NCBI GenBank assembly: GCA_019510195.1
Contig: JAEKKW010000056.1
Span: 1-35,308 of the forward strand
Direction of reading: 5' to 3'
DNA length: 35,308 nucleotides
From: Lysobacterales bacterium
GTDB taxonomy: Bacteria > Pseudomonadota > Gammaproteobacteria > Xanthomonadales > Xanthomonadaceae
The notes under the pieces were generated by a model. It searched no databases. It was not told the DNA's origin and was given only the letters and a program-made list of their open reading frames with translations. Position numbers and translations under genes: made by a program. Shown piece by piece: positions 1-35,308 of the stretch. Position 1 is the stretch's first letter, and the number at the start of each line of letters is the position of its first letter.

Positions 1-188
1 TCGGGTTCTCCGGCGATTCCAGCTTCCGCGCGCCGATGGCGGTGGCGGTGATCGGCGGCCTGATCACCTCGACCCTGCTCAGCCTGATCGTGATTCCGGC
101 GACCTATACGGTGCTGGACGATTTCGGCGGCTGGGTCGCGCGCAAGTTCCATCGCGAACGGCATCCGGCATCGCCTGGGCGGGGTTGA
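1..188 (+). CDS. RND-family efflux permease, C-terminal end (partial)
   Basis: Only the last 61 codons are present, read from base 3 to a TGA at 186-188. The residues [11 protein letters not shown] followed by a hydrophobic stretch ([16 protein letters not shown]) and a short basic tail match the last two transmembrane segments of RND inner-membrane transporters of the AcrB/CzcA/HAE type. These are proton-driven pumps working with a periplasmic adaptor and an outer-membrane channel. The substrate cannot be told from this fragment. A strong hairpin terminator follows 16 bases after the stop, so this is the end of its operon. Confidence 0.75.
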
Positions 189-203
189 TCATCTCCAAAT
201 GAA

Positions 204-227
204 AAGCCCGGCGATGCCGGGCTTCTT
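204..227. terminator. bidirectional intrinsic terminator
   Basis: A perfect 9-bp stem (aagcccggc at 204-212, gccgggctt at 216-224) with a 3-base loop is followed by a T-rich stretch on the plus strand and by CTTTTCATTT on the minus strand. It sits between the RND permease (plus) and the convergent small secreted protein gene (minus), so it probably ends both transcripts. Confidence 0.8.
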
Positions 228-251
228 CATGTACCGGGTGCAGATTGACCG

Positions 252-671
252 TTAGTGGTTGTTGGAACCATTCGAATCGGTTTCATTCGCGGCGCCTTGG
301 CTTCCATGCGCCTTCCAATCACTCCTCGTGCCACCGTCATGGCAAATTGCCACGTAGCGGCCCCATGCAGTCACGTCTTCCTGTGGCCAACCCGAGCAGT
401 ACTGCGTTCCCACCGTTGAAGGCCATGGACAATACGGGTAGATATTGACCCAGCCGACCATGATCGTCGCCAGCATCGGCGTGTTGGGGTTGATCACGCG
501 CCATACCTTTCCGTTCTTGACCCCCTCCGTGCAGAAGACGAATGGGTCGTTTTGGCGACTATGATCGTTATCGACCCCTGGCCTGAGGTCCACATATTGG
601 TGCTGGGCCATGGCGGCACTCGAGGCCATCAGGAATGCGGCCCCCGCAACAAACAGCTTCCAACGCTTCAT
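252..671 (-). CDS. small secreted protein of unknown function
   Basis: A 139-residue protein I do not recognise. It starts with a classic Sec signal peptide: MKRWK, a hydrophobic core of Ala/Leu/Phe, then SSAAMAQ with likely cleavage after AMA near residue 22. The mature part is about 115 residues, rich in Asn, Asp, Trp and Gly, with four cysteines (in VFC, YPYCPW, QYCSGW and AICHDG contexts) that could form two disulfides in the periplasm. The ATG at 671 is chosen over an adjacent GTG at 674 because a strong purine-rich ribosome site (GGGGAGG) lies 5-6 bases before it. A hand count gives about 58% G+C, clearly below the flanking genes, which may mean it is lineage-specific or acquired. No operon partner. 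Confidence 0.7.
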   Translation of the reverse strand: MKRWKLFVAGAAFLMASSAAMAQHQYVDLRPGVDNDHSRQNDPFVFCTEGVKNGKVWRVINPNTPMLATIMVGWVNIYPYCPWPSTVGTQYCSGWPQEDVTAWGRYVAICHDGGTRSDWKAHGSQGAANETDSNGSNNH

Positions 672-733
672 CACACCCTCCCCTGATCCCTTCGGGCGGA
701 TCCTAGCATAATGTGATTGCAGTCAAGAATCGG

Positions 734-2800
734 TCACGCCAGTGCCTCCAGCTGGACGATCCCGCCCAGCAGGCGGTCGAGCTGGCCGAGCAGGGCCAGG
801 CGGTTGCGGCGGATCGCGGGGTCGTCGGCGTTGACCATCACCTGGTCGAAGAAGCGGTCGACGTGCGGACGCAGGTGGGCCAGGCGGGTCAGGGCGGCGA
901 CATAGTCGTGGCCATTGGCGTGAACTTCTGCGTCGGTGGCGGCCAGCGCTTCGCCCAGTTCGAGTTCGGCAGGTTCCACCAGCAGGGCGTGATCGATTCC
1001 GGCGGGGATTTCTCCCTCGGCCTTGCGCAGGATGTTGCGGATGCGCTTGTTGGCGGCGGCCAGGGTCTCGGCTTCCGGCAGCTGGGCGAATTCGCCGATG
1101 GCGTCGATGCGGCGATCGAAGTCGTAAAGCGAATGCGGACGCATGCCGGCCACGGCGTTGAAGTGGGTCGCGGGCACGCCCTTGTCGCCGTAGTAGCCCT
1201 TCAAGCGGTCGAGGATGAAGTCGTAGAGGTCGGCGGCATCGGCCTGCATGTTCTTCGATGAAAGACCGGAGTTCGCCGATGCGAGCAGGTGGACGAGATC
1301 GAGATCAAATCCGCTTTCGATTATCGTGCGCGCCAGGCCCAGCGCATTGCGGCGCAACGCGAACGGGTCCTTGTTGCCGGTCGGCTTGAGCCCGGCGGCG
1401 AATCCGCCGGCCAGGGTGTCAAGGCGTTCGGCGATCGCCAGCACCTTGCCGGTCTGCGACAGCGCGATGTCATCGCCGGCGAAACGCGGCTGGTAGGCCT
1501 CGTCGATCGCCAGCGCGATTTCACTCGGTTCACCTGCGGCGGCTGCGTAATGACGCCCGGCGATGCCCTGCAGTTCCGGGAATTCGTTGACCATGCGCGA
1601 TTGCAGGTCGTTCTTCGACAGTTCGGCGGCACGGCGCGCCTGCGCCGGATCGGCGCCGACCTGTTGCGCGATCGTTTCCGCCAGCGCGGCGACGCGCGCC
1701 ACCTTGTCGGCAACGCTGCCGAGCCTGGCCTGGTAGGTCACGGTCTTGAGGCCATCGCCCATCGCCGTGAGACCCTGCTTGAGGTCTTCGTCGAAGAAGA
1801 ACTTGGCATCGGCGAAGCGCGGACGGATTACCCGTTCATAGCCCTTGCGCACTTCCGCGGCGTCCTTCGAATCGATGTTGGCGATGCCGATGAAGTGTTC
1901 GCTCAACTGCTGCGCGCCATCCAGCACCGCGAAGAATTTCTGGTTGGTCTCCATGGTCGAGACCAGCGCTTCGTGCGGCACGGCGAGGAACTCGCGCTCG
2001 AACTTGCAAGCAACCGCGACCGGCCATTCCACCAGTCCGTTCACTTCTTCCAGCAGGTCATCGGAGACGCGGGCGTGACCGCCCACCCCCTTCGCCGCCT
2101 GCTGCGCTTCGCCGCGGATGCGTTCGCGACGTTCGCCGGCGTCGACCAGCACGTGGGCATCGCGCAGCGCGGTGACGTAATCGGTGATGGCATTGATCCA
2201 CACCGGCTTGTCGTGCATGAAGCGATGTCCGCGCGACATGCGACCCGACTGGGTGCCCATCAGCGCGCAATCGACCACGTCGTTGCCGAACAGCAGCACC
2301 AGCCAGTGCACCGGACGCGCGAAGGCGTAGTCGTGGTCGCCCCAGCGCATCGGCTTGGGGATCGGCATCGCCGCGATCGCCTCGCGCACGATGTCCGGCA
2401 AAAGATCATTGGTACGTGCGCCGGCGCGGCGCGAACGATGGACGAAGCGCTCGCCCTTGTTGTCGCTGGTGCGTTCGAGTTGCGACCAGTCGATGCCGGC
2501 TCTCGCAGCGAAACCTTCCAGCGCCCTGGTCGGGCCGCCATTCGCGTCGAGCGCGATGTTGAGGTACGGACCCAGCACTTCGCTGGCCTGTTCCGGCTGC
2601 TCGTCGGCAACCGCGGGCAGCAGCACGCTGAGTCGGCGTGGCGTGTACAGCGGCTTGGCATCGCCGCGTTCGAAGGCGATCCCGCGCGATTCCAGTCCGG
2701 AAACGATGCCATCGAAGAAGGCCTGGGCGAGACCCGGAAGCGCCTTGACCGGCAGCTCGTCGGTGCCGAGTTCGATCAGGAGCGGAAGTTGTTGACTCAT
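734..2800 (-). CDS. glyS: glycyl-tRNA synthetase beta subunit
   Basis: A 688-residue beta subunit of the alpha2-beta2 bacterial glycyl-tRNA synthetase, which charges tRNA-Gly in the cytoplasm; the beta chain recognises and binds the tRNA. The N-terminus ([11 protein letters not shown]) and the following [11 protein letters not shown] block are typical, as are the central KFFFDEDLK and [11 protein letters not shown] segments and the C-terminal DALR-type anticodon-binding helices (about residues 580-680, including the VNADD segment). Length matches the family (about 690). The start at 2800 is the ATG before SQQLPLL; the open frame extends 131 codons upstream but that part overlaps the GST gene and is not GlyS-like. 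It is third in a glyQ-GST-glyS operon, 25 bases after the GST stop. Confidence 0.95.
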
Positions 2801-2825
2801 GGCGTGGACCTTGTTTCCTGCGCGC

Positions 2826-3461
2826 TCAATGGGTTTTCGGCGCGTCGAACGGGGCGTAGAACTGCTGAAAACACGGCAACGCTTCGTAGCCGTCGACGCG
2901 CGCCTGCAATGCCGGGAACGCGGCGAGATCGATCGGCACGGCATCGCGCAGATAGGTCGCGGCACAGGCGAGCATGATGTCGGCCTGGCTGATGCGATCG
3001 CCGACCAGCCATTCGCGATCGGTACGCTCGCGGCAAATGCGATCGAGCTCCGCCAGCGACGCTTCGCTCTGCTTGCGGCAACGCTTGAGCCACGGCGCGT
3101 GGTGCATCTCGACCGGGCGGAACAGCCGTTCGTAGACCAGCAGGATGCCCTTGTCGAGCGCACCGACGGCCAATGCAGTGATCCGCAATGCATCGCGACG
3201 CTGCGGATCGGATGCCGGCAGCAGCTGGTGTTCGTGGCTGGGCAGGCGATCGAGCCAGTCGACGATCAACGCCGATTCGGTCAGCGCTTCGCCGTCGTCC
3301 AGGACGAGGACAGGCACGCGGCCCTGCGGATGGAATTCGCGGATTTTAGCCGCGTCCTTGCCCACCGACCAGTTGCGATGCTCGAACGCCTGTCCGAGCA
3401 GGGACAGGCTGATGGCGACGCGCCGCACGAACGGCGAGTCGTACATTCCGACCAGGATCAT
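2826..3461 (-). CDS. glutathione S-transferase family protein (YibF-like)
   Basis: A 211-residue GST-fold protein. Residues 1-78 form the thioredoxin-like domain ([12 protein letters not shown] near the start with the glutathione-site Ser/Pro, the cis-proline segment [11 protein letters not shown], and [10 protein letters not shown], the gamma-glutamyl contact). Residues about 85-205 are the all-helical domain, with [10 protein letters not shown] as the usual N-capping box region. It resembles Escherichia coli YibF in pattern; the substrate is unknown. Its ATG overlaps the glyQ stop (ATGA at 3458-3461), so it is translated by coupling to glyQ, and glyS follows 25 bases later. A GST between the two synthetase subunit genes is notable and may simply mean hitchhiking on a housekeeping promoter. 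Confidence 0.88.
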
Positions 3462-4414
3462 GCGGCTTCCTCCGTTGCGATATCGAGTCCGAGCGCCTTG
3501 CGCTTGCCAGGATCCTTGACGCCCGGGAAACCCAGCTTCTCGCGTGCTGCAAGGGAGGCTTCGGCGACGGCCTGCGACAGCTTGCGCACGCGCAGGATGT
3601 AGCGCTGGCGCTCGGTCACGCTGATGGCGCGGCGGGCATCAAGCAGGTTGAAACTGTGTGATGCCTTCATCACCTGTTCGTAGGCGGGCAGGGGCAGGCC
3701 GGCTTCCACCAGCTTCATCGCCTCGGTTTCGCAGGCATCGAAACGATGGAACAGTTCGGCGACGTCGGCGTGTTCGAAGTTGTAGGTGCTCTGCTCGACT
3801 TCGTTCTGGTGGTAGACGTCGCGATAGGTCACGGCGTCGCCATCGGGCCCGTGGGTCCAGACGAGATCGAACACGTTGTCGACGTTCTGCAGGTACATGC
3901 ACAGGCGTTCGAGGCCATAGGTGATCTCGCCGAGCACCGGTCTGCATTCGAGGCCGCCGGCCTGCTGGAACCAGGTGAACTGGGTGACTTCCATGCCGTT
4001 CAACCACACTTCCCAGCCCAGGCCCCAGGCGCCGAGCGTCGGCGATTCCCAGTTGTCCTCGACCAGGCGCAGGTCGTGCACCAGCGGATCGACGCCGAGT
4101 GTCTTCAGCGACTCGAAATACAGTTCGACGATGTTGTCCGGCGACGGCTTCATCACCACCTGGTACTGGTAGTAGCGCTGCAGGCGGTTGGGGTTCTCGC
4201 CGTAGCGGCCGTCGGTGGGGCGGCGGCAGGGCTGCACGTAGGCGGCGTTCCACGGCTCCGGGCCCAGCGCACGCAGGAAAGTCGCGGGATGAAAGGTGCC
4301 GGCGCCGACTTCCAGGTCGAGTGGCTGGATCAGCACGCAACCCTGCTCGCCCCAGTAGGCGTTGAGGCGCTGGATGAGTTCCTGGAAGGTGATGGCAACG
4401 CGCGCGGCAGGCAT
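3458..4414 (-). CDS. glyQ: glycyl-tRNA synthetase alpha subunit
   Basis: The catalytic class II alpha subunit of glycyl-tRNA synthetase; it activates glycine with ATP. Highly conserved blocks are visible: [45 protein letters not shown] (motif 2 region), [34 protein letters not shown] and QRYILRVR. I chose the ATG at 4414 ([10 protein letters not shown], 318 residues), which leaves a normal short lead before the conserved FQ. An in-frame ATG at 4441 would add nine residues, but a near-consensus -10 hexamer (TATACT) lies one base before it, so that codon is unlikely to sit inside the message with a leader. The tail after EKLGFPG is about 14 residues longer than usual. First gene of the glyQ-GST-glyS operon. 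Confidence 0.93.
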
Positions 4415-4442
4415 CGGAAAGGCCGTTGGAAAGTCTTTCATT

Positions 4443-4448
4443 AGTATA
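4443..4448 (-). promoter_or_regulatory. probable -10 element of the glyQ operon
   Basis: TATACT on the minus strand matches the sigma-70 -10 consensus at five of six positions. It lies in the 37-64 base divergent gap between glyQ and the amidotransferase gene. No good -35 hexamer is found at 16-18 bases. Initiation about 7 bases downstream would fall at or just inside the 4441 ATG and favours the 4414 start for glyQ. Confidence 0.4.
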
Positions 4449-4478
4449 GATGGCGTGCCCGCCCGCCCGAACGCATCG

Positions 4479-5216
4479 ATGACGCCACGCTTCCTCATCC
4501 TCCAGACCGGACAGCCGGTGGCCAGCCAGCGCCGCCACGGCGGATTCGCCCACTGGATCCGCGTCGCCGCCGGCCTGCGCAGCCATGAAACCGAGGTGGT
4601 GGATGTCGAGGCGGGCGAGGCCTTGCCGGCGCATCGCGACTACGCCGGCGTGCTGGTCTCGGGATCGCCGGCGATGGTGACCGAACGCCACGACTGGAGC
4701 GAGCGCAGCGCGGAATGGCTGCGCGCGACCGCGGAAGCGGGCATGCCGATCCTCGGAATCTGCTACGGCCACCAGTTGCTGGCGCATGCGCTCGGCGGCG
4801 AAGCCGGCGACAACCCGCGCGGCCGCGAGATGGGCACGGTGGACGTGCGGCTGGAAACCGCCGCGAACGCCGATCCGCTGTTCGCCGGATTGCCACAGAC
4901 GTTCCGCGCGCAGGTCACCCATCGCCAGAGCGCGCTGCGGATTCCGGAAGGCGGCGTGCTGCTGGCGACATCCGATCTCGACGCCTGCCAGGCCTTCCGC
5001 TGGGGGCGCGCGACCTGGGGCCTGCAGTTCCATCCCGAATTCAGCGCGGCGCGCATGCACGGCTACGTGCGCGCCCGCGCCGACACCCTGCGCGCGGAAG
5101 GACATGATCCCGACACGATGTCGCGTAACATCGGCGCGGCGCCGGTCGCCCGCAAGGTGCTCCGCCGCTTTATCCAGCATGCCATCCGGCACGCACGCAA
5201 TCACGGAAACAGATGA
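4479..5216 (+). CDS. class I glutamine amidotransferase (GMP synthase-like)
   Basis: A 245-residue stand-alone class I glutamine amidotransferase domain. The catalytic triad is visible: Cys95 in GICYGHQ, His185 and Glu187 in FHPEF. The oxyanion/glycine segment [11 protein letters not shown] precedes it. Such proteins hydrolyse glutamine and pass ammonia to a partner; free-standing YfeJ-type members have no assigned acceptor, and no synthetase domain is fused or adjacent here. The ATG at 4479 ([11 protein letters not shown]) is chosen because the frame upstream runs into glyQ. Its stop overlaps the start of the next gene by ATGA, so the two form an operon. It is not GuaA, which is about 520 residues long. 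Confidence 0.85.
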
Positions 5217-6106
5217 CGATGGACGAAACGACGCGCGATGACATCCGCAAGGTGCCGGCATCCGCCGGCGCGCAATGGCTGATCGATGGCTTCGCGCTGT
5301 TGAAGGCATCTCCGGGTGGACTCGGCATGATGGGCGTGCTCTACGGCGTATGCGCGGCGGTGGTGGTCGGGATGTCGGTTGTCGCCCCGGAAATCGGATT
5401 CGTCCTGCAGACCGCGTTGCTTCTCGTCGTGCCACTGCTGACCGGTGGGCTGGTGTGGGCCGCGCGCGAAGTCGCGCAGGGTCGCCCTGTTGGTCCGGCG
5501 AGTTATGGCGAACCGTTCCGCCAAGGCAAGGTCGGCGCATTGCTGATCACCCTGCTGCCGCAGGTCGTGCTTGGCCTGGGGATGGCGATCCTGCTGCTGT
5601 TGCTGGTCGGTTCCGACAATCTGCAGATCATCGCCAGCGTGATGGAGAAGATGCAGGCCGCACAACCGGGCACGCCACCCGATCCGGCGCTGATGGCTTC
5701 GTTGCCTTCCGGGCGCATGCTGTTGTGGCTGCTGTGCGTGGTGGTGCTGGCGTTGGTGATGTTCCTGATGACGTTCGTCGCCGTCCCCGACATCATGCTC
5801 GGCGGCAGCGGTGGATTGCAGGCCTTGCGCCGCAGTTGGCGCGCCAGCGTGCGCAACCTGCCGGCGGTGTTGGTCTTCATCGGCGTCGCGCTGGTGACGC
5901 TGATCGGCGTCAGCCTGCTCGCCGGGATCGTCGGCATGATCGTGCGGATGATTGCAGGACCCGCGGGACAGGCGATGGTGTCGCAGTTGCTGACGATGGC
6001 GATCATCGTGCCGATCATCTGGGGCGCGATCGGTCGCGCCTGGGAGTCGATGCTGGGCCGGGAGTCCGCTCCCCCCGCGTTGCCGGCGGGACAGCTGCTG
6101 GCTTGA
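5213..6106 (+). CDS. BPSS1780-family membrane protein
   Basis: A 297-residue integral membrane protein. A short polar N-terminus ends in a tryptophan-containing amphipathic region (AQWLIDGFALL), followed by about six hydrophobic segments, roughly residues 39-60, 62-85, 105-128, 165-190, 220-245 and 255-280. The layout matches the uncharacterised BPSS1780 family of proteobacterial membrane proteins; no biochemical function is established. The ATG at 5213 overlaps the amidotransferase stop (ATGA), with a second ATG two codons later. A functional link to the amidotransferase is suggested only by this coupling. The region around residues 140-150 (PGTPPDPALMASLPSG) is a likely extramembrane loop. 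Confidence 0.7.
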   Translation: MTMDETTRDDIRKVPASAGAQWLIDGFALLKASPGGLGMMGVLYGVCAAVVVGMSVVAPEIGFVLQTALLLVVPLLTGGLVWAAREVAQGRPVGPASYGEPFRQGKVGALLITLLPQVVLGLGMAILLLLLVGSDNLQIIASVMEKMQAAQPGTPPDPALMASLPSGRMLLWLLCVVVLALVMFLMTFVAVPDIMLGGSGGLQALRRSWRASVRNLPAVLVFIGVALVTLIGVSLLAGIVGMIVRMIAGPAGQAMVSQLLTMAIIVPIIWGAIGRAWESMLGRESAPPALPAGQLLA

Positions 6107-6124
6107 GCCGGGCGCACGGATCGC

Positions 6125-6145
6125 GGGGGATTACTGCGATCCCCC
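6125..6145. terminator. hairpin at a convergent gene junction
   Basis: A perfect 7-bp stem (gggggat 6125-6131, atccccc 6139-6145) with a 7-base loop lies at the convergent ends of the BPSS1780-type gene and nhaP2 and includes the nhaP2 stop codon. There is no clear T run on either side, so termination is inferred from position only. Confidence 0.35.
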
Positions 6146-7876
6146 CAGCAAGCGTTCGCTGAGCGGTACCAATCGCAATCCCACCTGCGTGACGCGATCA
6201 TCGCGCAGGCGATGCACGGTGAGGATGGCGTTGCCGATCGAGAGTTGGTCGCCGGGTTGCGGCTGTTCGTCGAAGCGTTCGTCGAACAGGTGCGCGGCAG
6301 TGTGCCTGGCGAAGCGCTTCGGCAGGTGCAAGCCGTAGAACTCGGCGATCTCGCCCAGCGGTGCGTCGCCGCCGAACTGGAATTCGCCGAATCCCGGTTG
6401 CGACAAGGAAGTGCCGTCGCTGCCGCGTCCGACGAAGTACCAGTCGAGCCGGCGCGCTGCCGTGGTCGGCGCCAGCATGTAGGCGTAATCGCCCGGACGC
6501 AGGCCATCAATCTCGTCGCCCTGCAGGATGCGGCCTTCGCGCACCACCATGGCGACACGCACGTCGAGTGGCCAGCTTGCGGACTCCAGTGCGCGTGACC
6601 CGGGCACGACGCGATAGCCGAGCAATTCGTAATCGAGCTGGCCCGGCAGGTCGAGATGGACGCGGCGGGTGTCGGGATCGTTGCGCGGCACTGCGACGCC
6701 AAAGGCATGCGCGGCACGTTCCAGTGTCCAGCCCTGGATCACCAGTGATGCCAGCACCACGACGAAGGCGACGTTGAAGTACAGCCACGCATTCGGCAAT
6801 TGCGCCAGCAGCGGAATCGACGCCAGGAAGATGCTGACGGCGCCACGCAGTCCAACCCATGAAATGAAGCCGATTTCGCCCCAGCGATAACGGAACGGCA
6901 GCAGGCACAGCAGGACTGCTGCGGGTCGCGCGATGAACATCAGGAACGCGGCGACGCCCAGCGCCGGCCACATCACGTTCAACAATGCGTGCGGGGTGGC
7001 GAGCAAGCCGAGCAGCAGGAACATCACCAATTGCGCGAACCAGGTCGCGGCGTCCTGCACCGACGACACTTCGCTGCGCGCACGCACGGGGCGATTGGCG
7101 ACGATCACGCCGGCCGCATACACGGCGAGATAGCCGCTGCCGCCGATCAGGTTGGTGAGTGCGAACAGGGTCACCGCGCAGGACATCGCCAGCCACGGAT
7201 GGAGGCCGGACGGGAAATCGTAGCGGTTGAGCGTGGCGACGATCAGGCGTCCGCCGCCATAGCCCATCAACGCGCCACAGCCCATCGCCCAGACCACCTG
7301 CAACGCGATCGCCAGTGCCCCGCCATGCTGGCTGCCGGCGATCCAGCCGGTCAGGGCCATGGTCAGGAACACCGCCATCGGGTCGTTGGCGCCCGATTCG
7401 ATTTCCAGCGTGCTGCCGGTCCGGCGCTCCAGGTGCAGGCCGCGCGCACGAATCAGGAAGAACACCGCGGCAGCGTCTGTCGAGGCGAGCACGGTGCCAA
7501 GCAGCAACGACTGCAGCGTTGGCAGTTCGAGCAGGGTATGCGCGGCGAGTGCGGTCAGTGATGCGGTGACGAGTACGCCGACAGTCGCGAGCACCAGTGA
7601 AGGCCAGATCGCGGTGCGTACCTGCGAGACGCGTGTTTGCAGGCCACCGTCAAACAGGATCAGGCAGAGTGCGAGGGCCCCGATCTGGTAGGTGAAGCCG
7701 GCATCGTCATAGCGGATGCCGCCGGGACCGTCGACCCCGAGCAGCAGGCCGAGGACGAGGAAGACCAGCAGCAACGGCGCGCCGAAGCGCCGCGCCAGCA
7801 ACGACGAACCGATTCCGGCCAGCACCAGGACGGCGTAACCGAGCAGGCGGTTGTCGATGTGGTGCAACTGCTCCAA
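6131..7876 (-). CDS. nhaP2: potassium/proton antiporter, CPA1 NhaP2/CvrA type
   Basis: A 581-residue inner-membrane cation/proton antiporter. Residues 1 to about 390 hold the 12-13 segment exchanger domain, with LFDGGLQ, the ion-site motif SGANDPMA and the WVGLRGAVSI segment typical of NhaP/CPA1. A RCK-C (TrkA-C) domain at about 405-485 and a CorC/HlyC-like C-terminal domain from about 490 to the end are cytoplasmic and likely gate the exchanger by ligand binding. The start is a TTG at 7876; a stop lies a short way upstream, no ATG or GTG is in frame before the conserved region, and GGA lies at a workable distance. It follows comM on the same strand after a 60-base gap. Confidence 0.9.
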   Translation of the reverse strand: MEQLHHIDNRLLGYAVLVLAGIGSSLLARRFGAPLLLVFLVLGLLLGVDGPGGIRYDDAGFTYQIGALALCLILFDGGLQTRVSQVRTAIWPSLVLATVGVLVTASLTALAAHTLLELPTLQSLLLGTVLASTDAAAVFFLIRARGLHLERRTGSTLEIESGANDPMAVFLTMALTGWIAGSQHGGALAIALQVVWAMGCGALMGYGGGRLIVATLNRYDFPSGLHPWLAMSCAVTLFALTNLIGGSGYLAVYAAGVIVANRPVRARSEVSSVQDAATWFAQLVMFLLLGLLATPHALLNVMWPALGVAAFLMFIARPAAVLLCLLPFRYRWGEIGFISWVGLRGAVSIFLASIPLLAQLPNAWLYFNVAFVVVLASLVIQGWTLERAAHAFGVAVPRNDPDTRRVHLDLPGQLDYELLGYRVVPGSRALESASWPLDVRVAMVVREGRILQGDEIDGLRPGDYAYMLAPTTAARRLDWYFVGRGSDGTSLSQPGFGEFQFGGDAPLGEIAEFYGLHLPKRFARHTAAHLFDERFDEQPQPGDQLSIGNAILTVHRLRDDRVTQVGLRLVPLSERLLGGSQ

Positions 7877-7880
7877 GCGC

Positions 7881-7902
7881 GCATCCGTCGACGGGGGGAT
7901 GC
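7881..7902. repeat. small inverted repeat before nhaP2
   Basis: gcatcc (7881-7886) and ggatgc (7897-7902) form a 6-bp inverted repeat enclosing the palindrome ccgtcgacgg. It lies in the comM-nhaP2 gap just upstream of the nhaP2 TTG. It could be a weak terminator for comM or a leader hairpin; there is no T run. Confidence 0.3.
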
Positions 7903-7936
7903 GACCATGCTAGCAACACCGCATTGCATGACGCGG

Positions 7937-9364
7937 TCACGCGCAGCGGTCAGGCGTATGGGCTCGCCGGTCGATAGCCCAGCGCTTCGGCAAGATGCGG
8001 GGTGGCGATGTCGGCGCCGCCGTCGAGGACCGGATCAAGATCGGCAAATCGCGCATGACTTCACGTGGTTGCAGGCGGGCATTGATCGTCCCGGCGCGGT
8101 CGAGCTGGCGGTTGCGCGCGGCGAGCACGCGTTCACGCACCGCGGCGCTGGATTCGCCGGGAGGCGCATCGGGCCGCAGTTCGGCGGGCGGCAGGCGCTG
8201 GACGTGGACGTGCAGGTCGATGCGATCGAGGATCGGTCCGGAAATGCGCGAACGATAGCGCTGGATCGCCTCTGCGCTGCAATTGCAGCGACCACTGACG
8301 TCGCCCGCCCAGCCGCATGGGCACGGATTCATCGCCGCGACCAGCTGGAAGCGCGCGGGGAATTCCGTGCGTCGCGCCGTGCGCGCGATGTGGATCACGC
8401 CGCTTTCCAGTGGTTCGCGCAACATTTCCAGCGCGCGGCGATCCCATTCGGTGAATTCGTCGAGAAAAAGTACCCCGTTGTGCGCCAGCGAGATCTCGCC
8501 GGGCCGCACATCCGCGCCGCCACCGCCGATCAGCGCGGTCGGGGTCGACGAATGATGCGGCGACCGGAACGGTCGTTGGCGCCAGCGCGAAGCATCGAAG
8601 AAACCGCGACCGCTGATCGACGCCAGTGCCGCCGATTCCAGCGCTTCCTCTTCGCTGGCTTCCGGCAGGATTCCGGGCAGGCGCGCGGCGAGCAGGCTCT
8701 TGCCGCAGCCCGGGGAGCCGGTCAGCAGCACGTGGTGGCCGCCGGCCGCGGCGATCTCGAGCGCACGACGTGCATGTCGCTGGCCGCGGACATCGGCGAG
8801 ATCGGGATGGACGATCGCACTGTCGGCATCGGCGTTTGCACGCGGCAGCGTCACGTGTCCCTGCAGCATCGCGCAGACTTCCGACAGCGTGCGCGCGACC
8901 TGGACATCGGCGTCGCGGGCAAGGGCGGCCTCGGCGGCATTGCCGGGTGCGACGATCAGGCGGCGGCCCAGCGCCCGCGCGGCGAGTGCCGCCGGCAGCA
9001 CGCCATCGACCGGGCGCAGTTCGCCGGTCAGTCCGAGTTCGGCGATGCATTCGACACCGTTCAACGCCTCCTGCGGGATCTCGCCAGCGGCGGCGAGGAT
9101 GCCGAGTGCGATCGGCAGGTCGAAACGGCCGCCGTGCTTGGGCAGGTCGGCGGGCGCGAGATTCACCGTGATCGAACGCGACGGAAATTCCATTTGCGCA
9201 CAGGAAATCGCTGCACGCACGCGATCCTTGGCTTCACGGACGGCGGCCTCCGGCAATCCGACGACGGACATGCGCGGGAGCCCGCCGGCGAGATGCACTT
9301 CCACGGTGACGGCGGGCGCGGACACGCCGACGCGCGCGCGACTGTGCGCGAGTGCGAGTTGCAT
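7937..9364 (-). CDS. comM: ComM/YifB-family AAA ATPase with aberrant C-terminus
   Basis: ComM is a hexameric helicase that promotes branch migration during natural transformation. Residues 1 to about 195 hold the Lon-like N-terminal domain ([15 protein letters not shown]). The Mg-chelatase-type AAA domain follows, with Walker A GSPGCGKS (about 215-222), Walker B VLFLDEF, the cysteine cluster [14 protein letters not shown] and DRIDLHVHV. The frame is 475 residues, while family members run to about 500-510. After [12 protein letters not shown] the sequence loses similarity and ends in an unrelated Ser/Pro/Arg tail. The expected last segment is present in another frame at 7950-8048, so an out-of-frame deletion of roughly 100 bases is inferred, removing part of the C-terminal helical lid. 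Activity is doubtful. Confidence 0.8.
7950..8048 (-). pseudogene. out-of-frame remnant of the comM C-terminus
   Basis: Read in a different minus-strand frame, this stretch gives [15 protein letters not shown] and then [15 protein letters not shown] followed by TGA at 7950-7952. That is the usual ending of ComM/YifB (a DLDG..I...HLAEAL.YR block). It overlaps the aberrant tail of the open comM frame. The shift between frames requires the lost piece not to be a multiple of three. Confidence 0.65.
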
Positions 9365-9382
9365 GGCAGTGGGCCGCAGGCG

Positions 9383-9664
9383 TCAGTGCGAAGTGCTGTT
9401 CGCTTGCTCGCCGCCGCTGCCGGTACGGGCGGCCTCCAGCTCGGCGACCTGGCGTTCCAGTGCTTCGAGCTTTTCGCGGGTGCGCAGCAGCACCGCGCGC
9501 TGGACATCGAACTCCTCGCGGGTGACCAGGTCGAGGCGACCAAGGCCGGCCTGCAGCACCGATTTGAAGTTCTGCTGCAGTTCGTCGCGGCTGTCGCGCA
9601 GGCTCTGCGGCACCAGGCTGCTGAGGCGGCGGGCGAGGTCGTCGAGTTGGCTGAGGTCGATCAT
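9383..9664 (-). CDS. ubiK: ubiquinone biosynthesis accessory factor UbiK
   Basis: A 93-residue small helical protein of the YqiC/BMFP family. UbiK binds UbiJ and supports aerobic ubiquinone synthesis, probably by linking the Ubi complex to lipid. Seen here: an amphipathic N-terminal helix (LDDLARRLSSLVP), then LQNFK-like LQQNFKSVLQAGLGRLDLVTREE, and a C-terminal coiled coil (LLRTREKLEALERQVAELE) with a polar tail, all typical of the family. The ATG at 9664 has GGAG 8-11 bases upstream. The frame is open further upstream, but that part is not family-like and overlaps glnB on the other strand. Next to comM on the same strand, an order common in this bacterial group. Confidence 0.88.
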   Translation of the reverse strand: MIDLSQLDDLARRLSSLVPQSLRDSRDELQQNFKSVLQAGLGRLDLVTREEFDVQRAVLLRTREKLEALERQVAELEAARTGSGGEQANSTSH

Positions 9665-9799
9665 GGCGGGCTCCGTGGTGTCGTGTCGCCAGCATCGCGC
9701 AGCGTGGGTGCCGCGCCCATCGGCGACCGCCGCGCGCGGTTGTCGGAAAAATCCGCAGCCACGCGCTAAGCTGTCGACAAGGATACCGGGAGGTCGTGC

Positions 9800-10138
9800 A
9801 TGAAGATGGTGATGGCGATCATCAAGCCGTTCAAACTCGATGACGTGCGCGAAGCGCTGGCCGACATCGGCGTGGCCGGCATCACCGTGACCGAGGTCAA
9901 GGGCTTCGGCCGCCAGAAGGGCCATACCGAGCTCTATCGTGGCGCCGAATACGTGGTCGATTTCCTGCCCAAGCTGAAGCTGGAAATCGCCGTGCCGGGC
10001 GACCAGGCCGAAGCCGCGATCGAGGCGATCATGAAAGCGGCCGGCACCGGCAAGATCGGCGACGGCAAGATCTTCGTGTGGGACCTCGATCGCGTGGTGC
10101 GTATCCGCACCGGCGAGCTGGATGCCGACGCGCTGTAA
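9800..10138 (+). CDS. glnB: nitrogen regulatory protein PII
   Basis: A 112-residue PII signal protein, a trimer that senses 2-oxoglutarate and ATP/ADP and reports nitrogen status to targets such as glutamine synthetase adenylyltransferase and NtrB. The T-loop [16 protein letters not shown] with uridylylation site Tyr51 and the C-terminal signature [11 protein letters not shown] are intact. A ribosome site GGGAGG lies before the ATG at 9800. The sequence is closest to the GlnB pattern of Escherichia coli; GlnK is the alternative, but GlnK genes usually precede amtB, and here the next gene is the convergent speE with no spacing at all between the stop codons. Confidence 0.9.
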
Positions 10139-10987
10139 TCAATCCTTCAGCGCAGCCTTCACGAACGGCGGCAGCGATGCCGCGCCGCGATGAATGTCGG
10201 TGGTGTAGTACTTTGTTTCAAAACTCTTCGCGGCTGAATCGGCTTCGCGGAAATCGAATCCACCCGCCTTGCGCGCCAGCGTGACGCTCCACCAGCCGGT
10301 GGGATAGCACGGCTGCGGGAATGGCAGCGTCTGGAACGTGGTGAAGCCGGCCTTGCGCATTTCGTCGCGCATCTGGTTGATCAGGCCGAGCAGCTTGAGC
10401 GGCGATTCCGACTGCTGCACCAGCAGGCCGTCGTCCTTCAATGCGCGGTTGCAATCGGCGAAGAATTCGGCGTTGAACAGGCCTTCGGCAGGACCGATCG
10501 GATCGGTGGAATCGACGATGATGACGTCGACGCTTCCGGCCGGGAGGTTCTTGACGTAGGCGAGGCCGTCGTCGAACAGCAGTTCGGCGCGCGGATCGTT
10601 GTTGGATTCGCACAGCTCTGGGAAATACTTCTCGGCCATGCGCGTGACCTGCTCGTCGATGTCGCACTGGGTCGCCTTCTCGACACCCGTGTGCTTCAGC
10701 ACTTCGCGCAGCGTGCCGCAATCGCCGCCGCCGATGATCACCACGCGCCTGGGATCGCGATGGGTGAACAGCACCGGATGCGCGATCATCTCGTGGTAGA
10801 AGAAGTTGTCGTCGGTGGTGAGCATCATCGCGCCGTCGATCAGCATCAGGTTGCCCCAATCGGTCGACTCGAAGATCTCGATCTTCTGGAACGGCGACTG
10901 CACCTCGTCGAGTTTGCGCGTGATGCGGAAACCGATGGCCGAACCGGTGGGTTCGAAGGGTTCGTAGTGCCAGTTGGTGTCGGTCAT
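10139..10987 (-). CDS. speE: spermidine synthase
   Basis: A 282-residue aminopropyltransferase making spermidine from putrescine and decarboxylated S-adenosylmethionine. Visible are the N-terminal strand domain, the cofactor loop VVIIGGGDCGTLREVL, the acidic EKATQCDIDEQV, FDDGLAYVKN, and the catalytic DSTDPIGPAEGLF with the gatekeeping loop. Length fits the family (about 285). It ends directly against glnB. The arginine decarboxylase gene for the same pathway lies about 1.2 kb away on the other strand, separated by a metallohydrolase gene; speD and an agmatine-to-putrescine enzyme are not in the window. Confidence 0.95.
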   Translation of the reverse strand: MTDTNWHYEPFEPTGSAIGFRITRKLDEVQSPFQKIEIFESTDWGNLMLIDGAMMLTTDDNFFYHEMIAHPVLFTHRDPRRVVIIGGGDCGTLREVLKHTGVEKATQCDIDEQVTRMAEKYFPELCESNNDPRAELLFDDGLAYVKNLPAGSVDVIIVDSTDPIGPAEGLFNAEFFADCNRALKDDGLLVQQSESPLKLLGLINQMRDEMRKAGFTTFQTLPFPQPCYPTGWWSVTLARKAGGFDFREADSAAKSFETKYYTTDIHRGAASLPPFVKAALKD

Positions 10988-11071
10988 CGCTGCAGGCTCC
11001 GTGGCTCAGGCCCGCGATTTTAACAGGCCCCGGAATTCACCTTGCGTGCCGCCTGCGCCCCGGCGAATTGC

Positions 11072-12109
11072 TCACTGCCCGTCGACCCCGCGCCACCACG
11101 CCTCGGCGGGCGGCGGATCGCCGATATCGATGCGCTGGCCGATCCGCGGCGTCGCCAGCCGTACGCTGCGCTCCCGCGCCAGCGCGGTCACCCGCTCGAA
11201 CGGATCGAACCAGGCATGCATCGACAGGTCGAAGGTGCCGTTGTGGATCGGCAGCATCACGTTCGCACCGAGGTCGACATGCGCCTGCACGCTCTGTTCC
11301 GGCGCCATGTGCACATAAGGCCACGCCGCGTTGTAGGCGCCGTCTTCCATCAGGCTGAGGTCGAACGGCCCATGACGCAGCCCGATGTCACGGAAATGAT
11401 CGGAATAGCCGCCATCGCCGCTGAAGAAGATCTTGCGATCGCCATGCGCGATCACCCACGAACACCACAGCGTCGAGTTGCCGTCCCGCAGTCCGCGCCC
11501 GGAGAAATGCTGCGCGGGGGCGCAAGCGAGTCTCACGTCATCGACGCGGGTTTCCTGCCACCAGTCGAATTCGTGCACTTTCGCCGCGGGCACGCCCCAT
11601 TCGATCAACCGCTGGCCGACCCCAAGCGTGGTGATGAAATCCTGCACTTTCGGCGCGAGTTTGCGGATCGCGGCTTTATCCAAGTGATCGTAGTGATCGT
11701 GCGAGAGGATCACCGCGCGGATCGGCGGCAGATCCTTGATCGAGATCGGCGGGGCGTGGAAACGTCGCGGCCCGAACCACTGCACCGGCGATGCGCGCTT
11801 GCTGAACACCGGATCGGTCAGAAAGAACGCACCGCCCAGCTTCATCAGCACGGTCGAGTGACCGAGTCGCCACAGGCTGTGGTCGGGAGCGGCGTCGAGA
11901 TCGGCGCGGGTGATCGCCCGCACCGGGATCGTCCCGTGCGGCACGGTGTCCTTCGGCTTGTTGAAGAAGAAGTCCCACAGCGTGGTGCGATTCTCGCGAT
12001 TGATCGTCGGCGGTGCCGCGACCGGATTGCGGAAACGCCTGTGCGACCACTGCGGCGAAGTCTCGCGGGCGGTGGGGGATGGCGGAAAACCTGAGGTTGG
12101 CTGGTCCAT
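11072..12109 (-). CDS. metallo-beta-lactamase-fold hydrolase, RomA/NAPE-PLD-like
   Basis: A 345-residue MBL-fold enzyme. The metal motif HDHYDH is at residues 137-142, with later ligands in the CAPAQHFSGRG and FFSGDGGYSD segments and in MLPIHNGTF. The N-terminal RLGHSTVLMKLGGAFFLTDPVFS segment is typical of the N-acyl-phosphatidylethanolamine phospholipase D / RomA / UlaG-like branch. Family members act on phosphodiesters or lactones; the substrate here is unknown. No signal peptide is seen, so it should be cytoplasmic. It lies 84 bases upstream of speE on the same strand and divergent from speA; no known link to polyamines. Confidence 0.83.
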   Translation of the reverse strand: MDQPTSGFPPSPTARETSPQWSHRRFRNPVAAPPTINRENRTTLWDFFFNKPKDTVPHGTIPVRAITRADLDAAPDHSLWRLGHSTVLMKLGGAFFLTDPVFSKRASPVQWFGPRRFHAPPISIKDLPPIRAVILSHDHYDHLDKAAIRKLAPKVQDFITTLGVGQRLIEWGVPAAKVHEFDWWQETRVDDVRLACAPAQHFSGRGLRDGNSTLWCSWVIAHGDRKIFFSGDGGYSDHFRDIGLRHGPFDLSLMEDGAYNAAWPYVHMAPEQSVQAHVDLGANVMLPIHNGTFDLSMHAWFDPFERVTALARERSVRLATPRIGQRIDIGDPPPAEAWWRGVDGQ

Positions 12110-12115
12110 GCAGCC

Positions 12116-12143
12116 AATATGGGCCCTGCCGGCGTCGTTGCAA
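12116..12143 (-). promoter_or_regulatory. possible promoter of the MBL-fold hydrolase gene
   Basis: TTGCAA (12138-12143) and CATATT (12116-12121), 16 bases apart on the minus strand, each match sigma-70 consensus at four of six positions. The -10 ends only six bases before the ATG at 12109, so the transcript would be leaderless or nearly so. Confidence 0.3.
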
Positions 12144-12226
12144 TGACGGCCATAACCCCGTTGTGGCGGCGTTTTGCCGGCAGCCGACTACACTATCCGC
12201 CCGTTTTCCTGCCCGGCCTGCCTGAA

Positions 12227-14113
12227 ATGACCTGGTCCCTCGACCTCGCCCGCAAGACCTATTCGATCCCGCACTGGTCGGACGGCTATTTCGACGTCGA
12301 TGCGCAGGGCCGGATCGCGGTGCGGCCCAAGGGTGCCGGCGGCCCCGAAGTCGCCCTGTCCGAGATGGTCGATCGTGCCCTGCAGAATGGCGCGCACCTG
12401 CCGCTGCTGGTGCGTTTCCCCGACATCCTCGGCGATCGCCTCGGCAAGCTGCAGGCGGCGTTCGCGCAGGCGCAGAAGGATTGGGGATACAGCGGCGGCT
12501 ATACCGCGGTCTATCCGATCAAGGTGAACCAGCATGCGGGCGTCGCCGGCACGCTGGCCTCGCACGCAGGCGATGGCTTCGGGCTGGAAGCCGGCAGCAA
12601 GCCGGAGCTGATGGCGGTGCTGGCGCTGTCGCGGCCGGGTGGCGTGATCGTCTGCAACGGCTACAAGGATCGCGAATACATCCGACTCGCGCTGATCGGG
12701 CGCAAGCTCGGGTTGCAGACTTTCATCGTGATCGAGAAGCCGTCCGAACTGAAACTCGTACTGGAGGAATCGCAGGCGCTGGGTGTGACGCCGGGTCTCG
12801 GCGTGCGCATGCGGCTGGCGTCGCTGGGCGCCGGCAAATGGCAGAACTCCGGTGGCGACAAGGCCAAGTTCGGCTTGAACCCGCGCCAGGTACTCGACCT
12901 GTGGAAACAGCTGCGCGATGCCGGCATCGGCGATTGCCTGCAGCTGCTGCATTTCCACATGGGTTCGCAGATTTCCAACGTCCGCGACATCGCCAACGGC
13001 ATGCGCGAGGCGACCCGCTATTTCATCGAACTGTCGAAGCTCGGTGCGAAGATCGATTACGTCGACGTCGGTGGTGGTCTCGGTGTCGATTACGAAGGCA
13101 CGCGTTCGCGCAGTTACAACTCGGTCAACTACGGGTTGCATCATTACGCATCGAGCATCGTCCAGCCGCTGGCGCAGGCGTGCGAGCAGAACGACTTGCC
13201 GCAGCCGCGCATCATCACCGAATGCGGTCGCGCGATGACCGCGCACCACGCCGTGCTGGTGGCCAACGTCTCGGAAGTGGAGCAGGCACCGGAAGGGCGG
13301 GTGCCGCCGCAGAACGACGACGAATCACAGCCGGTGCGCGACCTGCGTGAACTGCATGGTGAACTGGCGACACGCCCGGCGGTGGAGGTGTTCCACGAGG
13401 CCGCGCAGTCGCATGCCGAAGGCTTGAGCCTGTACGCACTCGGGCAGATCGACCTGGTCCAGCGCGCGCGCATCGACGACCTGTTCTACGCCATCGCGCA
13501 TGCAGTGAAATCGCGCCTGACCTACGACGAAAAGAGCCATCGCGACTTGCTCGATGAACTCAACGAGCGTCTGGTCGACAAATACTTCGTCAACTTCAGT
13601 GTGTTCGAGTCGATGCCCGACGTGTGGGCGATCGACCAGGTGTTCCCGATCGCGCCGATCGAACGTCTCGACGAAGCGCCGGTGCGGCGTGGCGTGATCT
13701 GCGACCTCACCTGCGATTCCGACGGCAAGATCGACACCTATGTCGAGAACGAGGATCTCGACACCTCGCTGCCGTTGCACGAATTGAAGCCGGGCGAGTC
13801 ATACCGGCTCGGTTTCTTCCTGATCGGCGCCTATCAGGAAATCCTCGGCGACATCCACAACCTGTTCGGCGATACCGACGCGGTGGAAGTGCGCGTCAAC
13901 GGCGGCGACTGCGTGATCACCCAGCAGCGTCGCGGCGACACCACCGATGTGATGCTCGACTACGTCGGCTACAAGCTCGACGACCTGCGTCGCATCTATC
14001 GCGCCCGCGTCGAAGCCGCGGATCTGTCGCCGGGCGAAAGCGAACGGTTGCAGCATGCGCTGGAATCCGGGTTGACTGCGTACACCTATCTGGATGACGC
14101 GCCGCTGGAGTGA
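12227..14113 (+). CDS. speA: biosynthetic arginine decarboxylase
   Basis: A 628-residue PLP enzyme converting arginine to agmatine, the first step of the alternative route to putrescine. Visible: the N-terminal YSIPHWSDGYFDV, the PLP lysine Lys99 in YPIKVNQ, the FGLEAGSKPEL strand, HFHMGSQISN, YVDVGGGLGVDYEGT (phosphate-binding Gly loop), ITECGRAMTAHH, and the catalytic cysteine loop CDLTCDSDGKI with Cys496 likely contributing to the partner subunit's site. Length fits the family (about 630-660). The ATG at 12227 is chosen because similarity starts at once after it; the frame upstream is non-conserved and overlaps the divergent promoter region. Confidence 0.95.
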   Translation: MTWSLDLARKTYSIPHWSDGYFDVDAQGRIAVRPKGAGGPEVALSEMVDRALQNGAHLPLLVRFPDILGDRLGKLQAAFAQAQKDWGYSGGYTAVYPIKVNQHAGVAGTLASHAGDGFGLEAGSKPELMAVLALSRPGGVIVCNGYKDREYIRLALIGRKLGLQTFIVIEKPSELKLVLEESQALGVTPGLGVRMRLASLGAGKWQNSGGDKAKFGLNPRQVLDLWKQLRDAGIGDCLQLLHFHMGSQISNVRDIANGMREATRYFIELSKLGAKIDYVDVGGGLGVDYEGTRSRSYNSVNYGLHHYASSIVQPLAQACEQNDLPQPRIITECGRAMTAHHAVLVANVSEVEQAPEGRVPPQNDDESQPVRDLRELHGELATRPAVEVFHEAAQSHAEGLSLYALGQIDLVQRARIDDLFYAIAHAVKSRLTYDEKSHRDLLDELNERLVDKYFVNFSVFESMPDVWAIDQVFPIAPIERLDEAPVRRGVICDLTCDSDGKIDTYVENEDLDTSLPLHELKPGESYRLGFFLIGAYQEILGDIHNLFGDTDAVEVRVNGGDCVITQQRRGDTTDVMLDYVGYKLDDLRRIYRARVEAADLSPGESERLQHALESGLTAYTYLDDAPLE

Positions 14114-14123
14114 TGCGGCGCGT

Positions 14124-14156
14124 CGATTCGGCGCACCGGTGACACGGCCTGGCGCA
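14124..14156 (+). promoter_or_regulatory. putative LytTR direct-repeat operator A
   Basis: Two 12-bp direct repeats, CGATTCGGCGCA (14124-14135) and CGGCCTGGCGCA (14145-14156), both fitting CGRYYYGGCGCR, start exactly 21 bases apart. The first begins 10 bases after the speA stop, upstream of the NTF2-like/kinase/regulator operon. The same arrangement recurs at 16577. A 21-base period is the spacing known for LytTR regulators such as YpdB and BtsR. Binding by the regulator encoded at 15833 is inferred. Confidence 0.6.
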
Positions 14157-14226
14157 TGACAGCCGAAAAGCCATGGTGTCGATGCATCGGCCGTGGACTA
14201 ATGCGGACTCCCAACGGAGAAGCCGC

Positions 14227-14754
14227 ATGACACCGATGAAGAACACCATCCTGGCAACGCTGATCATCCTCGCGTCTGGCCTGCAGCCGGCATTGGCAGG
14301 GCAGAACGCTCCTGCCGATGTCGCCGCGATCGACAAGGTGGTCGAACAGTTCCGTACATCGATCATCAACCGTGACAAACCAACGTTCACCAGCTTGTTC
14401 TTTTCCGACAAGCCGGAAGAAGTGACCTGGCAGTGGGTGATCGATGATGCAGGCCTGGCTCTTCTCCGCAAGCGCAATTCCGGCGCGCACAAATCCATTC
14501 ACGTTGCCGGCGAGAATTACCTGAGCTTCATCGATTCGTTGGTAAAGCCCGATGCCAGGCCGGCCGAGGAAAAGTTCCGGGACGTGAAAGTCGATACCGA
14601 CGGTGAAGTCGCTTCGGTGAATTTCGATTACTCGTATCTCGATGGCGGCAAGGAAACCAACTGGGGGCGCGAGATGTGGCAATTGGTGCGCACCGACGCC
14701 GGATGGAAGATCATCTCCATTATCTATTCGGTGCATCCGCCCATCGCCAAGTGA
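14227..14754 (+). CDS. secreted NTF2/SnoaL-like (DUF4440-type) protein
   Basis: A 175-residue exported protein. Residues 1-24 are a Sec signal peptide (MKNTILATLIILASG..PALA, likely cleaved before Gly25). The rest looks like an NTF2-like cone fold: a helix VAAIDKVVEQFRTSIINRDKPTFTSL-type opening, then strands ending in EMWQLVRTDAGWKIISIIYSV, the typical closing pair. Such domains bind small molecules or serve as enzymes; no catalytic residues can be assigned. The ATG at 14227 has GGAG nine bases upstream. Its stop overlaps a GTG start of the histidine kinase (GTGA at 14751-14754). Coupling to a sensor kinase suggests a periplasmic ligand-binding or sensory accessory role, which is inference. 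Confidence 0.7.
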   Translation: MTPMKNTILATLIILASGLQPALAGQNAPADVAAIDKVVEQFRTSIINRDKPTFTSLFFSDKPEEVTWQWVIDDAGLALLRKRNSGAHKSIHVAGENYLSFIDSLVKPDARPAEEKFRDVKVDTDGEVASVNFDYSYLDGGKETNWGREMWQLVRTDAGWKIISIIYSVHPPIAK

Positions 14755-15836
14755 CTGATTCGAACTCCCCGGCTGTTCCGATGGTGCCGCCGTCATGGCG
14801 GGTGGCGTGGCTGGCCGCCGTGCCGGTCGCGCTATGCCTGCTGGTGATGGCGTTGCCGACCGTCGGGCATAGCCATGCATTGGCGTATCGCATGTTGTAC
14901 CTGGTGGCCAATGCGCTGTGGGTGCCGGCATTGGTGCTGATGCAGCGTTGGTTGTGGCGTAATTCCATCACCTTGTGGCCGTCGATCCTGATCCTGCTCG
15001 CGGCGACTTATGCCATGTCGGTGGCGAACAGTGCGCTGGGCGTGGCGCTGGCGTGGGCCATGGGCTGGAAGATCCCGATGCCGTTCCAGTGGTGGCAGTT
15101 GCTGAGTGGGCTGGACGGTTGCTGGCTGGCGTTGATCGCCTTTTGCGCGGCACATGCGCTGGTCGGGCACTACGGCGCGTTGAAGGAGGAGCAGCGGCGC
15201 CATCGCGAAGCCGAGCTGGCCGCGCGCGAAGCCGAATTGAGAGCATTGCGTTACCAGCTGCATCCCCATTTCCTGTTCAATGCGCTCAACGGCGTGTCAT
15301 CGCTGGTCGGCGAAAATCGCGGCGACGAAGCGCGCACGATGATCGCCCAGTTGGGAACATTCCTGCGGGCGACGCTGGATGGGCGCAGGCATGAAGTCCC
15401 GTTGGCCGAGGAGTTGGCGCTGACGGAAACCTATTTGTCGATCGAGCAGGCGCGATTGGGCGAACGCTTGCAGGTGCAGTGGAATGTCGGCGCCGGCGTG
15501 CTGGATGCGGCGGTGCCGTCTCTGTTGCTGCAACCGCTGGTGGAGAACGCGATCCGTCATGGCATTGCCAGACGCAGCACGCCGGGGAAGATCGGGATCG
15601 ATATCCAGGCGCACGGCGCCCGCATGCACCTGCGGGTACGCAATGATGGCGTGGACGCGCCGGGAAACGGCCCCATGGATGGCGGCGCGCTGGGCCAATC
15701 GAACGTGCGTGAGCGGCTGGCGCGACTGTATCCGGAACGTCATCGCTTTTCCGCCATGGCGCTGGCATCCGGGGAATACGAGGTGAATATCGAAATTCCC
15801 ATGGAAAAAACCGCTGCAGCCATGGAGGCGACATGA
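14751..15836 (+). CDS. LytS/YehU-type sensor histidine kinase
   Basis: A 361-residue membrane sensor kinase. Four hydrophobic segments lie at roughly residues 16-38, 41-64, 71-104 and 113-140, with no large periplasmic domain. A charged coiled coil (about 142-165, KEEQRRHREAELAAREAE) leads to the His-kinase (PF06580-type) box LHPHFLFNALN with likely phospho-acceptor His173. The HATPase domain has its N-box PLVENAIRHG (Asn266) and the later GLSNVRERL-like GQSNVRERLARLY. The GTG at 14751 overlaps the upstream stop (GTGA); an ATG at 14781 is the alternative. Its own stop overlaps the regulator start (ATGA). With the regulator it forms a two-component pair; the signal is unknown, perhaps sensed in the membrane or through the secreted partner. 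Confidence 0.88.
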   Translation: MTDSNSPAVPMVPPSWRVAWLAAVPVALCLLVMALPTVGHSHALAYRMLYLVANALWVPALVLMQRWLWRNSITLWPSILILLAATYAMSVANSALGVALAWAMGWKIPMPFQWWQLLSGLDGCWLALIAFCAAHALVGHYGALKEEQRRHREAELAAREAELRALRYQLHPHFLFNALNGVSSLVGENRGDEARTMIAQLGTFLRATLDGRRHEVPLAEELALTETYLSIEQARLGERLQVQWNVGAGVLDAAVPSLLLQPLVENAIRHGIARRSTPGKIGIDIQAHGARMHLRVRNDGVDAPGNGPMDGGALGQSNVRERLARLYPERHRFSAMALASGEYEVNIEIPMEKTAAAMEAT

Positions 15837-16576
15837 TGCGCGTGCTGGTGGTCGATGACGAGCCATTGGCGCGCAATGGCGTGATCGCGCAATTGTCCGC
15901 TTTCGACGATGTCGAAGTGGTCGGGCAATGCGGCGACGGACAGTCGGCGATCGCGGGGATACGGCAGTTGCGTCCCGATGTGGTGGTGCTCGATGTGCAG
16001 ATGCCCGACTTGGATGGTCTCGACGTGCTGCGCTGTCTGCCGCTCGAAGAGCGTCCGCTGGCAATTCTGCTGACCGCGCACGAAACATTCGCCGTCTCCG
16101 CATTCGAACTGGATGCGATCGACTATCTGCTCAAGCCGCTGGACGACGAGCGTTTCTCCGAAGCGATTGCGCGCGCTCGGCGGCGGTTGGGCAAGTCGTC
16201 GCTTCCGACGGAGCACACACTGTGGCAGCCCATGCGGGAGCCGGAGCGCTTCGAGGTTCGCGTCGGACGTCGCGCCGTGTTCGTCCCGGTGGAAGATGTC
16301 GAATACCTGCAGGCGGATGGTGATTACGTCGCCTTGCACGTCGATGGCAAGCGTCACCTGATCCGCGAATCGTTGCAGCGATTGCAGGAACGATTGAATG
16401 CAGGGCATTTCCTGCGCATCCATCGCTCCGTGATCGTCCGACTCGATCGGGTGGCGGAAATGCGGTCGCTGTCGAATCGTGATGCGCTGGTTCGCCTGCA
16501 CGATGGCACGTTGCTGCGCGCAAGCCGCACCTACGTCGACACCCTGCGTGCGCGCCTGCGCCTGTCCCGGGCATGA
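15833..16576 (+). CDS. LytTR-family response regulator
   Basis: A 247-residue two-domain regulator. Residues 1-120 are a receiver domain with acidic pair DD at 8-9, phospho-acceptor Asp54 in VLDVQMPD, the Thr in LLTAHE and Lys in YLLKPLDD. Residues about 140-245 are a LytTR DNA-binding domain (VPVEDVEYLQADGDYV, the HFLRIHRSVIVRLDRV helix-strand unit). AlgR, AgrA, YpdB and BtsR are the known relatives; they bind paired direct repeats two helical turns apart. Exactly such repeats flank this operon, upstream of the NTF2-like gene and immediately after this gene's stop codon, before the hydrolase gene. Autoregulation and control of the downstream operon are therefore likely. Confidence 0.92.
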   Translation: MMRVLVVDDEPLARNGVIAQLSAFDDVEVVGQCGDGQSAIAGIRQLRPDVVVLDVQMPDLDGLDVLRCLPLEERPLAILLTAHETFAVSAFELDAIDYLLKPLDDERFSEAIARARRRLGKSSLPTEHTLWQPMREPERFEVRVGRRAVFVPVEDVEYLQADGDYVALHVDGKRHLIRESLQRLQERLNAGHFLRIHRSVIVRLDRVAEMRSLSNRDALVRLHDGTLLRASRTYVDTLRARLRLSRA

Positions 16577-16628
16577 CGATTCGGCGCATGCAGCACACGG
16601 TTTGGCGCGCCATCTCGGAATCAGCGCA
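16577..16628 (+). promoter_or_regulatory. putative LytTR direct-repeat operator B
   Basis: CGATTCGGCGCA (16577-16588) and CGGTTTGGCGCG (16598-16609) start exactly 21 bases apart, as in operator A. A third, weaker copy with core AATCAGCGCA ends at 16628. The block begins on the base after the regulator's stop codon. A possible -10 (TAGTCT, 16639-16644) lies downstream, so the third copy would overlap the -35 position, as in activated LytTR promoters. Across 31 bases, 23 match operator A, with mismatches confined to two spacer patches. Confidence 0.6.
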
Positions 16629-16676
16629 CATGAACGTTTAGTCTGCATGCCACGATCTGGCGGACGGGGGAGGCAT

Positions 16677-17702
16677 ATGGAGCGGCGTGGGGAAAGGCGC
16701 GGTGGTTGGTTGCATGCAGTCCGACGAGCAATCATCGGCTTGACTGCCGGATTGATACTCCTGGGATGCGCAGGCGCCACCTGGAATTACCTGGCGGTTC
16801 GCGACGCTCGTGTCGCCAACCCGCCCCCCGGGCATATCCATGTTGTGAATGGGCATGCCATGCACCTGTATTGCACGGGCGCGGGGACGCCGACGCTGGT
16901 GCTGGAATCCGGGCATGGCGACGACTTCACCGTCTGGGGCAAGGTGCAACCCGCCCTCTCCAAGGTGACTCGCACCTGCTCCTACGATCGCGCCGGATTT
17001 GGCTGGAGCGCGGAACAACCGGGCGCACGTGATGCAGCGAACATCGCCGACCAGTTGCATGCCCTGCTGGCGGCGGCCGGCATCACCACGCCTGTGGTGC
17101 TCGAAGGTCATTCTGCTGGCGGACTGTATGCGCGCATTTATGCTTCGAAGTTTCCAAAGAACGTCGCCGGTCTCGTATTCGTCGATGCCACGTCCCCGAA
17201 CCCACTGCCACAACCCCCTTTCAGCGTCGCGCTGGATCACCACGGCAATGTGGAATTCGCCTTCGTCAAAACGACCGTGGCATTGGGAATTGCCCGGTTG
17301 ATGGGGCAGTGCGATGCCGTGCCGCCGGGGCTGGAAGCGTATGCCGGCTGGATCAAGGCCAGTGCCTGCCACTACCCGCAGCTGGATGCGTACGTGCGCG
17401 AATCCCATGCCTTGGATGAATCGCTCAAGCAAGCCGCAGCTGTGCGTTCACTCGGAGACCTCCCCATTCTTGCTCTTTCACAGGATCCGAGGCGGGCGAT
17501 GCCAGTGTTCCTGCAAAACCGCGTCAGTCAGAAAGACTGGATCTGGTCCGTCACCAACCATGACAAGGATCAGGAGGCGTTTCTTCGGTTGTCCACGCGC
17601 ACTCGCCGCGTGATCGCTACCGACAGTGGACATTACATTCAATACGATCGACCCGATATCCTGATCGCGGAAACAACAACATTCATCGACAATCTGCGAT
17701 GA
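16677..17702 (+). CDS. alpha/beta-hydrolase, membrane-anchored or lipoprotein-like N-terminus
   Basis: A 341-residue alpha/beta-hydrolase. A basic N-terminus (RRGERRGG..RR) precedes a hydrophobic stretch ending in LILLGCAGA, which may be a membrane anchor or a non-standard lipobox with Cys as first mature residue, so the enzyme is probably periplasmic. The fold elements seen are LVLESGHGDDFTVW (oxyanion region), the YDRAGFGWS segment, the nucleophile Ser146 in GHSAGG and the catalytic His319 in SGHYIQYD. The substrate is unknown. The ATG at 16677 is preceded by a strong GGGGGAGG ribosome site. It lies directly downstream of putative LytTR operator B and its stop overlaps the acyltransferase start (ATGA). 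Confidence 0.88.
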   Translation: MERRGERRGGWLHAVRRAIIGLTAGLILLGCAGATWNYLAVRDARVANPPPGHIHVVNGHAMHLYCTGAGTPTLVLESGHGDDFTVWGKVQPALSKVTRTCSYDRAGFGWSAEQPGARDAANIADQLHALLAAAGITTPVVLEGHSAGGLYARIYASKFPKNVAGLVFVDATSPNPLPQPPFSVALDHHGNVEFAFVKTTVALGIARLMGQCDAVPPGLEAYAGWIKASACHYPQLDAYVRESHALDESLKQAAAVRSLGDLPILALSQDPRRAMPVFLQNRVSQKDWIWSVTNHDKDQEAFLRLSTRTRRVIATDSGHYIQYDRPDILIAETTTFIDNLR

Positions 17703-18838
17703 CTGCCCACATGCAACGGATGCCCGGCCTAGACCTGTTGCGCGCCATCGCCATCCTCTGGGTGATGCTGTTCCACAGTTTCATCGTCGGTGGGCTCGGC
17801 GACGATTGGAGCTGGCTGTCGAAATGCGGCTGGATGGGCGTCGACATTTTCTTCGTGCTCAGCGGTTACCTGATCGGTGGCCAGGTATTGCAGCGCCTGC
17901 GTGATCACGGACGGCTCGGCTTCGGCGATTTCTACCTGCGCCGCGCCTTGCGCATCCTGCCGGCGTTCTGGCTGGTGCTGGCGATCTACGCGCTGTTCCC
18001 GTCGTGGCGCGAAGTCGAGGGGATGGAGCCATGGTGGAAGTTCGCGGCATTCATATACAACCTTGATGTCGATTACAGCGCGCACGCAGCGTTCTCGCAC
18101 GCATGGTCGTTGTGCGTGGAGGAACATTTCTACCTGGTGTTCCCGTTGCTGGCGATGTGGTTGTTCCGCCGCAATTCGATGTTGCTGACCATCGCGTTGA
18201 TCGCATTCGTGCTGCTGGGCGGCATCGCGCTGCGTAGTGCGATCTGGCTGCATGACGATGCCCTGAAGCCGGATCGCAACTGGTTCATCGAGGATCTCTA
18301 CTACCCGACCTGGTGCCGTCTCGATGGCCTGCTGGTGGGCGTCGCATTGGCAGCGATGAACGTGTTCCGTCCGCAGTGGTGGAAGCACCTGCGCAGGCAT
18401 GCGGATTTTGCCTTGTTGACCGGACTCGTCGGCGTCGTTGCGTCATTCTGGCTGCACGCGCAGCGCGGTGGCCTGCTCGCCAACAGCATCGGTTGGTCGG
18501 TGTTGTCGATTTCCTTCGGATTCCTGGTATTCGCAGCGGCCGAGCGCGACGGCTGGATCGGACGCCGGCATGTTCCTGGTGCGAGCTGGATCGCCGCGAT
18601 TTCCTACAGCCTGTATCTCAGCCACAAGCTGGTGATGCATGGTGTCGAGTCGGCGATCGATGGTCGCGTGCATGGCATCGTCGCATTCGCGCTGTACGCC
18701 ATTGCGATTCTCGCGGCAGGTGCAATGTTGCACTACGCGGTGGAGCGGCCGGGGTTGCGCTTGCGGGAGCGGATGCTGCGACAGCGCGACCCGGCAGGCA
18801 TCATCACGCCCTCGATCAGTGCCGGAAACAGCCAATGA
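17699..18838 (+). CDS. acyltransferase 3 (OafA/YrhL-type) membrane protein
   Basis: A 379-residue membrane acyltransferase with about ten hydrophobic segments. The family signature is at the start: GLDLLRAIAILWVMLFH, with the His used for catalysis, then WMGVDIFFVLSGYLIGG and the FYLRRALRILPAF motif. HAWSLCVEEHFYLVFPLL is the conserved SLSVEEQFY-like segment. Such enzymes move acyl groups across the inner membrane onto sugars, lipopolysaccharide, peptidoglycan or exported small molecules; the acceptor is unknown. Its ATG overlaps the hydrolase stop, so the two are co-translated. A hydrolase paired with an acyltransferase may add and remove the same ester, which is inference. Confidence 0.9.
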   Translation: MTAHMQRMPGLDLLRAIAILWVMLFHSFIVGGLGDDWSWLSKCGWMGVDIFFVLSGYLIGGQVLQRLRDHGRLGFGDFYLRRALRILPAFWLVLAIYALFPSWREVEGMEPWWKFAAFIYNLDVDYSAHAAFSHAWSLCVEEHFYLVFPLLAMWLFRRNSMLLTIALIAFVLLGGIALRSAIWLHDDALKPDRNWFIEDLYYPTWCRLDGLLVGVALAAMNVFRPQWWKHLRRHADFALLTGLVGVVASFWLHAQRGGLLANSIGWSVLSISFGFLVFAAAERDGWIGRRHVPGASWIAAISYSLYLSHKLVMHGVESAIDGRVHGIVAFALYAIAILAAGAMLHYAVERPGLRLRERMLRQRDPAGIITPSISAGNSQ

Positions 18839-18881
18839 ATCGCTTTCTCCGATCCCGTGCACACCAGCGGATCATCCGCGG

Positions 18882-19376
18882 TCAGCGTGCACGAGTGGAA
18901 TGCGAAGTGGTGGAGGGGACCGACCGCCACGGCGCCGCGACCAGCACCACGCCCGCGAGGACCAATGCCGCGCCGAGGATGCGCACCGCATCCACCGTGC
19001 GTGGCGCGCTCTGCAACACGCCGAACTTGTCGAGCAGCAATGCCGCAACGACCTGCCCGAAAATGACGAGACACATCATCGTTGCCGGACCGAGGCGCGG
19101 GATCAGCAGGGTGACGACGGCGACGTAGACCGCGCCGAGCAATCCGCCCAGCCAAACCCATGCGGGCATGCTGCCTGCCGCGCCGAGGTCGATCTGGTGA
19201 CGTGCAAGGAGGAGATACACGCCCAGTGCGATCGATCCGACCAGGAACGACACGAACGCGGCGACGATCGGCCCGCCGATCTGTGTGCCGAGTTTCGCAT
19301 TGACCAGACCCTGCAGCGGCAGCATCGCGCCGACCAGGATGGCGAGGCCCATCATCCACCACGCGTTGCCGCTCAT
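18882..19376 (-). CDS. DMT-superfamily transporter, YdcZ/DUF606 type
   Basis: A 164-residue protein with five hydrophobic segments: WWMMGLAILVGAMLPLQGLVNAKLG at the start, then PIVAAFVSFLVGSIALGVYLLL, VWLGGLLGAVYVAVVTLLI, ATMMCLVIFGQVVAALLLDKFG and ILGAALVLAGVVLVAAPW. This half-size layout and the GLVNAKLG and PRLG motifs match the DUF606 branch of drug/metabolite transporters, thought to work as dimers; substrate unknown. The ATG at 19376 overlaps the ydfG stop (ATGA). The open frame reaches far upstream, but that part is the wrong-frame reading of ydfG. A basic tail with Ser/Thr follows the last membrane segment. Confidence 0.82.
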   Translation of the reverse strand: MSGNAWWMMGLAILVGAMLPLQGLVNAKLGTQIGGPIVAAFVSFLVGSIALGVYLLLARHQIDLGAAGSMPAWVWLGGLLGAVYVAVVTLLIPRLGPATMMCLVIFGQVVAALLLDKFGVLQSAPRTVDAVRILGAALVLAGVVLVAAPWRSVPSTTSHSTRAR

Positions 19377-20131
19377 GCCTTGTCCCCGCGATGGAGCTGG
19401 AAGCCGGCGAAACTCTGGCTTGTCGGCATCACTTCCAGGCGATTGACGTTGAGATGCGGCGGCAGGTTGGCGACCCACCACGCCGCTTCGGCGATGTCGT
19501 CGCCGGTGATCGGATCGGTGCCGCGATAGAGATCGTCCGACGCCTGCCGGTTGCCGCCGGTGCGTACCAGGGTGAACTCGGTTTCGGCGAGGCCCGGTTC
19601 GATGCTGGTGACGCGCACGCCGCTGCCGTGCAGGTCGCTGCGCAGGCCCAGCGAGAACTGGCTGACGAAAGCCTTGGTGCCGCCATAGACATTGCCGCCG
19701 ACATAGGGATAGGTCGCCGCGATCGAACTGATGTTGATGATGGCGCCGCGCGCTTGGATCAATCGCGGCAACAGTGCGTGGGTGAGATTGACCAGGCCGA
19801 GCACGTTGGTCTCGATCATCTGCCGCCACTGCGCGGGATCGGCCTGCTGTGCCGGCGCGGTGCCGAGGGCGAGTCCGGCGTTGTTCACCAGCAGGTCGAT
19901 GGTCTGCAACGATTCCGGCAAGTCGGCGATCGCGGCATGGATCGCATCGCTGTCGCGGATGTCGAAGCAAAGCGGATGGATCTCATCGCCCAGCTCGTCG
20001 CGCAAGGCCTCGAGACGATCCATGCGACGGCCACTGGCGATGATCTGCCAACCTTGCCTGGCGAAGCGCGTGGCGATGGCGCGGCCGAAGCCCGAGGTGG
20101 CGCCGGTGACGAAAGCGATCCTGTTCGGCAT
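19373..20131 (-). CDS. ydfG: NADP-dependent 3-hydroxy acid dehydrogenase, YdfG-type SDR
   Basis: A 252-residue classical short-chain dehydrogenase. The cofactor loop TGATSGFGRAIA at residues 9-20, Arg-rich GRRMDRLEAL (favouring NADP), NNAG, catalytic Ser in INISSIAAT and the YGGTK catalytic Tyr/Lys are all present. The segment YVGGNVYGGTKAFVSQFSL, followed by IEPGLAETEF, and the ending PTSQSFAGFQLHR are very close to Escherichia coli YdfG, which oxidises L-allo-threonine, serine and 3-hydroxy acids and reduces malonic semialdehyde. First of a coupled pair with the DMT transporter gene, whose start overlaps its stop. Confidence 0.9.
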   Translation of the reverse strand: MPNRIAFVTGATSGFGRAIATRFARQGWQIIASGRRMDRLEALRDELGDEIHPLCFDIRDSDAIHAAIADLPESLQTIDLLVNNAGLALGTAPAQQADPAQWRQMIETNVLGLVNLTHALLPRLIQARGAIINISSIAATYPYVGGNVYGGTKAFVSQFSLGLRSDLHGSGVRVTSIEPGLAETEFTLVRTGGNRQASDDLYRGTDPITGDDIAEAAWWVANLPPHLNVNRLEVMPTSQSFAGFQLHRGDKA

Positions 20132-20182
20132 GGGGAGTGGTGCAGATGGGGAACCGCGATTGTGCCGCAGTGCGGCACCGGA

Positions 20183-20767
20183 TCACCACACGAAGGGAAT
20201 CAGGCGTCTGGTGGTGCGGGCGTATTCGGGATATTCCCGCGGGAACGCCAGCGACAGCACCGATTCCTCGATGCGGATGCGATAGAGGAAGGCGAGGGTC
20301 GGCGGCACCGTCAGCAGGAACAGCGAAGCCCAGCTGCCGAGCGCCAACCCGGCGCCATAGAAGCACATCAGCGCGCCGGTATAGGACGGATGACGCAATA
20401 GCGCATAGGGCCCGCTGCGCACCAGCTTGTGGTCGTCGCGGATGGCGACATCGACGGTGAAATAGCGCGCGAGCACGCGGACCGACCACGCGCGCAGCAG
20501 CAATCCTGCAATCAGCAGGCCCAGGCCGAGCCATGCCGCGGGCGCGGCGACGAGCGCCGCGAACGGCAGCCAGCGGATGACGCCGGCGCAGATCGCCATC
20601 ACCGTCGAACTCCACGCCACGAACATCAGCAAGCGCAACGATCCCTGGTCGCGCGACTGGCCGATGGTGGCGCGGTGGGTCACCGCCAATGCGAACTCGC
20701 CGAGTCCCCACAGGATCATGATGTCGCGAATGAGCCAGAACGGTGGCGTGGAAAACATCACCGTCAC
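20183..20767 (-). CDS. isoprenylcysteine carboxyl methyltransferase-like membrane protein
   Basis: A 194-residue membrane protein with about four hydrophobic segments. The C-terminal half carries the ICMT-type signature: VRSGPYALLRHPSYTG, EESVLSLAFPREYPEY and RRLIPFVW. Members bind S-adenosylmethionine and methylate carboxyl groups, amines or sulfur of membrane-associated substrates; bacterial members are mostly uncharacterised. The ATG at 20767 overlaps the stop of the upstream basic-tailed protein (ATGA at 20764-20767); an ATG three codons later is possible. It ends 51 bases before ydfG, so it may share transcripts with the genes on this strand. Confidence 0.8.
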   Translation of the reverse strand: MTVMFSTPPFWLIRDIMILWGLGEFALAVTHRATIGQSRDQGSLRLLMFVAWSSTVMAICAGVIRWLPFAALVAAPAAWLGLGLLIAGLLLRAWSVRVLARYFTVDVAIRDDHKLVRSGPYALLRHPSYTGALMCFYGAGLALGSWASLFLLTVPPTLAFLYRIRIEESVLSLAFPREYPEYARTTRRLIPFVW

Positions 20768-21141
20768 TTCGTCTTCTTCTTCGCACGCGGCTTGGGCGCG
20801 GCAGGCTTTGTCGCCGGCGGTTCAGGTGCAGGCGCTGGAGCCGGTGGCTTGCGCTTGCGATGCGCCGACGCCGCCTTGCCACTGGTCCGCGATTTGGTGG
20901 CGCGATGCTTGCGCAGCATGTCCTCGGCCAGCACCACGTCCTCGCTGAGGATGCCGGCGGCCTTGGCGATGGCGATGCGCGCCGCCGCCTTGTTCTCGTC
21001 GGGATTGGCCAGCAGCAATTCGCGAATGGCCTCGCGCAGGGCTTTTTCGGCGTTGTTCTGCAGATGCACGTTCTCGCCACGACGCAGCAACGCCATCAGC
21101 GCATCGACGACGGGTTTGATCAATGCGGATTCAATGGGCAT
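20764..21141 (-). CDS. hypothetical protein with basic, proline/alanine-rich tail
   Basis: A 125-residue protein I do not recognise. Residues 1-85 appear helical (ALIKPVVDALMALLRRG, AEKALREAIRELLLANP, AAARIAIAKAAGILSEDVVLAEDML). From about residue 85 the chain becomes a disordered tail rich in Lys, Arg, Pro and Ala (RKRKPPAPAPAPEPPAT, then PKPRAKKKTK). Such tails resemble the histone-H1-like C-termini of proteins such as AlgP and suggest nucleic-acid binding, but that is inference from composition only. No signal peptide. Its stop overlaps the start of the ICMT-like gene. ATG at 21141. Confidence 0.65.
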   Translation of the reverse strand: MPIESALIKPVVDALMALLRRGENVHLQNNAEKALREAIRELLLANPDENKAAARIAIAKAAGILSEDVVLAEDMLRKHRATKSRTSGKAASAHRKRKPPAPAPAPEPPATKPAAPKPRAKKKTK

Positions 21142-21231
21142 GAATCGATGGCCTGGGCGACGCCCGGATCGGGGGAGTCGCCAGTGTGCCGCACGGGCAT
21201 CTCAGGGATCGAGACCCCTGCGAATGCGGCC

Positions 21232-22101
21232 TCAGCGGGCCTTGACCGCGACCGCCGCCACGCCGCCGCCGGACAGCTTCGACTTGGCGCCGGCCAGTTC
21301 GCCGGCACTGGCATACGGCCCCATCCGCACGCGATAGACCGTCTTGCCGCCGACATCCGCCGATTCCACCCGCGCGTTCAGCCCGAGCATGGCGATCTTC
21401 GCCTTCACCGTCTCGGCTTGGCCGGCGTCGCCGAAGGCGCCGGCCTGGAGGATGTAGGGCGTCGCATTGGTGGCTTCGACCGGCTTGGAGATCGGTACGC
21501 TGGCGCCGTCGGCGGCCTTGGCGTGGGCAACGGTCACCGGCGCCGGCGTGTCGTCATCGTCATTGGTCTTGCCGGGCGATGCTGCGGACGGACGCGGCGT
21601 GGCCTGTGTTTTCGCCGCTTCGGCCTTGGCGACCTGCTGCGTGGAATCGATTGGCTGGGGCAATCCGTTGCTGCCCTGGGCGGCATCGGCATTCGGCCTG
21701 GCCTTGGCGGCGTCGGCCTTGCGCTTGGTTTCCGCCTGCGCCATCGCCGCGAGTTGCGCGTCGGACAGGCGGACCTCGTTCTTGGGCAGCACGTCGTAGA
21801 AGGAATAGTCGTCATTGGCGGCCGCCTTCGCATCAGGCTTGGCCACGGCATCGGCGCTCGCCGTGGTGGCAGCCGGCGCCGGTGCGACTTCTTCTGTCGC
21901 CGCCGGTTCGGCCTTGGCATCCGGATTCGGCGTCGGCTTGAAGAAACCGTCGCCCTTGGCCTTCAACAGGCGCGGCGCGCCGATCACCACCACCAGCGTC
22001 AGCAGCACGCCCATCACCAGCCAGGCCCAGCCCGGCATGCCCGATCCACCACCACCACCGCCATTGCGCCGGGCCTGCGAGCGTCCGCGTTGTTGCGCCA
22101 T
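21232..22101 (-). CDS. SPOR-domain cell-division protein, FtsN-like
   Basis: A 289-residue bitopic protein. A short basic cytoplasmic N-terminus (AQQRGRSQARRNGGGGGG) is followed by one transmembrane segment at about 24-43 (WAWLVMGVLLTLVVVIGA). A long Ala/Pro/Lys-rich periplasmic linker contains YSFYDVLPKNEV, a motif shared with FtsN-type proteins, and an acidic DDDD patch. The SPOR domain occupies about 213-289 (PYILQAGAFGDAGQAE, YRVRMGPYASAGELA); SPOR domains bind denuded septal glycan. It begins on the base after the argS stop, and the argS-SPOR order is known from Pseudomonas and relatives. I hold back the symbol ftsN because other SPOR proteins share this design. Confidence 0.87.
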   Translation of the reverse strand: MAQQRGRSQARRNGGGGGGSGMPGWAWLVMGVLLTLVVVIGAPRLLKAKGDGFFKPTPNPDAKAEPAATEEVAPAPAATTASADAVAKPDAKAAANDDYSFYDVLPKNEVRLSDAQLAAMAQAETKRKADAAKARPNADAAQGSNGLPQPIDSTQQVAKAEAAKTQATPRPSAASPGKTNDDDDTPAPVTVAHAKAADGASVPISKPVEATNATPYILQAGAFGDAGQAETVKAKIAMLGLNARVESADVGGKTVYRVRMGPYASAGELAGAKSKLSGGGVAAVAVKAR

Positions 22102-23790
22102 TTACATCGTCTCCGGGGCAGTCATGCCGAGCAAATCCAGACCATTCTTCAACACCTGCGCGGTCGCGGTGCACAGTGACAGACGCGCATTGCGTTCGGC
22201 TTCAGCTTCCACCAGTACCGGTTGCGCGTGATAGGCGGTGTGAAAGGCCGTCGCCAGTTCGCGCAGGTACTGGGCGATGGCGTGCGGTTCGAGATCGTGG
22301 CCCGCCTGTTCCACCACTTCCGGGAAACGCGAGAGTTCGCGCATCAGTTCGCGACTGGCGTCGTCGCCGAGGATGTCGAGGTGCGACAGCCCCGAGGCTT
22401 CATCCACCACGAAGCCTTTCTCTTTTGCTTGCCGCAGCAGGCTGCAGACGCGGGCGTGGGCGTACTGCACGTAGTAGACCGGGTTGTCGTTCGATTGCGA
22501 ACGCGCGAGATCGATGTCGAAGGTGAGTTGCGAATCGGGCTTGCGGGCGACCAGGAACCAGCGCACGGCGTCGCGCCCGGCTTCCTCGATCAAATCGCGC
22601 AAGGTGAGGTAGCTGCCGGCGCGCTTGGACAGCTTCACCTCCTCGCCACCACGCATCACCGTGACCATCTGGTGCAGCACGTAGTCGGGATAGCCCTTGG
22701 GGATCCCGAGATCGAGCGCCTGCAGGCCGGCCTTCACCCGCATCAGCGAGCCGTGGTGGTCGGCGCCGAGTTCGGTCACCGCGCGCTGCCAGCCGCGCTG
22801 CCACTTGCCGAGGTGGTAGGCGACATCGGGCAGGAAGTAGGTATAGGTGCCGTCTGACTTGCGCATCACGCGGTCCTTGTCGTCACCGAAATCGGTGGTG
22901 CGCAGCCACAGCGCGCCGCCTTCCTCGTAGGTGTGGCCGGCGGCGGTCAGGCGCTGCACGGTTTCCTCGACCTTGCCGTCGGCATACAACGACGATTCGA
23001 GGAAGTAGTTGTCGAAGCTGACGCCATAGGCGGCGAGATCGGCGTTCTGCTCGCGACGCAACGCGGCGACGGCGAACTTGCGGATGGCGTCGAGGTCGCC
23101 GGCGTCGTTCCCACCGGTGACGACATGGCCTTCGATCTCGACGCTGTCGCCGTGCAGATAGCTCTGCGCGACGTCGGCGATGTAGTCGCCGTTGTAGGCG
23201 TCGGCGGGCCATTCGGCATCGCCGGGCTTGTGGCCCCGTGCGCGCGCCTGCACCGAACGCGCGAGATTCTCGATCTGCACGCCGGCGTCGTTGTAGTAGA
23301 ACTCGCGGATCACGTTCCAGCCGTTGGCGGCAAGCACGCGCGCGATCGAATCGCCGATCGCCGCGGCGCGGCCGTGGCCGACATGGAGCGGGCCGGTCGG
23401 ATTGGCCGAGACGTATTCGACGCCCACGGTCTGTCCGGCGTGGCGGGTGTTGCGGCCGTAGTCGACCCCTTGGGCGTGGACATCGCGCACCACCTGCTGC
23501 CATGCCTGCGGCGCGAGATGGAAGTTGATGAAGCCCGGTCCGGCGATCTCGACGCGGGCGATCGCATCATTCTTCGGCAGCGCCTCGACCAGTTGTTGCG
23601 CCAGCGCGCGCGGATTGGTCCGTGCGGCCTTGGCCAGCAGCATCGCGGCATTACTGGAGAAATCGCCGTGGGCGTGTTCCTTGGGGCGTTCGATCACGAA
23701 GTCGGGGGCGACAGTGTCGGCGGGCAGGGTGCCGGCGGCGACCAGGGCGTCGATGCCCCGGGAAACAAGGGCGCGGAGCTGGGATTTCAC
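22102..23790 (-). CDS. argS: arginyl-tRNA synthetase
   Basis: A 562-residue class I synthetase charging tRNA-Arg. The N-terminal Add-1 domain ([21 protein letters not shown]) is followed by the HIGH-like [17 protein letters not shown] (about 130-145), the catalytic core ending with [18 protein letters not shown] (KMSK equivalent), and the C-terminal DALR anticodon domain ([20 protein letters not shown] to LGMTAPETM). The GTG at 23790 is chosen because family similarity begins with KSQLRALV; an upstream ATG at 23823 overlaps a TACAAT -10 hexamer and should not be translated from that promoter. Followed immediately by the SPOR gene. Confidence 0.94.
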
Positions 23791-23821
23791 GGGGTTTCTG
23801 GCAACGGCTTGATAGCCGGGC

Positions 23822-23827
23822 ATTGTA
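23822..23827 (-). promoter_or_regulatory. possible -10 element for argS
   Basis: TACAAT on the minus strand in the radC-argS gap matches five of six positions of the sigma-70 -10 box and would give a leader of about 25 bases before the GTG at 23790. No convincing -35 was found at normal spacing. Confidence 0.4.
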
Positions 23828-23853
23828 CGGCTTCGGGGGCCGCGCCCCTGCAT

Positions 23854-24528
23854 TCACATCATCCCGCGTGCCGCCATCGAGACTGCCGGGCCGTCGCCGA
23901 CCACGAAATGGTCGAGCAGGCGGATGTCCATCAGCGCCAGCGACTGCTTGAGGCGCTGGGTCACGGCGCGATCGGCGGCGCTGGGTTCGGGATTGCCGCT
24001 GGGGTGGTTGTGGCCGACGATCACCGCCGCCGCGTTGTGGGCCAGCGCGCGCTGGACCACCTCGCGCGGGTGCACTTCCGAGCCGTCGATGCTGCCCTGG
24101 AACAGTTCCTCGAAGGCGAGGCTGCGATGGCGGGTATCGAGGAAAAGGGCGGCGAAGACCTCGCGGCGCTGCCCGCGCAGGCGCCGGCTGAAATAGCGGG
24201 CGGCGACGTCGGGATTGGCCATGGCCTCGCCGCGTTCCAGTTGCCCGGCGAGGTGACGGCTGCCGAGTTCGAGCGCAGCCGCCAATCGGCAGGCGCGGGC
24301 CGGGCCGAGGCCGTGGAGCTCGGTGAGCCCGGCGGCATCGCGATCGAGCAGGCCGCGGACGCCACCGGCATTGGTCAACAAGCTGCGTGCGGTCGCCACC
24401 GCGTCCTGCCCGCGCACGCCGGAGCCGAGGAACAGGGCCAGCAATTCGGCATCGGAGAGCGTGGCCGCGCCGAGGCGCAGCAGCTTTTCGCGGGGACGTT
24501 CGTGTTCGGGCCAGTCGCGGATGTGCAT
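23854..24528 (-). CDS. radC: RadC/MPN-domain DNA-repair-family protein
   Basis: A 224-residue RadC-family protein (JAB1/MPN). The N-terminal [27 protein letters not shown] and helix-hairpin-helix [20 protein letters not shown] are followed by the JAMM metal motif [16 protein letters not shown] and [10 protein letters not shown]. The metal site is complete. Despite the name, a role in recombination repair is unproven. The ATG at 24528 ([15 protein letters not shown]) is chosen because the family starts there; the upstream open part lies in the divergent promoter region. Divergent from coaC, as in many gammaproteobacteria, where radC lies next to coaBC and dut. Confidence 0.93.
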
Positions 24529-24644
24529 GGTGGTTCGAAGCTTGATCTGCCACCCACTCTGGCGCTTGCAAGAGCGATGCGGCATCGGAATTCCGGGGCC
24601 ATCGGGTAAGCTGGCGGCCTGTGATCGCGTCGGAAAACGCCGCA

Positions 24645-25190
24645 ATGGCCGCCCCCTCCAACATCCTGCTGTGCGTGTGCGGAGGCATCGCCGCCTACAA
24701 GTCCGCCGAGCTGGTGCGCCGCCTGCGCGACACCGGCGCCGAGGTGCAGGTGGCGATGACCGACAACGCCCAACGTTTCGTGAGCGCGCAGACCTTTCAG
24801 GCGCTCAGCCATCGTCCGGTGCGCACCTCGCTGTGGGACGAGCACGCCGAAGCGGCGATGGGCCATCTCGAACTGGCGCGCTGGGCGGGCCGGATTGTCA
24901 TTGCGCCGGCGACCGCCAACACGCTGGCGAAACTGGCGCACGGTTTTGCCGACGATCTGGTGAGCACGTTGTGCCTCGCATCGGAAGCGCCGCTGACGGT
25001 GTGCCCGGCGATGAACCACGTGATGTGGGAGCATCCGGCGACGCAGGCCAACATCGCGACGTTGCGCGCGCGCGGCGTGCAGGTGGTCGGGCCGAACGAC
25101 GGGCCGCTGGCCGAAGGCGAAAGCGGGCCGGGACGGATGAGCGAGCCGGCGGAAATCGTCGCGGCGCTGACCGGAAAGCACCAGGCATGA
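24645..25190 (+). CDS. coaC: phosphopantothenoylcysteine decarboxylase (stand-alone CoaC)
   Basis: A 181-residue flavoprotein decarboxylating 4'-phospho-N-pantothenoylcysteine in coenzyme A synthesis. The HFCD fold is clear: [21 protein letters not shown] (FMN loop), the His-containing [31 protein letters not shown] and the substrate clamp [14 protein letters not shown]. It stops at TGA after ALTGKHQA, where most proteobacteria continue into the CoaB domain of a fused CoaBC. The ATG at 24645 is preferred to a GTG at 24621 because it sits directly before the conserved part. The stop overlaps the coaB start (ATGA at 25187-25190). Confidence 0.9.
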
Positions 25191-25846
25191 GTGCACTGAA
25201 CGGCAAGCGCGTGGTGGTGAGCGCGGGTCCGACCTTCGAGGACATCGATCCGGTGCGCTTCATCGGCAACCGCAGCAGCGGCCGCATGGGGTTCGCCATC
25301 GCGGAAGCGGCGATCGCGCGCGGCGCGCAGGTGGTGCTGGTCGCTGGTCCGGTGCATCTGCAGACACCGGGGGGCGTGCAACGGATCGACGTGCGTTCGG
25401 CGGCGCAGATGCACGACGCCGTGCTCTCGGCGTTGCCGGCCGACATCTATATCGGGACCGCGGCGGTCGCCGATTTCACTCCCCGCGCCGTTGCCGGCCA
25501 CAAGCTGAAGAAGGTGCCGGGACAGGACACGCTGGTGCTGGAACTGGTGAAGACCGCCGACATCCTCGCCGATGTCGCCCGCGCAGCGAATCGCCCGCGC
25601 CTTGTCGTCGGGTTCGCCGCCGAAACCGACGACGTCGAAACCTATGCGCGCGGCAAGCTCGCGGCCAAGCGCATCGACATGATCGCCGCCAATCGCGTCG
25701 GCATCGCCGGCTGCGGCTTCGAATCCGACGACAACACGCTCGACGTGATCTGGGCCGATGGCCAACACCGCCTTGGTCCCGAGAGCAAGCGCGTGGTCGC
25801 CGAAGGCCTGCTCGACCTCATCGAAGAGAGAATCGCGACGCAATGA
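25187..25846 (+). CDS. coaB: phosphopantothenate-cysteine ligase (stand-alone CoaB)
   Basis: A 219-residue ligase joining phosphopantothenate and cysteine, using CTP in bacteria. Conserved blocks: [33 protein letters not shown], the lysine-rich HKLKKVPG loop, [10 protein letters not shown] and the [12 protein letters not shown] segment. In most relatives it is the C-terminal half of CoaBC; here it reads in the -1 frame relative to coaC and begins with its own ATG overlapping the coaC stop. Both halves keep every motif I can check, so the split looks functional rather than a decayed fusion. Its stop overlaps the dut start (ATGA). Confidence 0.9.
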
Positions 25847-26301
25847 ATCATGTTTTGCAGATCAAGCTGCTCGACCCGCGTTTTGGCGGCGAGTGGCCGT
25901 TGCCGGAATACGCCACCGCGTCCAGCGCCGCGCTCGATCTCCGCGCCGCCATCGATGCACCGCTGACGATCGCGCCGGGACAGGCGGAACTGGTGCCGTC
26001 GGGCATTGCCATCCATCTCGCCGATCCGACGCTATGCGCGCTGGTGCTGCCACGCTCGGGGCTCGGTCACAAGCACGGGCTGGTGCTCGGCAACGGCACC
26101 GGATTGATCGACGCCGATTACCAGGGCCCACTGATGATCAGCGTGTGGAATCGCGGGCGCGGGGCTTTTACGATGGCGCCGGGGGATCGCATCGCGCAGC
26201 TGGTGGTCATGCCGATCGTGCGCGTGGCGCTGGATGTCGTGGATGCATTCGAAGACAGTGCTCGCGGTGCGGGCGGATTTGGCCATACGGGCCTGCGCTG
26301 A
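25843..26301 (+). CDS. dut: dUTP diphosphatase
   Basis: A 152-residue trimeric dUTPase hydrolysing dUTP to dUMP and diphosphate, limiting uracil in DNA and feeding thymidylate synthesis. All five motifs are seen: [12 protein letters not shown] (1), [14 protein letters not shown] (2), [19 protein letters not shown] (3), [12 protein letters not shown] (4) and the C-terminal [10 protein letters not shown] (5). The start overlaps the coaB stop, making a coaC-coaB-dut operon with a phosphomannomutase gene 29 bases further on, an order familiar from Pseudomonas. Confidence 0.96.
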
Positions 26302-26309
26302 AGCAGGCC
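26290..26309 (+). other. hairpin over the dut stop codon
   Basis: A perfect 7-bp stem (ggcctgc 26290-26296, gcaggcc 26303-26309) with a 6-base loop covers the dut stop codon and lies 21 bases before the next start. There is no T run, so it is more likely an mRNA stability or leader element than a terminator, if it has any role. Confidence 0.3.
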
Positions 26310-26330
26310 TGCCACAAGGAACCGACAACG

Positions 26331-28640
26331 ATGAAAACGCTGAGCCTGGGCGATACCGGATCGATGAAGCGCATGGTGCCGCTGCTGGCCGTGGTGCTGG
26401 TGCTGCTCGGCGCGTGGGCTGCGTGGTCGGCGCTGCGCCAATGGCGCGAATCCGGGCAATCGACGCAACTCGCCGCGACGCGCGATGGCATCGCCAACAC
26501 GATGTCTTCCACGCTGGCGAAGCAATTGGCAGTCGCGCAGAAGGCGGCGCAGGCACCGGCCGTGGTGGGTGGATTGCAGGCCGGCAATTTCGCCAATGCG
26601 TCGGAAGGATTGGCTGCCGCATGGCCGGGCAGCGATCACGCCGAAGTCGTGGCGGCCGATCTGCAGGCGATGATGGCCGGATTGCCCGCAAGTGGTTACG
26701 GCCGCGCCGGTGTGGCGCAGACAGCCCTCGCCACTGGCAAGCCGGCGGTCGTGATCGCGCGCGATGGCGGGCAACCGAAATTGTTGATCGCAGTGCCACT
26801 GGCCGATGGCGCCGCGGTGGCCGTGGCGGCACAACCGGCGAAGGCGCTGACCGACGTGGTGGCGAAAGCGAATGCCGGCGGTGGCTATCTCGCGCTCAAG
26901 CAGGGCGACGCGACGCTGGCGCAGGCTGGCGACAAGGGTCTCGAAAACTCGAGCGACAAATCCTCGGCGACGATCAAGGGCAGTGACTGGACATTGAATG
27001 CATTCGCCGCACCGGTCGAACCCGGCCCGCTCGGTTTTGGCCGGGTGATGTCGGCGATCCTCGCATTGCTGCTGGTGACAGGTGGAATCGCGTTGCTGTG
27101 GCTGCGCCGGCGTTCAACCAAACAGGAAACCGTGGTTGAAGACGAAGGCACCATCGCGCCGGAGCACAGCGATGAACCGACCGTCGGTGACCTCGCGGCG
27201 CAGAACGAGACTGCGGCCGCCGAAGCCGCGGCGACCAAGGCAGACGCCGCGAAGGCCGGTGGCCCGGCGTTGCCCGATCCCGGCATCTTCCGCGCCTATG
27301 ACATCCGTGGCGTGGTCGGCACGACATTGAGTGTCGATGTCGCGCGCCAGATCGGCCAGTCGATCGGCACGCTCATGCACGAGCACGGCCTCTACGACAT
27401 CGTGATCGGGCGCGATGGCCGCCTTTCCGGACCCGATCTCGTCGGCGGCCTGACCGAAGGCCTGCGCCGCGCCGGCCGCAACGTGATCTCGATCGGACTC
27501 GCTCCGACGCCGCTGGTCTACTTCGGCGCCTACCACCTGCGCACCGGTTGCTGCGTGGCGGTGACCGGCAGCCACAACCCCCCGGACTACAACGGCTTCA
27601 AGATCGTGGTCGGCGGCGAGACCTTGTCCGGCGACACCATCACCGGGCTCTACACGCGGATTGCCGAGGGCACCTTGCACGAAGCCGAACAACTCGGCCG
27701 CATCGAGGAGCGCGACATCTCCGACGACTACGTCAACCGCATCGCTTCCGACATCCGCCTCGAGCGTCCGCTCGACGTCGTGGTCGATGCCGGCAACGGC
27801 GTCGCCGGCGACCTCGGCCCGCGCGTGCTGGAAGCGATCGGCGCCAACGTGTTCCCGCTGTTCTGCGAGATCGACGGCACCTTCCCCAACCACCACCCCG
27901 ATCCCAGCGAGCCGCACAACCTCGAGGACCTGCGCCACATCGTGCAGACCCGCAAGGCCGATCTCGGCGTTGCCTTCGACGGCGATGGCGATCGCCTCGG
28001 CGTGATCACGCCGGCGGGCCACAACATCTTCCCCGACCGCATGCTGATGCTGTTCGCGGCGGACGTGCTGGAGCGCAACCCTGGCGCGATCATCGTCTAC
28101 GACGTGAAGTGCACCGGCGCGCTGGCGCCCTACATCATGGGCCGCGGCGGCAGTCCGCTGATGTGGAAGACCGGCCATTCGCTGATCAAGTCGAAGATGC
28201 GCGAAGAGGAAGCCGAACTGGCCGGCGAGATGAGTGGCCACTTCTTCTTCATGGAACGCTGGTACGGCTTCGACGACGGCATCTATTCGGCGGCGCGCCT
28301 GCTGGAAATCCTCGCGCGCCGCAGCGAGGACGCCGATGCCGTGTTCGCCGAGATCCCGGAATCGATCTCCACGCCCGAGATCAAGGTGCCGGTCGCCGAT
28401 CCGCACGCCTTCGTCGGGAAACTGGTGGCGAACGGCGGCTTCGATGGCGCACGCGTGACCACGCTCGATGGCGTGCGCGCCGACTGGAGCGATGGCTGGG
28501 GACTGGTGCGCGCATCCAACACCACGCCGGTGCTGGTGCTGCGTTTCGAAGCCAATACCCGCGAGCGCCTGGAAGAAGTGCAGGCGCTGTTCCGCAGCCG
28601 CCTGCGCGCGGTCGATCCGGCGCTGGAGCTGACGTTCTAG
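26331..28640 (+). CDS. algC: phosphomannomutase/phosphoglucomutase with membrane-anchored N-terminal domain
   Basis: A 769-residue fusion. The C-terminal part from about residue 316 (GIFRAYDIRG) is a complete alpha-D-phosphohexomutase of the AlgC/XanA type making mannose-1-P and glucose-1-P for exopolysaccharide and LPS: phosphoserine loop TGSHNPPDYNG with Ser414, metal loop DGDGDR (Asp550, 552, 554), sugar-binding GEMSGH (632-637) and phosphate loop RASNTTP from Arg727. The N-terminal part has a transmembrane segment at about 15-32, an extracytoplasmic domain of about 200 residues with weak similarity in layout to sensor domains, a second segment at about 238-259, and an acidic, Ala-rich linker. 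Classical AlgC is about 460 residues. Longer forms occur in relatives; the role of the added domain is unknown. ATG at 26331 with AAGGAA upstream. Confidence 0.9.
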   Translation: MKTLSLGDTGSMKRMVPLLAVVLVLLGAWAAWSALRQWRESGQSTQLAATRDGIANTMSSTLAKQLAVAQKAAQAPAVVGGLQAGNFANASEGLAAAWPGSDHAEVVAADLQAMMAGLPASGYGRAGVAQTALATGKPAVVIARDGGQPKLLIAVPLADGAAVAVAAQPAKALTDVVAKANAGGGYLALKQGDATLAQAGDKGLENSSDKSSATIKGSDWTLNAFAAPVEPGPLGFGRVMSAILALLLVTGGIALLWLRRRSTKQETVVEDEGTIAPEHSDEPTVGDLAAQNETAAAEAAATKADAAKAGGPALPDPGIFRAYDIRGVVGTTLSVDVARQIGQSIGTLMHEHGLYDIVIGRDGRLSGPDLVGGLTEGLRRAGRNVISIGLAPTPLVYFGAYHLRTGCCVAVTGSHNPPDYNGFKIVVGGETLSGDTITGLYTRIAEGTLHEAEQLGRIEERDISDDYVNRIASDIRLERPLDVVVDAGNGVAGDLGPRVLEAIGANVFPLFCEIDGTFPNHHPDPSEPHNLEDLRHIVQTRKADLGVAFDGDGDRLGVITPAGHNIFPDRMLMLFAADVLERNPGAIIVYDVKCTGALAPYIMGRGGSPLMWKTGHSLIKSKMREEEAELAGEMSGHFFFMERWYGFDDGIYSAARLLEILARRSEDADAVFAEIPESISTPEIKVPVADPHAFVGKLVANGGFDGARVTTLDGVRADWSDGWGLVRASNTTPVLVLRFEANTRERLEEVQALFRSRLRAVDPALELTF

Positions 28641-28647
28641 CCCGGGA

Positions 28648-29340
28648 TCAGGGTTGTGGCGTCGCTGCCGCCGGCGCGATGCCGCCGTTCTGCCTGTAGT
28701 CGCGATATTGCTGCAACGCCCGCTGCAGTTCGCCGTCCATCGCCGCGTATTCGTCGCGTTTGCGCTGCAGGTCGGCATAGGCACCGGTGGTTGTGGCGGC
28801 CTGCTGGGTGATGGCGTCGTTCAACGATTTCGCGACCGGCCTGCCCTGCAGCTCGCTATTGGCCGCACGCAGCAGTGATCGCGACAGTTCCAGGCGATGG
28901 CTCGCCAGGCTGGATTGCGCGGCCACCAGCGACGCGTGCACGCCCTGCGAACGTTCGGCGTAGGCCTTGCGCAGCGCGTCTTCGCTGGGATAGGAGCTGG
29001 CCAATGCCATCTGTTGGCGGGCCTGGCTGGCTTGCGCCGCAACGCGCGCGGCCTCGAGCTTGTCGGCGGCGTCCTTGGCCGATTGCTCGGCGGGTGTCAG
29101 CGGGCGCGGGATGGTCTTGACCGTCACGCCGCTGGCGTTGATCTCGCGCTGGGCGCTGTCGGCGGCACTGGCCGGCATCGCATCGCCGCACACTGTCAGG
29201 CCGTGTTCGGTCCAGCAGCGCACCGTCTTGCCTGCGGGCTTGGTTTGCGCCTGCGCGGACAATGCAACACCCAATGCCGCCGCCAGGCCGGCAGCGGCGG
29301 CGAAGCGTCGCAGGTCAGGATTCGGTCGAGGTGCTTCCAT
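28648..29340 (-). CDS. exported coiled-coil protein, DUF4124-like N-terminus
   Basis: A 230-residue protein with a signal peptide of about 32 residues (LRRFAAAAGLAAALGVALSAQAQ). The mature N-terminus KTVRCWTEHGLTVCGDAMP and the following REINASGVTVKTI resemble the short DUF4124-type domain found in exported proteobacterial proteins. From about residue 75 it is a long Ala/Gln/Arg-rich helical region, probably coiled coil (EQSAKDAADKLEAARVAAQA, then LQRKRDEYAAMDGELQRAL), ending in a Pro/Ala tail. Function unknown. The ATG at 29340 lies inside the end of pyrE, giving a 26-base overlap, so it is likely co-transcribed with pyrE. Confidence 0.72.
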   Translation of the reverse strand: MEAPRPNPDLRRFAAAAGLAAALGVALSAQAQTKPAGKTVRCWTEHGLTVCGDAMPASAADSAQREINASGVTVKTIPRPLTPAEQSAKDAADKLEAARVAAQASQARQQMALASSYPSEDALRKAYAERSQGVHASLVAAQSSLASHRLELSRSLLRAANSELQGRPVAKSLNDAITQQAATTTGAYADLQRKRDEYAAMDGELQRALQQYRDYRQNGGIAPAAATPQP

Positions 29341-29968
29341 AGCGCGAACGATACGCCAGCAGGGCGGGCTGGTCAGCACCCAAAGCGCCATTGCGGGCGC
29401 TCCATGCGAGGAGATCGTCAAGGGTTGAGACAGCGATCACGGGCACGCCGGCGCCGTCGCGGACACGTTGCACCGCCGAGCGGCGATCGCCATCGTCCAG
29501 CACCTCCTGGCGGTCGAGCGCGACCACGATCCCGCAAACGATGCCGCCACCGCCCGCGACCAGGTCGAGTGCCTCGCGGATCGCGGTGCCGGCGGTGATG
29601 ACGTCGTCGACGATCAATACGCGCTTGCCCTGCATCGACGCGCCGACCAGGGTGCCGCCTTCGCCATGGTCCTTGGCTTCCTTGCGGTTGAAGGCGAGGC
29701 CGACATCGCGTCCGCGCCGCGACAGTTCGCAGGCGACCGCGGTGGCCAGCGGGATGCCCTTGTAGGCCGGCCCGAACAGCACGTCTGCGGCGAGATTGGC
29801 GTGTTCGATGGCATCGGCGTAGCACGATGCGAGGCCCGCCAGTCGCGCGCCGCTGTCGAAGCGGCCGGCATTGAAGAAGTACGGGCTGATGCGTCCCGAC
29901 TTCAGGGTGAATTCGCCGAAACGCAGTGCGTCGGCTTTGATGGCGAGTTCGAGGAAACGTTCGCGCAT
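29315..29968 (-). CDS. pyrE: orotate phosphoribosyltransferase
   Basis: A 217-residue enzyme making orotidine 5'-phosphate from orotate and PRPP in pyrimidine synthesis. Conserved parts: RFGEFTLKSGRISPYFFNAG, VLFGPAYKGIPLA, FNRKEAKDHGEGG and the PRPP motif VLIVDDVITAGTAIREA. Length is normal (about 215). The ATG at 29968 (MRERFLELAIKADALRFG) is preferred to codons six residues upstream. It is divergent from xth with a 109-base gap that must hold both promoters, a common xanthomonad arrangement. Confidence 0.95.
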   Translation of the reverse strand: MRERFLELAIKADALRFGEFTLKSGRISPYFFNAGRFDSGARLAGLASCYADAIEHANLAADVLFGPAYKGIPLATAVACELSRRGRDVGLAFNRKEAKDHGEGGTLVGASMQGKRVLIVDDVITAGTAIREALDLVAGGGGIVCGIVVALDRQEVLDDGDRRSAVQRVRDGAGVPVIAVSTLDDLLAWSARNGALGADQPALLAYRSRYGSTSTES

Positions 29969-30077
29969 GGCAGCGACCGGGAGCAAGACAGATGGCGGAA
30001 TGATAAGCCCGCGGGGTGAATGGGGAACGCCGCGGCCGATCGGCTACTCTTCCCTGTCTCCCAGATTCCGGCACTTC

Positions 30078-30896
30078 ATGCGAATCCTCAGTTTCAACGC
30101 CAACGGCCTGCGGTCCGCCGCCAGCAAGGGTTTCTTCGACTGGTTCGGCAAGCAGGACATCGACGTCATGTGCGTGCAGGAAACCAAGGCGCAGGAGCAC
30201 CAGTTGCGCGTGCCGGAACTGCAACCGGACGGTTACACGTCGTGGTTCCGCGACGCCACCACCAAGAAGGGCTACAGCGGCGTGGCGATCTACAGCCGCC
30301 ACGAACCCGATGAAGTGCGCACCGGCCTCGGTCGCGGCGACTTCGACGAGGAAGGTCGCTACATCGAGGCGCGCTTCGGCAATCTTTCGGTGGTGAGTTT
30401 CTACATTCCTTCCGGCAGCTCCGGCGACGTGCGCCAGGCGGTGAAGGAAGACGTGATGCAGTGGCTGCGGCCGATCCTCGACGAATGGCTGGCCAGCGGC
30501 CGCGAGTACGTGTTGTGCGGCGACTGGAACATCGTGCGCGCGAAGAACGACATCAGGAACTGGACCGGCAACCAGAAGAATTCCGGTTGCCTGCCGCGCG
30601 AGCGCGCGTGGATGAATTCGTTGATCGCCGATGCCTGCGGCGACGGCCTGGTGGAATCGCCGGCGCAAGGCTGGAAGGACAGCTTCCGCGTCGCCAAGCC
30701 TGATGTCGTCGAATACAGCTGGTGGAGCCAGCGCGGCGCGGCGCGCGCCAACAACGTCGGTTGGCGCATCGACTATCAACTGGTGACGCCGAAACTCGCC
30801 GAGTCGATCCGCCATGCGGAAATCTTCGCCGAACCGGGATTCTCCGACCACGCGCCGTACCTGGTCGACTACGCCACGCAGGAGTTCATGCGTTGA
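30078..30896 (+). CDS. xth: exodeoxyribonuclease III (AP endonuclease)
   Basis: A 272-residue EEP-superfamily nuclease of the ExoIII/XthA group, cutting DNA 5' to abasic sites and acting as 3' exonuclease in base-excision repair. Visible: Asn7 in FNANGLRSA, metal ligand Glu35 in VQETKAQ, the catalytic Tyr in FYIPSG, DWNIVRAKNDI, and the final WRIDYQLVTP and FSDHAPYLVDY with the catalytic Asp-His. The ATG at 30078 is where similarity begins. The next gene follows after two bases. Confidence 0.93.
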   Translation: MRILSFNANGLRSAASKGFFDWFGKQDIDVMCVQETKAQEHQLRVPELQPDGYTSWFRDATTKKGYSGVAIYSRHEPDEVRTGLGRGDFDEEGRYIEARFGNLSVVSFYIPSGSSGDVRQAVKEDVMQWLRPILDEWLASGREYVLCGDWNIVRAKNDIRNWTGNQKNSGCLPRERAWMNSLIADACGDGLVESPAQGWKDSFRVAKPDVVEYSWWSQRGAARANNVGWRIDYQLVTPKLAESIRHAEIFAEPGFSDHAPYLVDYATQEFMR

Positions 30897-30898
30897 AC

Positions 30899-32275
30899 AT
30901 GACGACACAAGACAGTCGCTGGACGCGCGCGCTGGGCGTGTACGCCAATCCGCGCGTGCGCGCGATGCTGTTCCTCGGCTTTTCCTCGGGCCTGCCGTTC
31001 GCACTGGTGTTGACGACATTGTCGGCGTGGTTGCGCCAGTCCGGGATCAACCGAGCCACCATCGGCACCTTCAGCCTGGTGGGATTGGCGTATTCGTTGA
31101 AGTATTTCTGGGCGCCAATCGTCGATCGCCTGCCCATCCCGATCCTTGGGCGCCTGGGACGTCGCCGCAGCTGGATGCTGCTGGCGCAGGCATGCATCGT
31201 GATCGGCTTGGTGATGATGGCGACCACCAATCCCACGTCCGACGTCGCGCGCATGGCCATGCTGGCGGTATTCACCGCATTCGCGTCATCGACGCAAGAT
31301 ATCGCCGTTGACGCCTATCGCATCGAGGCCGCCGAGGAGAAGGACCAGGGCGGCATGGCCGCGGCCTACCAGATCGGCTACCAGGTCGCGCTGATCTGCG
31401 CCGGTGCCGGTGCGCTGACCGCCGCCGCCGGTTACGGCTGGACGACGGCCTACCTGATCATGGCGGTCTGCGCGTTCGTCGGCATCTTCACCACGTTCGC
31501 GATCGCCGAACCGAGCGCGCGGATCGATCGCGCGACCTTGCCGCCGGAACCGCTGGTGGAACGGTTCGAGCAATATGCGGCGCAGTGGCCGGAAGCGCCG
31601 CGCAAGCTGGTGGCCTGGCTGGTGGGCGCGGTGATCTGCCCCTTCGCCGATTTCTTCCAGCGCAAGGGCCTGAAGATCGGCCTGCCAATCCTGCTGCTGA
31701 TCATCACCTTCCGCTTCAACTACACCACGATGGGCGTGGCGGCGAATCCGTTCTACATCGACATGGGATTCACGCTGAAGGAAATCGCGCTGGTGTCGAA
31801 GGTGTACGGCGTGATCATGACGATGGTCGGCGCGGTGCTGGCTGGCGTCCTGGTGCGCCGCATCGGCCTGCTGCGGACGATGCTGTTCGGACTGGTGATG
31901 CTGAGCGTCGCCAACCTGCTGTACGCCCACATGGCGGCGACCAAGCCGACCCTGGCATGGCTGGCGACGATCGTCAGCGCCGACAACCTCGCCAACGGCA
32001 TCGCCGGCACGTCGTTCATCGCCTACATGTCGTCGCTGACCAGCGCGCGCTACACCGCGACGCAGTACGCGTTGTTCGGCACGTTGTGGAGCCTGCCGGC
32101 GAAGTCGCTGGCCAGCCAGTGGGGCAAGATCGTCAACGCCTGGGGCTATCCGGTGTTCTTCACCTACACCGCCGCGATCGCAATCCCGGCGATGTGCCTG
32201 CTCTTGTGGATGCTGTGGCGCGAACGTCGCGGCGAAACCACGGGCGTGGACGCCGCGGAGCCCGGCGCGCGCTGA
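30899..32275 (+). CDS. ampG: AmpG-type muropeptide permease (MFS)
   Basis: A 458-residue inner-membrane transporter with about 12-13 hydrophobic segments. The start is typical of AmpG: MLFLGFSSGLPFALVLTTLSAWLRQSG, then LVGLAYSLKYFWAPIVDRLP and RRSWMLLAQ, and later SSTQDIAVDAYRIE. AmpG imports GlcNAc-1,6-anhydroMurNAc peptides with protons during wall recycling, and affects AmpC beta-lactamase induction in some species. The ATG at 30899 is two bases after the xth stop; a TTG at 30893 would overlap that stop. An anhydroMurNAc kinase gene for the same pathway lies about 1.2 kb downstream on the other strand. Confidence 0.9.
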   Translation: MTTQDSRWTRALGVYANPRVRAMLFLGFSSGLPFALVLTTLSAWLRQSGINRATIGTFSLVGLAYSLKYFWAPIVDRLPIPILGRLGRRRSWMLLAQACIVIGLVMMATTNPTSDVARMAMLAVFTAFASSTQDIAVDAYRIEAAEEKDQGGMAAAYQIGYQVALICAGAGALTAAAGYGWTTAYLIMAVCAFVGIFTTFAIAEPSARIDRATLPPEPLVERFEQYAAQWPEAPRKLVAWLVGAVICPFADFFQRKGLKIGLPILLLIITFRFNYTTMGVAANPFYIDMGFTLKEIALVSKVYGVIMTMVGAVLAGVLVRRIGLLRTMLFGLVMLSVANLLYAHMAATKPTLAWLATIVSADNLANGIAGTSFIAYMSSLTSARYTATQYALFGTLWSLPAKSLASQWGKIVNAWGYPVFFTYTAAIAIPAMCLLLWMLWRERRGETTGVDAAEPGAR

Positions 32276-32278
32276 AAC

Positions 32279-33439
32279 TCAGCGCCGCCGCGGCAGCAGC
32301 CAGTCGCGGAACTTGTTCGAGAACGTGATCGCCGGTGAATCGACGAAGCGATGGAACACCGTCGCGGCGAGATAGATCACCGGCAGCACGATCGCGCAGG
32401 CGGCGATCGCCGACACGTCGTAGTCCCAGTCGCGCGCTTGCAACGCGTTGAAGACCATCGCCGCGAGGCTGGCGACGATGCACAGGTGGATCAGGTAGAC
32501 CGAGAACGAGACCTTGCCGAGGAACATCAGCAGGCGGGTCGCGGCCAATCTCGCGAATACCGTGTTGTGCAGCAGCGCCGCGACGATCAGTCCGCCGGCG
32601 ATGAAGTTGCCGACCATGTAGGCGTGTTCGCCGAGCAGCGGCTGCATCCACGCATATGACGCGGAAGTGTTGTGGACACCGGCGAAATACAGTCCGGCGG
32701 CGAGCATCAGCAGGGAAACGATGCCCGGCAGGCCGCGCAACCACATGCGCACGGCGCTGCCGATCACGAATGCCAGCAGGCCGTACATCATTTCCTCGTC
32801 CAGAATTTTCGTTGCGCCCAGCATCGCCACCGCGACCGTGCAGGCGGCCAGCAGGACCGCACGCAACCGCGACCAGCGATTGAAGGCGCAGCACAGCGCG
32901 AAAATCATCCATGAGCCCCACAGCTCGATCCGCATCGTCCACAGGATCGGGTTGTAGCGGCTCTGCCCGGTCACGAACACTTCCCAGGCGCCATTGCGCA
33001 GTGCGCCGGGGAGCGACGCCGGGAAATCGCCGAAACCCTGGATCCACACCGAGAGGTCGCTGTAGTCGACGTCCATCCATTCGATCACCGCCCATGCGAA
33101 CACGCAGGCGGCGATGCACGGCAATGCAAGACGCGGATAGCGCTTCAGCACCAGCCCGAAGACGTCACGGTCGCTGCGACCGAGGGCGACGTGGGTGAGG
33201 ATGTAGCCGCTCAACACGAAGAACACGAAAACCGCAGCGCTGCCGGAATACAGGAAGGCAAACGGCGAATCGTGGACAAAGCGCTGGACCGGATGATCTT
33301 CCGGATCGGCCAGTCCCCAGAACGCATGCAGCCATGGCCAGAACACCAGCGCGAAATGCGAGCACACCACCTGCAGGCAGGCGAGCCCGCGGATGGCTTC
33401 GACCGGGGCGAGTTTTGCGGCGGCTGGCTTGGCGTTCAA
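32279..33439 (-). CDS. acyltransferase 3 family membrane protein
   Basis: A 386-residue membrane acyltransferase with about ten hydrophobic segments. The signature is present: [21 protein letters not shown] with the catalytic His, [13 protein letters not shown], and a KRYPRLALP motif; [13 protein letters not shown] is the usual late segment. Likely role: O-acylation of a surface or periplasmic carbohydrate; the substrate is unknown. No ATG or GTG lies before the conserved part. The TTG at 33439 fits, because it overlaps the anmK stop as TTGA (33436-33439), a coupled start. It therefore forms an operon with anmK and the M23 peptidase gene, which makes peptidoglycan-related sugar a reasonable but unproven acceptor. 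Confidence 0.85.
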
Positions 33440-34560
33440 GCCGGATAGATTGCACCAAGCACGCGCGGCCCGCGAGCGCCGGTGACCGACGGCAGGTTGC
33501 CGGGCAGGCCGAGCATGGTCTGGCGCGCCAGCCAGGCGAAGCCGATCGCCTCGACGTGGTCGGGATCGATGCCATGCCGCGCGACCGATTCCACCTTTGC
33601 CTGTGGCAGCTGCTGCGCAAGTTTCGCCATCAGCACCGGGTTGTGGGCGCCACCACCGCAAACCAGCACGCGACGCACGTCCGGCAATGTCGAATTCAGC
33701 GCATCGGCGACCGTGCGCGTGCTCAGTTCCGCCAATGTGGCTTGCACGTCGGCGGGCGATTCGCCACCACGCAGGCGCGCTTCCAGCCAGCGCATGTGGA
33801 AATGTTCGCGACCGGTGCTCTTCGGCGGTGGCGTGGCGAACCACGGATCGTCGAGCAGGCGATCGCGCAGCAATGGATCGATTTGCCCCGACGCCGCCAG
33901 CGCGCCATCGCGGTCGTAGCGCTCGCCGGTGTGGTGCTCGCACCAGATGTCCATCAGCGCGTTCGCCGGGCCGGTATCCCAGCCGCGCACGCCATCACCG
34001 CTCGCGGGCAACAAGGTGACATTGGCAATCCCGCCAAGGTTCAGCACCGCGCGATCCTCGCTGGCATCGTGCAGCAATGCCGCGTGCAGCGCCGGCAACA
34101 ACGGCGCACCGTGTCCGCCTGCGGCCATGTCGCGACGCCGGATATCGCCGATGGTGGTGATGCCGGTGCGTTCGGCGACAAGATTGGGATCGCCGATCTG
34201 CAACGTGAACGGTGATCTGGCGTAGGGGCGATGACGCAGTGTCTGGCCGTGCGATCCGATCGCGGTGACCTGCGCGCGATCGACGTTCGCTTCGTCGATC
34301 AACCGGTTCGCGGCCGCGGCGAAGGCGGCCCCGACTTCGTGGTCGAGCTCGCCAAGTTCGTCGATCGAGGTGACGTCGACGCCCTGCCCGAGCGTGAGCA
34401 GGCGCTGGCGCAATTCGTCCTGCCACGGCTGCGCCAGTGCGTGCAGGCATTCGGCGTGGAGGCGGCCGTTGCGATCGTCGAAACGCACCAGCGCGGCATC
34501 GATGGCGTCGACGCTGGTGCCCGACATCAGGCCGATGTAGAGGCCGTCGGCTGCGGCCAT
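33436..34560 (-). CDS. anmK: anhydro-N-acetylmuramic acid kinase
   Basis: A 374-residue kinase converting 1,6-anhydroMurNAc to MurNAc-6-phosphate in wall recycling. Conserved: phosphate loop [14 protein letters not shown] (Gly14-Thr15-Ser16), [40 protein letters not shown] with the catalytic Asp, and [12 protein letters not shown]. Length matches the family (about 370). The ATG at 34560 is two bases after the M23 peptidase stop. It completes the AmpG-AnmK recycling theme of this end of the window. Confidence 0.95.
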
Positions 34561-34562
34561 GA

Positions 34563-35308
34563 TCAGCCGCGTCCCGGCTTCGTCGCTGCGCTGGCGACGA
34601 TGGTGTCGCGATCCATGTCGGGATAGATGATCTTCTCGACGGTGCGGATCTTGGCCATCGCGCGCTGGGTCTGCTGGCGGAACGCGACCAGCATTGCGCC
34701 GGACAGCGGGGCAGGCGGCGCCATCGTCACCGTCAGCGGATTGCGATAGACGCCGTTGACGCGGAATTCGTAATGCAGATGCGGACCGGTGGCGAGTCCG
34801 GTGCTGCCGACGTAGCCGATCACCGTGCCCTGGGCGATGCGCTCGCCGGGGCGGATGTGGGCGAAGCGCGACATGTGCGCATAGAAGGTGCTCTGGCCGC
34901 TGCCATGGTCGAGTTCGACCACGTTGCCGTAGCCGTGCTGCTGGCCGACGAATTTCACCCGCGCGTCGCCGGCGGCCATGATCGGCGTGCCGGTACTGGC
35001 GGCGTAATCGACACCCTTGTGCATGCGCATCCGGCCGAGGATCGGATGCATGCGGTTGCCGAAGGTCGACGACAGTCGCGCGTATGGAATCGGCATGCGG
35101 ATGAAGGGACGCTTCAGCGAAGTGCCATTGGCCGAGAAGTATTCCGGTTTGCCGTCGCGCATGTAGCGAAAGCCGGTGTGCAGTTCGCCATCGAGGGTGA
35201 AGGCCGCTGCCAGCACGCCGCTGGTCGTCACCAGTTCGCCGTTCTTCCACGCCTGGTCGACGACCACGCTGAAGCGGTCGCTCGGCGAGAGGTCGGAATC
35301 GAAATCGA
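34563..35308 (-). CDS. M23 (LytM-type) murein endopeptidase, partial
   Basis: The C-terminal 247 codons of a gene that runs off the window; the frame stays open to the last base ([16 protein letters not shown]). Conserved features: the OapA/Csd3-like lead-in [11 protein letters not shown]-type strand, [32 protein letters not shown], metal ligands in MHKGVDYA and GPHLHYEF, and FYAHMSRFA with catalytic His. The zinc site is complete. Such enzymes cut peptide cross-links to allow wall growth. The C-terminal extension ([19 protein letters not shown] and a lysine-rich end) is common in MepM-type proteins. Any signal peptide lies outside the window. Next to anmK and likely co-transcribed. Confidence 0.88.

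What the first reader, a model, noticed from the sequence alone, without database searches (positions are those of the whole stretch)
14227..18838. Secreted NTF2-like protein, sensor, regulator, hydrolase and acyltransferase as one envelope system
Four of five successive genes are joined by 4-nt overlaps (NTF2-like/kinase GTGA, kinase/regulator ATGA, hydrolase/acyltransferase ATGA), and the two halves share the operator described above. The kinase has only short loops between its membrane segments, so a secreted NTF2-like partner could supply the ligand-binding function. The output pair, a probably periplasmic serine hydrolase and a membrane acyltransferase, could remove and add the same acyl group. 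I know of no described system with this composition. The functional proposal is inference.
Basis: partly seen in the sequence, partly recalled or inferred. Interest (0 to 1): 0.6.

Follow-up and report, generated by a model that had tools for sequence, protein, structure and literature searches.

The report
Membrane sensor switch with private operator
This stretch encodes a small bacterial sensing circuit: a membrane sensor, often paired with a secreted helper protein, appears to switch on itself and a nearby envelope enzyme through matching DNA binding sites, and related bacteria keep the circuit but swap the enzyme.

Summary
In detail: five genes, three 4-nt overlaps and a shared operator. 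The operator is a LytTR-type direct repeat, period 21. I compared 42 related kinase loci. Kinase and regulator are the stable core; the secreted NTF2-like gene accompanies them in 20 of 42. The output is swappable: 39 of 42 have an acyltransferase or serine hydrolase nearby (25 PF00144, 13 acyltransferase-3, 2 alpha/beta hydrolase; this window has both of the last two). Of 30 scored outputs not fused to the operon, 25 have their own operator and one lies behind an NTF2 gene that has one; 0 of 6 fused outputs do. A -10 element lies 29 bp behind the operator in 20 of 25 output promoters. The acyltransferase is an old speA neighbour; close relatives of the hydrolase occur in 2 of 395 genomes, both beside this kinase. 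Kinase Gly97, probably near the outer face, is in 20 of 20 loci with NTF2 and 0 of 22 without. That favours NTF2 as co-sensor but rests on about four events. Acyl editing has no specific support.

The parts
14123..14156 (+). Operator 1: LytTR-type direct repeat, period 21, ahead of the NTF2-kinase-regulator operon
   Evidence: PWM 30.1 bits; an operator leads the operon in 33 of 42 related loci
14197..14202 (+). Probable -10 element (ACTAAT), 40 bp after operator 1
   Evidence: NNYAAT at exactly this offset in 12 of 32 operon promoters; shuffle maximum 3 (pattern chosen)
14227..14754 (+). Secreted NTF2-like (SnoaL/AtzH-like fold) protein, 175 aa
   Evidence: Below Pfam cut-offs by sequence; AF2 pLDDT 74.8; Foldseek to AtzH and NTF2-like structures E about 2e-7, probability 1.00
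14751..15836 (+). LytS-type histidine kinase with four membrane helices and no periplasmic domain, 361 aa
   Evidence: PF06580 E 3.2e-24; model helices 15-37, 41-70, 75-103, 114-169
15833..16576 (+). Response regulator, receiver + LytTR DNA-binding domain, 247 aa
   Evidence: PF00072 E 9.3e-22, PF04397 E 7.6e-22
16576..16609 (+). Operator 2, at the regulator stop codon, ahead of the hydrolase
   Evidence: PWM 32.0 bits; 32.5 bits with a PWM trained only on operon-leading sites
16639..16644 (+). Probable -10 element (TAGTCT), 29 bp after operator 2
   Evidence: TAnnnT at exactly this offset in 20 of 25 output promoters; shuffle maximum 3 (pattern chosen)
16677..17702 (+). Membrane-anchored, probably periplasmic alpha/beta hydrolase, GHSAGG nucleophile elbow
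   Evidence: PF00561 E 5.6e-16; one hydrophobic helix 14-32; 69% identical relative in G572 beside the same kinase
17699..18838 (+). Acyltransferase-3 membrane protein, 379 aa
   Evidence: PF01757 E 1.1e-26; neighbour of speA in 18 of 21 sensor-less loci read
12119..14113 (+). speA (arginine decarboxylase): flanking gene that marks the place of the sensor cassette, not part of the circuit
   Evidence: Pfam arginine decarboxylase domains; speA-acyltransferase neighbourhood without the sensor

Best explanation
A compact, self-amplifying LytS/LytTR two-component circuit with its own local operator. A signal at the outer face of the membrane reaches the loop-less four-helix kinase, most likely with help from the secreted NTF2-like protein. 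The kinase phosphorylates the LytTR regulator, which binds 21-bp-period direct repeats at two promoters. One raises the NTF2-kinase-regulator operon (positive feedback); the other switches on an exported or membrane enzyme that acts on the envelope or on a molecule there. In this window the second promoter drives a periplasmic serine hydrolase and, through a 4-nt overlap, an acyltransferase. Across relatives the sensor is kept and the enzyme is exchanged.
SHOWN by computation: gene order, folds and families, operator-like repeats, promoter spacing, operators recurring ahead of unrelated output genes.
INFERRED: regulator binding, activation, phosphotransfer, NTF2 as co-sensor, periplasmic place of the hydrolase. 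Signal and substrate are unknown.
For: (1) An operator leads the operon in 33 of 42 loci (19 of 20 with NTF2); four of the other nine carry it between two tandem kinase genes. (2) Of 30 scored outputs not fused to the regulator gene, 25 have their own operator and one (G072) lies behind an NTF2 gene that has one; 0 of 6 fused outputs do. (3) A PWM built only from operon-leading sites finds a site above the 99.9% null level ahead of 20 of 40 output genes, fused ones included; 0.04 expected. (4) TAnnnT exactly 29 bp behind the operator in 20 of 25 output promoters, which suits an activator; published LytTR-system repeats are mostly 12 bp apart and 4-11 bp above the -35 in S. mutans (PMC6193735, passages). 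(5) Exact matches to the genus pattern lie only at this locus in eight genomes. (6) Close relatives of the hydrolase in 2 of 395 genomes, both beside this kinase with an operator, in different gene order. (7) NTF2 distances track the kinase (rho 0.78; partial 0.76 given the regulator), not speA (0.17), in 11 loci; kinase Gly97 in 20 of 20 NTF2+ and 0 of 22 NTF2- loci; 6 of 110 sensor columns but 0 of 204 kinase columns differ by more than 0.6.
Against: No binding or expression data; activation is inferred from spacing. NTF2 is missing from 22 of 42 loci; in G072 it sits behind the regulator, ahead of the hydrolase, under its own operator, as an output would; in G740 it is 4 kb from the kinase; 20 of the 29 genomes with NTF2 have it away from this kinase. 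The Gly97 link rests on about 4 independent changes, 2 on well-supported branches, too few for a sign test. NTF2 lies next to the kinase's 5' end, so local exchange could give the same co-divergence. Outer-side versus inner-side sensor columns do not differ significantly (5 of 60 v 1 of 50, p 0.22). At a looser cut (0.5) kinase-domain columns (3 of 204) and regulator columns (5 of 247) also appear. G563, G062b, G062a and G600 have non-fused outputs without an operator; G563 and G062b lack one ahead of the operon too. The main PWM was refined on the same loci.
Confidence: 0.6

Rival explanations
1. The NTF2-like protein is only another regulated product (an exported enzyme or binding protein that acts with the hydrolase or acyltransferase), and the kinase senses alone through its membrane helices.
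For: Kinase without NTF2 in 22 of 42 loci; NTF2 ahead of the PF00144 hydrolase under its own operator in G072; NTF2 relatives away from this kinase in 20 of 29 genomes; NTF2 folds are often enzymes (general knowledge).
Against: Sensor-region residues go with NTF2 presence (Gly97 20/20 v 0/22); NTF2 follows the kinase more closely than the regulator; NTF2 lies directly ahead of the kinase in 18 of 20 loci (not in G072 and G740), overlapping it by 4 nt here.
Confidence: 0.35
2. A detoxification or resistance module: the kinase senses an envelope-active compound made by competitors and induces a hydrolase that destroys it or an acyltransferase that shields the envelope.
For: Patchy distribution (39 of 395 family genomes; 4 of 17 in the genus); output enzymes of unrelated folds under one sensor; a toxin-antitoxin-like pair at the same chromosomal place in a relative; PF00144 includes class C beta-lactamases (general knowledge).
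Against: No substrate known; PF00144 and alpha/beta hydrolases also do housekeeping work. I did not survey the loci for transporters or resistance genes. It does not contradict the circuit, only names its purpose.
Confidence: 0.3
3. One reading: hydrolase and acyltransferase remove and add the same acyl group on an envelope glycan or lipid.
For: 4-nt overlap and probably one promoter for both genes in this window; both predicted at the envelope.
Against: This pair occurs in 1 of 42 loci. In G572 the hydrolase is beside the kinase and no acyltransferase relative was found in the 18 kb read.
Confidence: 0.12
4. Chance neighbourhood: the acyltransferase belongs to the old speA locus and the sensor merely landed in between.
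For: speA-acyltransferase neighbourhood without the sensor in 18 of 21 loci read.
Against: The acyltransferase also flanks the sensor where no speA was found in 19 kb (G090, G138), and has its own operator there and in G744, G732 and G638; no operator-like site above 12 bits directly ahead of the gene at 21 sensor-less acyltransferase loci.
Confidence: 0.06

Closest known systems
LytS/LytTR two-component systems (BtsS/BtsR, YpdA/YpdB; PMC5552118 passages, PMC10653868 title and start of abstract)
   Same: PF06580-type kinase plus receiver-LytTR regulator; a regulator-binding motif at a target gene's promoter.
   Different: BtsS is described as a 7-transmembrane receptor with a GAF domain; this kinase has four helices and no GAF hit. 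The BtsR and YpdB targets are transport proteins; here envelope enzymes. The regulator misses the BtsR model cut-off (172 v 246 bits).
LytTR Regulatory Systems, LRS (HdrRM, BrsRM; PMC6193735, passages)
   Same: Direct repeats mostly 12 bp apart just above the promoter; positive feedback on the own operon; repeats also at effector genes.
   Different: The LRS partner is a membrane inhibitor protein ('histidine kinase' occurs 0 times in that main text); here a histidine kinase is present.
AlgZ(FimS)/AlgR of Pseudomonas (recalled; PMC4064291 seen in a search listing only)
   Same: Short-looped membrane kinase with a LytTR regulator (recalled).
   Different: AlgR is a global regulator (recalled); here exact matches to the genus operator pattern were found only at the locus in eight genomes.
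Kinases with a separate periplasmic binding partner (LuxP/LuxQ, TorT/TorS, ChvE/VirA; recalled, no call)
   Same: A soluble exported protein encoded beside the kinase could bring the signal.
   Different: Those kinases have sizeable periplasmic domains (recalled); this one has none, and the partner is NTF2-like. No interaction shown.
ECF41 sigma factors with a SnoaL-like domain (PMC8999054, passages)
   Same: An NTF2/SnoaL-like domain used in signalling.
   Different: There it is a fused C-terminal extension of the sigma factor; here it is a separate exported protein.

Membership tests
LytS/LytTR two-component system | Kinase of family PF06580 with several membrane helices | tested here: met
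   PF06580 E 3.2e-24; four helices in the AF2 model
LytS/LytTR two-component system | Regulator with receiver and LytTR domain | tested here: met
   PF00072 and PF04397 above cut-off
LytS/LytTR two-component system | Operator of two direct repeats about two helical turns apart | tested here: met
   Period 21 (20 in G051 and G584)
LytS/LytTR two-component system | Regulator binds these repeats | not testable with these tools
   Needs a protein-DNA binding assay
BtsS/BtsR (pyruvate sensing) | Regulator reaches the BtsR equivalog model | tested here: not met
   172.1 bits against a cut-off of 246
BtsS/BtsR (pyruvate sensing) | GAF domain in the kinase | tested here: not met
   No GAF hit in Pfam up to E 0.1
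LytTR Regulatory System (LRS) | Membrane inhibitor protein as the regulator's partner, no kinase | tested here: not met
   The partner gene is a histidine kinase (PF06580) with conserved PHFLFN and ENAI.HG boxes
NTF2-like / SnoaL superfamily | NTF2 fold | tested here: met
   AF2 model and Foldseek matches, probability 1.00; P0001 itself is below Pfam cut-offs, the G091 relative is above two of them, the Massilia one matches none
Kinase with periplasmic binding partner | Partner gene linked to the kinase gene across relatives | tested here: met
   20 of 42 loci, both Massilia among them; 22 of 42 lack it
Kinase with periplasmic binding partner | Partner and sensor region co-vary | tested here: inconclusive
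   Supportive but only about 4 independent changes
Kinase with periplasmic binding partner | Physical contact and ligand binding | not testable with these tools
   No complex prediction or binding assay available
Acyltransferase-3 | PF01757 over most of the protein | tested here: met
   Residues 9-343, E 1.1e-26
Alpha/beta hydrolase | PF00561 with nucleophile elbow | tested here: met
   E 5.6e-16; GHSAGG also in the G572 relative

The most novel reading that the evidence does not exclude
A secreted NTF2-like protein is the ligand-binding co-sensor of a kinase that has no periplasmic domain of its own: it docks on the outer ends of membrane helices 2-4 (His42/Tyr46, Asn93/Gly97, Cys124 region). 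The resulting sensor cassette moves between genomes and recruits unrelated envelope hydrolases or acyltransferases by giving each a copy of one private operator.
Probability: 0.38. Interest if true: 0.68.

Novelty: new variant of a known kind. Interest (0 to 1): 0.55.

Why it matters
If right, it gives a clear case of how a two-component sensor stays fixed while its output enzyme is exchanged: the newcomer either joins the operon directly or has a copy of the operator with the same promoter spacing. It also offers a testable answer to how a kinase without a sensory domain could perceive a signal, namely through a separate secreted NTF2-like subunit, and it names residues to mutate. It proposes a regulator, an operator and a likely activator promoter for several envelope hydrolases and acyltransferases of this family (which includes Pseudoxanthomonas) and an operator for the same operon in Massilia.

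Tried and rejected
Rejected: operator as chance similarity (held-out test, genome pattern, sensor-less loci); the count inside the window alone would not have shown it. Rejected: hydrolase as a random neighbour (2 of 2 close relatives in 395 genomes lie beside this kinase). Rejected: kinase, regulator, NTF2, acyltransferase and speA diverging as one unit; NTF2 and kinase distances hardly follow speA (0.17 and 0.21), while acyltransferase and speA follow each other (0.65).

Paper searches with LytTR plus Xanthomonas and acyltransferase, Lysobacter, Stenotrophomonas, SnoaL, serine hydrolase or Xanthomonadaceae names, NTF2-like plus kinase, and acyltransferase plus arginine decarboxylase showed no description of this system in their listings; two searches listed 12 of 151 and 12 of 998 papers, and most subscription papers are not in that library.

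How counts were made. The 42 loci are the 41 (46 kinase hits in 39 genomes, tandem copies merged), minus G156's second copy (L233, probably a contaminant contig: its operator is identical to that of G051 and G584), plus two Massilia loci. Searches scored at most 5 first-look candidates per genome, so their tallies are lower bounds. Output = relative of ABH, AT3 or PF00144 within 4.6 kb; PF00144 was checked by Pfam for 9 of the 25 loci counted and for G138's uncounted copy, the rest by tblastn similarity. G138's PF00144 gene (no operator), G740's second acyltransferase and the acyltransferase behind the hydrolase in G000 are not counted as separate outputs in the 30 and 6. The 25 output promoters include the NTF2 gene of G072. 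One of two tandem kinase copies per locus was used. The training sites were picked with the PWM refined on all loci. The highest of its 2,677 null windows scored 29.0; two strong sites listed by that call (G666, G717) may themselves be real operators.

Full report
WHAT IS THERE. Pfam gives PF06580 for the kinase, PF00072 and PF04397 (LytTR) for the regulator, PF00561 for the hydrolase and PF01757 for the acyltransferase. The 175-aa first protein is below all Pfam cut-offs, but its predicted structure (AF2, pLDDT 74.8, three-sequence alignment) matches AtzH and other NTF2-like structures (Foldseek E about 2e-7). It has a signal-peptide-like start. The kinase model (pLDDT 83.9) has helices 15-37, 41-70, 75-103 and 114-169, hence no periplasmic domain.

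THE OPERATOR. The two shared stretches are direct repeats of period 21, that is 9-bp cores separated by 12 bp, the usual arrangement in LytTR systems (PMC6193735, passages read). One lies ahead of the NTF2 gene, the other begins at the regulator stop codon ahead of the hydrolase. Inside the window alone the number of such sites is not above chance. In eight genomes of the genus, searched with a pattern written from the genus's own sites, exact matches occur only at this locus: two in the window's genome, one in each of the three other genomes with the kinase, none in four without an ortholog. The reversed control pattern gives none; one further match with three mismatches is in G158.

RELATIVES. 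A family-wide search found kinase orthologs in 39 of 395 genomes at E <= 1e-60 (up to five candidates per genome scored). In the earlier 149-genome search the scores fall from 317 to 169 bits between orthologs and other kinases. In the genus, 4 of 17 genomes have it; a class-wide search of 369 genomes gave only the own genome. Two Massilia genomes, which belong to another family (recalled), also have it. I read 42 loci: 41 minus one probable contaminant, plus the two Massilia. A further Pseudoxanthomonas record duplicates G752.

GENE CONTENT. The NTF2-like gene accompanies the kinase in 20 of 42 loci: directly ahead of it in 18, behind the regulator in G072, about 4 kb ahead in G740. An acyltransferase-3 is nearby in 13, a PF00144 serine hydrolase in 25, and this alpha/beta hydrolase in 2 (here and G572). 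The window is the only locus with both the acyltransferase and this hydrolase; G138 has an acyltransferase and, without operator, a PF00144 gene. Three loci have none of these (G570 and the two Massilia; one Massilia has an S41 peptidase next). On the kinase tree the output type changes about 8 times (labelled before the PF00144 genes of five tandem loci were recognised) and NTF2 presence 3-4 times.

WHERE THE OUTPUTS CAME FROM. The acyltransferase is an old neighbour of speA. Of 21 loci fetched for it (G046 and the 20), 18 have speA and the acyltransferase in one neighbourhood without the sensor; the other three (G118, G048, G015) show no speA in the stretch read. In G046, same genus, the place between speA and the acyltransferase holds a zeta-toxin-like gene and a Phd-like antitoxin instead. 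So the sensor cassette probably entered next to a resident acyltransferase, though loss from an ancestral arrangement is not excluded. In G106, G156, G158, G051, G584 and G740 the acyltransferase follows the regulator within 30 nt. In G000 a hydrolase with its own operator lies in between. Close relatives of that hydrolase exist in only 2 of 395 genomes, G000 and G572 (69% identical, next best 37%), and both lie beside this kinase with an operator, in different gene order.

THE OPERATOR RULE. With a PWM refined on these loci, an operator leads the operon in 33 of 42; four of the other nine carry it between two tandem kinase genes. Of 30 scored outputs not fused to the regulator gene, 25 have their own operator and one (G072) lies behind an NTF2 gene that has one; of 6 fused ones, none. 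Non-fused outputs without one: G563, G062b, G062a, G600. Because this PWM was refined on the same loci, I also built one only from operon-leading sites. It places 20 of 40 output genes above the 99.9% level of 2,677 null windows, where 0.04 would be expected (alpha/beta hydrolase 2 of 2, acyltransferase 4 of 14, PF00144 14 of 24; that run included L131, G156's second copy and fused outputs). Twenty of 25 distinct output promoters have TAnnnT exactly 29 bp behind the operator; 12 of 32 operon promoters have NNYAAT exactly 40 bp behind it, one helical turn further; shuffles reach at most 3 (I chose both patterns after seeing the sequences). At 40 loci that hold NTF2 or acyltransferase away from the kinase (a few of these genomes have the kinase elsewhere), the highest score is 18.4 (spacing 22, between speA and acyltransferase in L112), 15.2 at spacing 21, and none above 12 bits lies directly ahead of NTF2 or acyltransferase. 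A third strong site in G666 and G717 precedes, in G666, a small lipoprotein-like gene.

IS NTF2 A CO-SENSOR? For: in 11 speA-linked loci kinase and NTF2 distances correlate (rho 0.78) about as strongly as kinase and regulator (0.81), while neither follows speA much (0.21 and 0.17); given the regulator, the kinase-NTF2 partial correlation is 0.76. Over 20 loci kinase-NTF2 is 0.59 and regulator-NTF2 0.27; NTF2 follows the sensor region (0.54) slightly more than the kinase domain (0.49), the LytTR domain (0.36) and the receiver (0.18). Kinase Gly97 is present in 20 of 20 NTF2+ and 0 of 22 NTF2- loci, Asn93 in 100% and 14%, Cys124 in 100% and 27%. Six of 110 sensor columns, but 0 of 204 kinase columns, differ by more than 0.6. 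In the four-helix model with an inward N-terminus these residues lie near the outer face; the orientation is inferred. Against: only about four independent NTF2 changes exist, two on well-supported branches (Gly97 goes the same way in both), so no sign test can be significant; sensor regions evolve fast; the outer-face enrichment within the sensor region is not significant (p 0.22); at a cut of 0.5 three kinase-domain and five regulator columns also appear; neighbours can be exchanged together; 22 loci do without NTF2, and 20 of 29 genomes with an NTF2 relative have it away from this kinase (neighbours of 12 of 19 such loci printed).

VERDICT. I read this as a self-amplifying LytS/LytTR circuit with a private operator and a swappable envelope enzyme: a new variant of a known kind. 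The circuit is well supported by comparison, though no binding or expression was measured. NTF2 as co-sensor is plausible (about 0.4). The acyl-editing proposal is not specifically supported.

Noticed in passing
L091:7574-8587 (G046, between speA and the acyltransferase): A zeta-toxin-like P-loop gene (below the Pfam cut-off) and a Phd/YefM-type antitoxin occupy the place where the sensor cassette sits in other genomes of the genus.
   Followed up: partly
L242:5171-5204 and L247:4885-4918: A third strong operator (30-33 bits) in two loci that lack NTF2; in L242 it precedes a small lipoprotein-like gene without Pfam match, possibly another exported partner.
   Followed up: partly
L061, L062, L240, L243, L245: Five loci carry two tandem copies of the kinase with one regulator and a PF00144 hydrolase relative; in four of them the operator lies between the two kinase genes.
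   Followed up: partly
L092:4044-6628 (G071): An NTF2-like relative lies directly ahead of an OmpR-type regulator and what looks like a kinase gene, a second link of this family to a two-component system.
   Followed up: no
L233 (G156:C33): A second, very different copy of the whole speA-sensor-acyltransferase stretch in one draft genome; its operator is identical to that of G051 and G584, so probably a contaminant contig.
   Followed up: partly
L239:9299-12281 (G740): NTF2 is separated from the kinase by about 4 kb holding a second acyltransferase-3 and an MmgE/PrpD-family gene.
   Followed up: partly
L112:8182 (G061): An operator-like site with spacing 22 (18.4 bits) between speA and the acyltransferase where no kinase was found in the stretch read; perhaps a remnant.
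   Followed up: no
L065, L255 (G051, G584): The operator has period 20 instead of 21, one base shorter in the spacer, and is identical in both loci.
   Followed up: partly
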